From the NCBI GenBank assembly GCA_001769215.1, contig MEOL01000034.1, positions 1 to 64,000 on the forward strand: a stretch of 64,000 nt of DNA, given 5' to 3'. This DNA comes from Bacteroidetes bacterium GWF2_41_31. Lineage in GTDB: Bacteria; Bacteroidota; Bacteroidia; Bacteroidales; F082. A program made the translations under genes and the position numbers. Under the pieces are notes generated by a model. The model made no database searches, was not told the DNA's origin, and saw only the letters and a list, made by a program, of their open reading frames with translations. Each line of letters opens with the position of its first letter. The first letter of the stretch is position 1. This document shows, in pieces, positions 1-64,000 of this stretch.

Positions 1-225
1 CCTAATAGCGAAAAAATATCTTTGAAAGTTATAATCTCATCTTAAAAAAGAATAATCCAGAAAATGCACCAAAATCAAATTTTCACACAGCCTGTTTATT
101 CCGGGTTGGTAAAAAAAGCAAGTTATTTCAGGAAATCCGCCAGTTTATAAATGGCCTTTCTGCAAATAACTTTTTCACTCAGAAAGCTGGTCCGAAAATC
201 CAAAAGAATTGTAGTCTAAATCCTG

Positions 226-1077
226 CTATTTCCAATCTTCCGGCATAGTAACCAACACGCTGGCATAAGAGGAAGAAAAGGCCGCGAAGTATCCCACGGC
301 ATCGTTGTCGATATTGCTGATGACATTGGCGGGTGGACCACTAAACAACGGGTTTTTAGGCTGGATTTCCTCCTGTACATTGAGGATGAATTCAAAATAG
401 CTTTTGGTGATGTTCGATAACGACAAGGTGAAGGTGTCTCCCGGAGAAATCTCGTCTTTGTAGAGTACCATTACCGTTATGCCACCGGTGTAATTGCCGT
501 TATAGAGTTTGTCGTCCGTTACACTCTTTCGCGAAACACTGTCGGTGATCATTTCTCCGTTCACATATCCGTTGAATAGGTAATAATTAACGGCCGGTGG
601 TTCCCAGGCATATAAATGCACCAGCCAGCGTTCCCATTGTGCATTGTATTCCAACTCAATGGAATCGATCACGGCGGGTTGATGTGGCATGGTTTCGGTA
701 GATTGGAAATAAACCGAATTGTTGATGGCATCCTTTAGTTGAATTTCAAGCGAATAAGTTTGTTGCGGGATTCCCCTGAAATCGACCGGAGCCATGTAAT
801 ATCCCGGATTTTCAAGGTCTTCAACAAAAATGACAGCCGAATCGCCTGTGGTAACCTTCACCTGAGCCTGCGTTACACCTTGCGGCGGATTATTATAGAA
901 ATAATCAGATGTTTTGGTGAGTTTTACATGTTGTTCCCCTTCTTCAGGCGTAATGTACCCTTCAACGGCAAGTCGTGCGTAACTTTCATCCAGGTCGATG
1001 TTGATGCGTTCGGTACACGAACTAATGGCCAAAATCAACATAACCAGAGAGATATAAATTTGGAATTTCTTTTTCAT
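226..1077 (-). CDS. DUF4249 family lipoprotein
   Basis: This 283-residue protein starts with a basic stretch and a hydrophobic helix ending in LAISSC, a lipobox, so it is predicted to be an outer-membrane-attached lipoprotein. The mature start (ERINIDLDES) and the beta-rich body are typical of the DUF4249 family, which in Bacteroidota is nearly always encoded beside a TonB-dependent receptor. It lies 2 bases after the stop of the TonB receptor on the same strand, so it is the last gene of a three-gene operon. By analogy with SusD-like partners it may cap or assist the receptor, but the ligand is unknown. Family assignment is from sequence resemblance; function is inferred. Confidence 0.85.
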   Translation of the reverse strand: MKKKFQIYISLVMLILAISSCTERINIDLDESYARLAVEGYITPEEGEQHVKLTKTSDYFYNNPPQGVTQAQVKVTTGDSAVIFVEDLENPGYYMAPVDFRGIPQQTYSLEIQLKDAINNSVYFQSTETMPHQPAVIDSIELEYNAQWERWLVHLYAWEPPAVNYYLFNGYVNGEMITDSVSRKSVTDDKLYNGNYTGGITVMVLYKDEISPGDTFTLSLSNITKSYFEFILNVQEEIQPKNPLFSGPPANVISNIDNDAVGYFAAFSSSYASVLVTMPEDWK

Positions 1078-1079
1078 GA

Positions 1080-3431
1080 TCAGAATTTAAAGTTGTAGGT
1101 AAAGGATGGAATGATGCCAAACAGGTAGGTAGATTCGGCATAAGTTACATTTGGGTTGTCGGGTTCGCTCTGGAAATTAATAACATACGGATTCTTGCGG
1201 TTGTAGGCATTGTACACGGAAACGTTAAATTCGCTGTGCCATTTTTTTTCGGGTTTGTACTTTTCGCGCCAGGTAATGCTCATATCCAGCCGGTGATAAT
1301 CGGGCATGCGGTAACTGTTGCGTTTTGAATAAACCGGCACAGTGGTATTGTTGTAATCGAACCGGCCTACCGGGAAGGTGACCGGGTTCCCGGAAGAATA
1401 AACCCAGGTAAATCCGAAGCTAACCCGTGTATTCAAATCGTAATTCATCACCAGAGAGATGTCGTTGGGTCGGTCGTAGGGCGATGGATATTCGTTTCCA
1501 TCGTTGATGCCGTTGATTTTACGAAGCGACTTCGACAAGGTATAACTCAACCATCCCGTGAGCTTCCCGCTGTTTTTTTTCACCATCAGCTCAGCGCCAT
1601 AGCCCCAACTTTTGCCAAAAAGGAGTTCTCCTTCAAAATATTTATTCAGCAGCAAGTCGGCATGATCGCGGTAGTCGATGGCACTGTTTGAATATTTGTA
1701 ATACACCTCGATGGAGGTTTCAAATACATTTTCCCTGAAATTCCTGAAATATCCCAACGCAAACTGATGCCCGATTTGGGGTTTTACGTTCGGACTGCTC
1801 GGAAACCAAATGTGCAGCGGTGATCCGGCCGTTGAATTTTGAGCCTGTTGAATATACTGGTGGTTCTTGCTGTAACTGCCTTTCACCGAACTGGATTCGT
1901 TCACCAAAAAAACGATGCCCAGCCGTGGCTCAAAACCGGTATAACTGTTATAAAAATCTCCAGGTCCATGCGAAGTAGAATCGGTAACATTTCCCTGACT
2001 GTCAAATTGATAGTTGGTAGCTGACCCGATGTTGTTGAACATGCTGACCCTAAACCCATATTTTAGGATAAACAGGGCACCTATCTTTTGTTCATTGCTG
2101 ATAAACACGGCACTTTCGAGCGCATGCTGGCTGTTAAGCTGGTATTTGGTGATAAACGAATCCTTGTTGGTTCCCTGAATTACACCGGGAAAGAAATTGT
2201 GATATAAGGTTGAATATCCAAATGTCACCAGGTTATTTGGATTGGCAAACCATTGAAAGTCCTCCCTCAGGTTGTAATCGTCCAGTGATGATTGCCAGTC
2301 GAATCCATTGGCGGAATTTTCCGACACCCCCAATTGGTAATTAAACCGGCTGGCCACAAAGGTTAAATTGGAAAAAAGTTTCTTGTTGAAGATGTGGTTC
2401 CACCGTGCTGTTCCGGTGGCGTTTCCCCAATTCATTCCAAACAATCCGCTTTTAAACACATCCTTCCCAAAATAACCCGATAAATACAGGTGGTTGTTGC
2501 CGTTGATGTTATAGTTGACTTTCATGTTTAAATCGTAGAAATACAGGATGTTGCTGTTGATGTCTTCGTCCGGCGACAAACGGAGGAATAAATCGGCATA
2601 AGATCGCCTGCCCGCCACCATAAAGGCGACCTTGTCCTTTACAACCGGCCCTTCGAGCAACAACCTGCTGCTGATGAGCCCGATACCGCCATTTCCATGG
2701 AATCCTTTTGTGTTGCCGTCTTTCATCCGCACGTCTATCATCGAAGCCAGCCGGCCACCATATTTGGCAGGCAGATCACCTTTGTACAGGTCAACACTTT
2801 TTACGGCATCGTTATTAAAAACGGAGAAAAACCCCATCAGGTGACCTGCATTGTAGATGGTGGCTTCATCCAGCAGAATCAGGTTCTGGTCAGGCCCACC
2901 CCCGCGTACACTCAACCCCGACGATCCTTCGGCCACAAATTTTACCCCCGGCAGTAGTTGAAGGGCTTTTATCAGGTCCACTTCACCCATCAACGATGGG
3001 ATGGATGCAATTGTTTTGGCGGAAATGCTGTTGACACTCATCTGGGCATTCACTACGTTTTCGTTTTTGGCAAGTCCAGTTACTTCAACCTCATTTAAAT
3101 CATGACTTGTTGAAACCATTTCGATGGTGAGTGTTGTATCGTTATGTAACTCAATATCAATTATGTAATCGTTGTATCCCAAAAAGGAATAAACCACATG
3201 GTAAGAGCCAACGGGTAAGGTCATGCTGTAAAATCCATAGTTGTTTGAAGTGGTTCCTGACTTGGTATTGGAAACATACACCGTGGCACCCGGAAGCGAT
3301 TCCCCGTTTTCCTTGTCGTAAAGATGTCCGCTCAGGGTAACTCCCTTTGAGATGTTTTCAGCAAAGGATCGGGCTGTATAAGTGCAGCAAATTAATAACA
3401 GGATGAGGGGAATCCAAAGGAGTTTATTCAT
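1080..3431 (-). CDS. TonB-dependent outer-membrane receptor with carboxypeptidase-like N-terminal domain
   Basis: The 783-residue protein has a signal peptide, then a carboxypeptidase-regulatory-like beta-sandwich (about residues 30-115, with GESLPGATVYV and a GSYHVVYSFLGY segment). A TonB plug follows (about 140-240: ALQLLPGVKF, SVRGGGPDQNLILLDEATIY, KGDLPAKYGGRLASMIDV), then a long C-terminal barrel ending in F. This is the SusC-like receptor architecture of Bacteroidota and implies energised uptake of an unknown ligand across the outer membrane. Its start overlaps the stop of the upstream lipoprotein gene by ATGA (4 bases), and DUF4249 follows 2 bases later, so the three genes are translationally coupled. 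The substrate cannot be read from the sequence. Confidence 0.93.
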   Translation of the reverse strand: MNKLLWIPLILLLICCTYTARSFAENISKGVTLSGHLYDKENGESLPGATVYVSNTKSGTTSNNYGFYSMTLPVGSYHVVYSFLGYNDYIIDIELHNDTTLTIEMVSTSHDLNEVEVTGLAKNENVVNAQMSVNSISAKTIASIPSLMGEVDLIKALQLLPGVKFVAEGSSGLSVRGGGPDQNLILLDEATIYNAGHLMGFFSVFNNDAVKSVDLYKGDLPAKYGGRLASMIDVRMKDGNTKGFHGNGGIGLISSRLLLEGPVVKDKVAFMVAGRRSYADLFLRLSPDEDINSNILYFYDLNMKVNYNINGNNHLYLSGYFGKDVFKSGLFGMNWGNATGTARWNHIFNKKLFSNLTFVASRFNYQLGVSENSANGFDWQSSLDDYNLREDFQWFANPNNLVTFGYSTLYHNFFPGVIQGTNKDSFITKYQLNSQHALESAVFISNEQKIGALFILKYGFRVSMFNNIGSATNYQFDSQGNVTDSTSHGPGDFYNSYTGFEPRLGIVFLVNESSSVKGSYSKNHQYIQQAQNSTAGSPLHIWFPSSPNVKPQIGHQFALGYFRNFRENVFETSIEVYYKYSNSAIDYRDHADLLLNKYFEGELLFGKSWGYGAELMVKKNSGKLTGWLSYTLSKSLRKINGINDGNEYPSPYDRPNDISLVMNYDLNTRVSFGFTWVYSSGNPVTFPVGRFDYNNTTVPVYSKRNSYRMPDYHRLDMSITWREKYKPEKKWHSEFNVSVYNAYNRKNPYVINFQSEPDNPNVTYAESTYLFGIIPSFTYNFKF

Positions 3432-4414
3432 ATTAAAGGTGATTTTAAACTGAGGGTCAGTTCAATGATGTCGGAGCTGCCATCATCATTGTCGCCGACT
3501 CCAATCACCTCAAAAACGCCATTAGTGGTGGTGCTTTTAAGGGTGATGCTTTCAAGTTTTTTTGTGAATTGTTTGTCTTTAAAAGTGAGGTTGCAGATTG
3601 AATAGGTTCCTTTTTCGAGTCCGCAAAATGGGATGTATCCGATGTAACTGCCCAATACTTCTCCATCGGATGTTGCTGTTTTAGTGTTTTCAAGCGAAGC
3701 GGTAAACAACAATCCGGCTTGGTCAGGCGAACTACAAGCACCTGAAAATCCGGCGGAAACGCCTTCGAATTGGGGAAGCTCAAACCGGTAAATCATGATC
3801 TCAGGTACGGATTTATTGTTTAAAAAGTAATTAAAAAAGGCTTCGTGCGATATGCTAACGACAAAGTTGGATGTAACATTGCCACGTTGCAATAAATAAA
3901 CGTGCTCATTGGCAACAGCCAGGCCCTCGATATTGAGCTCACCCGGCTTAATTCCTGATTGTGCACTAATTGTATCAAAAAGGTCGCGGACATTTTTTTG
4001 ATAAATCGGGGCTTTTGTTGCCAAAGGAAAAAGATAAGCTGTATCGCGGGTAACAGCCTTCGAACCACTCGAAACCACCATCATCATTTCACGGCCGTGC
4101 AGTTCAAAAATATCCATCGATTCAAAATCGGCTTTGATGCTTCCCGGAGTTCGCCCGTTTATCAGGCTGTCAACATGACTTAATTGCGTTTTGTTTACAA
4201 TGTTGTACCTGTTGTCGAGTTGAAAAAGCCATGGAACATCATCGCCGGCAATATAAGTGATGCCATCCTGATACCAGGCAGCTGACGCCGAGGACAGATT
4301 TTCGAGATAAGTCGTTTGATTCACGGTAGCCACAATTTTTTTTACTTCACAGGTGTTACAACCTGCAATAAGTATTAATGACAAGCCAATGACCAAAAAG
4401 TTTAAAGGTTTCAT
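3428..4414 (-). CDS. Uncharacterised lipoprotein, first gene of the TonB receptor operon
   Basis: The 328-residue product has a lipobox (LILIAGC) after a short hydrophobic signal, so it should be lipid-anchored. The body alternates short hydrophobic beta strands with polar turns, and segments such as TYIAGDDVPWLFQLD and LNIEGLAVANEHVYLLQRG resemble a phytase/esterase-like or DUF6929-type beta-propeller. I do not recognise it securely. It opens an operon with the TonB receptor (4-base overlap) and the DUF4249 gene, so it probably acts on or binds the same extracellular substrate. A -7-type element lies just upstream on the minus strand. Confidence 0.75.
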   Translation of the reverse strand: MKPLNFLVIGLSLILIAGCNTCEVKKIVATVNQTTYLENLSSASAAWYQDGITYIAGDDVPWLFQLDNRYNIVNKTQLSHVDSLINGRTPGSIKADFESMDIFELHGREMMMVVSSGSKAVTRDTAYLFPLATKAPIYQKNVRDLFDTISAQSGIKPGELNIEGLAVANEHVYLLQRGNVTSNFVVSISHEAFFNYFLNNKSVPEIMIYRFELPQFEGVSAGFSGACSSPDQAGLLFTASLENTKTATSDGEVLGSYIGYIPFCGLEKGTYSICNLTFKDKQFTKKLESITLKSTTTNGVFEVIGVGDNDDGSSDIIELTLSLKSPLI

Positions 4415-4434
4415 GAAATGGTGTAATTTTTTTG

Positions 4435-4442
4435 CAAATGTA
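4435..4442 (-). promoter_or_regulatory. Bacteroidota-type -7 element (TACATTTG)
   Basis: Read on the minus strand the bases give TACATTTG, matching the TAnnTTTG -7 box of the Bacteroidota primary sigma factor, about 21 bases upstream of the lipoprotein start. No good TTTG box is seen at the usual distance, so only half of the promoter is supported. Confidence 0.45.
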
Positions 4443-4516
4443 AGCGGTTAATATCACTTTGAGGTTAAATTCAAATAAAGGGCACATTATTTGAGGATGA
4501 AAATATCAGCCTTAAA

Positions 4517-5185
4517 ATGAATGGGCGACAAAGTATGAAAATTGAAAGAAAAAGATTCGTGGCCGCCCTGTTACCTCCGGCATATCTGCTCGTTTTCATG
4601 TGGTTGGTTAAAATCTTTGAAGTCTTATTAAAAACCGATGTGGGATTTTTAGGAATTCATCCGTTTTCGTTGGATGGATTGCCGGGCATATTCCTGATGC
4701 CATTTATTCACGGAGGCTGGAGTCATTTAATGGCCAATACAGTTCCATTTTTGGTTTTGTCCACTGCTTTGTTTTATTTCTATCGCGAAATTTCATGGAA
4801 GGTCCTGATTGGAATTTGGTTGCTTTCAGGAATGTGGGTTTGGTTTGGAGGTCGTCCATCATGGCACATCGGAGCCAGTGGGGTGATTTATGGGTTGTCT
4901 GCTTTTTTGTTTTTAAGCGGAATTATCCGAGATGTAAAAGGACTTGCGGCGCTTTCGCTGATCGTGGCATTTTTGTACGGGAGTATGATTTGGGGTGTTT
5001 TTCCCGATTTCTTCCCCAAGGAAAAAAACATCAGTTGGGAAGGGCACCTGGGTGGATTGATTTCAGGCGTGATTATGGCACTGTATTATCGCACACAAGG
5101 CCCGCAACGGCGTAAATATAGTTGGGAACTGGAGGATGAAGAGGAGGAAGATCCAAATCCCTATTGGCGATCGACTCATACCTGA
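4517..5185 (+). CDS. Rhomboid family intramembrane serine protease
   Basis: A 222-residue polytopic membrane protein. The rhomboid signature is clear: an early loop with HGGWSHLMAN, the catalytic serine in HIGASGVIYGL (GxSG), and the catalytic histidine in the last helix (GHLGGLISG). These form the Ser-His dyad that cleaves transmembrane substrates within the inner membrane. The C-terminus is an acidic, cytosolic tail rich in Glu and Asp. A second ATG at 4535 (MKIERKRF) is an equally plausible start. It converges on pyrG with only 3 bases between stops. Substrate unknown. Confidence 0.92.
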   Translation: MNGRQSMKIERKRFVAALLPPAYLLVFMWLVKIFEVLLKTDVGFLGIHPFSLDGLPGIFLMPFIHGGWSHLMANTVPFLVLSTALFYFYREISWKVLIGIWLLSGMWVWFGGRPSWHIGASGVIYGLSAFLFLSGIIRDVKGLAALSLIVAFLYGSMIWGVFPDFFPKEKNISWEGHLGGLISGVIMALYYRTQGPQRRKYSWELEDEEEEDPNPYWRSTHT

Positions 5186-5188
5186 AAT

Positions 5189-6904
<1,716 letters not shown>

Positions 6905-6961
6905 TTAGGATGTTTATTGTTGGTTAATAAATAGATAGTTATGTGGTTTACATGTGTTTAT

Positions 6962-6994
6962 AAAAAAACCGGTATTCCCTTAAAGAAATACCGG
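6962..6994 (-). terminator. Intrinsic terminator of gap
   Basis: Arms CCGGTATT (6969-6976) and AATACCGG (6987-6994) form an 8-bp stem with a 10-base loop, and read on the minus strand the hairpin is followed by seven T (complement of 6962-6968). It lies about 20 bases after the gap stop codon. Confidence 0.88.
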
Positions 6995-7015
6995 CTGAAT
7001 AACCTGTCTGATTTT

Positions 7016-8485
7016 TTAATAGTAGGTGGGTCGTTTAACCCCTGCCATATTTTTAGCTACGCGAATCACCTGTAAGGCATATCCAAACTCGTTGTCGTAC
7101 CAGATATACAGCACCACATTTTTTTTGTCTTCCGACACGATGGTTGCCAGGCTGTCGAAAACGCTGGTAGCAGGCTCTCCAATATAATCTGAAGAAACGG
7201 CGTCGGCTGAGGTAGAATATTTTATCTGGGCCACCAAATCTCCGGAAAGGGAAGCTTGGCGCATCATCTCGTTGATTTCTTCCTTGGTGGTTTCACGGTT
7301 CAGGCTCAAATTAAGCACCACCAACGAAACATTTGGAGTGGGTACCCGAATGGCATTTCCGGTAAGTTTACCCTTGAGGCCGGGGATGATTTTTGTGACT
7401 GCCGAGGCTGCACCGGTTTCGGTGATAACCAGATTGAGAGGTGCAGAACGACCTCTGCGTGATTTTTTGTGCATGTTGTCCAGAAGGTTCTGGTCGTTGG
7501 TGTAGGAGTGAACTGTCTCCAGATGTCCTTTTTCGATGCCGATTTCACGCTCCAGAACCGATAAAATGGGCGCTGATGCATTGGTAGTACAAGAAGCTGC
7601 CGAAAAAATGGTTTCCTTTTTGTAGTCTACTGACTTTTCGTTAACGCCAAACACAATGTTTGGAATATCACCCTTTCCGGGAGCTGTTAGCAAAACTTTG
7701 GCAATTCCTTTGGCATTCAGGTGGCGGCTTAGCGCATCACGATCGCGAAAAATACCGGTATTGTCGATCAGCACGGCGTTGTTGATGCCATATTCGGTAT
7801 AGTCGATGTCTTCCGGATTTGATGCATTTAGCATCAAAACCTTATGGCCATTGATATAAATGGTCTTGTCATCGAGATCTTCGATGGCTACTCCTCTGAA
7901 GGGACCATGAACCGAGTCGTGACGGAACAGGGAAGCGCGTTTTGTAATTTGTTCATCATCGTTGCCTCGGGTGACGATGGCCCGCACACGAAGTTGGTGC
8001 CCGTTGCCCTGGATAATCAGTTCGCGGGCCAGTAAGCGGCCAATGCGTCCAAAACCATATAGCACTACATCCACCGGGTTTTCAAAGTTCGGTTTATTGC
8101 CGATGTAGTCTTTGAGTTTGAAATTGATAAAGTCTTCTGCATTAACAAATTGGCCCTTTTCTTTGAGCCACTCTCCGTTGAGTCTGCCAATATCGAGTTT
8201 AGAAGGTCCGACACCACAATGGAGGATCGCTTTGGCCAGCATGAGAGAATCCTCTATTTCGAGCTGTTTGTCGATGATGTTTTCGACGTAGGAGTGCCGG
8301 TACAGAATTAAACTGGCACTTCTGTCGATAAGTTGGCTTCTGAACAGAACCAGTTCAATGGATTTTTCATAAAAAAGTTTGGTGAGTACGCTGATAAATT
8401 CATTGGCAATCATTTCCTTGTGAGCCCACTCACTCAGCGATTCTTCGTAATGGCCATTCATGTTTTTTTTTGGTACCATGTTCAT
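7016..8485 (-). CDS. gap: Glyceraldehyde-3-phosphate dehydrogenase with N-terminal extension
   Basis: The enzyme oxidises glyceraldehyde-3-phosphate to 1,3-bisphosphoglycerate. The NAD-binding motif VLYGFGRIGRLLARE appears only after about 140 residues, and the catalytic cysteine is in SAASCTTNASAPILS. The C-terminal WYDNEFGYALQVIRV is also typical. The N-terminal helical extension makes the protein about 490 residues rather than the usual 335; similarly extended forms are known in this phylum. The frame opens with TTG at 8503, but the promoter at 8524-8552 would leave almost no leader for it, so I prefer the ATG at 8485 after an A/G-rich stretch. ATG 8461 is also possible. Confidence 0.93.
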   Translation of the reverse strand: MNMVPKKNMNGHYEESLSEWAHKEMIANEFISVLTKLFYEKSIELVLFRSQLIDRSASLILYRHSYVENIIDKQLEIEDSLMLAKAILHCGVGPSKLDIGRLNGEWLKEKGQFVNAEDFINFKLKDYIGNKPNFENPVDVVLYGFGRIGRLLARELIIQGNGHQLRVRAIVTRGNDDEQITKRASLFRHDSVHGPFRGVAIEDLDDKTIYINGHKVLMLNASNPEDIDYTEYGINNAVLIDNTGIFRDRDALSRHLNAKGIAKVLLTAPGKGDIPNIVFGVNEKSVDYKKETIFSAASCTTNASAPILSVLEREIGIEKGHLETVHSYTNDQNLLDNMHKKSRRGRSAPLNLVITETGAASAVTKIIPGLKGKLTGNAIRVPTPNVSLVVLNLSLNRETTKEEINEMMRQASLSGDLVAQIKYSTSADAVSSDYIGEPATSVFDSLATIVSEDKKNVVLYIWYDNEFGYALQVIRVAKNMAGVKRPTYY

Positions 8486-8523
8486 CTTTTTTTGGGTAAT
8501 CAAATTGTGTAATAGCTGTAAAG

Positions 8524-8552
8524 CAAATGTATAAAAAAAGGTGGTTTTGCAA
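8524..8552 (-). promoter_or_regulatory. Promoter of gap overlapping the rpoD terminator
   Basis: On the minus strand TTG (8552-8550), an 18-base spacer and TACATTTG (8531-8524) form a Bacteroidota-type promoter. The -33 triplet is exactly the 3-base loop of the upstream rpoD terminator hairpin. Confidence 0.6.
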
Positions 8553-8565
8553 CAAAACCACCTTT
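8533..8565 (-). terminator. Intrinsic terminator of rpoD
   Basis: A perfect 13-bp stem, AAAGGTGGTTTTG (8537-8549) against CAAAACCACCTTT (8553-8565), with a 3-base loop. On the minus strand it is followed by further T residues (complement of 8533-8536), and it sits about 18 bases after the rpoD stop. Confidence 0.88.
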
Positions 8566-8582
8566 ATATTCTTAAAATTTAA

Positions 8583-9449
8583 TTATTGTCCTAAATACGC
8601 CTTTAAAAGTCTGCTTCGTGCGGTATGACGCAGTCGCCGTATTGCTTTTTCTTTAATTTGTCGCACCCGTTCGCGGGTGAGGTCAAATTTATCACCGATT
8701 TCTTCCAGTGTAAATCCATGGTTCATGCCGATGCCATAATACATGTTGATAACGTCGCGTTCTTTGTCGCTTAACGAGGCCAGCGATCGCTGGATTTCGC
8801 TTCCCAGACTTTCCCGCATCAGCGACTCATCTGTTTCTTCAGCATCCCGTGGAATGTACATATCCAGAAAACTTGTGTCGTCTTCTTCACCCAGAGGTGC
8901 ATCCATCGAAACGTATTTGGTGGCGATTTTCATGGCCGAATTAATCTTGTGATCGGCCACTTCCATTTCCTGGGCAATCTCAGATTCAGATGGCATACGC
9001 TCATATTTTTGCTCCAGCCTTGAGGTGGTTTTCTTAATTTTGTTCAACGAACCCACCTGGTTTAACGGCAATCTGACAATACGCGATTGTTCGGCAAGCG
9101 CCTGTAAAATGGATTGGCGAATCCACCAAACGGCATATGAGATGAATTTAAAGCCACGGGTTTCATCAAAACGTTGTGCTGCTTTAATCAAACCTAGATT
9201 GCCTTCGTTGATCATATCCTGTAAACTTAACCCTTGGTTTTGGTATTGTTTCGATACCGACACAACAAAACGCAGGTTGGCTTTGGTGAGTTTTTCAAGG
9301 GCAATCCGGTCACCGGTTTTGATGCGACGGGCTAAATCTACTTCCTCCTCTGCTGTTATTAACTCCTCTTTTCCAATGTCTTGCAGATATTTGTCGAGGG
9401 AAGCAGTATTCCGATTGGTGATCGATTTTGATATTTTAAGTTGTCTCAT
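8583..9449 (-). CDS. rpoD: Primary RNA polymerase sigma factor (sigma-70 family)
   Basis: At 288 residues this is the short primary sigma factor normal for Bacteroidota. Region 1.2 ([15 protein letters not shown]), region 2 ([59 protein letters not shown]), region 3 and region 4 with its helix-turn-helix ([20 protein letters not shown]) are all present and in order. It lacks the long region 1.1 and non-conserved insert of the E. coli protein. It directs transcription from TTTG/TAnnTTTG promoters such as those noted in this window. It is followed by a strong terminator before gap. Confidence 0.96.
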
Positions 9450-9525
9450 AGTGCGGATTTGTAATATGAAGTTTGCTTCAAAATTGGGGACGCAATTTAT
9501 TAAAAATAAATCTAAATAACAAACA

Positions 9526-10998
9526 TTATTTCATGAATTCGTAAGAAATTCTTGCCCCGTTGGGATAAATGCCTTTTAACCGGATAATATTACTCTGCGA
9601 TTGGTTCAATGCCTCGTCCAGGTTCTGCTGGGTTTTTATTCTTATCCCATTGATTTCGTACAAGATAAGGCCTTTGTTGATACCTCCTTGTTTCAGGATA
9701 CCGTCTTCAAGCCGAATTACTTTTAACCCTGCGGGGATTTGTAGGTGCTCTTTTTCTTCCTGGACAACAGGTTGTAATTCAGCTGACAATTGTGAGCTAA
9801 AAAATGAATCGCCTGCCCTGACAATGGCCGTTGTCCCACTTTCATTTTTAAGTACCACTTCAACGGTCTTCAATTTGTTGCCACGGTTTACCATGACCTT
9901 AACTTTGTTCCCGGGACTGTATTGGGCTATCACTCCCATGAGTGACGAAGTTGTATTGGTGGGTCTTTCATCGATGGACAGTATGACATCTCCTTTCTGA
10001 AGACCTGCTTCGTATGCCCCACTGCTTTCGACCACACCATTGATATAGGCTCCTTTAACCTCTTTCAAATTCAAATTTTCTGCCAATTCTGCATCCACAT
10101 CCTGTATTTGAACCCCGATATAAGCGCGCTGAATTTCACCGTATTCCATCAAATCATCTACCACCTTACGAACGATGTTGACAGGAATCGCAAATGAATA
10201 TCCCTCGTAAACACCTGTATGAGAGGCAATGGCGGCATTGATTCCCACCAGTTCACCCTCCGTGTTTACCAAAGCACCACCGCTGTTTCCCCGATTTACC
10301 GCTGCATCTGTTTGAATAAATGATTCAATGGCTGATTTTGATCCCAGGATGTTGATATTGCGTGCTTTCGCACTTACAATACCGGCTGTTACCGTGGAGG
10401 TGAGGTTAAATGGATTGCCTACGGCCAGTACCCAATCGCCAACCTGAAGAGCGTCCGAATCGCCATAAGTAAGAAACGGCAAATCGTCCCTGTCTACTTT
10501 TATTAAGGCCAAATCGGTTGATGGATCGAGCCCCACTATCCGTGCTTCAGCTTCATGCCCATCGTTGAACTTGATACTTACTTTGTCTGCACCATTTACC
10601 ACATGGTTGTTGGTCACAATATAACCATCTGCCGATATAATCACGCCCGAACCAAAGGCAGCGTATACATTCTGCCGTTCAGGATAGTGATTTAAATAAT
10701 CTTTAAACGGGCCAAAGAAATCGTAGTAAGAGGTATTGGCAGTTAATATTTCAGATTTTATGTGAACCACTGCATTTAATGACTTGGTGGCTGCTTTCCT
10801 GAAATCAGTAGTAGCTTCAGGTAAATAGGATGACTGATGGACGGGTATAGATTGCGATTGACTTATCTCCACACCCGAAGGCTGGGTGGACTCAGATTTG
10901 GTTTTATTATTCGATTCTGAAAAAAATACCAATAACAAAACCAGGGTTGCACCGGCGGCGCCTCCTAAAAAACTTTTTGTAAACGAACTTAGTTTCAT
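9526..10998 (-). CDS. degP: Periplasmic serine protease/chaperone of the DegP/HtrA family
   Basis: The 490-residue protein has an N-terminal hydrophobic segment ([16 protein letters not shown]) that anchors or exports it. The trypsin-like domain shows the catalytic triad: His in VTNNHVV, Asp in STDLALIKV, Ser in RGNSGGALV. The first PDZ domain ([29 protein letters not shown]) is clear; a second, shorter PDZ-like part ends the protein ([17 protein letters not shown]). It degrades or refolds damaged envelope proteins. It is divergent from dapF, sharing an upstream region of about 110 bases. Confidence 0.95.
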
Positions 10999-11069
10999 TT
11001 TTCTCGTGTATTTTTGCTTGTTAACGTAGATTTGCCTACTGAAATTATTTTTTAAAGGTTAATAAATGT

Positions 11070-11083
11070 TAAGGTGCACCTTA
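11070..11083. promoter_or_regulatory. Perfect 14-bp palindrome between degP and dapF
   Basis: The bases TAAGGTGCACCTTA are self-complementary with no loop, so a dimeric DNA-binding protein site is more likely than a terminator, although a short T-rich run follows. It is in the divergent degP/dapF spacer, 27 bases before the dapF ATG. No regulator is identified. Confidence 0.35.
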
Positions 11084-11110
11084 TTTTTCTAATTAAATAG
11101 TTTAGTGATT

Positions 11111-11905
11111 ATGAATCTTCCGTTTTACAAATTTCATGGCAATGGCAACGATTTTATTTTGGTTGACAGCCTGTCTCAATCGGTCAAACTGACAGACAAC
11201 CAAATCATGAGGGTTTGTCACCGCCGTTTTGGAGTGGGTGCTGATGGTTTAATACTGGTTCTTCCATCAGTAGAGCATGCTTTTACCATGAAGTATTTCA
11301 ATTCGGATGGTTTAGAAGGAACCATGTGTGGCAACGGTGGAAGGTGTGTCGCGGCCTATGCCTTTATGCGTGGATATGCCACCGGCACATTTTCGTTTGA
11401 TGCCATTGACGGGGTTCATCAGGCTGTTGTTGAGCGGGTGATCAAACCTGGTTTCGAGTGGTTTGTCTCTTTGCAGATGCAAGATGTTATGCATGTTGAC
11501 CGTGATGGAGATGATTTTTTCCTCGATACAGGATCGCCGCATCTGGTAAAATTTGTAAATAATGTCCGCAGCCTGGATGTTTACGCCCTGGGAAAACAGA
11601 TTCGCTATAACAAACATCCTGATGTCGGGGGTGTGAATGTCAATTTTGTAGAGGTAAGCCCGGAAGGCCTTTTTGTCCGTACTTACGAAAGGGGTGTGGA
11701 GGACGAAACCCTTTCTTGTGGAACGGGTGTCACGGCTTCGGCCATTGCGGCTGGAATAAAATTTGGTGAAAACAGTTGGAAAATAGAAACCCCCGGCGGA
11801 CCTTTTTTAGTCGATTTTAAGGTTGAAGAGTGGGGGAGAACCCGGATTTGGCTTCGTGGTCCGGCTGAATTGATTTGTAAAGGTGAAGTGGAATTGATCA
11901 GTTAA
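11111..11905 (+). CDS. dapF: Diaminopimelate epimerase
   Basis: Converts LL- to meso-diaminopimelate for lysine and peptidoglycan synthesis. The two catalytic cysteines sit in the expected halves: MCGNGGRCVAAY and LSCGTGVTASAIA. The N-terminal FHGNGNDFILVD motif is also diagnostic. The frame can open at a GTG six bases earlier (11105), but ATG 11111 (MNLPFYKFHG) fits the family start. About 264 residues is normal. It is followed after 44 bases by an acetyltransferase and then mltG, all on the plus strand and probably one transcript. Confidence 0.97.
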   Translation: MNLPFYKFHGNGNDFILVDSLSQSVKLTDNQIMRVCHRRFGVGADGLILVLPSVEHAFTMKYFNSDGLEGTMCGNGGRCVAAYAFMRGYATGTFSFDAIDGVHQAVVERVIKPGFEWFVSLQMQDVMHVDRDGDDFFLDTGSPHLVKFVNNVRSLDVYALGKQIRYNKHPDVGGVNVNFVEVSPEGLFVRTYERGVEDETLSCGTGVTASAIAAGIKFGENSWKIETPGGPFLVDFKVEEWGRTRIWLRGPAELICKGEVELIS

Positions 11906-11949
11906 GTGATGGTTGATTCATTTTTAAATAATGAAATGAAAGTTGATTA

Positions 11950-12507
11950 ATGCGATTCGATATGAAAAACATGTTACAGATGAATGGGATCAAACTTCGG
12001 GCACCCGAGCCCGATGATGTGGATTTTTTATTCGACCTGGAAAATGACAGCCGTTTGTGGCACTTAAGCAATACCCAATCTCCTTTTTCCAGGTTCGATC
12101 TGGAACAATATGTACTTCAATCGGATAAGGATATCTATTCATCAAAGCAAATCCGCTTCATCATTGAAAAAGTGGATGGCAAAAAGTGTAGAACCATCGG
12201 CACAATTGATATTTTTGACTTCGAACCGAAACATAAACGGGCCGGCGTGGGTATAACGTTACTCGAAGATGAAAGAGGAAAGGGTTTGGCGGCCATTGCA
12301 TTGAAAATTCTGATTCGGTATGCCCTTGGATATTTGAAACTCAATCAGCTTTATTGCGAGATTGAAGAAGACAATACTTCCAGTATCAAATTGTTCGAAA
12401 AAGCAGGGTTTAAGTTAACCGGAATAAAGAAACAATGGGTAATAAGAGGGATCGCCAGAATAGATGTTCATTTTTATCAATTGATAGAAACAGTTAAACC
12501 AGGTTAA
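11950..12507 (+). CDS. GNAT family N-acetyltransferase (RimJ/RimL-like)
   Basis: A 185-residue acetyltransferase: the N-terminal LRAPEPDDVDFLFDLENDS, the acetyl-CoA loop region (AGVGITLLEDERGKGLAAIA) and the C-terminal EIEEDNTSSIKLFEKAGF are those of the RimJ/RimL branch, which acetylates protein N-termini or small amines. The true target is unknown. A second in-frame ATG at 11962 (MKNMLQMNG) could be the start. It sits between dapF and mltG, with one base between its stop and the mltG ATG. Confidence 0.87.
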   Translation: MRFDMKNMLQMNGIKLRAPEPDDVDFLFDLENDSRLWHLSNTQSPFSRFDLEQYVLQSDKDIYSSKQIRFIIEKVDGKKCRTIGTIDIFDFEPKHKRAGVGITLLEDERGKGLAAIALKILIRYALGYLKLNQLYCEIEEDNTSSIKLFEKAGFKLTGIKKQWVIRGIARIDVHFYQLIETVKPG

Positions 12508-12508
12508 A

Positions 12509-13591
12509 ATGACATATTATCATCACAGATACGGAAGCAATAAAAAGAAGAAAAGTGTATTCGCGAGAATAATATTATGGTTTATTCTTCTTCTTGTAGT
12601 GGCAACTGCTACGGCCTCGTGGTTTATGTATGAAATCGTACTACAACCCAATGTATGGACTCCCTCCGGAGAACCGGTATCCGTATTTATACCCACTGGT
12701 GCTGATTTCAATCAGGTGAAATCAATATTGTATGAAAAAGGGCTCATTGTTCACAGAGCGAATTTCGAGTGGTGGGCTCGCAAAATAAACTATCCCGAAT
12801 TAGTGAAACCGGGTCATTACGTTATTCAAAACAACCTGAGTAATAATGCGCTAATCAATATATTGCGGTCCGGAAAACAGGTTCCTGTCAGGGTTGTTTT
12901 TAACAACCAACGCGATATTTACCAACTGGCTGGCAGGGTTTCGGAACAAATAGAAGCTGATTCAGCCTCCATCGTGGCTTACCTAACCAATGAGGCTACT
13001 TTACAAAAATTCAACCTGACCAAAGAAACCATTTCCTGTCTGTTTATTCCAAATACCTATGAATTTTATTGGAATACCAATGCCGGCGGTTTTACTAAAA
13101 GGATGGAGGAGGAATACCTGGCTTTTTGGAACGACGCACGTAAGATGCAAGCCAGGAATATAAATATGACCATCCCACAAGTAATTACACTTGCGAGCAT
13201 TGTTGAAAAGGAAACCAATAAAAATGATGAAAAAGCCCTGATCGCGGGAGTTTACGTCAACAGGTTGAATGCAGGATGGTTATTGCAGGCCGATCCAACC
13301 CTGGTATACGCGCTCAACGATAAGAATATTCATCGGGTGTTGAATGTGCATAAAGACATCGAATCACCATACAACACATACAAGAATCCGGGTTTACCAC
13401 CGGGGCCTATTTGCATTCCATCCATCGCTTCCATCGATGCCGTGTTAAATCATAGTCACGAAGAAAACCTGTTTTTTTGTGCAAAAGATGACCTGTCGGG
13501 ATATCATGTTTTCACCAAATCATATGCACAACACAATCGGAACGCACAGAAATACAGGAAAGCACTTGATGAAATGAAGGTGTTTAAGTAG
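12509..13591 (+). CDS. mltG: Endolytic transglycosylase MltG
   Basis: A 360-residue inner-membrane protein with a basic cytoplasmic tail (YGSNKKKKS) and one transmembrane helix (about residues 20-42), then a periplasmic LysM-like part and the YceG/MltG catalytic domain. The catalytic glutamate is in ASIVEKETNK, and LQADPTLVYAL and SPYNTYKNPGLPPGPI are further family signatures. It cuts nascent glycan strands to set peptidoglycan length. It converges on the AddA-like gene with 15 bases between stops. Confidence 0.94.
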   Translation: MTYYHHRYGSNKKKKSVFARIILWFILLLVVATATASWFMYEIVLQPNVWTPSGEPVSVFIPTGADFNQVKSILYEKGLIVHRANFEWWARKINYPELVKPGHYVIQNNLSNNALINILRSGKQVPVRVVFNNQRDIYQLAGRVSEQIEADSASIVAYLTNEATLQKFNLTKETISCLFIPNTYEFYWNTNAGGFTKRMEEEYLAFWNDARKMQARNINMTIPQVITLASIVEKETNKNDEKALIAGVYVNRLNAGWLLQADPTLVYALNDKNIHRVLNVHKDIESPYNTYKNPGLPPGPICIPSIASIDAVLNHSHEENLFFCAKDDLSGYHVFTKSYAQHNRNAQKYRKALDEMKVFK

Positions 13592-13606
13592 GAGTTTTCG
13601 TATGCT

Positions 13607-16600
13607 TTATACCACCTCTTCTATCTCAATCTCATCCATTAAGTAAACCAACAACGCCTTCACCTCGCCATAACCAAGATTAGTTAGCGCCTGCCTGTAT
13701 TTTTCCATTTGCATGGAATGTTCAGGGCTCTTTACGCCTGTTTTATAATCGATGATTACCAACTTGTTATCTGTCTTTACCACACGGTCGAGCCGGATGA
13801 TTTCTCCACTATTGAGCAAGAGTTCAGTTTCGTTCCTGCACCAAACTCCGGGAGAGAAATAGGGCTGTAATGTTGGATGTTGAACAAGCTGATTTAAAAT
13901 GGAGGTCAATAATTCGGCTTCCCCTGTAGTATAGTTACCCAATGAAACCCTGAAGTTCACCTGAAATTCAATATCCCGGTGATCGATAATATGGGCCAAC
14001 AGCTGATGTAGCATGATTCCATAATCACGCCCGGAGGTTTTTATTGCATCAAAAAACAGCGTTTCATCAGGTTTGGTTACCCAACGGTCGTCTTCCCATG
14101 GGAAAGAGGACCAGGTGGAGAGTTGGTTTGGAAAGAGGTCTCTGTCATTTTGCAATGAATGACCCGGAAGTTGACCAAATTGGTAGGTAAGCTGGTTTTC
14201 GTCGAACAGGTTTTCTTTTTTTAAATACTCAACCAGATAGGAAGCGAGTTTCCCTCTTCTTTTTTCATCGTTGTTGTTTGCCAGGATGAAAAGTGCTTTT
14301 TTTGGCCGGGTAAAGGCCACATACAGCACATTCAGAACATCAAGCAGGGAGCGGTTTTGTTCACGCAAATAAACATCCTCTCGATCGATGAGGGAGAGTG
14401 CTTTTGTCAGTGGAAAGAGTCCTATCTCAAGTTCTTCGGGTTCTGCCAGCCGGATATCCATCCAAAATTCATCTTTTGTGTGTTTGATACGTTCAAGGTC
14501 AGTGTCCGCAATCACGACCGTAAAAGCCAATCCTTTGGATTTGTGGACAGTCATTACCTGGATGGCGTTGGTGTTTTCGGGAGAAGCAATGTAATAGTTG
14601 TTTTTCTTGTCTTCCCACAGGCGGATCATGCTTTCGATGGATTGAGGCGACTGTTGCAGAAATTCATAGTAATATTGAACAAAAACGTTGGCCTTACTCG
14701 CCTTAACCAGGTTCCTCCAAACGAAGTCGGCTATTTCTGTGAGTGGCTTTTGGGCCAGTTGGCTTTCTGTGATCTCAACGCCAAAAAACTGCAACAGGCA
14801 TTTAATGGAATCACATTTCAGTGAAATAAGTTCTCTGAGGAATTGATCTGCATTTGTTTCGGGATGGTGCAGCAACCTCAGGTTTTCGGCGATGGTGGTT
14901 TGTGCGATGGCATCGGTGGGATTGGCCAATAGTTGAAAAAAAGCTGACAATACCTGTACTTCAGGAGCATTGGCCACCAGTAGCGATTCTTCTGAAAGCA
15001 CCTCATAACCCAGCCCAATCAAAAATGCAGCATGCTCCCTCACCGCCTCTTTGGTCCTGCAAAGGATGCCAAGGTCATGCAACGCGTATCCTTTTTCCAG
15101 CAAATTTTCTACAATTTCCCTTATTTTCTCCTTTTTCCGAGCAACAAGTTCGGCCTTGTTTTCTGCTGTAATCAGGTCCACCCTTACCAAACCTCCCGAT
15201 TTGTTGTTGCCCGGGACCAATTGTTCATGATGGGCATATATTTTCGCAATATACTCACCCGATTGGGATTTCAAAAAATCAAAAAACCGGTTGTTAAAGC
15301 GGATTATCTGTTCAAGCGAACGCCAGTTGGTATCGAGTTGTATTTCCTGATAGGCATGTATTAACTGGTTCTCACGTTGAGCCGAAAGAGAAGATCCGTT
15401 GTTTTCGTGCAATCTGGGCAGGTTTGCAAACAACTCTACTTCACCATTCCGAAACCTGTAGATGGCTTGTTTGGCATCGCCCACGATCATGTTAAACCGA
15501 TTGTAAGCCAGCGATTCATCTATTAAGGGGAGGAGGTTGTCCCATTGCAGTAGGGAGGTATCCTGAAACTCATCAATCAGGAAATGTCGGTATTTTTTGC
15601 CAAGCCGTTCGTAAATAAATGGCACCGGCTGCTCAGCTACCTCGTTGTGAACCAATTTATTAAATTCAGAGATGTGTACCTTTCCCGTTTCTTCGGTATA
15701 AGCAGTCATCACCTGACGCAGTTCATGAACCAGGGCCAGCGTGTAGATTTTTTTACTCAGCAAATAAAACATGTAATAGGGCTCTAACAAATCGATCAGG
15801 CACTCAAAATGATGAAGGAGCTGTGATTTGATGGAGTCAATCTCTTGTTTTGCAAAGGCGTTGGCTTTGGTCGATGTCCATTTATCTTCGGCTATATTTT
15901 TTAATACAGTTGCTGTAGCAGGTAACTTTTCAGCATCAGTACTTTTTACCCGGGCAGCTTTGTTAAAGAAATTATAAATTCCATTGCTGCCTCCGGCCAA
16001 ATCACCGGGCAAAATACCATGGATATTAAGCAGGTCGAGTGCTGTAAGTGCTTCTTTTTCGATGGTTGCTTTTTGAAGTTCGAGTTTTTCAAGCAGTTTT
16101 TTGATAAGGATCCAAAGTTCATCTGTTGACAATCCGGCCAGTTTTTTCACCTGAAGAAAACTCTCCTCGCTCAGCTGGCTGGTAATAAATCGGTTGAGCA
16201 TGTAAGTGGGATCCGCGTTTTTTTCCTCCTCGGCCTGAGTGAGTACGAATTTTACCAAAATCTCTGTAAGAATGGCATCGCTACCCACTTTGTCGTATAG
16301 GCTTTGAACAATCTCAGAGGTCATGTCGTTTTGTTCGAGAACCACTTCAAAGTTAGGAGGCAGGTTCACTTCGTTGGAGAATGTCCGGATGACTTTATGA
16401 ATGAAGGAGTCGATGGTACTCACCGAAAAATCCTCGAACCGATGCAGGATGAACGAAAGCACCTGTTTAGCGCTCAAACTAAATTCCTTTTCGGGAAGTT
16501 GTACTTTTTCAAACAACAAAACAATTCTGTCATCCTCTTTCCAATGTCCGTTGACGATGATTTTCAGGGTTTCAATTATTCTGTCTTTCATTTCATGCGC

Positions 16601-16735
16601 CGCCTTGTTTGTAAAAGTGATAGCGAGGATATGCCTGAAATCTTCCGGATGCTTCAAACAAATTTTAAGATATTCGTTTACCAGGGTGGTTGTTTTTCCT
16701 GATCCTGCTGAAGATTTATAAACTACAAGTGGCAT
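13607..16735 (-). CDS. UvrD-type helicase-nuclease (AddA/RecB-like)
   Basis: The 1042-residue protein carries all superfamily 1A helicase motifs in order: I AGSGKTTTLV (about residue 10), Ia LAITFTNKAAHEM, II FLIDEFQDTS, III IVGDAKQAIYRFR, IV LDTNWRS, V IQVMTVHKSKGLAF and VI LYVAFTRPKKALFI. The C-terminus has a RecB/Cas4-type PD-(D/E)XK nuclease signature (RLDRVV then VIIDYKTG). It most likely resects double-strand DNA ends for recombination, as AddAB does. The AddB-type partner, often adjacent in this phylum, is not in this window. The symbol is withheld for that reason. Confidence 0.92.
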   Translation of the reverse strand: MPLVVYKSSAGSGKTTTLVNEYLKICLKHPEDFRHILAITFTNKAAHEMKDRIIETLKIIVNGHWKEDDRIVLLFEKVQLPEKEFSLSAKQVLSFILHRFEDFSVSTIDSFIHKVIRTFSNEVNLPPNFEVVLEQNDMTSEIVQSLYDKVGSDAILTEILVKFVLTQAEEEKNADPTYMLNRFITSQLSEESFLQVKKLAGLSTDELWILIKKLLEKLELQKATIEKEALTALDLLNIHGILPGDLAGGSNGIYNFFNKAARVKSTDAEKLPATATVLKNIAEDKWTSTKANAFAKQEIDSIKSQLLHHFECLIDLLEPYYMFYLLSKKIYTLALVHELRQVMTAYTEETGKVHISEFNKLVHNEVAEQPVPFIYERLGKKYRHFLIDEFQDTSLLQWDNLLPLIDESLAYNRFNMIVGDAKQAIYRFRNGEVELFANLPRLHENNGSSLSAQRENQLIHAYQEIQLDTNWRSLEQIIRFNNRFFDFLKSQSGEYIAKIYAHHEQLVPGNNKSGGLVRVDLITAENKAELVARKKEKIREIVENLLEKGYALHDLGILCRTKEAVREHAAFLIGLGYEVLSEESLLVANAPEVQVLSAFFQLLANPTDAIAQTTIAENLRLLHHPETNADQFLRELISLKCDSIKCLLQFFGVEITESQLAQKPLTEIADFVWRNLVKASKANVFVQYYYEFLQQSPQSIESMIRLWEDKKNNYYIASPENTNAIQVMTVHKSKGLAFTVVIADTDLERIKHTKDEFWMDIRLAEPEELEIGLFPLTKALSLIDREDVYLREQNRSLLDVLNVLYVAFTRPKKALFILANNNDEKRRGKLASYLVEYLKKENLFDENQLTYQFGQLPGHSLQNDRDLFPNQLSTWSSFPWEDDRWVTKPDETLFFDAIKTSGRDYGIMLHQLLAHIIDHRDIEFQVNFRVSLGNYTTGEAELLTSILNQLVQHPTLQPYFSPGVWCRNETELLLNSGEIIRLDRVVKTDNKLVIIDYKTGVKSPEHSMQMEKYRQALTNLGYGEVKALLVYLMDEIEIEEVV

Positions 16736-16769
16736 GTTAGGGTATGGGTTTTTATGAATGGATCATCTG

Positions 16770-19700
16770 TTAAGGAATGGGTTTGTTGGGAAGGTTTTTT
16801 TCTTTCTGATCCAGTTGCTTTAGTCGTTCGCGTTTGCGTGTGTTAATAAAGAATTCAGAGATGTTATTAAATTCTTTTCTGAACACGATACCAACACCCT
16901 GCGTGTAGGGTGAAATCTGGTCGTAGGTATTTGAATTATACCAGGAGTTTACATTTGAATGATTAAAAACCTTCAGCACCCAACGACCATCCGGGGTGAG
17001 CTTATAGCCGATGTTGATGTCACCCACCAGGTTAGAAGCGCTTTGCTGGCTTCGGTTATAAGTCATACCAAAGTTCCCGTCAATCGTCAATCGGTCGTCG
17101 AACAGTTGTGTGGAAAGAGCCACCTCAAACTCTTCCTGCGAAACGGCATCGCCCGGTTTGTAGTTTACACCAATATCAAACGCATCACTGATCTGCGAAA
17201 GCATATTGCTGAGCTGGTTGGCGATGATACCATAATAAGAGCCTGCCAGGTTGATATTTGAAGCGTTGTTAAAACTGAAAGTTCCCAAAACCAGCAAGGA
17301 GATCATCTGTTGGTTCATCATGGCTTGGTTGGTGGTGTCGAGTTCGGCAAAAACCATGCGTTGCAAGTCAGGATCCAATTCGGGAATGGTAATACGGAAT
17401 TGAATCTCGGGATTGAGCAATTCATGGGTCAGCATAATATAACAATTCACCTGCACCTTATTTTTGTACCCCGCCGTTGAATCCACCTCGATGCCAAGAC
17501 TCCGTAAGTTGGTTTTTACCTTATACAATCCTTGGATATTCACATTGGCAGTATATGGGCTGCCAGTCCACGAAATGCGGCCCCCTTTTACCAGGATAAA
17601 CCGTTTGTTAACTACATTGCCAATGGTAAAATGGAATGTTCCGTTATCGACAATATAGTCACCAAATAGATTAAAATCCCCATCTGAGTTAACATCCATC
17701 GTTAAGTTCCCACTTCCTCTGGCTTCAATATTTCCCATGTCGGATGGTAAGTCAATGGAAACTCCGGCATCAGTAGTTATCCCTGCATTAATATTGATGT
17801 CGAATTTCGACTTCATACTTCTTTCTGCATCTATTTTATGGATGGCATCGGCCTCGGCTATACTGTCGGGTGAATTAACAAAAACGATGTAGTCTTTATC
17901 CGAGATTTCTACCGAATAACTTAAAGGCAGGTAGACGAAGGTTCCTTTTTGAGTTCGGGTTGTGATATTCAAGTGAATGTTGTTGGGGCTCCCCTGAAGC
18001 GTGATTCTGCCGGAGGCGATGGCTGTCCCGTAATACAACTGGTTCATCCTGTGGGTGGTGTTAAAAAACAACAGCTTATCGGTGGTCACCACCACATCGA
18101 ATTTCGAATCCCTAAAATGATCGTGTCGTAATTTCCCGGTAATCTCAGCCTTATTTCCAATGGTGTCGTACAGCACCAGGTTGTTAAAGTTTAACGCGTT
18201 TTCTTCAAACTCAATGCTGTTCGAAAACGAATATCTCGTGTTGAGATAATTCACAATCAAGCTGGTGCGTTGCAGCTTTGCCGATCCCTTAAACACTGGA
18301 TTTTTCAAACTTCCGCTAACGGCCAACGAGCCGGAAGTGGTGCCTTCGATCTGGCGAACAAAATCTGCCAGAAAGGGTTCAAATGCTTTTAGTTTGATGC
18401 GGTTAAAACCTATCTTAAGGCTTAAGTTGTCTTCTTCCTTAAAAGGATAGTAATATCCATCAGCAGAAAACACTTCTCCAATTCCTGAATTGCCTTCTTT
18501 GATAATTTGCGACTTTATAAAAATGGCATTCGTGGTATTGTCCCAGGTGTTCAGTAACCTGGCTTTACCCAAATATTCATTATTAAACCAAAAATCTGTA
18601 ATGGTCAGGTTGGATACCAGAGTCGGATTATCATTAATCATAGTTAATTGCAAGCTTCCGTTGATATAACCATTTAAATCAACTTGATACGGACTTGTCA
18701 GTATATCGAAATTCGATAAATTCCAGTTAACAAATTCGGCTGCCAATGAGTCGGTTTCAACTTTTGGCAATGTTCCGGTGAGTTTAAGTTCAGAAGTTCC
18801 TCCGGTAATATTGAAGTTGTTGAATTCGACCTTGTTATGAGCTATTATTATCATATTGGATGTGTCAATCTTCCACAGTGAATCGTTCAAAACCACCTGT
18901 GTTTCGCCCACATGTATATAAGTGGTGTCGTTGAGGGTGGCTATGGCTCCCTCGATTTTTCCCTGGTTTTTGAGAAGGGTGTCATTGTTGTTCCAATAAA
19001 CTCCATAGATAATGGAGTCTTTGCCCATTCTGGCAGAAAGGCTCAGGTCATCAATCCCAAATACGGTTTTATCGTCGTCGGTGCTGTCCTTTAGGATTAC
19101 CCTTGAGGTGCTGTAGTCAATTACCAATTTCTTATGTTGTGTATTAACAACCAGTAAGGTACTATCGAATTTGATACCCTGAAAGCTGAATTTTGGGGCA
19201 AAGCCCTTTAAATAAACACTGTCATTGTGAAAGTTTATTCCACCTTGAATGGTGGTTTGTGCTGACAAAATAATCCCTTTAAGTAACAGTTCTTCAAATA
19301 GTTTTGGCTGTTTTATTACGGCATCCACGTAGATGTCTTCATCTGATATGGAAAAAGCAGAATCGCTGACCCCATCAAAATCGTAATAATGATTCAAAAA
19401 TTCATTCAGGCTATTGCCAATGGTAGTTAATCTAAAGTGCCCTGATGCCGTTAAATCTGCTATTTCCGAATAAAGGGTCATTTCGGTACTCCCGTCAGCA
19501 CGAGTTGACTTTTGTAGTGAAACGCTGTCGATTACATACTCATCCTTGTTGTGGCTGATGGTCGTTTTTTTCAGGCTGATATTGGCAATCAGCCCATCCA
19601 GATCAATGCCCTGTGTTTGTGCCTCAATGGTTGAGGCAACCATCAATTGAGGTTCCTTTATAAATCCAAGTTTATTTAAATCCGCTTTCTCAAGTTTAGC

Positions 19701-21284
19701 CGACAGATTTACTTTTGTCTGATCAACAGATTGTATGTCAGCATGTGCTTCGAGCATCAGGTTGGGATCAACTACCCGGAGGTCGATGAGACCTGAATCT
19801 TCCTGATAGGTCAGCTCGTATTTGATGTGTTGGTAATTATAATCCAGAAGTTTGGTGCTGTCGAGGATGCCTGAGGATTTTATTTTCAGGTGATTCAGGT
19901 TTTTTCCCGAACCTATCGCCTCCAGGTCAAAAGTGGCTATTCCCAGCACTTCTTCCATGTCCAATAAGCTCCCCATATCCACCTGGTTACCCTGAGCGGA
20001 GAGCGTGAACCCTACAGTGTCAGCTTCTTCATGGATAAAACTCACTTGTGCCCGGATTAACCCATGGGTAGTAACGATGTTAAGATTTGTAGCGAAGTCT
20101 TCGTAATATCCATCAAATGTACCTGTTAAAAATAATGGCGCTTTGGCAGGATAGTAGGATGTAAAATCAACAAATCCGCTTTCAGTAGGGAGCCGGAAAG
20201 ATCTTAAATCGCCGGTAGTGAGGTTGATCGACAGGCTGTCGCCGTGAATATCCGTGTTGAAAAAATCGGGTAGCCCTTTCATCGAGATATTTCCCGCAAT
20301 CCGTGTGTTTTGGCCATATTTAATTCTCAACTGCGAGCCTTTTAAATTGGTTACGGTACCTTCTACCTCACCGGTGATGCCGACAATATTTGGCATTTGG
20401 TACATGATATCTGCAAAATATCCGATATCAGCCATGTTTACTGTTGAAGGCCTGAATGTCCCGGTCATGAAAACGGAATCAAGGTAGTATTGATAGGTGT
20501 CCCATGTTTTGGTATGCAGCCCGATATCGGCATTGATCTTTGATTCCCTTAAAATGATGATCGCCTGGTCGGCAATCAACCCGGTGGAACTCAGATAAAA
20601 ATCACTACTGAAATCGGTCACTTTAAGGCCGCACTGCTCCGTGGCACTTAACGAATTAATTTTAAAATGGAGAGAATCGTCCGAGACAGAAAAATTCCTG
20701 ATGCTCAGGTTGATACTGTCTACAACAATATTCGAATAATCCATCGAATTTGACGGGGGTTTCATGGTTTCTTCATTAAACAACCGAAAGTGTGAATTTG
20801 TCAGTTTCAGGTTTCTGATGAATATCTTAAATGGGTTGTCATGAACAATCGAATCGCCGGGTATATTTGCACCCGGCAGGCTGGCGATGAACCTGTTCAG
20901 GTTCATCATGCTATCGCCTTGGTAATAACCCATGTTAAAAACAACTCCATCTAATGTTACTGTATTGAAAACAAGTTTGTTATGAATGATGTCAGCGAAA
21001 ACAGGAAGGGTGGTCAGCTTTTTGGCTCCAATGAGGACATTGCCATGGTCATCGCGAAGTTTTAAACCTTCGAGGGAAACCCCGCTAAACAGTTTAATTT
21101 GGATTCTTTCAATTTCAAATTGATGGTGTAATTTTTTACTCAGGACGTGGGTAATAAGTTTGGCCGATATGGTTTGCACCATAGGACTTGTGAAAAGCAA
21201 GGTCAACGAAGGTGGAATTGCCAGCAGTACCAGCAGCAGGTTTAAAGTAAAGTGCCAAATCTTTTTTTTAATACTTTTGCTCAC
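16770..21284 (-). CDS. tamB: Translocation/assembly module protein TamB (DUF490)
   Basis: About 1500 residues: an N-terminal basic patch and inner-membrane helix (FTLNLLLVLLAIPPSLTLLF), a very long repetitive beta-sheet body expected to form a periplasm-spanning groove, and the conserved C-terminal DUF490 domain (ISLLVLGTFSFNNASNINL, IDGNFGMTYNRS, DINIGYKLTPDGRWVLKVF). AsmA/TamB proteins help assemble outer-membrane proteins or carry lipids across the periplasm. The frame opens with TTG at 21299, immediately against the tsaD ATG. I prefer GTG at 21284 (MSKSIKKK), which leaves 15 bases between the divergent starts. Confidence 0.9.
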   Translation of the reverse strand: MSKSIKKKIWHFTLNLLLVLLAIPPSLTLLFTSPMVQTISAKLITHVLSKKLHHQFEIERIQIKLFSGVSLEGLKLRDDHGNVLIGAKKLTTLPVFADIIHNKLVFNTVTLDGVVFNMGYYQGDSMMNLNRFIASLPGANIPGDSIVHDNPFKIFIRNLKLTNSHFRLFNEETMKPPSNSMDYSNIVVDSINLSIRNFSVSDDSLHFKINSLSATEQCGLKVTDFSSDFYLSSTGLIADQAIIILRESKINADIGLHTKTWDTYQYYLDSVFMTGTFRPSTVNMADIGYFADIMYQMPNIVGITGEVEGTVTNLKGSQLRIKYGQNTRIAGNISMKGLPDFFNTDIHGDSLSINLTTGDLRSFRLPTESGFVDFTSYYPAKAPLFLTGTFDGYYEDFATNLNIVTTHGLIRAQVSFIHEEADTVGFTLSAQGNQVDMGSLLDMEEVLGIATFDLEAIGSGKNLNHLKIKSSGILDSTKLLDYNYQHIKYELTYQEDSGLIDLRVVDPNLMLEAHADIQSVDQTKVNLSAKLEKADLNKLGFIKEPQLMVASTIEAQTQGIDLDGLIANISLKKTTISHNKDEYVIDSVSLQKSTRADGSTEMTLYSEIADLTASGHFRLTTIGNSLNEFLNHYYDFDGVSDSAFSISDEDIYVDAVIKQPKLFEELLLKGIILSAQTTIQGGINFHNDSVYLKGFAPKFSFQGIKFDSTLLVVNTQHKKLVIDYSTSRVILKDSTDDDKTVFGIDDLSLSARMGKDSIIYGVYWNNNDTLLKNQGKIEGAIATLNDTTYIHVGETQVVLNDSLWKIDTSNMIIIAHNKVEFNNFNITGGTSELKLTGTLPKVETDSLAAEFVNWNLSNFDILTSPYQVDLNGYINGSLQLTMINDNPTLVSNLTITDFWFNNEYLGKARLLNTWDNTTNAIFIKSQIIKEGNSGIGEVFSADGYYYPFKEEDNLSLKIGFNRIKLKAFEPFLADFVRQIEGTTSGSLAVSGSLKNPVFKGSAKLQRTSLIVNYLNTRYSFSNSIEFEENALNFNNLVLYDTIGNKAEITGKLRHDHFRDSKFDVVVTTDKLLFFNTTHRMNQLYYGTAIASGRITLQGSPNNIHLNITTRTQKGTFVYLPLSYSVEISDKDYIVFVNSPDSIAEADAIHKIDAERSMKSKFDININAGITTDAGVSIDLPSDMGNIEARGSGNLTMDVNSDGDFNLFGDYIVDNGTFHFTIGNVVNKRFILVKGGRISWTGSPYTANVNIQGLYKVKTNLRSLGIEVDSTAGYKNKVQVNCYIMLTHELLNPEIQFRITIPELDPDLQRMVFAELDTTNQAMMNQQMISLLVLGTFSFNNASNINLAGSYYGIIANQLSNMLSQISDAFDIGVNYKPGDAVSQEEFEVALSTQLFDDRLTIDGNFGMTYNRSQQSASNLVGDINIGYKLTPDGRWVLKVFNHSNVNSWYNSNTYDQISPYTQGVGIVFRKEFNNISEFFINTRKRERLKQLDQKEKNLPNKPIP

Positions 21285-21299
21285 CTGTAAACTATTCAA

Positions 21300-22313
21300 A
21301 TGACATATATTTTAGGCATCGAATCATCGTGCGATGACACATCAGCTGCAGTGATAAACAACACCCGGGTGTTATCGAATATAATTGCAAATCAACATGT
21401 TCATAGCGCGTATGGTGGTGTTGTCCCTGAATTAGCCTCACGGGCACACCAGCAAAACATAATTCCTGTCGTTGATGTGGCACTGAAGGAGGCAAAGATA
21501 AGTAAAAATCAATTGGATGCTATTGCCTTTACTCGTGGACCGGGGTTGCTGGGCTCTTTATTGGTGGGCACTTCATTCGCCAAGTCATTTGCCTTGGCGT
21601 TGAGAATTCCAATCATCGAAGTAGATCATTTAAAAGCCCATATATTAAGCCATTTCCTGGAAGATACCTCAGGCGAAAAACAACCGAAATTTCCCTATTT
21701 GTGTTTAACGGTTTCTGGTGGACATACCCAAATTGTAAAGGTAACAAGCCCTTCTGCTATGGAAATAATAGGTTCCACTATTGATGACGCAGCAGGAGAA
21801 GCCTTCGACAAAGCAGCCAAAATTATGGGATTGCCCTATCCGGGAGGTCCTGAAATCGATCGGCTTGCCAAACAGGGGAATCCGTTGGCTTTTAAATTTT
21901 CACAGCCCCGAATCGCGGGTCTGGATTATAGTTTCAGTGGCCTTAAAACTGCTTTTTTGTATTTTCTTCGCGACAGCCTGAGAAATGATACCGCTTTTAT
22001 TGAGGTAAACAAAGTGGATTTGGCGGCTTCCATTCAATATACCATCATTGAGATTTTATTGAAGAAACTCAAGCTGGCCGCTGAGCAAACAGGAATTAAA
22101 GAAATTGCCATCGCCGGAGGCGTGAGTGCCAATTCAGGTTTACGACAGGCGATGTTGAACCTTGCTGAAACTGAAGGTTGGGAATTGCACATTCCGGCCA
22201 TGCGTTACACCACCGATAATGCAGCCATGATCGCTGTTGCCGGTTATTTTAAATTCCTGGAAGGCGATTTCGCCGCACAGAACCTTGTTCCTTATGCGCG
22301 GAGCAAATTTTAA
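21300..22313 (+). CDS. tsaD: tRNA threonylcarbamoyladenosine transferase subunit
   Basis: The 337-residue ASKHA-fold protein transfers the threonylcarbamoyl group to A37 of ANN-decoding tRNAs, working with TsaB, TsaC and TsaE. Motifs: GIESSCDDTSAAV at the N-terminus, the metal-binding HLKAH (in EVDHLKAHILSH), VSGGHTQIV, and DDAAGEAFDKAAKIMGLPYP. Length is normal. It is transcribed divergently from tamB with almost no space between them, so its promoter must lie within the tamB 5' coding region. Confidence 0.97.
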   Translation: MTYILGIESSCDDTSAAVINNTRVLSNIIANQHVHSAYGGVVPELASRAHQQNIIPVVDVALKEAKISKNQLDAIAFTRGPGLLGSLLVGTSFAKSFALALRIPIIEVDHLKAHILSHFLEDTSGEKQPKFPYLCLTVSGGHTQIVKVTSPSAMEIIGSTIDDAAGEAFDKAAKIMGLPYPGGPEIDRLAKQGNPLAFKFSQPRIAGLDYSFSGLKTAFLYFLRDSLRNDTAFIEVNKVDLAASIQYTIIEILLKKLKLAAEQTGIKEIAIAGGVSANSGLRQAMLNLAETEGWELHIPAMRYTTDNAAMIAVAGYFKFLEGDFAAQNLVPYARSKF

Positions 22314-22366
22314 GCCCGTAATCTATTGGAATATCTTGCAGGGTTCTGACTTTAATTCACCATTCC

Positions 22367-23212
22367 TTACTCCTCCAACGAAATAAACCGGTCTTCCCCC
22401 GCCAAAAAGAAAGTCTGACTAAAGGGATCGTAACGCCAATACCGGTCGGTGCGGTCTTCAGGAGGGAGCACCCTGTCTAACTCGGTATTTAACAGATAAT
22501 CAAATGTGTAACCGGCGTACACTCTGCCCAGGTCATAAGCAAACTGATACAACATATCGGTACTCATGGGTTCGAGGTTATACATGTAACGCACCTGATC
22601 AGAAAAAACATCATAGTCGAAGGTGCTTTCTACCTGATCCACCAACATATCCGTCGCAAAATAAATGGATGATTTGTTATTGAGTGGAGTTATGTCGAAC
22701 CATGAGTTGACAAAAACCGCGTTTAACTGATGATCATGAAAATAGTTTTGTCCGTAAATTTGTGTTTCATCGCGAAACGGGTACAATGTTTCCTCCAGTT
22801 CTATCTGGGCAACTGACACCTGAATAACATTTGAATCCTTCGCGGGAATCTTATCCAAAGTTGACGCATCATACACATGAAACCCAAACCTGGCAAGTTC
22901 ATTTTTATACCCCAGCATGTAATTGTCAACAAAACGGGAATCGTTCAGGTCCTTTAGAAACAGGCTGTTTTCGAGTAGTACCTCAGCTTCACGGTCTTCG
23001 TCAACCGGACCCAGTGAATCGAGCAGATACAACTTTTGGTTGATTTTAAACAATTGATCCGGTTGAAGGACGATCAGGCTGGTAACATTGGCTTTTTTTG
23101 TAAAAGCAACGGCGGTCTTTCGCTCGATGGTGCATGCCTGAATCGACAATGCCAAAACCACGATCACCACGAAAGAGCCAACAATGTTAACTGTTGATTT
23201 ATCAAGTTTCAT
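22367..23212 (-). CDS. Uncharacterised lipoprotein
   Basis: A 281-residue protein with a hydrophobic N-terminal helix and a lipobox-like ALSIQAC. The body begins TIERKTAVAFTKKANVTSLIVLQPDQLF and contains aromatic-rich stretches (YMYNLEPMSTDMLYQFAYD). I recognise it only as the kind of orphan lipoprotein common in Bacteroidota and assign no function. It is transcribed alone, convergent with tsaD and divergent from the lipoprotein at 23404. A TATATTTG box on the minus strand (23284-23277) could be its promoter. Confidence 0.75.
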   Translation of the reverse strand: MKLDKSTVNIVGSFVVIVVLALSIQACTIERKTAVAFTKKANVTSLIVLQPDQLFKINQKLYLLDSLGPVDEDREAEVLLENSLFLKDLNDSRFVDNYMLGYKNELARFGFHVYDASTLDKIPAKDSNVIQVSVAQIELEETLYPFRDETQIYGQNYFHDHQLNAVFVNSWFDITPLNNKSSIYFATDMLVDQVESTFDYDVFSDQVRYMYNLEPMSTDMLYQFAYDLGRVYAGYTFDYLLNTELDRVLPPEDRTDRYWRYDPFSQTFFLAGEDRFISLEE

Positions 23213-23276
23213 ATGGCAAAAATAGAAAGTTTATCATGACACTCAACTAACGCAGGTTAGCATGAGATATTTTCTG

Positions 23277-23284
23277 CAAATATA
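23277..23284 (-). promoter_or_regulatory. -7 element of the lipoprotein gene
   Basis: Read on the minus strand this is TATATTTG, a full match to TAnnTTTG, about 65 bases before the lipoprotein start. The -33 region is weak (TTTC at roughly the right place). Confidence 0.45.
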
Positions 23285-23375
23285 AAGAAGTGCCGTCGTA
23301 CGAAAATGTTTTACTAAGAAGTCATCCGTGCGAATAATAATACTATTGAGCCAGATACAATTGAAATGTTTACGC

Positions 23376-23383
23376 TACGTTTG
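23376..23383 (+). promoter_or_regulatory. -7 element of the LEA-like lipoprotein gene
   Basis: TACGTTTG matches TAnnTTTG and lies 20 bases before the ATG at 23404. No convincing -33 box is at the usual spacing. Confidence 0.45.
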
Positions 23384-23403
23384 TAAAATAAAATCACTTA
23401 AAA

Positions 23404-23991
23404 ATGCAGAAAATTCTTTCAGTTGTTTTAGTATTGTTGTTGGTGACGGGGACAAACTCCTGTGATGTGTTAGAACAAGTTGGTGAAACGGAACGCTTTG
23501 TCCAATGCGATTTTTCACTCAACGGTGTAAGGGTGGTAGAAATGGGCGGTATTGATCTGAGAAATGTCAACTCTGCCTCTGATTTAGGATTGGGAGATAT
23601 GATGTCGTTAAGCCAGCGGTTTATTAATGGCAATCTTCCGGCAACATTGGAGGTGGACGTGAACGCCAGAAATAACAGCACCAAAGTTGCAGGTATTGCC
23701 GGAATGGCATGGAAGGTGTTTCTGGATGAGTCCGAATTCGTGGGAGGGCAGTTTAACCAAAGTATCCAGGTTTTTGCGAACAGTTCCACTAATTTCCCCA
23801 TCCGGGTGCAGGTTGATTTGATCAAAATGCTCCAATCGGAGTCGCTCCCCAAAATATTAAACCTGATATTTGGAATGCAAGACAATACCAAACTTCGCGA
23901 ACTTGGCTTGTCGGTTAAACTAAAACCGGCTTATAAAACCTCTTCAGGTGCTGTAATAGAGTTTCCACTATGGATTACCATTCGGCCATAA
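23404..23991 (+). CDS. LEA type 2-like lipoprotein
   Basis: A 195-residue protein with a lipoprotein signal ending in TGTNSC. The mature part looks like a LEA14/WHy-type beta-sandwich: FSLNGVRVVEMGGIDLRNVN, LPATLEVDVNARNNSTKVAG and FANSSTNFPIRVQVDL are the alternating strand-plus-Asn/Thr pattern of that fold. Such proteins are envelope-located in bacteria and may bind hydrophobic ligands or protect against desiccation, but no specific role can be assigned. It is followed by the promoter region of the small-GTPase operon. Confidence 0.72.
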   Translation: MQKILSVVLVLLLVTGTNSCDVLEQVGETERFVQCDFSLNGVRVVEMGGIDLRNVNSASDLGLGDMMSLSQRFINGNLPATLEVDVNARNNSTKVAGIAGMAWKVFLDESEFVGGQFNQSIQVFANSSTNFPIRVQVDLIKMLQSESLPKILNLIFGMQDNTKLRELGLSVKLKPAYKTSSGAVIEFPLWITIRP

Positions 23992-24019
23992 AGTTGTAAT
24001 AGCCTTCGTTTTGTGCTGT

Positions 24020-24040
24020 TTCAACTTGTTTGAAGTTGAA
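24020..24040 (+). promoter_or_regulatory. Inverted repeat around the -33 box of the GTPase operon
   Basis: TTCAACTT (24020-24027) and AAGTTGAA (24033-24040) are perfect 8-bp arms around a 5-base loop, GTTTG, that contains the predicted -33 TTTG. The placement suggests a repressor operator. It is also 29 bases past the stop of the previous gene and could be a weak terminator, although no T run follows. Confidence 0.45.
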
Positions 24041-24058
24041 TAACTTATATTATATTTG
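24029..24058 (+). promoter_or_regulatory. Promoter of the GTPase signalling operon
   Basis: TTTG (24029-24032), an 18-base spacer and TATATTTG (24051-24058) fit the Bacteroidota primary-sigma promoter. It would give a leader of roughly 55 bases before the ATG at 24121. Confidence 0.65.
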
Positions 24059-24120
24059 TCTTTGTATTTGATTAAACCGAACTCCCTTGTTGGTTTCATT
24101 ATTTTATAAAACCTACTGCC

Positions 24121-24636
24121 ATGGAATCCCAACACAATGATATTGAAAGCCTATCAAGAATTCGTGAAATTTTATTTGGTGCACAGATCGAAGGCCTCGA
24201 GAACCAACTTTTATTAGTGAAAGAGGAAATCACGCAAACCATCAGGTTAATTGACGAAGAACACCAAAAAAAATACAACCTGCTCCATGAGCTATTAGAC
24301 GAAAAAACGGAAACGAACAAACAAAAAATTCTCCAATTGCAGGAAAATTTGGAAGGGCTTAAAGATTCCATGAGCTGTGGATTAAGTGAAATTGAGAATG
24401 CCTTGAATACATCGGTGAATAAACTTGAAACGCAGATAAAAGATACTGAAGCCCGGTTTCAACTGCTTATCGACCAAAATTTAGAGTTGATCAACCAAAA
24501 CAAGCAACGCCACGAAATCATGGAAAACAAGATCAGCACAATTGAAAACACAAAACTGGGAAAGGAAATACTGGCCAGGTGGTTGACTGACTTCGCCAGG
24601 GAATTATCAACAAATGATCCGGGAAAGCATGACTGA
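24121..24636 (+). CDS. Coiled-coil protein, first gene of the GTPase operon
   Basis: A 171-residue, almost entirely helical, charged protein with no signal peptide or membrane segment. Heptad-like spacing runs through most of it (ENQLLLVKEEITQTIRLIDE, LHELLDEKTETNKQKILQLQ, then two further helices), with a short C-terminal amphipathic part (ILARWLTDFAREL). It resembles no enzyme. Its end overlaps the next gene by 8 bases (ATG 24629) or 23 bases (ATG 24614), so it is translationally coupled. It may scaffold or tether the downstream transmembrane protein or GTPase. Function is inference only. Confidence 0.82.
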   Translation: MESQHNDIESLSRIREILFGAQIEGLENQLLLVKEEITQTIRLIDEEHQKKYNLLHELLDEKTETNKQKILQLQENLEGLKDSMSCGLSEIENALNTSVNKLETQIKDTEARFQLLIDQNLELINQNKQRHEIMENKISTIENTKLGKEILARWLTDFARELSTNDPGKHD

Positions 24637-26380
24637 AAAAGATCATAAAAGTAATTTGTATAGCAGCATTTCGCTCGGTCAGCTTACCGAACTTCGTAAA
24701 GCCATTACGGGGCTCGATAGCGAGGACCTGCAGCGATTAAGCAGATTAATACAAGATCCGGAACTTTTTTCCATCGAAATAAGTCAGTTGCTTCCTCTTT
24801 CGATAAAAAAAATGTTTGAAAGGGGTGAGGTGGATGAGGAGCAGCTTCGAAAGTTTGTTGAACAGGTACTGCATCAGAGCGTTAAAAGTGATCCGGGCGT
24901 CATGGCCACTATACTTTTTCCCATCATGATGCCCGCCATCCGAAAGGCTGTTGCCGAAGATATAAAAAGAATGGTCGAAAGCCTGAACACATCGCTGGAC
25001 CATGGTTTTTCTCCCAAGCGCATTGGCTGGCGCATGCAAGCGCTGTTCAGCGGAAGAAAATACGCGGAGATCCTCTTATCGAATGCGTATGTTTTTAAAG
25101 TAAGCCAGGTTTTTCTAATCCACAGAACCACGGGATTGTTGCTGAATCAAGTGCAGGAAACAGAAATAAAAGATGCCAGGGATGCAGATTTGGTTTCGTC
25201 TATGCTGTCGGCCATCAAGGATTTTGTTCAGGATTCGTTTCAAAGGGATGCAGAAGAAAACCTGGATTCCATCAAGGTAGGAAACTTTAATATCTGGATC
25301 GAACAGGGACCCTATGCCATTATCGCTGCTATTGTTGAAGGAAACGTGCCCGGAAGTTTACGGCTGATTTTGAAAGAAGCCATTGAGGCCATTCATGTAA
25401 ATTTTAGTTATGAACTGGAACATTTTCAGGGCGATACGGAACCGTTTGTTTTAAAAGACCGCTTTTTACGTGCTTGTTTATTAAATGAGAAAAAAGAAGT
25501 AAAAGGGAAAAAGCCGGTTATCATCCTCATCCTCGTGGCTTTATTACTTGGCGTTTTGAGTTTCTGGACTTATACGCGGGTTGAAACTAAACTCCGGTTT
25601 AACCGGATGCTCGATGAACTCGATGCGACGAAAGGAGTTGCAGTCACGGGTACCGAAAAAAAAGACGGTGTTTATTCGATTACCGGATTATACGATCCGC
25701 TCGTAGGCAATTTAAATAATGTTGTAAAGCTACATGGATTTGATTTACATGATGTAAAGCTGAATTTGGAGCCCATGATTTCTCTGGATTATGATTTGGT
25801 TTTATTACGCGCCCGCAGGGTACTGATGCCTCCTGAAACCATCGACCTTAGTCTGAAAAGGGATACTTTGATTGCTGAAGGTGACGCGGATAATGAATGG
25901 CTCAAACGGGCCACTTCACTCGTTCTTCATTTACCAGGTATCTATTTTTTCGACATCACTAAAGTAAATGAAGAAAAAATACAGCAAACACCTGCCAGAC
26001 AACTGGTTAAAAAGAGAATACTGGCCATCGAAAACTACTATTTCGTTTTTAAAATCAACGAGGTGAAGCTTGACAGCCTCCAGAAGATTGATTTCGATAT
26101 TTTGATTAATGAAGCAAAATCTGTTCTGAATTTTCGATTCGATCAGGATTCGGTACCTGTAATAGAAGTATTTTCCCATACCAGTAGGACCGGACATATT
26201 GATGCGAATAAAAACGCCGCCAGGTTACGGGCCGAGAAGTTTGTTGATTTGATGTTGCATGCTGGTCTTCCCATCGAAACCCTTGTCCCTAAAGTTATTT
26301 TTGTCGAAGATGAAAAGGTACCTTTCCCTGTCAGGTCAGTTTCTTTTAAAGTTAAATATGTAAATCCGGCAGCCTTATGA
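24614..26380 (+). CDS. Single-pass protein with BON-like and OmpA-like periplasmic domains
   Basis: 588 residues. Residues 1-300 are cytoplasmic and mostly helical with a conserved-looking core (FSPKRIGWRMQALFSGRKYA, FKVSQVFLIHRTTGLLL). One transmembrane helix spans about 301-320 (PVIILILVALLLGVLSFW). The periplasmic part contains a BON-like segment (RDTLIAEGDADNEWLKRA then LHLPGI) and ends in an OmpA-like peptidoglycan-binding domain (VIEVFSHTSRTGHIDANKNA, then ARLRAEKFVDLMLHAGLP). The layout suggests a sensor linking the cell wall to the cytoplasm. The start may instead be ATG 24629. Its stop overlaps the GTPase start (ATGA). As I recall, similar proteins accompany small GTPases in cyanobacteria; I could not check this. 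Confidence 0.85.
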   Translation: MIRESMTEKDHKSNLYSSISLGQLTELRKAITGLDSEDLQRLSRLIQDPELFSIEISQLLPLSIKKMFERGEVDEEQLRKFVEQVLHQSVKSDPGVMATILFPIMMPAIRKAVAEDIKRMVESLNTSLDHGFSPKRIGWRMQALFSGRKYAEILLSNAYVFKVSQVFLIHRTTGLLLNQVQETEIKDARDADLVSSMLSAIKDFVQDSFQRDAEENLDSIKVGNFNIWIEQGPYAIIAAIVEGNVPGSLRLILKEAIEAIHVNFSYELEHFQGDTEPFVLKDRFLRACLLNEKKEVKGKKPVIILILVALLLGVLSFWTYTRVETKLRFNRMLDELDATKGVAVTGTEKKDGVYSITGLYDPLVGNLNNVVKLHGFDLHDVKLNLEPMISLDYDLVLLRARRVLMPPETIDLSLKRDTLIAEGDADNEWLKRATSLVLHLPGIYFFDITKVNEEKIQQTPARQLVKKRILAIENYYFVFKINEVKLDSLQKIDFDILINEAKSVLNFRFDQDSVPVIEVFSHTSRTGHIDANKNAARLRAEKFVDLMLHAGLPIETLVPKVIFVEDEKVPFPVRSVSFKVKYVNPAAL

Positions 26381-26871
26381 TTAAAAAGAAAATATGTATG
26401 TTAGGGGCGTTTGCCGTGGGGAAAACGAGTCTTGTGCAGCGATTTGTAAATAGTATATTTTCAGGGAAATACCAAACTACCATTGGCGTAAAAATCGATC
26501 AAAAGATGGTTTCTCTTGGTGAAACAGATGTTAATCTATTGCTTTGGGATATTCACGGAGAAGATGATTTTCAAAAAGTGAAAGCAACTTATGTGATGGG
26601 TGCTTCGGGCTATTTTATCGTGATAGATGGCACCCGAAGCGAGACCTATCAGGTTGGCCTGGAGTTGGAAAAACTGGCTAAGAATGCTGCTCCTCAGGCA
26701 AAATGTGTCATACTGATCAATAAATCTGACTTAATACGCGATTGGGAAATAACTCACGGACAAATCGCGAAGCTCATTAGCGACGGTTTCAAGGTTATAC
26801 AAACAAGTGCCAAAGATAACCTCGCCGTAGAAACTGCTTTTACCGAACTTACCAGGATGATGATAAAATAA
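26377..26871 (+). CDS. Ras/Rab-like small GTPase
   Basis: 164 residues and a complete G domain: P-loop GAFAVGKTS (residues 10-18), switch I threonine T35 in YQTTIG, G3 WDIHGED (D58, G61), G4 NKSD and G5 TSAK. Numbering nearly equals Ras. Two catalytic positions are altered: Ras Gly12 is Phe and the Gln61 equivalent is Glu62, so intrinsic hydrolysis may be slow and a GAP may be needed. There is no C-terminal cysteine for lipidation, unlike eukaryotic Rab. Its start overlaps the OmpA-like gene by 4 bases and the histidine kinase follows after 6 bases. Confidence 0.93.
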   Translation: MIKKKICMLGAFAVGKTSLVQRFVNSIFSGKYQTTIGVKIDQKMVSLGETDVNLLLWDIHGEDDFQKVKATYVMGASGYFIVIDGTRSETYQVGLELEKLAKNAAPQAKCVILINKSDLIRDWEITHGQIAKLISDGFKVIQTSAKDNLAVETAFTELTRMMIK

Positions 26872-26877
26872 CAGCCC

Positions 26878-28407
26878 ATGCTTAAGCTACTACCCGAATC
26901 CATATTAAAATACCTCATCGATAAATTGCCCCCGTTTACAGGAATACTGATGGTTAAAACTACCTTTGAAGGAACCATTTGTGGGTGGTACGGAAAGCCG
27001 GACGATTACCTTGATCGCAACCCTGAAATTGGAGAAGATGTGTGTGAGCTGGTGCCCGCGATTTTTGGGATGATTCCCCCCATGGTGGTTCCTGTGGTGA
27101 TGCCGAGGATACAAACCCGCGATCAGTGTATAGCCGATATCCATATTGTTCAGGATGAGATGACTGATGACTACTGGATATTTTTTGTAAACCAAACCAA
27201 AGAAGTTGAAAACATACGCCAGTTGCTTCAACGCTTAAATGAAATTCAGATTAAAACCGGTATCCTGTCTGTTACCAGCTTTTTGGATAACCCTTTTGGT
27301 AACTTGCATTTGCTCGATTACGTTACTTTCTTAAAGCAGGAAAACGGTTTTTTTATCCTCCTTGGAGAGCGACCTGAATGGTTTAAGGAACTTGCACAGC
27401 ACTTTCCAGTTACTGATCAGCAAATAGCACTGGCGGAATGGTTTCCATTTATCGATGTTTTCGTTATGGAAGCAGATGATTTTTGGAAAGAGGGAAAACC
27501 AGGCAGCCTGAAGTCAGGTATTTGGAATGAGAATGCAGTGACAGGTAAAACATTTTCACTCAATGCATTTGCTATTAACCTGAACGAATCGAATTACCTG
27601 TTGATAAAGCCATTGTTTGATGAGTATACTGAGGAACAGGATTTGATGCAACGTGCCCGTGAGCAAAGCCTTGCTTATGAAAAATTAGCCAAAACTGAAC
27701 GTAAGTTGCAGGCATTGCTCGATTACAAAGAGAAATTTGTTTCCATCGTTTCGCATGATTTGCGCTCACCGGTTGCATCCGTGCTTTCCATTGCCCAGGT
27801 ACTCAACTCCGATGCCGAATTCATGGATCACCTCAGTGATTTTAATAGGGAAATGATTAAGAATATTCAGGATGAAATGCACAGACTGCTTGATTACAAT
27901 GATAAATTATATCATTGGTCGAACCTGGAATTGGGTAATTTTGAATTGGTTACCTCCAGGATACCTCTGGTTGATCTGGTGAAATCGGCTGAACGCACCG
28001 CCAAACCCAAAATCAACGAAAAACAAATCCTGTTCAAAACCCGTGTTGACGAGGAACTCCTGGTGGAAGTTGACAAAACACTTTTCTTGCAGGTACTAAA
28101 TAATTTAATTGGTAACGCTGTTAAGTTTACACCAACGGGTGGGATTATCGAGGTTATGGGTACCAAAAAAGATACCTATGTCGAATTGATTATTCACGAC
28201 TCGGGGGTTGGAATCTCGAAGTCGGTGATGAATAATCTGTTTCACGGCTTTGTTCGCGAGAGTACGCAGGGTACCCAGGGTGAAAAAGGGACGGGCCTGG
28301 GCATGGGGATTGTAAAAAAAATTCTGGATGCCCATAAGGTGACCATCGAGGTGGACTCGTCGCCCAACCAGGGCACTTCATTTATTATCTATTTGCCATT
28401 GGTATAA
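26878..28407 (+). CDS. Sensor histidine kinase of the GTPase operon
   Basis: 509 residues without transmembrane helices, so probably cytosolic. The first ~150 residues look PAS-like (GILMVKTTFEGTICGWYGKP), followed by a second sensory region of about 100 residues and a coiled-coil linker. The HisKA H-box is FVSIVSHDLRSPVAS, and the ATPase has N-box NNLIGNAVKFTPTGG, G1 DSGVGIS and G2 GTGLGMGI. All kinase motifs are intact. No response regulator follows, so the phosphorelay partner is elsewhere. Its place directly behind a GTPase suggests that the GTPase state or the envelope protein tunes kinase output. Confidence 0.92.
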   Translation: MLKLLPESILKYLIDKLPPFTGILMVKTTFEGTICGWYGKPDDYLDRNPEIGEDVCELVPAIFGMIPPMVVPVVMPRIQTRDQCIADIHIVQDEMTDDYWIFFVNQTKEVENIRQLLQRLNEIQIKTGILSVTSFLDNPFGNLHLLDYVTFLKQENGFFILLGERPEWFKELAQHFPVTDQQIALAEWFPFIDVFVMEADDFWKEGKPGSLKSGIWNENAVTGKTFSLNAFAINLNESNYLLIKPLFDEYTEEQDLMQRAREQSLAYEKLAKTERKLQALLDYKEKFVSIVSHDLRSPVASVLSIAQVLNSDAEFMDHLSDFNREMIKNIQDEMHRLLDYNDKLYHWSNLELGNFELVTSRIPLVDLVKSAERTAKPKINEKQILFKTRVDEELLVEVDKTLFLQVLNNLIGNAVKFTPTGGIIEVMGTKKDTYVELIIHDSGVGISKSVMNNLFHGFVRESTQGTQGEKGTGLGMGIVKKILDAHKVTIEVDSSPNQGTSFIIYLPLV

Positions 28408-28466
28408 TTAATTCTATCTCATGTGCTTATGAAAACAAGTCGCTTCCATTGGTTTTTAATACCCAA

Positions 28467-28499
28467 TTTGATGTTTCGGCTGTTTTATTGTTAACTTTG
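28467..28499 (+). promoter_or_regulatory. Promoter of clpS
   Basis: TTTG (28467-28470), a 21-base spacer and TAACTTTG (28492-28499) match the Bacteroidota promoter pattern, 25 bases before the clpS ATG. Confidence 0.65.
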
Positions 28500-28524
28500 T
28501 GGCAATTGTTATTGTGAATAAATC

Positions 28525-28800
28525 ATGGGTGTTAAAGAAAAATCTTTAGGTTCGCCTGATACTGTGTCCAAAGAGGAGAATTTACACAATTTAATCTTGT
28601 TCAACGATGAGGTAAATTCATTTGATTACGTCATCGATTCGTTGATTGCCGTTTGTGGACACGATTTTTTGCAAGCAGAGAATTGTGCCTTAATTGCTCA
28701 TTATAAGGGAAAATGCGTGATAAAGAATGGATCGTTGGATACGTTAAAGCCCATGAAACGAGAGTTGGATTTCAGAGATCTGACGGTTGAAATTAACTAA
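28525..28800 (+). CDS. clpS: ATP-dependent Clp protease adaptor ClpS
   Basis: A 91-residue adaptor that delivers N-degron substrates to ClpAP/ClpCP. The ClpS core is visible: NLILFNDEVNSFDYVIDSLI, then CGHDFLQAENCALIAHYKGK and a C-terminal strand with FRDLTVEIN. The canonical NDD(x)T reads NDEVNS. It has its own promoter and is followed after 34 bases by nfeD; whether the two are co-transcribed is uncertain. Confidence 0.9.
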   Translation: MGVKEKSLGSPDTVSKEENLHNLILFNDEVNSFDYVIDSLIAVCGHDFLQAENCALIAHYKGKCVIKNGSLDTLKPMKRELDFRDLTVEIN

Positions 28801-28834
28801 AAGACAAAAATTAGGATAAACAAAAAACATAACT

Positions 28835-29299
28835 ATGTGGTCGGTCATCATCATCTTAATATTAGTAGGTTACCTGTTGCTTTTGCTTGAAATCCTTGTC
28901 ATTCCCGGAACGGGAATTGTTGGAATCATTGGTTTTGGCCTGATGGTGGCTGGAATCTGGATCGCTTACCGCGACCAGGGAATGATCGAAGGACACATTG
29001 CCCTGACGACCACTTTGGCATTCAATCTGGTGGGTGTTGTGTTGGCATTGCGCTCAAACACATGGAAAAAAGCCGCACTAACTGCCGAGATCAAAGGAAA
29101 AGCAGGCCTCAATGTAGAAGCTGTGGTTGGTGTTGGCGATCGGGGGATGACCATTTCGAGGTGTACACCCGGAGGTACTGCGGAATTTAATAACCGGCTG
29201 CTGGAGGTTACAACTCAATCAGAATTTATTGATCCCCAGCGTCAAATAGAAATTATTAAAATTTCAGGAAATAAAATTATTGTTAAACAAATTACTTAA
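28835..29299 (+). CDS. NfeD-like membrane protein
   Basis: 154 residues with two or three N-terminal transmembrane helices (SVIIILILVGYLLLLLEILV, GIVGIIGFGLMVAGIWIAY, then a third) and a C-terminal OB-fold NfeD domain (VGVGDRGMTISRCTPGGTAE, IEIIKISGNKIIVKQ). This is the truncated NfeD form without the ClpP-class protease domain. NfeD proteins are nearly always paired with flotillins, and floA starts 9 bases downstream here, so the two probably form one membrane-microdomain module. Confidence 0.9.
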   Translation: MWSVIIILILVGYLLLLLEILVIPGTGIVGIIGFGLMVAGIWIAYRDQGMIEGHIALTTTLAFNLVGVVLALRSNTWKKAALTAEIKGKAGLNVEAVVGVGDRGMTISRCTPGGTAEFNNRLLEVTTQSEFIDPQRQIEIIKISGNKIIVKQIT

Positions 29300-29308
29300 T
29301 TCACGTTT

Positions 29309-30295
29309 ATGGAAGGAATGTATGTATATGTAGCCCTGGGAGTAGGAGTTATATTTTTATTGTGGATATTGCTCTATTTTATTCCTGTTGGACTGTGGTT
29401 CACAGCGTTGGTATCCGATGTAAGGATATCCTTGTTACAACTGGTACTCATGCGTTGGCGCAAAGTACCGCCAAGCGTTATCGTCAACAGCCTGATTACT
29501 TCTACAAAAGCCGGACTAAGCCTAAAGCGCGACGACCTGGAGGCCCATTACCTGGCAGGTGGTCGGGTACAAAAGGTAGTTATGGCGCTTATTTCGGCCG
29601 AAAAAGCCAACATTGTACTGGATTTTAAAACTGCCACCGCCATCGATTTGGCAGGCCGTGATGTTTTGGAGGCCGTTCAAATGTCAGTAAATCCAAAAGT
29701 GATTGACACTAAACGCGTTGCCGCCGTGGCTAAGGATGGTATTCAGTTGATTGCCATGGCCAGGGTAACCGTCCGTGCCAACATTCAGCAACTGGTTGGT
29801 GGAGCAGGTGAAGAAACCGTACTGGCACGTGTTGGCGAAGGAATCGTGTCGTCTATTGGTTCTGCCGCCTCGCATAAATCGGTGCTCGAAAATCCGGATA
29901 GCATTTCAAAAGTTGTGCTGAACAAGGGCCTCGACAGTGGAACTGCTTTCGAGATATTATCCATCGACATTGCCGATATCGACATTGGTAAAAATATTGG
30001 TGCCGAGTTGCAGATGGATCAGGCGAATGCCGATAAAAATATCGCGCAAGCCAAAGCTGAAGAAAGAAGAGCGATGGCCGTTGCCAACGAGCAGGAAATG
30101 AAGGCAAAAGCTCAGGAAGCCAGGGCCATCGTAATTTTAGCCGAAGCCGAAATCCCTAAAGCCATTGCTGAATCATTCCGTTCAGGGAACTTGGGTATCA
30201 TGGATTATTACAAGTTTAAGAATATCCAGGCCGATACCAGCATGCGTGAATCTATCGCTCAAAACCCTACGATTGAAGGGGAATCTATAAAATAG
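29309..30295 (+). CDS. floA: Flotillin-like protein FloA
   Basis: The 328-residue scaffold protein of bacterial functional membrane microdomains. An N-terminal membrane hairpin ([20 protein letters not shown]) is followed by the band-7/SPFH-like region ([40 protein letters not shown]) and an Ala/Glu-rich helix ([20 protein letters not shown]). The C-terminus [16 protein letters not shown] is diagnostic of FloA. It follows nfeD after 9 bases and ends before an 11-bp hairpin at 30310. Confidence 0.95.
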
Positions 30296-30309
30296 CATTT
30301 AATCATGTG

Positions 30310-30335
30310 CCAGGGATATGTTGTCATATCCCTGG
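30310..30335 (+). terminator. Hairpin after floA
   Basis: CCAGGGATATG (30310-30320) and CATATCCCTGG (30325-30335) form a perfect 11-bp stem with a TTGT loop, 15 bases after the floA stop. The following sequence is only moderately T-rich. The hairpin argues that the next gene does not start at the ATG at 30318 inside it. Confidence 0.65.
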
Positions 30336-30407
30336 ACTCATTACCTTATTTTCAACTGTTTCTATTTATCATTGTGTTTGTGTGCACATCAATTAGCTGT
30401 ATCCACC

Positions 30408-32600
30408 ATGAACCCTGGCATAGCAAATGATCCATTGCAGAGATTGGAGAAATTGATTTCCAAATCGCCAATCAAGTTTTCCTCACAGGATATTGAGCTT
30501 GTTAGAAAAGCCTTTGCCATTGCCAATAGATACTATGAGCATAAGGAAACACCCAATGGCACGCCCTATGTGCTTCGAAACCTTGATATTGCTGAAATAG
30601 CAGTGAAGGAAATCGGTCTGGGACCAACCTCTGCCATCTGCTCTTTATTGCATAGCATCGATATCAATCGCGACTATCCCATTCAATCGATTCGGGATGA
30701 TTTTGGTGATCATGTGGCTGATATTTTAGTTGGTTTTAACCAGATTTCAAGCCTGGCCACCGAACGTATTTCATTGCAATCAGAAGCATTTCGTACGCTC
30801 TTCCTGTCAATGGTCGATGATATGCGCGTCATCCTCATTCGGTTGGCACACCGGTTAAGCGACATTCGTCACCCTGATTGGGTGCACGAAAAGCAGCAGT
30901 CGCTGATGGATGAGATTAAACATTTGTATACACCCATCGCGCACAGGTTAGGATTGTATCATGTAAAAACAGAATTTGAAGAGCGCATTATGCTCTACGA
31001 ACATCCTGATGTGTACAAGCAAATTGAAGAAAAAATTCAACAAACCAAGTCTAAAAGAGAGGTTTATATCCAGGATTTCCTTCGCCCTATTGAGCATGAC
31101 CTACATGGTGTAGGCCTCGATTTTACTATTAAATGGCGGACTAAGTCTATTCCTTCCATCTGGGCAAAGATGAAAAATCAACAGGTTGATTTTGAGGAAG
31201 TCTATGATTTATTCGCCATCAGGGTGATTGTAACCAGCAAGCCGAAAAACGAACTCGAAGATTGCTGGAGGGTTTATTCCATAGTCACGAACATTTATCA
31301 ACCCAATCCAAAACGACTTCGAAATTGGCTCTCCTCTCCCAAGGCAACCGGGTATGAGTCGCTTCATACCACTGTTTTAGGTCCCGGCAACCGCTGGGTA
31401 GAGGTGCAAATAAGAACCACCAGGATGGATGAAATTGCCGAAAAGGGGCAAGCGGCACACTGGCAATACAAAGGGGTAATGGACCGAAAAAATACGGAGG
31501 ATTGGTTGTCGCAGGTACGTGAAATTCTTGAAAATCCGCAACTTCCTTTGCACGACAGTTCGTATAGAAGCAAAACAACGAGTAAACACCAAAGTGTGTT
31601 TGTCTTTACTCCAAAAGGCGACCTGAAACAGTTTCCTGCCGGAGCAACCATACTTGATTTTGCCTTTGGCATTCACACCGATGTAGGGGCTACCTGTAAA
31701 GGGGCTCGTGTGAATGAAAAAGTGGTACCCATCAGGTATGTACTGCAGAATGGCGATAAAATCGACATCCTTACATCAAAAAACCAAAAGCCAAAACTCG
31801 ACTGGCTTTCTTTTGTGGCTACAGAAAAAGCCAGATCACGTATCAAACGGACCCTTAAAGAAGAGAAATATAAAGAGGCGGACCTGGGAAGGGAAATTCT
31901 GATACGAAAGCTGAAGAATTGGAAAATAAAAAATTCAGATATCCTGATCAATCATCTGGTTAAACATTATAAAGTTGAAACCGGTATCGATCTGTATTAT
32001 TTATTCGCTACTCAAAAAATCGATCTGGCACAAGTTAAAAACGTGATTAATAAGTTTCTCGAGTCACAACAGGAGGAAAAACCAATCGAAGCTTTGCAGG
32101 CGGAGCCTAAGCCGGAGGGGCGAAACGCCATACCTGATGATGACAACAACGATGTTTTATATATTGGCGAGCAACTTAAAAATGTGGATTACCGTTTTGC
32201 CAAATGTTGCACACCCATTCCGGGTGATCAGGTATTCGGGTTTATTACCATTCAGGGAGGAATTACCATCCACCGCAAAAGTTGTCCCAACGCGGCCCGC
32301 TTGTTCGAGCGATATCAATACCGCGTGCTGGATGTAAAATGGATAAGTTCCTCTGATGCAAAATTTTCACTGGCCAACCTTCGCATCACCGGCAGGGATG
32401 AATTGGGTGTGGTGGGTGCTATCACCAAGGTGATTACAAATGACCTGCGTGTCAACATGCGGGCGGTGAATTTTCAAACCAGGGGCAAGCTCTTCGATGG
32501 GCACATCACGGTGATGGTAAAGGACAATGAGCACCTCGACCAACTGATACATAAACTGGGCAAAGTACCCGGTGTGGACAAAGTGGTGAGGATTAAGTAA
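30408..32600 (+). CDS. relA: RelA/SpoT homologue: (p)ppGpp synthetase with degenerate hydrolase domain
   Basis: About 730 residues in the long-RSH order: N-terminal HD-type domain, synthetase, TGS (FVFTPKGDLKQFPAGATILD), zinc-finger-like CC motif (FAKCCTPIPGDQ) and a C-terminal ACT domain. The synthetase is intact (YDLFAIRVI, ATGYESLHTTVLGPG, EVQIRTTRMDEIAEKGQAAH). The hydrolase is not: the HDxxED motif reads HSIDIN, the first metal His region reads VLRNLD and the later Asp region LAHRLSD, so three of four metal ligands appear lost. It should therefore make but not degrade (p)ppGpp. ATG 30318 lies inside a hairpin and adds an implausible extension, so 30408 is preferred. Confidence 0.93.
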   Translation: MNPGIANDPLQRLEKLISKSPIKFSSQDIELVRKAFAIANRYYEHKETPNGTPYVLRNLDIAEIAVKEIGLGPTSAICSLLHSIDINRDYPIQSIRDDFGDHVADILVGFNQISSLATERISLQSEAFRTLFLSMVDDMRVILIRLAHRLSDIRHPDWVHEKQQSLMDEIKHLYTPIAHRLGLYHVKTEFEERIMLYEHPDVYKQIEEKIQQTKSKREVYIQDFLRPIEHDLHGVGLDFTIKWRTKSIPSIWAKMKNQQVDFEEVYDLFAIRVIVTSKPKNELEDCWRVYSIVTNIYQPNPKRLRNWLSSPKATGYESLHTTVLGPGNRWVEVQIRTTRMDEIAEKGQAAHWQYKGVMDRKNTEDWLSQVREILENPQLPLHDSSYRSKTTSKHQSVFVFTPKGDLKQFPAGATILDFAFGIHTDVGATCKGARVNEKVVPIRYVLQNGDKIDILTSKNQKPKLDWLSFVATEKARSRIKRTLKEEKYKEADLGREILIRKLKNWKIKNSDILINHLVKHYKVETGIDLYYLFATQKIDLAQVKNVINKFLESQQEEKPIEALQAEPKPEGRNAIPDDDNNDVLYIGEQLKNVDYRFAKCCTPIPGDQVFGFITIQGGITIHRKSCPNAARLFERYQYRVLDVKWISSSDAKFSLANLRITGRDELGVVGAITKVITNDLRVNMRAVNFQTRGKLFDGHITVMVKDNEHLDQLIHKLGKVPGVDKVVRIK

Positions 32601-32708
32601 TTATATACGCATACTTTCCTAATTTGTAAAAGCATTGGAATACAAAACGGATTTGGAAATTAATAATTGGTATATTTCCCGTTTTTTAGCAAAATCAATT
32701 GGTTGAAA

Positions 32709-34274
32709 ATGGAACACGATTACGATTATATCATCATTGGAAGCGGTTTTGGCGGTTCGGTAAGTGCTTTGAGGCTTTCAGAAAAGGGTTACAAGGTTCT
32801 TGTAATAGAAAAAGGAAAGTGGTATCACCGGGACGATTTTGCCAAAACCAACTGGAATTTAGCAAAATGGCTGTGGATTCCCTGTTTGCGATTGTTTGGA
32901 ATCATGAAAATCAGTATCTTCCGTCATGCAGCCATTCTCTCAGGGACAGGTGTTGGCGGAGGCTCTTTGGTATATGCCAATACTTTACCTCTGCCGAAAT
33001 CTGCTTTTTATAAATCCGGTAGCTGGAGCAGTCTGGCCGATTGGGAGTCAGAATTGAAACCATATTATACCAAGGCTTTAACCATGTTGGGAGCCTCGAA
33101 AAACCCAAAATATTTTGATGGGGATATTGCCTTGTTGAATCTGGCAAAGGAAATGGATAGGGAAAAACATTTTGAAGCTCCGCAAGTGGCGGTTTTCTTC
33201 GGTGCCGAAGGTGAGGAAGTGAACGACCCCTATTTTGAAGGTAGAGGCCCTGCCCGGTCGGGATGTACTTTTTGTGGAGGATGTATGACCGGTTGCCGTC
33301 ACAACGCAAAAAATACCCTGGATAAAAACTACCTGTATTTTGCACAAAAACAAGGCGCTGAAATACTGGCCGAAAATGAAGTGGTCAATATGGTTTCCCT
33401 TGATGGAGCCAATGGATCAACGGGTTACAAAGTCATGGTAAAATCGAGTGTACGACTGTTTGCAAAACCGAAAACCTATACCGCGAAAGGAGTGGTCTTT
33501 GCAGGGGGTGTTCTTGGTACTGTTAGACTGTTATTGAAATTAAAGAATAAATCCCTCCCGCTTATTTCCGATAAATTGGGCGATGACATCCGTACCAACA
33601 ACGAAACATTAATCAGCGTAACCACTTTGGACACCACCCTTGATATGTCGAAAGGAGTAGCCATCGGAAGTATGCTGCAAACAGATGATAACAGTCATTT
33701 GGAAGTGGTCCGCTATTCAGAGGGTTCTGGTTTTTGGAAAATGTTCCATCTCCCGCTAAGTGATGGTTCAAACACCTTTGCACGTCTGATTAAAATGGTT
33801 GGCGTTTTCTTCAAATCGCCTCTGGGTTACTTGAAGGTATATTGGGTAAACAGTTGGTCGAAACATACGGTGGTTCTACTGTTTATGCAACATCTGGATA
33901 GTAAATTAAAGTTCAAAAGAAATGGTCTGGGTTGGATGGTTTCTTCCGTGAGTTCCGGTAAAAAACCCAGTCCCAATATCCCCGAATCGTTTGAATTGAC
34001 TAAAAAATATGCCTCCATTGTCAATGGTAAGGCTACTTCATTTGCCCTGGAAACTTTTGCAGGGATTCCCTCTACAGCCCATATCCTGGGTGGTGCTGTC
34101 ATGGGAAAGGACAAGTCAACAGGCGTGATTGATCAGGATAACCGGGTATTTGGTTATCAGAATATTTGGGTAGTAGATGGTTCCATGATTTCGGCAAACC
34201 CGGGAGTAAATCCATCGCTCTCTATTACAGCCATTGCCGAAAGGGCAATGGATCAAATTCCCACAAAAAAGTAA
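32709..34274 (+). CDS. GMC-type FAD oxidoreductase (cholesterol-oxidase-like)
   Basis: About 520 residues. The N-terminal dinucleotide fold YIIIGSGFGGSVSALRLSEK binds FAD, with SGTGVGGGSLVYANTL following. The C-terminal signature (HILGGAVMGKDKSTGVIDQD, then VVDGSMISANPGVNPSLSIT) is that of GMC/cholesterol-oxidase-like enzymes. A cysteine-rich stretch, SGCTFCGGCMTGCRHNAKNT (about residues 190-210), resembles an Fe-S or metal site and is common in this subfamily. The substrate, perhaps a sterol-like or long-chain alcohol, is unknown. The frame extends upstream to 32667 but MEHDYDYIIIG at 32709 is the natural start. Confidence 0.9.
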   Translation: MEHDYDYIIIGSGFGGSVSALRLSEKGYKVLVIEKGKWYHRDDFAKTNWNLAKWLWIPCLRLFGIMKISIFRHAAILSGTGVGGGSLVYANTLPLPKSAFYKSGSWSSLADWESELKPYYTKALTMLGASKNPKYFDGDIALLNLAKEMDREKHFEAPQVAVFFGAEGEEVNDPYFEGRGPARSGCTFCGGCMTGCRHNAKNTLDKNYLYFAQKQGAEILAENEVVNMVSLDGANGSTGYKVMVKSSVRLFAKPKTYTAKGVVFAGGVLGTVRLLLKLKNKSLPLISDKLGDDIRTNNETLISVTTLDTTLDMSKGVAIGSMLQTDDNSHLEVVRYSEGSGFWKMFHLPLSDGSNTFARLIKMVGVFFKSPLGYLKVYWVNSWSKHTVVLLFMQHLDSKLKFKRNGLGWMVSSVSSGKKPSPNIPESFELTKKYASIVNGKATSFALETFAGIPSTAHILGGAVMGKDKSTGVIDQDNRVFGYQNIWVVDGSMISANPGVNPSLSITAIAERAMDQIPTKK

Positions 34275-34399
34275 AACATTGTTTTTCTCTGTCACCAACT
34301 TGTAACCGTCACCATGCACAGTAATTTTGTGTACCTTCGACACGGATTATTATACTATGATCACAACATCACAACCATAATAAACAGGAAGGGTTAAGT

Positions 34400-35167
34400 A
34401 TGATCTTGCCGACCATATTCGCGAAATACAAAACAGGCCTGGTGCTCAGCGGAGGAGCAGTTAAAGGATTTGCTCATCTGGGAGTACTTAAAGCTTTGCG
34501 TGAGAAAAACATGTTGCCCGATGTAATTTCAGGAGTAAGTGCAGGAGCCATCGTTGGCGCACTTTTCGCGGATGGATTTGAACCGGAAGAAATTCTGGAG
34601 TTGTTCAAAAAGAAAAAATTCTTCTCGTTGATCAAATTTAAAATGGCAGAAATGGGTTTTTTAAACATGGCGGACATGGAAAAACTCCTAAAAAACAACC
34701 TTAAAGCCACCACCTTTGAAGAGTTAAAAATACCTTTGTTCATCGCCGCCACCAATATTAAAACTGCTCAAACAACCTATTTTCATGAAGGGAACCTGAT
34801 GCGTGCTTTATTGGCTTCTTCAAGCATCCCGGTACTTTTTAAGCCGGTCGTAATTGATGGTGAGTTCTACCTGGATGGTGGCATTACCGATAACCTGCCT
34901 ATCAGCCCGTTGCGAGGAAAATGCAGGCAAATGATTGGCGTCCACGTAAATCCGGTCGGAATGGCCTCGGAGATTGATGGGATCATGACCCTGGCTATAC
35001 GCTCTTTTCATATGAGCATCACGGCCAATGTACCCGAAAAATCAAAGGAACTCAAGTACTTTATCGAGCCTGTCAGGTTAAGGGACTATAGCTACTTCGA
35101 TTTGTCGAAAACCAACGAAATCTTCGAGTTGGGATATCAGGAAGCCTTGCGGGTGCTGAATGCATGA
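34400..35167 (+). CDS. Patatin-like phospholipase
   Basis: 255 residues with the patatin hallmarks: oxyanion glycines in LSGGAVKGFAHLGVL, nucleophile serine in GVSAGAIVG (GxSxG) and catalytic aspartate in YLDGGITDNLP (DGG). This Ser-Asp dyad hydrolyses acyl esters of lipids. No signal peptide is seen, so it is probably cytosolic, of the RssA/YlbK type. It lies 125 bases after the GMC oxidoreductase on the same strand and may share its transcript. Confidence 0.93.
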   Translation: MILPTIFAKYKTGLVLSGGAVKGFAHLGVLKALREKNMLPDVISGVSAGAIVGALFADGFEPEEILELFKKKKFFSLIKFKMAEMGFLNMADMEKLLKNNLKATTFEELKIPLFIAATNIKTAQTTYFHEGNLMRALLASSSIPVLFKPVVIDGEFYLDGGITDNLPISPLRGKCRQMIGVHVNPVGMASEIDGIMTLAIRSFHMSITANVPEKSKELKYFIEPVRLRDYSYFDLSKTNEIFELGYQEALRVLNA

Positions 35168-35291
35168 TAATAGATTATTGAAAAGTAGGCGAAAAGGTTC
35201 ATATCGCTGTCGAATTGCACAAAGGTCAAAATAATTTTATTTCATTGACTATCAAATATAAACACCCGGAAAAATACATGCGAAACCTGTG

Positions 35292-35678
35292 TTAATTACA
35301 ACTCAAACACCTTCCTTTGTGAACACAAATGGTTCCTCCACAACCGGGGCACATCCACCTGACATCCTCCATCTTGATAAATTGGCCCAAACCTACTTTC
35401 CTGATGTTCTCCAAATTTTCAAGCATACTCATTTGGTATTTGATCCGATATCGCTTGTCGAGTTGTTTTAACCGGGTGCATGGGTATTTTCTGCAATCAT
35501 AACAGAACATGCTCTCTGTTTCCATTAATAACTCACAGTTTTTGATTACACATTTTCCACACGAAGGGGATTTGTATTGGTTCTCACCCCAACAACCATG
35601 ACATTGGTTTTTTACCCTGAGATACGCCATGCAAATGCCGCAATTCATTCCACATGGTGCTATTAGTGAGGTTTCCAC
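35292..35678 (-). CDS. DUF3795 family cysteine-rich protein
   Basis: 128 residues with many cysteines in paired motifs: APCGMNCGICMAYL at the N-terminus, CHGCWG, SCGKCVIKNC, FCYDCRKYPC, and MCPGCGGTICVHKGRCLSC at the end. This is the DUF3795 pattern, presumably a metal-binding protein of unknown role. It is a single gene between the patatin and the small membrane protein. Start ATG at 35678 opens directly on METSLIAPCG, which fits the family. Confidence 0.85.
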   Translation of the reverse strand: METSLIAPCGMNCGICMAYLRVKNQCHGCWGENQYKSPSCGKCVIKNCELLMETESMFCYDCRKYPCTRLKQLDKRYRIKYQMSMLENLENIRKVGLGQFIKMEDVRWMCPGCGGTICVHKGRCLSCN

Positions 35679-35840
35679 GTTCTTTAAATTTGAAATAAAA
35701 GTAATAAAGAGTTGTCAATTAATTATCGTTCCTGAAAAAATTAGTTGCAAATAATTGATTGGAATGAGACAGCGAATAATCACTTGAGAACTGATACTCA
35801 TAATAAAGTATTACTTTTGGTTCAAAATAACTTCATCAAC

Positions 35841-36002
35841 ATGATCTTAACCCTTTTTATCGTTTCAGGCCTGTTTTTAATCGGAGGAACTATTTTTTTT
35901 CGCAAGCACAAAGCCATCCTGGGTTGGATGTTTGTGATGTTGGGCTTTTTTGGATTGGTGCTGGCCACCATCGTCAAGTGGCTGTATCCGAACGTGATGT
36001 AA
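35841..36002 (+). CDS. Small two-helix membrane protein
   Basis: 53 residues from ATG 35841 with two predicted transmembrane helices (ILTLFIVSGLFLIGGTIFF and ILGWMFVMLGFFGLVLATIV) joined by a basic turn RKHKA. The reading frame extends upstream to a TTG at 35745, but that part is polar and unlike a leader, so the short form is preferred. No family recognised. It converges on the aminotransferase gene. Confidence 0.5.
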   Translation: MILTLFIVSGLFLIGGTIFFRKHKAILGWMFVMLGFFGLVLATIVKWLYPNVM

Positions 36003-36024
36003 TCTGATTTTGATCTTATCAAAG

Positions 36025-36050
36025 ATAAAATCCTTTTGCCGGGATTTTAT
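36025..36050. terminator. Bidirectional hairpin between convergent genes
   Basis: ATAAAATCC (36025-36033) and GGATTTTAT (36042-36050) form a 9-bp stem with an 8-base loop. It overlaps the last bases of the aminotransferase and follows the small membrane protein by 23 bases, so it could serve both strands. Confidence 0.5.
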
Positions 36051-37555
36051 TCCGGATTAATAATATCTTCTTCAAGGCTAAACCACTTCCTGATTCTCTC
36101 GTCACAGGTGGTGATTTCATGTATATGTTGAAACTCGTTGGTGTGCTGGTCGTAGGTGTAGTCATTTGACCAGAGCGCGTAATTGTCTGCAATTTGATTC
36201 ACCGCATCAATGATGAACTCAAGTTCTGCATCGGTCATGGTAGGATGAAGCGAAATACGCACGAACCCGGGTTTCTCACTTAAATTGCCACTGTTGATTT
36301 TCTCTACGATGCGTTGTGATTCTTCCGGGGAAACGTTTAATAAAAAATGGCCATAGGTACCGGCGCAGGCACAGCCACCGCGCACCTGAACGCCAAAACG
36401 GTCGTTCAGGAGTTTTACAATCAGGTTAAAGTGCATCTTTTCGAACCAAAAGGAGAAAATTCCCAGCCGTTCCGGATCGTTATCAGCCAGGATATGGATG
36501 CCCGGAATTGCAGAAAATCCTTCAAATGCCCTTTTCACCAACTGGCTTTCTCTTTCTCTCATGCATTGGGTGTTGAGTTGATTTTTTAATTCAATGGCCA
36601 ATGCGACTCTGATGGCCTGTAAAAATCCGGGAGTACCACCATCTTCTCGTAACTCGATGTCATCATAATATTTGTGTCCGCCCCAGGGATTGGTCCACTC
36701 AACTGTGCCTCCGCCCGGATGATCAGGAACCTGACAATGATAAATGTGTTTGTTAAAAACGACAACCCCCGAACTGCCAGGCCCGCCCAAAAATTTATGT
36801 GGCGAAAAAAAGATGGCGTCCAATGCCTGTTTTGTATTCCCGGGATGCATGTTGATGTCCACATAGGGTGCCGATCCTGCAAAGTCGATAAAAACCAACC
36901 CGCCATGTTCGTGCATAATTTCGGCCAGTTCATAATAGGGTGGCTCTACTCCTGTGACATTTGAACACGCTGTAAATGAACCTATTTTCATCTTGCGATG
37001 GGCGTAGTTACCTAACTGTTTGCGCAATTCGTCAGGAACTAAATTGTTGCCTTCATCGGGTTGTAATACCACCACATCGGCAATGGTTTCGATCCAAGAA
37101 GTGTGGTTACTGTGGTGTTCCATGTGGGTAATAAAAACCACAGGTCGGTCTTCGTCGGCTATACATTCCTTGCTAAGCGGTATTACCGAACAGCTTCTTA
37201 AACCCAGTATTCGCTGCAACTTGTTGATGACGGAAGTCATCCCAAAACCTGCCGTGATTATCACATCATCCTGGTTGGCGCCTACATGCTTTTTAATTGT
37301 CTCATGTGCTTTGTGGTAAGCCTTGGTCATTAAGGAGGCCGTTTCGGTGGTCCCTGTATGGGTGTTGGCCACAAAAGGGCCAATCTGGTTGGTTATCTTT
37401 TCTTCGATGGGACGGTACAAACGGCCACTGGCAATCCAATCTGCGTAAATCATTTTCTTTTTTCCAAAAGGCGTTTCAATCATTAAATCATCGCCAATGA
37501 TATGCTTCCTGAATGCCGCGAAATGCGCTTTTAAGTCCTTCTGACAATGTCCCAT
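36047..37555 (-). CDS. Class V aminotransferase (cysteine-desulfurase-like fold)
   Basis: About 500 residues, longer than IscS/SufS. The PLP-binding lysine is in FFSPHKFLGGPGSSGVVVF, with earlier conserved parts MIYADWIASGRLY, NTHTGTTETASLMT and FITHMEHHSNHTSW. A late RGGCACAGTYGH carries a cysteine-rich loop at the position of the desulfurase active-site Cys. It may desulfurise cysteine or a related amino acid, but the true substrate is uncertain. The frame opens with GTG at 37591; ATG 37555 (MGHCQKDL) is preferred. No sulfur-transfer partners adjoin it. Confidence 0.88.
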   Translation of the reverse strand: MGHCQKDLKAHFAAFRKHIIGDDLMIETPFGKKKMIYADWIASGRLYRPIEEKITNQIGPFVANTHTGTTETASLMTKAYHKAHETIKKHVGANQDDVIITAGFGMTSVINKLQRILGLRSCSVIPLSKECIADEDRPVVFITHMEHHSNHTSWIETIADVVVLQPDEGNNLVPDELRKQLGNYAHRKMKIGSFTACSNVTGVEPPYYELAEIMHEHGGLVFIDFAGSAPYVDINMHPGNTKQALDAIFFSPHKFLGGPGSSGVVVFNKHIYHCQVPDHPGGGTVEWTNPWGGHKYYDDIELREDGGTPGFLQAIRVALAIELKNQLNTQCMRERESQLVKRAFEGFSAIPGIHILADNDPERLGIFSFWFEKMHFNLIVKLLNDRFGVQVRGGCACAGTYGHFLLNVSPEESQRIVEKINSGNLSEKPGFVRISLHPTMTDAELEFIIDAVNQIADNYALWSNDYTYDQHTNEFQHIHEITTCDERIRKWFSLEEDIINPE

Positions 37556-37698
37556 ATTTTTCCCGTTTACTGATCTTATTGACAACTTCACCTATAAAAA
37601 GGATGTCCCCATTTTATTGATTAAAGGTCAAGAAAGACAACCAACAAAATTAGGTTATTATTTTGAAGCCGCAATTGTGTGATTGTGCATTTTAAGCC

Positions 37699-37728
37699 AT
37701 TGAAATCTCAAAAAAAACAATATATTTG
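37699..37728 (+). promoter_or_regulatory. Promoter of the TPR kinase/LuxR regulator operon
   Basis: ATTG (37699-37702), an 18-base spacer and TATATTTG (37721-37728) match the Bacteroidota promoter pattern, about 95 bases before the kinase ATG. Confidence 0.6.
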
Positions 37729-37823
37729 ATGCCATAACCTAATTTGATAACGAAAAGGATTCAGATAGTTCTCATTTGTAGGAAATTCATGATTCCGAAT
37801 TGATGGTTGTTAAAGATGAAATT

Positions 37824-39773
37824 ATGAATAAATCTATTCGACAGATTTTATTTCTATTTCTGATTATTCAGGGTACTGCTTACGCTCAGAATACCACTAT
37901 CGATAGCCTGATTGATTTAAACCAGACACTCCAAAACGAGAAGAAAGTAAATAACCTGATTAATATTTCAAGACAGTATTTTATTGATGGCGATGATGGG
38001 GCTGAGAATTACGCATGGGAAGCCATATCACTTTCAACCCAAATTAACTTTGAAGAGGGAAAGGGAAAAGCCTATTTGTTTTTGGCCCTTTGCATGGATA
38101 ATATCAATGTTGATTCATCATTAAAGTACTACAGTTTGTCGGGAGAGATCCTTTCAAAAATTAATCATCCGTGGGCAGGATATGCTTTTGAGAATAGTGC
38201 CGGCAAATTCAGGATCAGGGGATGGTATCCTGAGGCCCTTCATCATTACCTGCTTGCTTTGGAGGTTTACCAGAATTCAAAAGATACCACCCAGATTTGC
38301 AAAACGATTTCAGGTATTGGCTATGTTTATAACACAATGGGCGATAATCCAACGGCCATCGAATGGCAAAAAAAAGCGCTGTTTCTTGCTTCCAATATCG
38401 ATGATCCTTCTTTGAAAGGTCTCATTTATGGAAGAATTGGAATTGCCTATGACGAGATGTCAAGGTTCGACAGTGCTCATTACTACAATAAAATGGCCAT
38501 CGGATTATTCAGAAAGAGCAATGAATATAATTATTTAACCAGATGGTTATCAAATATTGGAAATACCTATGTTCAACAAAAAAATTATCCGGAAGCCGAA
38601 AAATATATCCTTGAAGCTATAAGCTATATTGATCAAGAATCCTTAAAAACAAGTTCATACACCAACCTCGCCAATATTTATATTAACACTAACAGATATC
38701 AGGAAGCTAAATTACTTTTGGACAGTGCCTTCTATTTCGCACAAAAATTCAAACAAAAAGATTTTTTAACTGAAGTTTATTTCAGAAATCATGAACTGTA
38801 TTCAAAACTGGGGCAGTATGAAAAATCGCTTCAGTATTTCAGCGCTTATAGTCAACTCAAAGATTCGATCCTGAATGCTGAAAATACAAACCAGGTGGCC
38901 AATATGCGAGTGAGATACGAAACAGAACAAAAAGAAAACCAATTGCTCACCGAAATCGCAAACAGGGATCGGCTTGAGAAGGAAAATGCGCTCGCTGAAA
39001 TTGTCATATCAAATCGTAACAGATTAATTATTATCATATTAAGTACCGGCGTTGCTGCGATATTCCTTTTGCTGTTTATTTATCAGCGCAAGAAAAGTAA
39101 ACTGAAAGCAGAACAGGATGCAGCAATAATAAGCGAACGTGAGTCAGGGATTAGGGCAATATTTGAGGCACAGGAACAAGAGCGCAGCCGAATTGCCAAA
39201 GACCTTCACGATGGTATTGGTCAACAAATCAGTGCAATAAAACTCCATTTCCAAAATATGGTCTCCGACATATTGGAGGTAAACCCAAAACTTGGAGAAA
39301 ATTTAAGCAAAATGATTTCGATGATACGTGATGTTGGTGACGAAACACGATCCATTTCACATCAAATGATGCCAAAATCATTAACACAGCTCGGGCTGGT
39401 GGATGCCCTTCAGGATATGATCGACAAAAGTTTTACCGGTACATCAATATCCTGTAGGTTTGAACATTACAACCTGGAAGTCAGGCTTCCTCAAAATATT
39501 GAAACCGGACTGTACCGGATTGCCCAGGAATTAATCGTTAATATCATAAAACACTCAAAAGCAACACAAGTTGACATACAATTAATGAAGATTGAAAACA
39601 ATTGCATATTTATTGTTCAAGACAATGGTCAGGGGATGCAAAATGGAGGTAAAAAAGAAGGAATAGGCATGATGAATATTACCAACCGAATCCGCACCAT
39701 GAATGGTAATCTGAATATTGAGTCGAGTCAGCAAAATGGTACAACCGCCACAATTAAAATATATCTTGGCTAA
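37824..39773 (+). CDS. TPR-containing sensor histidine kinase (HisKA_3 type)
   Basis: About 649 residues: signal peptide ([15 protein letters not shown]), roughly seven periplasmic TPR-like repeats ([60 protein letters not shown]), one transmembrane helix ([20 protein letters not shown], about residue 410), then DHp with [20 protein letters not shown] and an ATPase with [10 protein letters not shown]. This NarX/DesK-type kinase senses an unknown periplasmic cue through its TPR array. Its stop shares one base with the start of the response regulator (TAATG). An earlier ATG at 37800 exists, but 37824 gives the better signal peptide. Confidence 0.93.
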
Positions 39774-40426
39774 TGGATAAAATACATCATATTGCCCTTG
39801 CTGATGATCATGCCATGTTATTGGATGGCATTTCTACTTTGATTGAAAGTCAGCCAAACCTTCATGTGGTTTGTAAAGCACAAAATGGGAAGGAACTCAT
39901 TCATTTTGTCGAAATATCAGTCCCTGATCTGTGCATTATAGATATGGAAATGCCCATTATGGATGGGATGGCAGCCTCTGAATTGCTGTTAAAACGTTTC
40001 CCCGACTTAAAGATTATCGTACTGACGATGTATCAGGAGCAGAGCCTGGTAAAAAACCTTGTTAACATGGGCATTTCAGGATACCTGCTTAAAACTTCTG
40101 ATAAAGATGAACTATTGTTTGCCATCAATCAGGTGTTAAAGGGAAAGACCTATTTCGATGGAAAACTGATGAATCAAACCCGCAATGCCGAAGAAGAATT
40201 AATTGCATCACCCAACGACTTTTCGAAAGTGTCAAGACTCAGTGAACGTGAGAAGGAGGTTGCTATTTTATTGTGTAATGGGTTGAGTAATAAACAAGTT
40301 GCCGAGAAATTATTTGTTAGTCCAAGCACCGTTGATAACCACCGTACCAACCTGATGAAAAAACTGGATGTTCATAATGTGGTTGAACTCATCAGGTTTT
40401 GCTTAAAAAACAGCATCACAAAATAG
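39773..40426 (+). CDS. LuxR/NarL-family response regulator
   Basis: 217 residues: receiver domain with acidic pocket [12 protein letters not shown], phosphoacceptor aspartate in [13 protein letters not shown], and conserved Lys in [11 protein letters not shown]. The C-terminal LuxR helix-turn-helix is [20 protein letters not shown] followed by [18 protein letters not shown]. It is coupled to the TPR kinase by a one-base overlap, so the two form a dedicated pair. Likely targets include the genes downstream, but no binding site can be named. Confidence 0.95.
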
Positions 40427-40654
40427 GAGAGTGTTTCCTTCGATGTAATAAAATCCACCGGTATTATCCCGGTCGAGTTTTACAATACCACTGGCAGCCG
40501 ACATGGTAGCCTGCAATTTCAATCTCAGTTTCTAAGTCCGATTGGTGTAATCACCCCATTATTTTAGTGTTGTTGAACTATTGTTTCTTCAATCTTCTTG
40601 GATGAATTTTGTCATTGTAATTCATCCATATTTAACAACTAAACACTTATCAAA
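40427..40654. other. Spacer with a possible decayed coding fragment
   Basis: Between the response regulator and the small ORF at 40655 there is no full gene. A plus-strand frame around 40445-40564 reads without stops for about 40 codons (VIKSTGIIPVEFYNTTG), faintly like a T9SS tail, but it has no start and no homology I can defend. Confidence 0.3.
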
Positions 40655-40792
40655 ATGAAAAAATTGATTTTTTCGTGTATTACGATTGAGTTTGCTCTCT
40701 TAATATCGAGCCCGCTGACAACCCAAAAGGAAAATCCCTTTACGGAGAAAACATCCCAGGTCTCAAAGATTATTGTAAAATATAATTACTAA
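40655..40792 (+). CDS. Possible small secreted peptide
   Basis: A 45-codon ORF beginning MKKLIFSCITIEFALLISS, which looks like a signal peptide, followed by a short polar tail (QKENPFTEKTSQVSKIIVKY). It lies 20 bases before the T9SS-exported gene at 40813 on the same strand. It could be a real small peptide, a leader, or the start of a truncated gene: many Bacteroidota exported proteins begin with such a segment. No family recognised. Confidence 0.35.
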   Translation: MKKLIFSCITIEFALLISSPLTTQKENPFTEKTSQVSKIIVKYNY

Positions 40793-40812
40793 CTCAAATA
40801 ATTTTATGCCTT

Positions 40813-42069
40813 ATGAAAAAACTTTTACTTTTTATTTTTAGTACTTCAATGGCCATGGTGGTATATGGCCAATGGACTTCAATCACGGTAGGAAATACAA
40901 CAACAGAGCCTACTTCAATGTCAGGTGTTGGAGATAGTGTAGTTGTTAGTTTTGCCGGTGATGGGATTTTCAAAACCATTGATTTAGGTAACTCATGGGT
41001 TGATGTCAGTGGTAATTTAGCAAATAAATATGTTAATGAAGTTCTGCAAGGCCCGGGGCTAATGCTCTTTGTGTCGACTAATAATGGTCCCTACTACACT
41101 TTTGATCAATCATCTTACGTACTTGCTTCAACCGGACTCGTAAATACTGATGTTAGTTTTTATTATGTTGGAGGTGATTTGAATGATAAAGATTTTATGG
41201 TAGGCACAAATGGCGGTGGTTTCTATACAGGGCCTGAATTAGATGGCCCCTGGTCGGCTGCAAATAATGGATTAGCCAATGATGCGCTCTATACAAATGA
41301 GCTAGCAGGTTACGATTTTGGAGATAGCAGCCGTTTTATTCTGGGTACCAATGCAGGAGTATATTATTCCGACGACAACTTCAACCATTGGACTTCAGGT
41401 AATAATGGTCTATCGGGAGACCAGCTTATTATTACCGGTGTAATGCAATTAAGTACCCTGTCTTTAATTACTACCCATGCAGGATGTTATTACAGTATTG
41501 ACAAGGGTGCCAGCTGGGTATCGCTTATTGCTGATGAAAAGTTTAATTTATTGGTGTTAAATATTAATCCGGGTGGCGACTTTATGATTTTTGTTTTGGG
41601 TGAAACATCCTATCTGACCACTGACCTTGTAAACTATATTCCTATTTCTACGCCTGGAGAGGTAATATGTGGAACAGTTACCACCAACGATTTATTTATC
41701 GCAACTGCATCAGGAAAATCAGATGTTAATTATAGTGGCGGGTTTTACAGACAACCTATAGATTGGATTATTTCAGGATTGCCCGACAATACTCCTGACT
41801 CGAAATCATCTTCTTTAGAACAAAATTATCCAAACCCGTTTGGCAGTTCTACTACAATTGGTTATACAATGAATAAATCAGATTTTGTTCAACTCAAAAT
41901 TCTTGATTGTTCCGGAAGAGAAGTAACAACGTTGGTGAATGAATTTCAGGAAGAAGGAAGCTATCAAGTTGTTTTCGATGCCAATGATTATCCCGCAGGC
42001 ATATATTATTACACGTTGCAAACCAGGAATCATCTTTCTGAAACAAAGTTGATGGTAAAACTTAAATAG
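40813..42069 (+). CDS. T9SS-exported repeat protein with C-terminal sorting domain (paralogue A)
   Basis: 418 residues: signal peptide ending VYGQ, a middle part of repeated strand motifs (SFAGDGIFKTIDLGNSWVDV, LFVSTNNGPYYTFD, FILGTNAGVYYSDDNF) like BNR/sortilin or photosynthesis-stability-type propellers, and a type A sorting tail (LEQNYPNPFGSSTTIGYTM, LDCSGREVTTLVNE, then DANDYPAGIYYYTL). The tail directs export across the outer membrane by the type IX system and removal or surface attachment. A close paralogue of almost the same length is at 62060-63310, and a decayed tail follows at 42142. Confidence 0.88.
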   Translation: MKKLLLFIFSTSMAMVVYGQWTSITVGNTTTEPTSMSGVGDSVVVSFAGDGIFKTIDLGNSWVDVSGNLANKYVNEVLQGPGLMLFVSTNNGPYYTFDQSSYVLASTGLVNTDVSFYYVGGDLNDKDFMVGTNGGGFYTGPELDGPWSAANNGLANDALYTNELAGYDFGDSSRFILGTNAGVYYSDDNFNHWTSGNNGLSGDQLIITGVMQLSTLSLITTHAGCYYSIDKGASWVSLIADEKFNLLVLNINPGGDFMIFVLGETSYLTTDLVNYIPISTPGEVICGTVTTNDLFIATASGKSDVNYSGGFYRQPIDWIISGLPDNTPDSKSSSLEQNYPNPFGSSTTIGYTMNKSDFVQLKILDCSGREVTTLVNEFQEEGSYQVVFDANDYPAGIYYYTLQTRNHLSETKLMVKLK

Positions 42070-42141
42070 TGGTTTCGCTATGCAAAGGGTATGGCAACAA
42101 AGTAAATTTATAGGTTTCTAGGTGTTGAAACCAATTCAAAA

Positions 42142-42330
42142 TATGGATCCCGGGGGATGGCACGCTACAGGCAACCGCTTGGTTTGGTTGTTGGTATGGA
42201 TGAAATTCTTACTTCCGGCTCAGCTCAATGTCTGGAGCAAAATTTCCCGGATCCTTTTTCAAATAGTAGGGTTGGCGTTAAGAAAATAGATTATTCTCCG
42301 GCTATGAGGCTCACCCAACCATCAAAATAA
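42142..42330 (+). pseudogene. Relic C-terminus of a further T9SS paralogue
   Basis: One frame (ATG 42157 to stop 42328) contains ARYRQPLGLVVGMDEIL followed by QCLEQNFPDPFSNS. In both intact paralogues the same two landmarks, YRQP and L(E/K)QNYPNPF, occur about 23 residues apart; here they are 22 apart. The rest of the sorting domain is scrambled and no upstream part of the gene remains. I read it as the tail of a lost tandem copy. It lies 72 bases after the intact gene. Confidence 0.65.
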
Positions 42331-42383
42331 CCTTAGGATTTTTATTTCATATTAATTTGAATATATTCGCTTTAAAAATTGAT

Positions 42384-42848
42384 ATGGAAACACCACTGGA
42401 GAAAATACTTGTTTTAGGGATTGGCAATATGCTGATGGGTGATGAAGGAATTGGCGTTCGGGCCATTCAATACATACAAAACCAACCTTTACCCGAAAAT
42501 GTTGATTTGCTTGATGGTGGAACCGGAGGGTTTTATATCCTTTCGGTGCTCGAAGATTACCAAACCATTATTATGATTGATGCCACCATGGACGATGAAA
42601 CTCCCGGGACATTAAAGGTAATCGAACCCCATTTTGCGTCTGACTTTCCAAAAGTGCTTAGTTCACACGATATCGGATTGAAGGATCTCATTGAGTCGGC
42701 TGCCCTGCTTAATCACCTTCCAAGGATATATCTCATTACAGTGACCATTTTAGAATTGCAGGATCTAACCCTGGAACTTTCACCTGAAATAGAAGCCTCC
42801 ATCCCCAAAATTTATCATCTGGTAAACAAAATATTGGCCTCCTGTTAA
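42384..42848 (+). CDS. hyaD: Hydrogenase maturation endopeptidase (HyaD/HybD family)
   Basis: About 154 residues. The N-terminal VLGIGNMLMGDEGIGVRAIQ is diagnostic, with the nickel-binding Glu in GDEGIG, and DGGTGGF and SSHDIGLKDLI follow. The enzyme removes the C-terminal peptide of the hydrogenase large subunit after nickel insertion; the target here is the large subunit encoded at 44490, whose C-terminus keeps that peptide. The frame extends to TTG 42357, but ATG 42384 gives the usual start. Confidence 0.92.
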   Translation: METPLEKILVLGIGNMLMGDEGIGVRAIQYIQNQPLPENVDLLDGGTGGFYILSVLEDYQTIIMIDATMDDETPGTLKVIEPHFASDFPKVLSSHDIGLKDLIESAALLNHLPRIYLITVTILELQDLTLELSPEIEASIPKIYHLVNKILASC

Positions 42849-42922
42849 TTTAGAATAGTTCTAAATTTGTGCCGGATGGGCAAAAAGTGAGTTCGCTATT
42901 TAAATTCGTTTCTAAATAACAA

Positions 42923-42930
42923 TATATTTG
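42923..42930 (+). promoter_or_regulatory. -7 element before hypC and the hydrogenase genes
   Basis: TATATTTG fits TAnnTTTG and lies 53 bases before the hypC ATG. A second match, TAAATTTG, is at 42861-42868. Neither has a clean -33 box. Confidence 0.45.
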
Positions 42931-42982
42931 AGGCAATTAATTATGTAGATAGTTAGATATTTCATTTTATTGTACCAAAATT

Positions 42983-43249
42983 ATGTGTTTAGCAGTTCCG
43001 GGAGAAATCATATCCATCGACGATAGCGTATCCGAAATGCGGATGGCTAAGGTAAATATCTCCGGAAGTATAGTGGATGCATGTGTTGAGTGGCTGCCCG
43101 AAGCAGGCGTGGGTGATTATGTGGTGGTTCATGTAGGTATGGCCATTGCAAAAGTGGAAGAACAGGATGCAATGGAAGCTCTTGAAATATTTAGGGAGAT
43201 GGATGAGCTCCTTCAGAACGAAGAGTTGATTAAGACAGAGAGGCAGTAA
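42983..43249 (+). CDS. hypC: [NiFe]-hydrogenase maturation chaperone HypC/HupF
   Basis: 88 residues starting with the invariant MCLAVPGEI; the cysteine after Met carries the Fe(CN)2CO unit with HypD and delivers it to the large-subunit precursor. The OB-fold continues with AKVNISGSIVDACVEWLPEA and VGDYVVVHVGMAIAKVEEQD. It stands between the endopeptidase and the structural genes. The other Hyp factors (HypA, B, D, E, F) are not in this window. Confidence 0.94.
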   Translation: MCLAVPGEIISIDDSVSEMRMAKVNISGSIVDACVEWLPEAGVGDYVVVHVGMAIAKVEEQDAMEALEIFREMDELLQNEELIKTERQ

Positions 43250-43376
43250 GGAGCTGAACCAGAGGAGAAAGCTTAGGCTGAAATAGCCATTTGTTGGGCT
43301 TTCAGATGCCAGTCGTGATGTTATTGCAGGTATAATCATATACATTATATTAATACGCATCTTAATCTGTTTAGCT

Positions 43377-44483
43377 ATGATCGACAAAAAACCCACCGTT
43401 TACGAAGAAGTGCTGGCAGCAGGCTATTCACGCCGCGATTTTCTCAAGTTTTGCGGCACCATGGCCGCCATGCTTGGTTTAAGCGCCAGTGGTGCTTCTC
43501 AAATTGCCAAAGCACTCGAAACCAAATCCAGAATCCCTGTTTTGTGGATGCATTTTCAGGAATGTACTTGTTGCAGTGAATCGTTTATCAGGTCGTCGCA
43601 TCCCATTGTGGCCGACATCTTACTCGACAAGATTTCTCTGGATTATACTGAGACCTTAATGGCTGCCTCGGGTCACCAGGCAGAAAAATCACTCCACGAT
43701 ACCATGGAAAAATACCATGGTCAGTACCTGATGATGGTTGAAGGTTCTATTCCTACAGGTGATGAAGCTTATTGCTGCATTGGAGGCAGAAGTGCTTATG
43801 ATATTGTAAATGAAGTGGCCGATGGAGCCAAAGCCATCGTGGCCTGGGGCAATTGTGCTTCAGCTGGTTGCGTTCAGGCTGCTTCTCCAAATCCAACGGG
43901 AGCCAGACCGGTGCATAAAGTCATCAAAGGCAAACCCATTATTAATGTGCAGGGTTGCCCCCCCATCGCCGAGGTGATGGCTGGCGTAATTGTGCATTTG
44001 CTTACCTTCGACCGCATTCCTCAGCTGGATGGATTGGGCAGGCCGATGGCATTCTATTCAAGACGTGTGCATGACACTTGTTACCGCAGACCCAACTATG
44101 ATGCAGGCCTGTTCGTCGAGTCGTTCGACGATGAAAATGCCAAACGTGGATACTGCTTATACAAGATGGGGTGCCGCGGACCAAATACCTATAATTCATG
44201 TGGGGTTATTAAATGGAACAATGGTGTCAGTTATCCTATCCAGTCGGGCCATCCTTGCATAGGATGCAGTGAAGCCAGTTTTTGGGACAATGGCCCATTC
44301 TATAAACACCTGCAAAGTTTCCCGGGATTTGGTATTGAATCTACAGCCGATACCATCGGAGTGGGGCTGGGGATAGCTACCGGAGCCGGAATTGTGGCTC
44401 ATGCCATTTCGACTAACATCCGCAAACGGAAACATACGAACAAAGGTGAAGTGAAAGCAGATATTGAAAACCCGAAAATTTAA
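43377..44483 (+). CDS. hyaA: [NiFe]-hydrogenase small subunit, six-cysteine proximal cluster
   Basis: 368 residues. A twin-arginine signal (YSRRDFLKF, residues 17-25) exports it folded with the large subunit. Proximal-cluster ligands C63, C66, C160 and C194 are joined by two extra cysteines, C65 (ECTCCSES) and C165 (GNCASAGCVQ). These match the spacing of the supernumerary cysteines of E. coli Hyd-1, which form the O2-tolerant [4Fe-3S] cluster. Medial and distal cluster residues (HDTCYRRPN, GYCLYKMGCRGP, HPCIGCSE) are present. A C-terminal helix (VGLGIATGAGIVAHAIST) anchors it in the membrane next to the cytochrome b. It passes electrons from H2 to the chain. Confidence 0.95.
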   Translation: MIDKKPTVYEEVLAAGYSRRDFLKFCGTMAAMLGLSASGASQIAKALETKSRIPVLWMHFQECTCCSESFIRSSHPIVADILLDKISLDYTETLMAASGHQAEKSLHDTMEKYHGQYLMMVEGSIPTGDEAYCCIGGRSAYDIVNEVADGAKAIVAWGNCASAGCVQAASPNPTGARPVHKVIKGKPIINVQGCPPIAEVMAGVIVHLLTFDRIPQLDGLGRPMAFYSRRVHDTCYRRPNYDAGLFVESFDDENAKRGYCLYKMGCRGPNTYNSCGVIKWNNGVSYPIQSGHPCIGCSEASFWDNGPFYKHLQSFPGFGIESTADTIGVGLGIATGAGIVAHAISTNIRKRKHTNKGEVKADIENPKI

Positions 44484-44489
44484 AGTATT

Positions 44490-46211
44490 ATGGCACAAAG
44501 AATTGTTGTCGACCCGATCACACGTATCGAAGGACACTTAAGAATAGAAGCTGAAATCAAGGATGGCGTTATTGTGGATGCTTACAGTTCAGGAACCATG
44601 GTTCGGGGAATTGAACTCATCCTGAAAGGACGCGATCCACGCGATGCATGGGCATTTACCGAAAGGGTTTGCGGCGTTTGCACTACCGTACACGCCCTCG
44701 CCTCGGTAAGAACCGTTGAAAATGCCCTGGGTATAACCGTTCCACCCAATGCCGATGTAATCCGTAACCTGATGTTCTGCGCGCAATATATGCAGGACCA
44801 CGTGGTGCATTTCTATCACCTCCATGCCCTCGACTGGGTAGACGTGGTCTCTGCCCTCCAGGCCGATCCTGCTGCCACCTCGCAGCTGGCTCAAAGTATT
44901 TCGAGCTGGCCCAACAGCTCGCCCGGGTATTTTTCGGATGTTCAGAAACGAATTAAAAAATTCGTTGATAGCGGCCAATTGGGGATTTTCGCCAATGGTT
45001 ACTGGGGACATCCGGGTTATAAACTTCCTGCCGAAGCCAACCTGATGGCGGTGGCACATTATCTGGAAGCACTGGAGTGGCAAAAGGAAATCGTTAAAGT
45101 TCACACCATCTTTGGCGGAAAAAATCCACATCCCAATTACCTGGTAGGAGGCGTGCCTTGTGCAATTAATATCGATGACAGCAATGCGCTGAATGCCGAA
45201 CGGCTGGCTTATGTAGGTACCTTGTTCGATCAGGCATACGACTTTATTGAACAGGTGTATATTCCTGATTTACTCGCCATCGCTTCCTTTTATAAAAGTG
45301 ATTGGGGAGCCATTGGCGGAGGGCTATCAAATTATATGGCTTATGGCGATTTGCCTACCAATGGCTATGCAGATGTGGGCAGCTTTAAATTCCCGCGTGG
45401 TATCATCATGAACCGCAACCTGAATGAAGTAATTCCGATTGATGGTACCGATCCCGAGCAGATCAAAGAGCAAATTGCGCATTCATGGTATGATTATTCT
45501 GACAATGATCCTTCCGGTAAGCATCCATGGAATGGAGAGACCAATCTTAACTATACAGGGCCAAGACCTCCTTACGACTATCTGGACGTTGATAATAAAT
45601 ACAGCTGGTTGAAGACCCCCAGATGGAATGGTCATCCAATGGAGGTAGGACCACTTTCTCGCATGCTGGTGGGTTATGCCTCAGGCAAGGATGAATTTAA
45701 AGAAGTGATTACCTACGCATTACAAAAACTGGATGTACCTGTAACCGCCTTGTTCTCTACCTTAGGGCGTACTGCCGCCCGTGGACTTGAAACCAAGCTG
45801 GTAGCCGGATGGTCAAGAGAGTTCTATCAGCAATTGCTTGCCAATATTAAAAATGGCGATACACGAACTTTTGTTGCTGATAAATGGAAACCAGAGACTT
45901 GGCCATCAGAAGCCCAGGGAGTTGGTATGACGGAGGCCCCAAGAGGTGCACTTGCACACTGGATTAAAATTAAGGATAAGAAAATAGACAATTATCAACT
46001 GGTAGTACCGAGTACCTGGAATGCTTCCCCACGTGATGCCAACGGAAACCGATCGGCTTACGAAGCCTCTTTAATTGGCACCCCCATCGCAGATCCGGAA
46101 AATCCCCTGGAAATTCTGAGGACAATCCATTCTTTCGATCCCTGCCTGGCCTGTGCTGTGCACCTGTATGATCACAAGGGAAAGTATGTTCATCAAATTC
46201 AAACCTTTTAA
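44490..46211 (+). CDS. hyaB: [NiFe]-hydrogenase large (catalytic) subunit
   Basis: 573 residues. The nickel-iron site is bound by two CxxC pairs: C61 and C64 in ERVCGVCTTVHALASV, and C552 and C555 in DPCLACAVH. The protein still ends with a 15-residue extension after H558, which HyaD-type endopeptidase should remove. RIEGHLRIEAEI near the start is also typical of group 1 enzymes. It begins 6 bases after the small subunit stop. H2 is oxidised here on the periplasmic side. Confidence 0.96.
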   Translation: MAQRIVVDPITRIEGHLRIEAEIKDGVIVDAYSSGTMVRGIELILKGRDPRDAWAFTERVCGVCTTVHALASVRTVENALGITVPPNADVIRNLMFCAQYMQDHVVHFYHLHALDWVDVVSALQADPAATSQLAQSISSWPNSSPGYFSDVQKRIKKFVDSGQLGIFANGYWGHPGYKLPAEANLMAVAHYLEALEWQKEIVKVHTIFGGKNPHPNYLVGGVPCAINIDDSNALNAERLAYVGTLFDQAYDFIEQVYIPDLLAIASFYKSDWGAIGGGLSNYMAYGDLPTNGYADVGSFKFPRGIIMNRNLNEVIPIDGTDPEQIKEQIAHSWYDYSDNDPSGKHPWNGETNLNYTGPRPPYDYLDVDNKYSWLKTPRWNGHPMEVGPLSRMLVGYASGKDEFKEVITYALQKLDVPVTALFSTLGRTAARGLETKLVAGWSREFYQQLLANIKNGDTRTFVADKWKPETWPSEAQGVGMTEAPRGALAHWIKIKDKKIDNYQLVVPSTWNASPRDANGNRSAYEASLIGTPIADPENPLEILRTIHSFDPCLACAVHLYDHKGKYVHQIQTF

Positions 46212-46220
46212 TCTTGGCTT

Positions 46221-46934
46221 ATGGAAACTTTAGTAAGTGAGGAATTAGTCCGAAAAGTGTATGTTTGGGAACTTCCCGTAAGGTTATACCATTGGGTCAA
46301 TGCACTGTGTATCGTAGCTCTGTGCATTACAGGTTTTATTATCGGCAGGCCGCCCGCATTGCAAAGCGCTGCCGAAGCTTCCTTTAGTTATTGGTTTGGG
46401 ACCGTCAGGTTTATCCATTTCGTCGCGGCTTTTTTATTCTTTTTCAACTTCGTTTTCAGGATTTATTGGGGATTTGTTGGAAACAGATATGCCCGTTGGA
46501 ATAATTTTATTCCGCTTAAAAAGAGGCAATGGAATGAATTTGTTAGTGTTTTAAAAGTGGATATTCTGCAGTTATCCGACAAACCCATTTTGTCTATCGG
46601 GCACAATACCCTTGCCAGCCTTACCTATTTTATCACCTTCCTGGCCTTCATTTTACAAAGCCTCACCGGGTTTGGTCTGTATGCTGCCATGAGCACTTCC
46701 TGGTTTCCTGACCTGTTTTCGTGGATCGTCCCCCTGTTGGGAGGTGATTTCATGACGCGTCAAATCCATCATATTCTCATGTGGTTCTTCATCCTTTTTG
46801 GATTGGTCCATGTGTATCTGGTATTTTATCATGACTACATTGAACGAAATGGGATGACTTCTTCAATGATTGGCGGATGGAAATTTATTGATGCGGAAGC
46901 ACATAAAGCTAAACCTGACGACAAGACAAAATGA
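46221..46934 (+). CDS. hyaC: Hydrogenase-linked cytochrome b subunit
   Basis: 237 residues with four predicted transmembrane helices and the histidines that bind two b hemes (for example LPVRLYHWVNALCIVALCI near the start, VRFIHFVAAFLF, and ILMWFFILFGLVHVYLVFYH). This is the HyaC/HupC type subunit that takes electrons from the small subunit and reduces quinone. It starts 9 bases after the large-subunit stop and closes the operon; a hairpin lies about 80 bases downstream. Confidence 0.93.
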   Translation: METLVSEELVRKVYVWELPVRLYHWVNALCIVALCITGFIIGRPPALQSAAEASFSYWFGTVRFIHFVAAFLFFFNFVFRIYWGFVGNRYARWNNFIPLKKRQWNEFVSVLKVDILQLSDKPILSIGHNTLASLTYFITFLAFILQSLTGFGLYAAMSTSWFPDLFSWIVPLLGGDFMTRQIHHILMWFFILFGLVHVYLVFYHDYIERNGMTSSMIGGWKFIDAEAHKAKPDDKTK

Positions 46935-47015
46935 TATCTGGATAAATAGGCAGTATACTTATTTTAATTGTCATTGATCGATTTGGATATCAACCGGAAA
47001 TATTTATTAAAATCA

Positions 47016-47063
47016 CCACGCGTTTCACACTATTCATTCATAATCATCGGGTGTAACGCGTGG
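47016..47063. terminator. Long-loop hairpin between convergent genes
   Basis: CCACGCGTT (47016-47024) pairs with AACGCGTGG (47055-47063), extended by a partly paired CACAC/GTGT. The right arm is the last codons of the lipoprotein gene. It may end both the hydrogenase operon and the convergent gene; the loop is long and no T run is obvious, so the call is tentative. Confidence 0.4.
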
Positions 47064-48351
47064 TTATTTTTAGCACTTTATTATTGAATGTCAGCTTGTT
47101 TATCAAATTAAAACCGGGATAAGAAAGAATGAGGACTTCGTTTCCTGCGGCAATAAAAAGCCTGCCCTTCTCCTGTTCCCAAGCCATATCTTCTATTTCG
47201 TTTACCGAAAAGTTTATCTGCGTCGCGATACCTGTTTCTGAATTCACCTGAAACAGCCCGGATGCTGAATTGATTAGAAATGTGATGTCACCGATGGGAA
47301 CGACTTGATGGATACTTCCAAAATCGAAAATATGTGTGGAAATTAGTTGATTTTCATGTGGATCGAAATTCAACATACGACCTGAATTGTTAATGTTACC
47401 GAACAAAATAACAGTTTCGCTTTCGCCGGATTGGAGTCCAAAAACCAGTTCGAAATCAATCAGGTACTGATGTTGAAGTGCGCCTGTTGTCCGATAACAG
47501 GTGTTCAGCATGGAGGATAAACCTGTCCTGCTTTTATAAGCGATTACCAGTTTTGTTGTGTTAGCAACCAGGTTAGTAGGGTAGTAGCTACTGAATATGG
47601 GGGTGTTAAACACTTCTAAGCCCGTGGAGGCGTATATTGAAATCACCTGCCCCGCTCCGTTACCAAAATATAAAAGCGGTGAGTGGTACTGTACGAAGGT
47701 GAATTCAGGATAGGGCAGCTGGGGATCTCTGGACCATTGTAGTTTTAAATCGGAATATGAATAAGCAGATAATATTTCAGGAATGGCAGTTGTTAATATC
47801 AACAAATCAGATTCCCGGTCGGCAATGGCATGAGTGATTTTACCGATAACCGGAAGCTGTGCCGTTTCTGTCATGTGTTCGTCGTAAAAGTAGATACGTG
47901 ATTTGTTTCCATCTTCCTCGGTTACAACGGAAAATCCCTTATAAGCAAAGGGTTTATTGCTCAAATTGATTTCCATGAACTCATGGGTGGTTTTTTGATC
48001 GTTTTCCACAACCAGGTGAACAAAGCAATTCATAGAATCGAAAGCTGCCAGGGCACCTACCGGGACAGGAATCTCAAAATGGCGCATGCTGTCAACGGGA
48101 TAAATGAATAGTTGCGGTGATACCGGAATAAGGTCTTCATTATCGATGCTAACACGAACATAATGTATCGCTGACTTGCTCTCGATGTTAAATTTAACCA
48201 GAATAGTGTCAGGCACTTGAAAAATGGAGGATGCTTCGGGTGCGATAAACGTGATGGCCACCGGAGTTGCTTTTTCAGGTTTTTTACACCCCGCAATTGA
48301 GGTAAGCACCACCAAAAAAGAAAAAATAAATCTGTAAAAATGGTTTGTCAT
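47044..48351 (-). CDS. Uncharacterised lipoprotein with propeller-like body
   Basis: 435 residues with a lipobox (LTSIAGC) and basic mature start KKPEK. Residues about 30-130 look like an Ig-like beta domain (ITFIAPEASSIFQVPDTILV). The remainder alternates strands in a way typical of a YncE/PQQ-like propeller (SRIYFYDEHMTETAQLP, LLYFGNGAGQVISIYASTG, GRLFIAAGNEVLILSYPGF). No specific family or function is recognised. It is a single gene divergent from the exonuclease at 48405. Confidence 0.72.
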   Translation of the reverse strand: MTNHFYRFIFSFLVVLTSIAGCKKPEKATPVAITFIAPEASSIFQVPDTILVKFNIESKSAIHYVRVSIDNEDLIPVSPQLFIYPVDSMRHFEIPVPVGALAAFDSMNCFVHLVVENDQKTTHEFMEINLSNKPFAYKGFSVVTEEDGNKSRIYFYDEHMTETAQLPVIGKITHAIADRESDLLILTTAIPEILSAYSYSDLKLQWSRDPQLPYPEFTFVQYHSPLLYFGNGAGQVISIYASTGLEVFNTPIFSSYYPTNLVANTTKLVIAYKSRTGLSSMLNTCYRTTGALQHQYLIDFELVFGLQSGESETVILFGNINNSGRMLNFDPHENQLISTHIFDFGSIHQVVPIGDITFLINSASGLFQVNSETGIATQINFSVNEIEDMAWEQEKGRLFIAAGNEVLILSYPGFNLINKLTFNNKVLKITTRYTR

Positions 48352-48404
48352 AACCTGCGCAAGTTACACATTTTTGTGTACTTTTAATTTTTAAAACCTG
48401 AGAC

Positions 48405-49112
48405 ATGCTCAATCAACTTGCTACTGACAGAATACTGTTTCTTGACATAGAAACAGTTCCGGGAGTTCCGGATTTCAATCAAATGAGTGATAAAATGAAA
48501 ATCTTGTGGGAAAAGAAATCCCGCAGGTTACAGACCGAGGAAGGTGAAACTGCCGATGTGCTTTATAACAGGGCAGGAATTTTCGCTGAATTTGGAAAAA
48601 TCGTCTGCATTTCATGTGGTTGCTTTTCAGGGAAAGAATTCAGGGTCAAATCATTTTTTGGTGACGACGAAAAAATTCTTTTACAGGAATTTGCCGACAT
48701 GTTGAGGCGATACTATGACAATAAGGATTCGTTGTTGTGTGCTCATAATGGCAAAGAGTTCGACTTTCCTTACATTGCCCGCAGGATGTTGGTGCTGGGA
48801 GTAGAACTTCCTTCCATTCTGGATATGGCTGGTAAAAAACCATGGGAAGTTCAACATCTCGACACCATGGAGCTATGGAAATTTGGCGATTATAAACACT
48901 ATACTTCGCTGGAGTTATTGGCCGCTATATTCGACATTCCCACACCAAAAGATGACATCGATGGCAGCATGGTTGGTAAAGTTTACTGGGAGGAAAAAAA
49001 CCTGGAACGCATCGTGACCTATTGCCAAAAAGATGTCATTACCATTGCCCGGCTGTTACGCCGGTACCAAGGGTTGGATTTGATAAAAGATGAAGATATT
49101 GTGCTGACTTAG
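48405..49112 (+). CDS. DEDD-family 3'-5' exonuclease (PolB exonuclease-like)
   Basis: 235 residues with the DnaQ-like acidic motifs: ExoI in FLDIETVPGVPDF, ExoII in LCAHNGKEFDFPYIARRM and ExoIII in YCQKDVITIARLL, where the tyrosine-plus-three-to-D spacing suggests the DEDDy type. It resembles the predicted 3'-5' exonuclease family related to the PolB proofreading domain. No polymerase domain is attached, so it probably acts in DNA or RNA trimming or repair. It lies 231 bases before dnaB on the same strand. Confidence 0.88.
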   Translation: MLNQLATDRILFLDIETVPGVPDFNQMSDKMKILWEKKSRRLQTEEGETADVLYNRAGIFAEFGKIVCISCGCFSGKEFRVKSFFGDDEKILLQEFADMLRRYYDNKDSLLCAHNGKEFDFPYIARRMLVLGVELPSILDMAGKKPWEVQHLDTMELWKFGDYKHYTSLELLAAIFDIPTPKDDIDGSMVGKVYWEEKNLERIVTYCQKDVITIARLLRRYQGLDLIKDEDIVLT

Positions 49113-49343
49113 ATTGGGTTGTTCATTCCAATTGGGTCATTTTTTATCATGGTTACTAAAAAGATGGAAACAGCATCAGGGTACTTTTATAGGTTAGCAA
49201 ATAAAGTCATAAATCACCTTTTGTGTAAGCACAATATACATCTTATCATCTTCAAATATGCTTTTCCAATCGACCCATTCTTTTCTTAAATTAATTTATC
49301 AACATCCTTATCAACCAAAACCATTATTTGTATTTTTGGCTTT

Positions 49344-50855
49344 ATGGAAGATGTCAAGAAAGAGTTCAGGAAATCAGTAGTTCCCAAAAGTTTAACCACG
49401 TCAGTGCAACCCGCTTATGAGCATGGCAAAGTGCCACCACAGGCTATCGATCTGGAAGAGGCGGTGCTTGGTGCCATGATGATAGAGAAAGATGCTGTTT
49501 CTGCAGTAATCGATATTCTTTCTGCAAAGGTGTTTTATAAGGACAGCCATCAGCGTATTTTTACCGCCATATCTGAATTGTTTGCGGAATCAGAACCAAT
49601 TGACATTCTTACTGTTACCAATAAACTAAAAAGTAAGGGTGAGCTTGAAATGGTAGGTGGCCCTTATTTTATCACCATGCTCACCAGCCGGATCGCTTCG
49701 GGTGCCAATGTGGAATTTCATGCCAGGATCGTTATGCAGAAGCATATCCAGCGTGAGCTGATTCGCATTTCGTCTGAAACCATCAAGGATGCTTTTGAAG
49801 ATACCACCGATGTGTTCAATTTGCTCGATAAGGCTGAACAAAGTCTTTTTTCTGTTTCGGAAACCAACCTGCGACGCAATTTCCAGGACATGCCTGCTTT
49901 AATACGCCAGGCCATCATCGATATTGAACATGCCAGGGATGGGGAAGGGCAGATGCGTGGTGTAGCCTCGGGTTATACTGCACTCGACCGCATCACCTCC
50001 GGTTGGCAAAAATCAGATCTGATCATTCTGGCCGCCCGTCCTTCCATGGGGAAAACCGCGTTTGCCTTGAACATGGCCAGGAATGTGGCCGTGATGTTCA
50101 ACAAACCCGTTGCTTTCTTTTCACTTGAGATGTCGGCGGTACAGCTTGTGACGAGGTTAATTTCGAGTGAATCGGAATTGCGCTCTGATAAACTTAAACG
50201 TGGTGATCTGGCGAGCTATGAATGGCAGCAGTTGACCGATAAAATTTCCAATCTGGTGGATGCCAAGATGTTTATCGATGATACACCGGCCCTTTCGATT
50301 TTCGAGTTAAGGGCCAAATGTCGCCGGCTAAAGCAACAGCATGATATACAGATGGTTTTTATCGATTATCTGCAGTTGATGACATCCGGTGGCGATAGCC
50401 GGGGGAACCGCGAACAGGAAATCAGTCAGATTTCGAGATCGTTGAAAGCATTGGCCAAAGAGCTGGATGTTCCGGTGTTGGCTTTGTCGCAGTTGAGCCG
50501 TGCGGTGGAAAACCGTCCGGGACAGTCCAAAAGGCCGATCCTTTCCGACTTACGTGAATCCGGTGCCATTGAGCAAGATGCCGACCTGGTACTTTTTATT
50601 TATCGGGCAGAATACTACAAAATCGATGTATTCGAAGACGGCACACCTACCCAGGGCGTTTCGGAAATTATTATTTCCAAACACCGAAACGGTGCCGTTG
50701 GCGATATTAAGTTGAAGTTTATTGCCGAGTTTGCCAAGTTTGAAGACTATGGACCCGGGCCGTCTGATGGTGGATACAGGTCGTCGGATGTGAGTGCCGG
50801 CATTAAAAGCTTCCCCTCAAAAATGAATGATATGGACGATGATGAGCCATTTTAA
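49344..50855 (+). CDS. dnaB: Replicative DNA helicase DnaB
   Basis: 503 residues. The N-terminal DnaB domain (IDLEEAVLGAMMIEKDAVSA) binds primase, followed by the RecA-like ATPase with Walker A ILAARPSMGKTAFALN, FFSLEMSAVQLVTRLIS, Walker B VFIDYLQLM and DNA-binding/finger motif LSQLSRAVENRPGQSKRPIL. The hexamer unwinds DNA ahead of the replication fork. No intein interrupts it. A TATTTTTG -7-like box is at 49331-49338 immediately before the ATG, probably too close to be its promoter. Confidence 0.98.
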   Translation: MEDVKKEFRKSVVPKSLTTSVQPAYEHGKVPPQAIDLEEAVLGAMMIEKDAVSAVIDILSAKVFYKDSHQRIFTAISELFAESEPIDILTVTNKLKSKGELEMVGGPYFITMLTSRIASGANVEFHARIVMQKHIQRELIRISSETIKDAFEDTTDVFNLLDKAEQSLFSVSETNLRRNFQDMPALIRQAIIDIEHARDGEGQMRGVASGYTALDRITSGWQKSDLIILAARPSMGKTAFALNMARNVAVMFNKPVAFFSLEMSAVQLVTRLISSESELRSDKLKRGDLASYEWQQLTDKISNLVDAKMFIDDTPALSIFELRAKCRRLKQQHDIQMVFIDYLQLMTSGGDSRGNREQEISQISRSLKALAKELDVPVLALSQLSRAVENRPGQSKRPILSDLRESGAIEQDADLVLFIYRAEYYKIDVFEDGTPTQGVSEIIISKHRNGAVGDIKLKFIAEFAKFEDYGPGPSDGGYRSSDVSAGIKSFPSKMNDMDDDEPF

Positions 50856-50865
50856 CCTAATAAAT

Positions 50866-51723
50866 ATGAGAATAATGACGATTAAATCAAACATTTTATT
50901 ACTGACTTCCGCACTGCTTTTGGCAGGTTCAGTCAGCACTGCCGTGGCACAAAAAAGTATCGAGCTGAAATACAAGCTGCTACCGGGCGACCAATTTAGC
51001 AACAAATCGAATATTGAGCAAACCATCCAGTTTGAAGCCATGGGTCAGAAAGCCACGCTGGATCAGGACATGGTTTTTTACATGACTTCCTTTATCGACT
51101 CCGTTAAGGATGGGATGATTACCCAGCGAACTGTTTTCGACCACATTGTGATGGACCAACAGATTTTTGGGATGCAAATCAAATACGACTCCCAGGATAG
51201 CAGCACTTTCGACTCGCCCATGGGCGCGGAATTTGCAACCCAGATGAATAAAATGATTGGGGCCGCGGTTATTTCCGTGATGAACGAAAGGGGCCAGGTT
51301 GACCGCATGGATGTTTCGGCTCTTGGCGATGCCGGTGACATGTCGGGTAATTTGAATTCAGGAAATAATTATGCTGTTTATCCTGATCATAAGGTAAAAG
51401 TTGGCGACAATTGGACTGAGCAGATTACACCTCAGGAATCGAGCAATATGACCGTGAATATGACCTATACCCTCACCAGGTCAACACGTCAACAAGCCAT
51501 GTTGTCGCTCAATGGGACATTGTCAGAGAACCTTACAAATCCGGAATCCAATGGTAAAGTCGACGGCACCATGAAGGGCGAGATGACCATCGATCGGAAA
51601 ACGGGCATGGTATCTTTATCTAAAATTCAAATGGACATGACCATGCAGATGGAAAAGGATGGAATGACTTTTCCGGCTACCGTGACCAGCTTTATTGATA
51701 CCGAGATCAAAAAGATAAAATAA
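50866..51723 (+). CDS. DUF6263-like secreted protein
   Basis: About 285 residues with a signal peptide (ILLLTSALLLAGSVSTAVAQ) and a single soluble beta-rich domain beginning IELKYKLLPGDQFSNKS. Repeated phrases such as GDNWTEQITPQES, MTYTLTRSTRQQAMLSLNGT and DGTMKGEMTIDRKTGMVSLS fit the DUF6263-type proteins of Bacteroidota, role unknown. The frame overlaps dnaB upstream, but ATG 50866, 10 bases after the dnaB stop, gives the proper signal peptide (50875 also possible). Confidence 0.75.
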   Translation: MRIMTIKSNILLLTSALLLAGSVSTAVAQKSIELKYKLLPGDQFSNKSNIEQTIQFEAMGQKATLDQDMVFYMTSFIDSVKDGMITQRTVFDHIVMDQQIFGMQIKYDSQDSSTFDSPMGAEFATQMNKMIGAAVISVMNERGQVDRMDVSALGDAGDMSGNLNSGNNYAVYPDHKVKVGDNWTEQITPQESSNMTVNMTYTLTRSTRQQAMLSLNGTLSENLTNPESNGKVDGTMKGEMTIDRKTGMVSLSKIQMDMTMQMEKDGMTFPATVTSFIDTEIKKIK

Positions 51724-51797
51724 ACTCAACAGAGTTTTATCCTTCCTGCCCGAGCACAACAGAGTAAATCAGTTTATTCTTAAACTTCAGGCAGGAT

Positions 51798-52364
51798 TTA
51801 TTTTGCTTTCTTTTTCGAAAGGACCTGTATAAGCCAGGCGGTAAGCACCACTATAAGTGAGATAAAATAGAGGGAAGTCGTACTGCTCTTGATCACCGAA
51901 AACACACTCGAAATTTTTACCAGGGTTGGGTTTATATCAGGATATTGATTCAGTAAAGTTATAAAGCCAATGTTCTCCATATAATCGGAAGCTCCGGAAA
52001 CAAGTGGTAACAATGCCAGGTAAAAATAGGGACTTCTTAGTTTGCCCAGTTTGTTCAGAAAATAGGCCATCAACAGACTATATCCAATGGCAAAAAGCGA
52101 TGGATAAATCATGTCCACAGGGATTTGATAAAATAAATAGGCATGTCTGCCTTCCGCTCCCAGAGCGGTAAACAGGTCGGTTACATCCTTCAGGTTATAT
52201 CCGGCAGGCATCATATCCAGTAATTTTATACCGTGCCCATAAGCCATGGTCATGGGAATGGTCACCACCAGCATAAAGGCGTAAACAAGGTTGGTAAGAA
52301 CGAAGAAAATGAATACTTTTCTTCCCTGTATATGTTTGGCAATAAGGTTTTTCAGGCAGTTCAT
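51798..52364 (-). CDS. Four-helix membrane protein of unknown function
   Basis: About 188 residues from ATG 52364 (MNCLKNLIAKHIQG), with four predicted transmembrane helices: VFIFFVLTNLVYAFMLVVTI, MIYPSLFAIGYSLLMAYFL, SPYFYLALLPLVSGASDYME and SLYFISLIVVLTAWLIQVL. The pattern resembles small DUF-type membrane proteins of this phylum but I cannot name a family. An earlier ATG at 52385 is possible. It is the last ordinary-composition gene before the AT-rich island. Confidence 0.7.
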   Translation of the reverse strand: MNCLKNLIAKHIQGRKVFIFFVLTNLVYAFMLVVTIPMTMAYGHGIKLLDMMPAGYNLKDVTDLFTALGAEGRHAYLFYQIPVDMIYPSLFAIGYSLLMAYFLNKLGKLRSPYFYLALLPLVSGASDYMENIGFITLLNQYPDINPTLVKISSVFSVIKSSTTSLYFISLIVVLTAWLIQVLSKKKAK

Positions 52365-52522
52365 CTTTAATGATTTTGGTTCCAAATATAATTGAATTTG
52401 CCAGAGTGGAGACTCGGTTCAAGTGGAAATTATGGGGCTACTCACTATAAAAATCGGGACTTAAATAACCTACTGTCACACCAATTTTTTATACCGCGTT
52501 TGGGTGCTGCACATTTGTCCTT

Positions 52523-53353
52523 TTAATTACTTAATCTGTAATATGGTATCTCACTATAAACTTCAAATCCGAGTTTTTCCGCTAATTTATACGAGCCTGT
52601 GTTTTCTAATCTACATGCCCATATTGGTTCATAATCCTTTTCAATGCAATAATCTATCAAGGCTGAACATGCTAACTGAGCAAATCCTTTTCCGCGAAAC
52701 TCAGGAATTGTCTCAATGCCTAATTCTAATTTGTTATCATGAATAAATGCTGAATATGCGGTCGCCGCTAATTTTTTATTGCATAATAAACTGAATCCGA
52801 TTCCATTGTTAATAAAATCATCTGCAGAATCCCAAAAATAAGAAGGGATTACGCTGCCTATCATTTCTTCATATACCTTTTTGTCGGTTTGTACAATCGC
52901 ACAAGTCGGTGGTAAAATCATTTTCTTATTTACGATATATTTTTCTCGATTAAATTTAAAATTAATCCGTGTATTAAGCTCAATAATTCCAGATACTTTA
53001 TTCTCCTTATTCTCTGCGGCCTTAATCAATCTGTTACTATAAAGCTCAGAAAGTACTTTATCCCAATCGCCCGGATAAGCTTGCATCCATTCATATTTGT
53101 CGCGTATCTTGTTTGTGTTCAAGGAATAATCAAGGAATTTATTATTGAAATCAGTATTCTGTGAATCACCAAAAAGCAATGACATCCCGTATGGATGAAC
53201 CACATAGAATGTTTTTGGATTTTCAAAGTTGTCAACGTATACTTGTCCTGATATTTTCTTTTCAATTACCGAACGGGCAAATAAGTTGTTAATCCTGACC
53301 TGTTTTAAATGATTCGTCAATCGTTCGTAAAATATTTTATCCAATAATTCCAT
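52523..53353 (-). CDS. GNAT family N-acetyltransferase, cassette-like
   Basis: 276 residues. The C-terminal GNAT core is visible (ELGIETIPEFRGKGFAQLAC, SALIDYCIEKDYEPIWACRL, NTGSYKLAEKLGFEVYS), including the acyl-CoA loop RGKGFA. The first 150 residues are a separate, unassigned domain. Substrate unknown. It begins right after the attC-like palindrome, with a good ribosome site (GGAG, 10 bases upstream of ATG). It is AT-rich and on the same strand as the SIR2 gene, which fits a mobile cassette. Confidence 0.82.
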   Translation of the reverse strand: MELLDKIFYERLTNHLKQVRINNLFARSVIEKKISGQVYVDNFENPKTFYVVHPYGMSLLFGDSQNTDFNNKFLDYSLNTNKIRDKYEWMQAYPGDWDKVLSELYSNRLIKAAENKENKVSGIIELNTRINFKFNREKYIVNKKMILPPTCAIVQTDKKVYEEMIGSVIPSYFWDSADDFINNGIGFSLLCNKKLAATAYSAFIHDNKLELGIETIPEFRGKGFAQLACSALIDYCIEKDYEPIWACRLENTGSYKLAEKLGFEVYSEIPYYRLSN

Positions 53354-53399
53354 TTTTTATCTCCTTACAATAGAATTTGTATTGGGTTTCTTTGTGTTG

Positions 53400-53541
53400 T
53401 GCCTAACGGTTAGCAGCTACCCGAAGGTGGTGATTTCGGAGCACTTCACTGTCAGCCAAGCACAAACTTTGATAGAAGCACAAAGCTTGATTTAACCACG
53501 GAACCGCCACTTTTGGGTAGGTGCTGTTGGCGGTTAGTGCT
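53400..53541. repeat. attC-like imperfect palindrome between GNAT and SIR2 genes
   Basis: A ~142-bp imperfect palindrome. The outer left arm reads GCCTAACGGTTAGCAGC then TACCCGAAGGTGG; the right arm, reverse-complemented, reads GCACTAACCGCCAACAGC then ACCTACCCAAAAGTGG. On the minus strand the element ends in GTTAGGC, an exact match to the GTTRRRY integron core site. Its centre has two near-copies of AAGCACAAA. It directly follows the SIR2 stop and precedes the GNAT gene, the position of an attC between cassettes. No integrase is in the window. Confidence 0.6.
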
Positions 53542-53544
53542 TTT

Positions 53545-56310
53545 CTAAAATATTGAAACTCTTTTGCTTTTTTCATAATTGTCAATTAGCACTTTGATTG
53601 TCTTTGATATGGACTCTAAGGACACAAGATTTTTTTCTTTAATCAAGTAGTCAATTTGGCTGTCTAATGTGAACCAAACAGATGAAAACGTCCTTGAATC
53701 TTTATACTTGTCAAAATATGTAGAAAGTTTTGCAATTAGTTTTTTGTCAAGTTTTTTAAAGTCTCTTATTATTAGAACAAGTTCAAAAATAAAATAATCG
53801 TGTTCTTCTTTTGTCTCTGTTGACTTAATGCTTAAAAGATAGTCTTTTATTTTTGTTTGAATTGTCTCTGTTGCAATATCATAAATACTTAGAAGAAGCG
53901 ATTCCGAAATATTTAATTGTTCATCAATGGCTAATTCTTTTGACGATGCAATTAATTTATCAACTAAAGCATTATCTTTAAAAATCGCCTTACTTTCTCT
54001 CGCATAACCGTAAAGATTTGAAATCTCGTTGCGTGTAATTACGTGAAACTCGTGTCCATTATATTGTTTATAAACAAACTTACTTATAATAGCCTTTATC
54101 AAATTCAATAGCGATTCTTCACATATTGAAGTATTAAACAGATTGTATTGATTGCCTAAAAATAGATTTATTGATTGATATATACCGATTGTATTTTTAG
54201 CACCATCTATGATGGTGTTAAACGAACTTATTATTTTGTCAATTTCCTCCTTTGACAATTTTGATAATGAAAGTAAAAAAATGATGTTTTCTAAGTATTG
54301 CTCAAACTTATTAAACGCAATCTTTGATGAAATGTATACTTTTACAACAGAAGCCAATACTGTGGTTATTAGCCAATCTTTGTTGACATCTGAAATTTCA
54401 AATTTTCCTTTTAATTGAGAATTGTATTTATAAAAATCAACCAACAGTTGTTTTAATTCCTTATTCGATAAATATTTAATAGCGGAAAAAAGCTCTGTTT
54501 GATTGAACGATGTTTTTTCTTGTTGAACTTGGCGAACGATAGCTATTTTTAAGAAATACTTATTGATACTTCTAAATTCGCTATGATTTTCAATCATTAT
54601 CCTGTTACGAAGAACAAATGATATGAGATTTTGATGCTTGCAAGTTGATTCTGTAATATTTGAATTAAAAACAAAACCGCCAGATTCAATAGTTTTCTTT
54701 GATTCTTCCTTCTTATTTAGTTCTTCTGATATTTGATAGGCGTATTTGTAGAGGTCGTTTGAGTTTAAAAAATTGTAAATCGGCTTCAAAGCCTTTCGTA
54801 AATCCTTTGGCAATTCATAAAACTTTTCCTCTATATCATATTTTTCAATGTGTTTGTAATCATCTCTGCTTTGGTTAATACCGAATTGCAGATGTCTTAA
54901 AAGCACATTTCTATTAAACATTGAAATAAAAAGCAAAGAATAGTTTTTTTGCTTTAAGCATTGGGAAATGGTTTTCTCTAATTGTTCAAATGCTTTATCA
55001 TAATCTTCAATTTGATATAGCAAAAAAGATTCGTTTAATAAATCATAGACTTCAGTTTTTGATTTGCTTATTACTTTAAAGTCAAAGTTGTAATAATTTG
55101 TTTCAAGATTAGAGTTTTCCTTTTTTAAATAGTCATCAATTACGATGTATTGTTTTTGTGCGGTTTTTAAGTCGTCATCACTAATTATGATGCCTTTAAT
55201 GTTTGCCTTTCTTAGTATGTCAAAAATTCTAATTAACGAATTATTGGATATTTTTTTTTCATCCTGCTTCTTTAGAATATTGACAAACTCCTTGTAAATA
55301 TTTCTTTTTTCTTTGTTCAAGTCATAAGTCAAAATTTTGTCATAGAATTCAAGTATGACTTTATTTTCATCGTCATAAAGGAAGCCACAGTTTGTTAAAG
55401 AAGTTTGGATTTGTTCTAAAAGTATTCCGTTTAATTCTGCTAAAACATTTAATTTACTCAATACAAATTCAACAATTTCTTTTTCGCCATTTAATAGTTC
55501 AACATTTTCATAATTCTTTAAAAGGTCTAAAAAATGTTTTGAGTTTTCAGAATACTCTTTTTGTATTTTGGGTTCATTATTAGGCTCGTCAAGATGAAAA
55601 ATATTTATTCCGTGATTCTCAAGATACTTATTTTGTGTAGGGTTTTCGTTGAATACTGTTAAGTATCTTGGCGGCTGCACTTCAGAATGGTTCTGTAACC
55701 ATTTTGTTATCTGCTTAAAATTTATGTCGTTGTATGAGTAGCCTAAAAACAAAACCGTGTGAGTTGACAATATACTTTTTATGTAATTTTCAATAAGTGG
55801 GAAATTGAATTGATAATTCAAATAATCGTCTTCTTTAAATACTATGTTGTGATTTTTAAAATCACCGTGCATTTTAATTAACTTCTTCTGCAAGGTTGAT
55901 TTTACTAAATCTTCGTCACAACGAATTATATCATATATGTAAGCATTGTCTTCAATAGCTTTTTCTAAAATTGTGTCCCAATTTGTTGTAATAATTACTT
56001 GGGGATTTAACTCAAATATCTGTTTGTGAATTGATGATGGTCTTATGTTGTCAGGGAAAAAGTCTTTCAGCTTTTTTAGGTATGAATGTTCTTTAAATTC
56101 AAGATAATATAGCTGTGCAATTTTTAAATAATCTGATTCGTCAGTTAGTTCCAAGTCCTTTTTTAAATCAGAAATCAAATCAGTCCATGTAGGAAGTTTT
56201 AATCCTTTTGTCTCAGAATTTTTTGACACGCCCGCACCAACAAAAATCGCTAAACGATTATCGTTATTTGCGTCAATTATATTTTTTAAATGTTGCTTTT
56301 TAAATTTCAT
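53545..56310 (-). CDS. SIR2-domain protein, candidate anti-phage NADase
   Basis: 921 residues. The N-terminal ~260 residues are a SIR2 fold: NAD-binding FVGAGVSKN (G25-N31), the catalytic-type Asn in VIITTNWDTILE (N110), His in KMHGDFKN (H148), and VLFLGYSYND (190-194). The remaining ~650 residues are helical with no recognised enzyme. SIR2 plus a long helical region is the layout of DSR-type defence proteins, which deplete NAD on phage infection. It is AT-rich, a lone gene, and flanked by attC-like sequence. Defence is inference, not shown. Confidence 0.85.
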   Translation of the reverse strand: MKFKKQHLKNIIDANNDNRLAIFVGAGVSKNSETKGLKLPTWTDLISDLKKDLELTDESDYLKIAQLYYLEFKEHSYLKKLKDFFPDNIRPSSIHKQIFELNPQVIITTNWDTILEKAIEDNAYIYDIIRCDEDLVKSTLQKKLIKMHGDFKNHNIVFKEDDYLNYQFNFPLIENYIKSILSTHTVLFLGYSYNDINFKQITKWLQNHSEVQPPRYLTVFNENPTQNKYLENHGINIFHLDEPNNEPKIQKEYSENSKHFLDLLKNYENVELLNGEKEIVEFVLSKLNVLAELNGILLEQIQTSLTNCGFLYDDENKVILEFYDKILTYDLNKEKRNIYKEFVNILKKQDEKKISNNSLIRIFDILRKANIKGIIISDDDLKTAQKQYIVIDDYLKKENSNLETNYYNFDFKVISKSKTEVYDLLNESFLLYQIEDYDKAFEQLEKTISQCLKQKNYSLLFISMFNRNVLLRHLQFGINQSRDDYKHIEKYDIEEKFYELPKDLRKALKPIYNFLNSNDLYKYAYQISEELNKKEESKKTIESGGFVFNSNITESTCKHQNLISFVLRNRIMIENHSEFRSINKYFLKIAIVRQVQQEKTSFNQTELFSAIKYLSNKELKQLLVDFYKYNSQLKGKFEISDVNKDWLITTVLASVVKVYISSKIAFNKFEQYLENIIFLLSLSKLSKEEIDKIISSFNTIIDGAKNTIGIYQSINLFLGNQYNLFNTSICEESLLNLIKAIISKFVYKQYNGHEFHVITRNEISNLYGYARESKAIFKDNALVDKLIASSKELAIDEQLNISESLLLSIYDIATETIQTKIKDYLLSIKSTETKEEHDYFIFELVLIIRDFKKLDKKLIAKLSTYFDKYKDSRTFSSVWFTLDSQIDYLIKEKNLVSLESISKTIKVLIDNYEKSKRVSIF

Positions 56311-56334
56311 ATGATGTCGTATGTGTCGTCTTTT

Positions 56335-56350
56335 AGCATTACCGCTAATG
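56335..56350. repeat. Partial attC-like half-site upstream of the SIR2 gene
   Basis: AGCATTACCGCTAATG is close to the outer end of the palindrome at 53400-53541 (reverse-complemented right arm AGCACTAACCGCCAAC). It lies 24 bases upstream of the SIR2 start and 6 bases before the 220-bp repeat begins. It may be the other boundary of a SIR2 cassette. Confidence 0.4.
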
Positions 56351-56355
56351 ATCGG

Positions 56356-56575
56356 ATAAACCCAAATCTAGCAGTTATTTATTTAATACCTTTTTTTTAA
56401 CCTCTTCATACATAATAACCTGGCCATTTTCAGTCGTTTAAAATGATTTAAATCAGCTGTTTGTTTCATTGTAAATGGATCATCGGACGTTTTGTGGGGT
56501 AAATCTAGGAATTAATGTTATCGGTTTGATTTTTAAAGTCATTATTTTGGTGGTTTATTTCTGGGGCGATGCGGA
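56356..56575. repeat. Direct repeat copy 1 (about 220 bp)
   Basis: Begins ATAAACCCAA and contains the landmarks TTTTTTTTAACCTCT, TCGTTTAAAATG, TTTGTTTCATTGTAAATGGA and GTCATTATTTTGGTG. The same landmarks recur in the same order and orientation at 58341-58560, roughly four-fifths identical by eye. No long open frame is conserved. The copy begins 6 bases after the half-site, directly upstream of the SIR2 gene. Confidence 0.8.
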
Positions 56576-56863
56576 ATTATGGAGACCGATCCTGCTTTTA
56601 GAAGTGGTTCTTACTTCAAATGCCAAACATCATTTTATTTCAAGGATGCAATGATCTCTTCCCTTTGTTTTAAATTTTGGGTAAGTATCTCTTTATCAGT
56701 CTTAGAACCAAGAATTGTTATTATAGCCTTAAGAAATGAGAAATCATTAATCTCTGATATCCTCCTGATATGCATTGCCTTCAGTTCTATCGTTGTCATA
56801 TCAATGTATTTATTGCGAAATTACAAAAGCGATACCTTGTAATCGGCTACCCTTTTCTCTTCA
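56576..56863. other. Gene-free spacer
   Basis: Between repeat copy 1 and the acetyltransferase stop I see no credible gene. An 87-codon plus-strand frame is present but is low-complexity and hydrophobic by chance composition, with no family resemblance. Confidence 0.5.
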
Positions 56864-57361
56864 TTAAATCCCTACAATTTTGCTTCGTCTTTCTAAAATG
56901 TAGTTGTCTTTCCAGGTGTCTTTTAATTTGCCAATTTTCTCTCTGTACCCAATAACTCGAAAACCAACACTCTCGTGAAGTTTTACACTGGCAATGTTGT
57001 CGGTAAATATGCCTGCCTGCAAAGTCCATATATTATTACTTTCACTTTCTGTTACTAACTTTTTTAAAAGCAGTTTTCCTATGCCTATTCCTTTGTAACT
57101 TTCATCTACATAAACACTTACTTCCGCAACACCACCATACACACATCTGTTTGAAACAGGACTGAGGGCAGCCCAACCTACGACTTCGTTATTGTACATG
57201 GCAACAAGTCTTGCAAAAGTCAAATGTCCATCGTTCCATTTTTCCCAACCCGGTGCAGTGGTCTCAAAAGTGGCAATGCCTGTTGCAATGCCACTTTCAT
57301 AAATTTGTTTTACTCTTTCCCAATGCTCTTGTAGCATCGGTCTAATTATCACAGCTTCCAC
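56864..57361 (-). CDS. GNAT N-acetyltransferase, phosphinothricin-acetyltransferase-like
   Basis: 165 residues: IIRPMLQEHWERVKQIYESG, GIATFETTAPGWEKW, AEVSVYVDESYKGIGIGKLL and TDNIASVKLHESVGFRVIGY are the hallmarks of the Pat/ArsN1 branch, which acetylates phosphinothricin, arsinothricin or methionine sulfoximine-like amines. The start is GTG 57361 and overlaps, in another frame, the end of a lost upstream gene (…ESGSCDN stop), the kind of coupling seen in operons. It appears intact, though isolated among gene remnants. Confidence 0.85.
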   Translation of the reverse strand: MEAVIIRPMLQEHWERVKQIYESGIATGIATFETTAPGWEKWNDGHLTFARLVAMYNNEVVGWAALSPVSNRCVYGGVAEVSVYVDESYKGIGIGKLLLKKLVTESESNNIWTLQAGIFTDNIASVKLHESVGFRVIGYREKIGKLKDTWKDNYILERRSKIVGI

Positions 57362-57455
57362 TTTCGCAGTTCTTTTTAGTTATAGTAGATGGTCTTTCAA
57401 AAGTAGCATTTTTACCGTCGTTACCTGTCCATTGTTCCATTTCTTCGGGGGCAGG
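57342..57455 (-). pseudogene. C-terminal remnant of an unidentified gene coupled to the acetyltransferase
   Basis: A minus-strand frame reads PAPEEMEQWTGNDGKN, then ATFERPSTITKKNCESGSC and a stop at 57342, overlapping the first 20 bases of the acetyltransferase. It has no start; upstream it abuts the BRO-N remnant, which is out of frame with it. The Cys-rich end suggests a metal- or redox-related protein, but the family is unknown. Confidence 0.5.
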
Positions 57456-57836
57456 TCTTTTGTTTTGCTTTTTCCGTCTATGCTTTCATCACTGTATGTA
57501 AACCAATCAATAAACCGGTTTGCCTTTTTGCCCGGAAATTCTTTGCCTTAGGCAATAATACCAGTGTAATCCAACATATCGGCTAAACGCTTTTTACCAT
57601 CCGGTGCAAGGAATTTCAACTGGGTAGTGGCACTAACCACTTGACTGTTTTCTTTCTTCAACTTCGCTTTAAGGTATTTCCAATAGTTGCGGGTTTTGGG
57701 TAGTCGTCCTGGTCGGTAAGCAAAGCTACAATATCCCCAACACACTAAATCACCACTTGGCGTTTTGCTCGTCCCAAACGGCTCGCACTTCGCCGTCGTC
57801 AAAAAAGCGTATGGATATTTTTGCAATCCTCATCAT
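57450..57836 (-). pseudogene. Broken BRO-N domain gene
   Basis: Reading from ATG 57836: MRIAKISIRFFDDGEVRAVW, then DEQNAKW, an in-frame TGA and a frame change. The frame then continues as KTRNYWKYLKAKLKKENSQV, VSATTQLKFLAPDGKKRLAD, MLDYTGIIA and a TAA. Past the TAA the same frame goes on, GKEFPGKKANRFIDWFTYSD. This is the BRO family N-terminal domain (phage antirepressor-type), with at least two stops and one frameshift. The ~92-codon open stretch in its middle is not a functional gene. Confidence 0.8.
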
Positions 57837-57956
57837 TTAAATGTTATCTATTCTGTCACTCTGTATTTTTCTGTCCAAAGTTATGATAATTTTTTTCTTG
57901 AAGTTGCTGTATAATGTGTCGCGTTCAAGAAGTAATATTAGATCCCGTTTAGACAT
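57837..57956 (-). pseudogene. Truncated HEPN toxin remnant
   Basis: A 39-codon frame starting MSKRDLILLLE at ATG 57956, overlapping the stop of the MNT gene by 8 bases. The first 11 residues are those of DUF86/HEPN proteins, normally ~115 residues and encoded right after an MNT antitoxin. After residue 11 the sequence no longer resembles HEPN (RDTLYSNFKKKI) and stops at 57837. The catalytic RxxxxH motif is absent. Confidence 0.65.
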
Positions 57957-58239
57957 AAGTCAAGTCCGGTTGAATTCTTTGGTAATATTTGTCTTTGATC
58001 CCTTTTCTTGAAACCAGGTCAACTTTAAAACCAATTAGTTTTTCAAGTTCTTCGGCCAGGTCTATAAAACGAACGCCAATTTTGTCGTTAAATTCAACTA
58101 ATAAGTCAAGGTCGCTTTCCTCTTTCTGCTCTCTTCTGGCATATGAGCCGAAAATTGCTAAAGACTTAATAGGGTACTCAGAAAACAATTGTTGTTTATG
58201 TTTTCCCAGGGTCATTTCTATTTCTTGAAGCGTTTTCAT
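57949..58239 (-). CDS. MNT-type nucleotidyltransferase antitoxin
   Basis: 96 residues of the minimal nucleotidyltransferase family: LAIFGSYARREQKEESDLDL carries GSY and the catalytic DxD (DLD), followed by LLVEF and FIDLAEELEKLIGFKVDLVS. Such proteins AMPylate their HEPN RNase partners in MNT/HEPN toxin-antitoxin pairs. Here the partner gene is cut to a stub, so this is an orphan antitoxin that may be passive or be acting on other HEPN proteins in the genome. Confidence 0.88.
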   Translation of the reverse strand: MKTLQEIEMTLGKHKQQLFSEYPIKSLAIFGSYARREQKEESDLDLLVEFNDKIGVRFIDLAEELEKLIGFKVDLVSRKGIKDKYYQRIQPDLTYV

Positions 58240-58340
58240 AAACCAAAACTACGTTTTTTTTCTGAATAATATTTGTTGTCTGAATTTTGTTCTATTTCTC
58301 ATGGATTCTGGTTTTTCATACCATTGGCCCTGACGGGAGT

Positions 58341-58560
58341 ATAAACCCAACTCTGGAAGTTCTCCATTAACACCTTTTTTTTAACCTCTGTAAACATAAT
58401 AGCCTATCCATTTTCAATCGTTTAAAATGTTTTGAATCAGCTCTTTGTTTCATTGTAAATGGACCATCGGGTATTTGGTAGGGTAAATCCAGGAATTAAT
58501 TTTATCGGTCTAATTTTTAGAGTCATTATTTTGGTGATTTATTATTGAGGCGATGGGGTT
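58341..58560. repeat. Direct repeat copy 2 (about 220 bp)
   Basis: Second copy of the repeat at 56356-56575, same orientation, about 1985 bases away. Landmarks match in order (ATAAACCCAA, TAACCTCT, TCGTTTAAAATG, TTTCATTGTAAATGGACCATC, GTCATTATTTTGGTG). The spacer from here to the C69 gene (58561-58765) shows no gene. Recombination between copies would remove the acetyltransferase, remnants and MNT gene. Confidence 0.8.
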
Positions 58561-58765
58561 TTAGATTTTGAGAGCGGTATAAAACCGGAGGCGTATGACT
58601 ATCATGTTATATTTGTTTTCCCAAACAAAAAAACGCAGTTTACTTTAACCCAATAGCAAAAGTTTTTGGTGAGACATGTTCGGATGTAGGTCAAATTTCC
58701 TAGTTTCGCAAACCACGATTTTAATCGGTAAAATATATTTGAACTCATTATTTAAAAGGAATCCT

Positions 58766-60406
58766 ATGAAATTGAGAATATCCCTGCTGTTCAGCTTGTT
58801 GCTTATCTATTCTGTTCAGATGTCCCTGGCATGTACCATAATTGCGGTGGGCAAAAAAGCTTCCGCCGATGGATCGGTAATCGTATCGCATACAGATGCC
58901 GGCCCCGATTGCAGGTTGCATTTTGTTCCGGGTCAGACGTTTAAACCGGGTTCCATGGCTGACGTTCATTTTGGTATGGTGGACCTGGGCCGACCATTGG
59001 GTGATTATGGAAAAGTACTGGGAGAAATCCCACAGGTAGCCCAAACCAATGGCTACTTCCAGACAGCCTATCCGCAGATGAATGAATATCAGCTGGCCAT
59101 CGGCGAAAGCACCACCAGTGAGCGTGAGGAGTTGAAACTCGACCTTAACCTCTGCAAACAGGTGATGACCGTTGAACAGGCACAGGCTTTTGCTCTTCAG
59201 CGTTGCAAAACTGCCGAAGAAGCGCTGGCACTGATTACCCAACTCATGGAAAAATATGGGTTTCTGCCCAGTTGTGTGGGCGAAAGCGAATCGCTGGTGA
59301 TTGCCGATGTAAACGAGATCTGGGTGCTGGAAATTTTTAGTGTGGGCAACCAATGGACGCCCGAAAGTGGTCAGCCCGGTTGTATTTGGGCAGCACAAAG
59401 GGTAGGGGACGACCGGGCCCTGATCATCCCAAACTGGAGTATTATCAAGCAAATCAACCTGACAGACAAGGCCAACTACCGTGCCTCGTCCAATTATATG
59501 CAGGTGGCCATCGACAGTGGATGGTATAATCCTGGGTCGGGACTGCCTTTTATCTGGCAAGAGGCCTACGCACCCATTCCACGCGAGTGGGCTACCTCCC
59601 GTTTTTGGCTGTTTTATGCCGGTTTTGCTCCACATCATGCCAACTGGCCAGATCGTTTTACCAACTCACCCTGGGAAGGTGAAAATCAATATACGCAATA
59701 TGTAGAGCCTTTGTCGCTCTATCCCTTTTCAGTTAAACCCGAGAAAAAGATTTCTGTTCAGGACATCATGGCATTCCAGCGTTCTACGTTTACCGGAACC
59801 ATTTATGACAAGGAAAATGCTTCGGTGTGGTATTACCCCAACGAGGCCGGTGAGCTGGTGAAGAGCCCCATCGCCACTCCTTTTCCAACGCTGGAGTTGA
59901 GAAGGGTATTGAACATCAACAAAAGACGCAATGTGGCCCGTGCCCGGGGGGAATATGGCATGATTACCCAACTCAGGGGTTGGTTGCCCAATGAAGTGGG
60001 AGGGATTTACTGGTTTTATGTGGACAATGCCTACACATCGGCCTATGTGCCCATTTATTCGGGTGTGACCGATGTAGCCGAATGTTACAAGACTTATGAT
60101 CCTGTTGCCTTTCAGGAGAACAGCATCCGCTGGAATGTGGATTTTGTGGACAATCTGCTGTACCTGCGTTGGCAGGATGCAGTAAAAACTTTGCACGAAC
60201 GCCGGGATCCGCTGGAAGCCGGTTTCTTTGCAGAGCAATCAAAGGTGGATTCTACTGCACTGGAATTGATTAAAATAAACCCCGAAAAAGCTAAGAAATA
60301 CCTCACCGATCTCACCATTAAAAGGATGGAAGAAACTCAGAAATTGTTTCAGGACTTACGGTTGGAGCTGATCTCAAAATATACCAACAATAAACAGGGG
60401 ATATAG
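58766..60406 (+). CDS. Family C69 dipeptidase (Ntn hydrolase)
   Basis: About 546 residues from ATG 58766: signal peptide (ISLLFSLLLIYSVQMSLA) followed by Cys23 in ACTIIAVGKKASADGSVI, the N-terminal nucleophile exposed after processing. QLAIGESTTSEREEL, LADVNEIWVLEI-like strands and WAAQRVGDDRALIIPNWS are typical of the C69 acylase/dipeptidase family. It probably cleaves short peptides in the periplasm. The frame extends to 58676, but the longer form has no signal peptide; AAAAGGA precedes 58766. Confidence 0.92.
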   Translation: MKLRISLLFSLLLIYSVQMSLACTIIAVGKKASADGSVIVSHTDAGPDCRLHFVPGQTFKPGSMADVHFGMVDLGRPLGDYGKVLGEIPQVAQTNGYFQTAYPQMNEYQLAIGESTTSEREELKLDLNLCKQVMTVEQAQAFALQRCKTAEEALALITQLMEKYGFLPSCVGESESLVIADVNEIWVLEIFSVGNQWTPESGQPGCIWAAQRVGDDRALIIPNWSIIKQINLTDKANYRASSNYMQVAIDSGWYNPGSGLPFIWQEAYAPIPREWATSRFWLFYAGFAPHHANWPDRFTNSPWEGENQYTQYVEPLSLYPFSVKPEKKISVQDIMAFQRSTFTGTIYDKENASVWYYPNEAGELVKSPIATPFPTLELRRVLNINKRRNVARARGEYGMITQLRGWLPNEVGGIYWFYVDNAYTSAYVPIYSGVTDVAECYKTYDPVAFQENSIRWNVDFVDNLLYLRWQDAVKTLHERRDPLEAGFFAEQSKVDSTALELIKINPEKAKKYLTDLTIKRMEETQKLFQDLRLELISKYTNNKQGI

Positions 60407-60437
60407 TGAAACGTCTTTTCGAAATCTGTTTTTGATT

Positions 60438-60478
60438 AAGATGGTAAGATTGATTACAAAGATCAATCTTACCATCTT
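60438..60478 (+). terminator. Perfect 17-bp hairpin after the C69 gene
   Basis: AAGATGGTAAGATTGAT (60438-60454) and ATCAATCTTACCATCTT (60462-60478) are exactly complementary around the loop TACAAAG, 31 bases after the stop. Its length and lack of mismatch are unusual, and it has no clean T run. The right arm is the 3' end of the minus-strand remnant at 60469. Confidence 0.65.
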
Positions 60479-60717
60479 CCAGATAAAAATTTATGGAAAA
60501 AAGTTGTGTTTTTATGATTGTTACGCCATAGGTGATCTACCAATAAATCAACTATTTTGTCATCGTATGGTTCTGGAAAATCCGGATACTTTTTCTTCAA
60601 TTTTTCCAATTCATTTTTGCTAACACAGAAAACTCTCGATATTTTTGAGAAGGTGGTTTCATCTAAAGCCAGGTCAATATAGGTTTCCAGGATTTTTTCG
60701 CTTTCTTTACTTTTTGT
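60469..60717 (-). pseudogene. Orphan C-terminal gene fragment
   Basis: A minus-strand frame of 82 codons begins directly after a stop and has no ATG near its start: KESEKILETYIDLALDETTF, SKISRVFCVSKNELEKLKKK, YPDFPEPYDDKIVDLLVDHL and a stop at 60469. The balanced, charged helical composition looks coding, unlike the spacer around it. The family is unknown. It seems to be the 3' end of a lost gene. Confidence 0.5.
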
Positions 60718-60722
60718 TCATT

Positions 60723-60786
60723 TGACTTCTGACTTCTGACTTCCCCCGAAAGCCCCGATAACTATCGGGGGGGTCGGACTTCCGAC
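60723..60786. repeat. Short tandem repeat and two hairpins
   Basis: GACTTCT is tandemly repeated near 60724-60743, followed by CCCCGATA/TATCGGGG (60753-60760 and 60763-60770, 2-base gap) and GTCGGA/TCCGAC (60773-60778 and 60781-60786). These GC-rich palindromes in an AT-rich spacer look like a dispersed intergenic repeat. They lie just past the end of the winged-helix regulator operon and may end its transcript. Confidence 0.6.
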
Positions 60787-60793
60787 ATTCCTG

Positions 60794-61078
60794 TTATTCC
60801 AGATTTAACAGTTGCTTTAGTTGTATTAAGTAATTCTCAAATTCATTTTTCCCTGCATCTGTGACCCGGCATTCGGTATGAGGGTAGTTTCCTTTAAAAG
60901 ATTTCTTTACCTCTATATAGCCGGCTTCCTGGAGTTTTGAGATCTGAACGCTCAGGTTCCCTTTGCTTGCCTGAGTGACTTCGATTAGTTTCATGAAATC
61001 AACCCATTCGGCATTGACCAGAAAACTGATGATGGAAAGTCGAAGTTCCTGATGCAATATGGGGTTAAGCTTTGTCAT
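60794..61078 (-). CDS. Winged-helix transcriptional regulator (HTH_27-like)
   Basis: 94 residues from ATG 61078: KLNPILHQELRLSIISFLVN, then the helix-turn-helix region TQASKGNLSVQISKLQEAGY and the wing IEVKKSFKGNYPHTECRVTD. This matches the small winged-helix family (PF13601-like) usually encoded with a small membrane protein. The start overlaps the membrane-protein gene by 14 bases. A longer frame from 61189 reads the membrane protein's 3' end and is not real. It may autoregulate through the palindrome at 61661. Confidence 0.88.
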   Translation of the reverse strand: MTKLNPILHQELRLSIISFLVNAEWVDFMKLIEVTQASKGNLSVQISKLQEAGYIEVKKSFKGNYPHTECRVTDAGKNEFENYLIQLKQLLNLE

Positions 61079-61625
61079 GCTCTGATTTTCGTAAGATAAT
61101 ACCTGGAATAACATAGCCAAAAAGGAAACTCCCGGCGAAAACCAATCCCTGATAAGGTTGATCAACAACAAAAGCACAAATAATAGCACCCAGCTCCATC
61201 ACCAGGCCCCCCAGGATAAACGGATTAAACTTTGATATACCTCCACTAATGAAAGTGGCAGAACCTGCCAGCATTAATATTAAAGCATGTGGCGGAAGCT
61301 GGTGGTGCATTGTATAGGCAATGGAGAAGATCATCGTAAAACCAAATGCACCCCAGGTAAAGGAGGTGATCCGGTCGCCAGAGGTTTTTACGCCCGAACG
61401 TTTACTTTCCTTCATCCCATAAGCAAATGAGATAATTCCACCTATAATTCCCATAGCGGGCCAGATCATCCAAAAATTGGGATGCCCATACAACAGGTAT
61501 TCGGCTATGCCGGTCGGGATAAGCAAAATTCCCCACATGATAAAATAAAAGGAATTCCGATGCAGTGACTTCTTGTTCTCTTTGAACATGGTCTCAATAA
61601 TTTCAATACTCTGGGTTGTTTTCAT
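61065..61625 (-). CDS. Membrane protein paired with a winged-helix regulator
   Basis: 186 residues. About five helices are predicted after a basic cytoplasmic start (FYFIMWGILLIPTGIAEYLL, FWMIWPAMGIIGGIISFAYG, ITSFTWGAFGFTMIFSIAYT, ALILMLAGSATFISGGIS, GLVFAGSFLFGYVIPGIIL). I do not recognise a named function; pairs like this are common in Bacteroidota and may act in envelope stress. Its 3' end overlaps the regulator start, so they are co-expressed from the promoter at 61657. Confidence 0.82.
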   Translation of the reverse strand: MKTTQSIEIIETMFKENKKSLHRNSFYFIMWGILLIPTGIAEYLLYGHPNFWMIWPAMGIIGGIISFAYGMKESKRSGVKTSGDRITSFTWGAFGFTMIFSIAYTMHHQLPPHALILMLAGSATFISGGISKFNPFILGGLVMELGAIICAFVVDQPYQGLVFAGSFLFGYVIPGIILRKSEHDKA

Positions 61626-61656
61626 ACGTAATAAGTTTTTAATTTATAATTCTCAA

Positions 61657-61664
61657 CAAATATA
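61657..61664 (-). promoter_or_regulatory. -7 element of the membrane protein/regulator operon
   Basis: On the minus strand this is TATATTTG, a full match to TAnnTTTG, 31 bases before the membrane protein ATG. Its first four bases are shared with the palindrome at 61661-61676. Confidence 0.55.
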
Positions 61665-61676
61665 AACTAGTTTATA
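61661..61676. promoter_or_regulatory. Candidate operator: perfect 16-bp palindrome
   Basis: TATAAACTAGTTTATA is self-complementary and overlaps the -7 box. A dimeric winged-helix protein bound here would block transcription, so autoregulation by the regulator at 60794-61078 is a natural hypothesis. Confidence 0.5.
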
Positions 61677-62059
61677 ATATAAACCACATAATGTTTGAAA
61701 TATTTTTCAATAATTTTAATTATTCTTTCTCGGATAGTCTGTTGATTTTCGTGTTGGATTCCCCAATGGCCATATAATCAGTTATTTTGGTCTAGAATCA
61801 ATGCTAAATCCTGTTATAAGACGGAATCATACACAATTGATTTGAATTGTAATCACGTTGAACTGCAATTACTTGGAAAATACGGTAAAAGTCGTAGACT
61901 TTTTGCTTTTCAATATTGTATCTTTGTTACAGGGAAATTGTTAATTCCCTTTTGTCCATCATAAATGCATGTGTAAAGTATTGGAATTTAGAAATATCAC
62001 CTAAAAAGAAAGCTAATTAATTGTTATAATTCTTTGTTCTAACCAAAAAGTCTCGCCTT
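61677..62059. other. Gene-free spacer upstream of the T9SS paralogue
   Basis: AT-rich spacer without a credible gene on either strand. A plus-strand TATCTTTG (61919-61926) matches the -7 consensus and could start the transcript of the T9SS gene, leaving a leader of roughly 130 bases; its -33 box is not clear. Confidence 0.5.
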
Positions 62060-63310
62060 ATGAAAAAATTTGTACTCTTTATGTTTAGTTCATTTATGTC
62101 CGTCTGTTTGCTTGGACAATGGACTCCTATTCCCATCGGAACGGCTTCCTCCGAGGCTGTTACAATGGCTGCTTATGCCGACACCGTGATGGTTGGTTTC
62201 GCGGGCGATGGGATCTTCCGCACCCGTGACTTGGGAAATTCATGGGAAGATATCAGTGGGGATTTGGACAATAATAACATCAATAGAATTATGCCGGGTC
62301 CCTGGCCTTCTCTGTTTGTGTCCACCGACGATGGCCCTTATTTTACTATGGATCAGGTGTCTTATGTAAATACCACGTCCACCGGATTAACCAATACGGA
62401 TGTTAGCTTATATTATGTTGGGGGTGAACTGGACAACAATGATTTCATCGTTGGAACCATAGGAGGTGGATTTTTTACAGGCCCGGAGTTGGATGGGCCC
62501 TGGACTGCGGCAAACACAGGCCTGTCAGGGGATGCTCTTTATATAAATAGCATGAGTGGTTATGATTTTGGTGACACCAGTACCTATATTCTGGCTACTT
62601 ATGGGGGAGTTTATTATTCGAACGATGAATTCGCCTCCTGGTTCTCGGGTAACAATGGGCTTACGGGTAATCAACTTTATGTTACCGGTGTCATGCTGCT
62701 TAGTACTTTTTCATTTATAACCACCGAAGACGGTGCTTTTTATAGTCTGGATTATGGCCAAAATTGGGTGGGTGTTATTGAAAACGAAAAATTCAATGTA
62801 TTGCTTTTGCAAGTGAGCCAAAGCGGCGCTTTTACATTGTTTATTTTGGGAGAAACAGCTTATGTAACCAATGATCTACAGAATTGGATCCCTTTCTCAA
62901 TTCCCGGAGAGGTGATATCTGCTGCTGTAACTTCAAGTGAGTTGTTTATTGCTACCGAAGCGGACAAAGCCGGTTTCAATTCACCCAGTGGGATATACCG
63001 ACAACCTGTTAGCTGGATTCTTACTGCATTGCCGGAAAATGAGGCTGAAACCAACGTTTCATTAAAGCAGAATTATCCAAATCCATTCTCAAACTTAACG
63101 ACCCTCACTTATTCATTGTCTAAGGAACAGCTGGTGGATATCAGGGTGTTAGATTTGCTTGGAAGAGAAGTTAAAATGCTTGTGAATTCGGTTCAAGAAG
63201 TTGGGAGCCATGAAGTAATCCTGGATGCCAATGACATGTTAAGGGGTATGTACATGGTTGTTTTAAGATCGGAGGAATCGACAGCTACTATAAAAATAAT
63301 GAAAGAGTAA
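62060..63310 (+). CDS. T9SS-exported repeat protein with C-terminal sorting domain (paralogue B)
   Basis: 416 residues, colinear with the 418-residue protein at 40813-42069: both share GQWT near the mature start, FAGDGIF, LGNSW, GFYTGPELDGPW or GFFTGPELDGPW, YDFGD and the YRQP-to-PNPF linker. The signal peptide ends near CLLGQ. The sorting tail (LKQNYPNPFSNLTTLTYSL, LDLLGREVKMLVNSVQEVG) directs type IX secretion. The middle resembles a BNR-type propeller. Function unknown; secreted or surface-bound. Confidence 0.88.
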   Translation: MKKFVLFMFSSFMSVCLLGQWTPIPIGTASSEAVTMAAYADTVMVGFAGDGIFRTRDLGNSWEDISGDLDNNNINRIMPGPWPSLFVSTDDGPYFTMDQVSYVNTTSTGLTNTDVSLYYVGGELDNNDFIVGTIGGGFFTGPELDGPWTAANTGLSGDALYINSMSGYDFGDTSTYILATYGGVYYSNDEFASWFSGNNGLTGNQLYVTGVMLLSTFSFITTEDGAFYSLDYGQNWVGVIENEKFNVLLLQVSQSGAFTLFILGETAYVTNDLQNWIPFSIPGEVISAAVTSSELFIATEADKAGFNSPSGIYRQPVSWILTALPENEAETNVSLKQNYPNPFSNLTTLTYSLSKEQLVDIRVLDLLGREVKMLVNSVQEVGSHEVILDANDMLRGMYMVVLRSEESTATIKIMKE

Positions 63311-63322
63311 GCCCCATTATTT

Positions 63323-64000
63323 TTACGCCAGCAACAATGCCAACGCGTGCTTTACGCGCCCTGCTTCAATTAATTTCCTGGCAATCTGGTGTCTTTTCTC
63401 GTTATCCCCGGTGGTGAGTGTAAATTCAGGCTGCTCGCGAATAAACACCATTTCCTGTGCTGAAGGCAGGTGTTCCAGGTTTCCCAGTCGTCCCAGGTCG
63501 TTTCCGGTTAAAATCCTGCTCCATCGGATGTGATCAGGTAAGGCATCTACTCCGATTCCGATGGTACTCAGCGGTTTCGGGACAATAAATTTTGAGTTGC
63601 CTGAGGTACGAACATAATAATCTCCTCCCATCCGGCCCACCAGATCGATCTTGTCCACATCGATATCACCCACATCATCCAACACCTTTTCATCCAAATG
63701 CACAAACAGAATTTCACAAATGACGAGGTTACCCGATCCCGCTTTACCGCTGGTTTCAATAATTTCGCGTACCTTACATTCAAATTGCAAGGGTGATTCT
63801 TTCACCCGAAATGGTTTCACCAACTTACTGGGAAGTGGGGTAAGCCCCGATTTTTCAAATTCGTTAACTCCTTTTGCATATTCGGTGCTGCTCAGGCTTA
63901 CCTGATGCACCATGTTGTAAGTCACAGCGTTTATCACCACTTCCGGACGGGCCTTCAAATTTTCGAGCGTATGTTTGGTCGTGTTGTCGCGTCCCCGGCG
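63323..64000 (-). CDS. Flavin reductase family protein (5' end outside the window)
   Basis: The frame is open to the window edge: codons before 63958 continue (RRGRDNTTKHTLEN), so the N-terminus is missing and the TTG at 63958 is not the start. The visible part has VVINAVTYNMVHQVSLSSTE, a substrate/FMN loop (YAKGVNEFEKSGLTPLP), and a strand series ending near VRTSGNSKFIVPKP of the flavin reductase-like, FMN-binding split-barrel family. The last ~70 residues (GRLGNLEHLPSAQEMVF and the helical end) extend beyond the core. Substrate unknown. Confidence 0.85.
   Translation of the reverse strand, partial: RRGRDNTTKHTLENLKARPEVVINAVTYNMVHQVSLSSTEYAKGVNEFEKSGLTPLPSKLVKPFRVKESPLQFECKVREIIETSGKAGSGNLVICEILFVHLDEKVLDDVGDIDVDKIDLVGRMGGDYYVRTSGNSKFIVPKPLSTIGIGVDALPDHIRWSRILTGNDLGRLGNLEHLPSAQEMVFIREQPEFTLTTGDNEKRHQIARKLIEAGRVKHALALLLA

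Follow-up and report, generated by a model that had tools for sequence, protein, structure and literature searches.

The operon belongs to the Group 1 Rup systems

Four genes on the forward strand at positions 24121-28407 of the window (the analysed 64,000 nucleotides of contig MEOL01000034.1, from the 4.5 Mb genome of Bacteroidetes bacterium GWF2_41_31) form an operon that is already described, as they match the Group 1 Rup neighbourhood published by Wuichet and Sogaard-Andersen in 2014 (PMC4316618). On balance, we consider it probable that in this system the GTPase is regulated by a roadblock-like domain tethered to the membrane and acts in turn on the PAS-Gln units (PAS domains followed by a helix with a glutamine) of the histidine kinase. 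The observations behind this reading are gene order, co-occurrence, sequence motifs, the PAS-Gln units shared across outputs and a profile similarity to roadblock proteins.

Group 1 Rup GTPases are the prokaryotic proteins that closely resemble Rab, Ran, Ras and Rho, and Bacteroidetes are among their listed hosts. Their genes encode a coiled-coil protein, a protein with a domain of unknown function followed by a transmembrane (TM) helix and OmpA, a Rab-like GTPase whose G3 motif lacks the glutamine, and an output protein whose N-terminal part bears a hallmark glutamine; together they were proposed to be a complex, conservon-like signal transduction system, and as of 2014 no Rup member had been experimentally characterised (PMC4316618). 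No later experimental work on Rup was found in the literature searched, which did not extend to most subscription papers. The window operon has the same four-gene make-up, and no difference in make-up was found. All of the Group 1 hallmarks assessed (motifs, partners, output glutamine and absence of a coupled MglB gene) are present, the output glutamine being matched by presence and not by its position in the published logo; no MglB gene is coupled to the operon, though the membrane protein carries a cryptic roadblock-like domain.

The first-pass annotation had rightly read the operon as a signalling module of envelope protein, Ras-like GTPase and kinase. Its listing of the operon as a candidate undescribed system does not hold, the same four genes and a similar hypothesis having been published in 2014 (PMC4316618), and the wiring of a GTPase to a kinase is not a new signalling logic because actinobacterial conservons already couple the two (PMC4316618, PMC13343842). 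What is added here to the Rup description is a second PAS-Gln unit, sigma-54 and cyclase outputs, an OmpA-less form and split modules; a putative further addition, based on sequence profiles, is the roadblock-like reading of the "unknown" domain.

Table 1 Features of the operon in window coordinates
Feature	Position	Strand	Basis or remark
Candidate promoter, TTTG-N18-TATATTTG	24029..24058	+	Pattern match; weak, position right
Coiled-coil protein, 171 aa	24121..24636	+	ORF; kept partner in relatives
Membrane protein (family A1), 583 aa from ATG 24629	24629..26380	+	Alternative ATG 24614 gives 588 aa
Putative roadblock/longin-like domain, VFLIHRTTGLLL...DLVSSMLSAIKDFVQDSF..., about residues 158-257	25100..25399	+	hhalign against Robl_LC7
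Single transmembrane helix, PVIILILVALLLGVLSFWTYT	25514..25576	+	Sequence
BON-like periplasmic segment, limits approximate	25616..25978	+	Inferred from the Nostoc homologue L078
OmpA-like C-terminal domain	26048..26278	+	Pfam OmpA in 16/16 family members, best 7e-6
Rup-type small GTPase, 164 aa	26377..26871	+	ORF, Pfam Ras, motifs
Soluble histidine kinase, 509 aa	26878..28407	+	ORF, Pfam HisKA/HATPase_c
Gln118 codon, helix after PAS1	27229..27231	+	Homologue alignment
Gln258 codon, helix after PAS2	27649..27651	+	Homologue alignment

Gene arrangement and co-occurrence

Neighbouring genes of the operon overlap or nearly abut. The first two share 8 or 23 bases, depending on the start codon, the second and third share 4 (ATGA), and 6 bases separate the third from the fourth; the coupling, order, overlaps and gap given in the first-pass annotation are thus all confirmed from the ORF coordinates. 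For the membrane protein, ATG 24629 is the start that aligns best with homologues. The coiled-coil protein is confirmed as the first gene and is kept in relatives; its N-terminal motif, ENLSRIREILFG, and a segment at its C-terminus are conserved, and its middle evolves fast. None of the ORFs listed from 21.3 to 32.6 kb was recognised as a response-regulator gene.

TTTG-N18-TATATTTG is the Bacteroidota-type promoter consensus. The single promoter that had been assigned to the operon is only partly borne out: a match to the pattern lies upstream and there is none within the operon, but chance alone would yield 3.3 matches per window, and with five found the evidence for the candidate promoter is weak. 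Scans for a sigma-70 consensus and for terminators did no better than shuffled sequence.

The same four genes occur in the same order in 15 relatives (loci L024-L039), and the arrangement is therefore not a matter of chance. Searches with the GTPase and with the membrane protein select identical genomes: 16 of 61 relatives, where the membrane protein was searched with a single sequence, and, with profiles, 5 of 295 genomes in the order and 11 of 247 across the phylum. These three sets share the present genome (G000) and some others, so their denominators are not summed; the distinct carriers number 30, and among them neither family was found without the other. In many Bacteroidota the membrane-protein family gave weak matches (E 1e-4 to 1e-6) that span only the C-terminal OmpA end; these were excluded. 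The sole extra GTPase match (L094, in genome G052), at 1e-14, is a reading frame of 887 aa. With the GTPase never found apart from its membrane-protein partner, the check proposed in the first-pass annotation, a search for GTPases without the other genes, came out in favour of a system, and chance neighbourhood was rejected on the co-occurrence of the two families. All genes lie at one locus in 27 of the 30 carriers. Three genomes, all of one genus, have the module split between contigs, coiled-coil and membrane protein on one side, GTPase and PAS outputs on the other, which marks two sub-modules. A plasmid scan recovered rhizobial and Nostoc members; a scan of viral contigs found no relative.

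A Rab-like GTPase without the catalytic glutamine

The third gene product matches Pfam Ras at E=1.7e-27 and has every G motif, as expected of the complete Ras/Rab-like GTPase first annotated, and its 164 aa lie within the <240 aa limit of Group 1 Rup. Its G3 motif is DIHGED, with Glu at the position of Ras Gln61, and Phe stands at Ras position 12. Across 34 GTPases of the family, GKT, T35, D58, NKxD and SA are invariant, and residue 62, at the Gln61 position, is E, D, S, K, T or G and never Q (34/34).

In MglA, the residue that takes the place of a conserved aspartate is threonine. The G3 aspartate (Asp58) is kept in 34/34 of the GTPases studied here, which sets them apart from the MglA family, where a highly conserved Asp is replaced (PMC3000849). 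The likeness to MglA/MglB would lie in the pairing of a small GTPase with a roadblock-fold partner, which in that case forms a polarity switch (PMC2907295, PMC9481161); an MglB-type protein was not found in this genome by a Robl_LC7 search. Conservons (CvnA-D) are likewise operons, in which a Ras-like GTPase and a histidine kinase are encoded together with a roadblock-type protein and one further protein (PMC4316618, PMC13343842). They differ in that their GTPase is MglA-type and their roadblock protein, CvnB, stands alone, whereas the window operon showed no counterpart of CvnC, has a soluble kinase and carries its membrane part on the roadblock-like protein. With no Robl_LC7 match in the genome and a GTPase that is not MglA-type, the operon was not classed as a conservon.

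A putative roadblock-like domain in the membrane protein

The cytoplasmic side of the membrane protein was assessed over about residues 144-270. An hhalign comparison of this domain with Robl_LC7, represented by 29 sequences from other Bacteroidota, gave E=1.1e-5 over 96 columns, and disjoint subsets of the family gave similar values (3.6e-5 for the close family, 1.9e-5 for distant members). Control pieces of the kinase, the GTPase and the rest of the membrane protein scored 0.035 or worse, the exceptions being two windows of the membrane protein that overlap the roadblock-like domain (6.3e-4 and 1.2e-4). Since hhalign E-values are one-against-one, shuffles are the fairer yardstick; the best of 60 column shuffles reached 0.0021. 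By eye, the order of secondary structure over about residues 147-265 is strand-strand-helix-strand-strand-strand-helix.

Against the whole PDB, the domain profile matched only three sequences at E<=10, all weakly (0.023-0.14): two TRAPP Bet5 proteins of longin fold (0.023 and 0.092) and one roadblock protein. Single-sequence Pfam scans of the domain returned sub-threshold noise only, including a longin model at E=0.15. An AF2 model of residues 1-300, built from 4 sequences only, failed for the cytoplasmic domain (pLDDT 42), so it is the profiles that carry the assignment. Standalone Robl_LC7 proteins had no match at E<=1e-5 in this genome, nor was Robl_LC7 found in five other Rup genomes of the same sample. 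Longin and roadblock domains have been argued to be related GTPase-binding folds (PMC3521125), and the profile similarity suggests membership at the level of the roadblock/LC7-longin superfamily, where roadblock and longin are not distinguished here. TRAPP (Bet5/Trs23) and Mon1-type longin regulators, folds that bind Rab GTPases (PMC10933270), are alike in that Bet5 provides the best PDB matches; they differ in being eukaryotic multi-subunit GEFs, and the similarity is at superfamily level only. The roadblock-like domain may also act as a scaffold, not as a GEF or GAP.

Such a partner also suits a spatial system, in which the GTPase and the membrane protein would direct the kinase to a pole or to the site of division without tuning it directly. 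The roadblock-like domain, the TM/OmpA tether and the coiled-coil protein would make a suitable landmark, and MglA/MglB sets a precedent as a polarity switch for motility proteins (PMC2907295, PMC9481161). We regard this arrangement as improbable, however, as the output in rhizobial members is a cyclase and the membrane tether is missing from one relative.

Transmembrane and periplasmic parts of the membrane protein

The one-TM protein with BON-like and OmpA-like domains of the first-pass annotation is in part upheld: the TM helix stands and the OmpA-like domain is supported by all 16 family members, but Pfam BON has no match in the window protein. BON does match the Nostoc homologue L078 (2.5e-8). 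Pfam OmpA is sub-threshold in the window protein itself (E=0.068) and strong in homologues (7e-13).

One relative (L075, in genome G194) retains the coiled-coil, GTPase and hybrid kinase genes with a 283-aa membrane-protein relative that ends before the TM helix and thus has neither TM helix nor OmpA. The coordinates put the TAG reported in this match shortly before the start codon, and the gene therefore seems intact. In rhizobia, in turn, the membrane protein is about 1021 aa long with repeated periplasmic units. Given these two forms, the cytoplasmic domain is the constant part of the family.

OmpA-type domains generally bind peptidoglycan. The idea first put forward, that the OmpA-like domain detects peptidoglycan or the state of the envelope and passes a signal inward to the GTPase, draws on this binding and on the presence of the domain in 16/16 close members. 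Such sensing finds no support as the input, as L075 has the cytoplasmic domain only, and for the same reason peptidoglycan sensing is not the constant core of the system. The window match is also sub-threshold, the periplasmic part is built differently among members (BON in Nostoc, repeats in rhizobia), and the role of an anchor fits equally well. We therefore judge this model unlikely, if somewhat less so than the spatial one; it is a narrower version of the favoured regulation of the GTPase by a membrane-tethered domain, so the two are not exclusive. Sensing of peptidoglycan by OmpA is one possible input.

Output proteins share PAS-Gln units

The kinase has the order PAS1, PAS2, HisKA (residues 284-351; 5e-9) and HATPase_c (residues 399-508; 5e-23). 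AF2 modelled its N-terminus at a mean pLDDT of 66, and Foldseek matched this model to tandem-PAS proteins, among them NifL and LOV-PAS-HK, in agreement with its annotation as a soluble PAS histidine kinase.

Q118 is kept in every PAS1-bearing homologue, cyclase outputs included, except L026 (Ser), and a glutamine also aligns in the Nostoc output and in the sigma-54 output of L074. Q258 is kept in every PAS2-bearing homologue but one: in L075 it is displaced by one position. The catalytic ends vary. In the window and its family the output is a histidine kinase adjoining or near the GTPase; in L067, L069 and L072 the kinase adjoins an NtrC-type regulator gene, and hybrid kinases occur in L075 and Nostoc L078. 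PAS-sigma-54 activators are the outputs in L073 and L074, and class III cyclases in rhizobia (L076). The first 126-139 positions of the kinase profile match the rhizobial cyclases and also a 309-aa cyclase-like protein in L103-L105; L101 has no recognised PAS-Gln output adjoining the GTPase. That the PAS-Gln units stay while the catalytic ends change suggests that they are the GTPase-facing part of the outputs.

Signalling could also run in reverse, with the PAS domains sensing a cytoplasmic ligand and acting as a GAP, and the GTPase controlling the membrane and coiled-coil proteins and through them an envelope process. A glutamine in the output helix, next to a GTPase that lacks its own catalytic Gln, fits an output acting as GAP, and the membrane protein has OmpA-type anchors; the outputs, however, are signalling enzymes whose catalytic ends vary on a constant GTPase side, as effectors would, and one relative lacks the membrane part. 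This direction of flow seems to us as improbable as the spatial arrangement.

Proposed mechanism

In the mechanism that we favour, the membrane protein would use its one TM helix to hold a roadblock/longin-like regulator domain at the inner face of the cytoplasmic membrane, with the BON/OmpA-type periplasmic parts serving as envelope anchor or input in most lineages. The regulator domain, probably dimeric and helped by the coiled-coil protein, would recruit the GTPase and set its nucleotide state. GTP-loaded GTPase would then engage the PAS-Gln units of the kinase and change kinase activity. The glutamine after each PAS may supply the catalytic Gln absent from the GTPase, an idea that comes from PMC4316618; if it acts in trans in this way, engagement would also reset the switch. 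Binding, GEF or GAP roles, dimerisation, the direction of signalling and the membrane input are what we infer in this scheme. More tentatively, and as a possibility to which we give less weight than to the scheme as a whole, the roadblock-type partner thought absent from Rup systems may be built into the OmpA protein, with PAS-Gln as both effector and GAP.

Implications for Rup systems

A regulator-like domain and two candidate catalytic glutamines make the general Rup hypothesis biochemically testable. A built-in roadblock-type partner, if true, would connect the envelope to a Rab-like GTPase through one protein and be a bacterial counterpart of the longin-Rab pairing in eukaryotic membrane traffic. 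The roadblock link, if true, would also unite the Rup, MglA and conservon systems in one scheme.

Genes flanking the operon

A 195-aa protein is encoded upstream of the operon; its match to LEA_2 is weak (E=0.19). A homologue also lies upstream in the two nearest relatives, loci L024 and L025, and is absent from the genes listed for locus L027. Judging by sequence, one of the downstream genes probably encodes a FloA/SPFH-type protein.

Features flanking the operon
Feature	Window position	Remark
195-aa protein	23404-23991	Upstream; lipoprotein-like N-terminus
TTTG/TANNTTTG match	28467-28499	Pattern match; just 5' of the three genes below
ClpS-like, NfeD-like and putative FloA/SPFH-type genes	28525-30295	3' of operon

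Variation among homologous loci

In the L026 kinase (L026:7187-8725), serine replaces Gln118 and the Gln258 position is still glutamine. The membrane-protein gene of L033 (genome G019; L033:4995-6730) consists of two overlapping frames of 400 and 216 aa, reflecting either a MAG frameshift or a real pseudogene.

Within one genus, the module is split over two contigs (L068/L103, L071/L104 and L070/L105; genomes G073, G094 and G191), one carrying the coiled-coil and membrane proteins and the other the GTPase, a cyclase-like PAS protein and the kinase. In L067 and L069 the module is divergent, with the coiled-coil and membrane proteins encoded on one strand and the GTPase and kinase on the other; an NtrC-type regulator gene follows the kinase gene in both loci.
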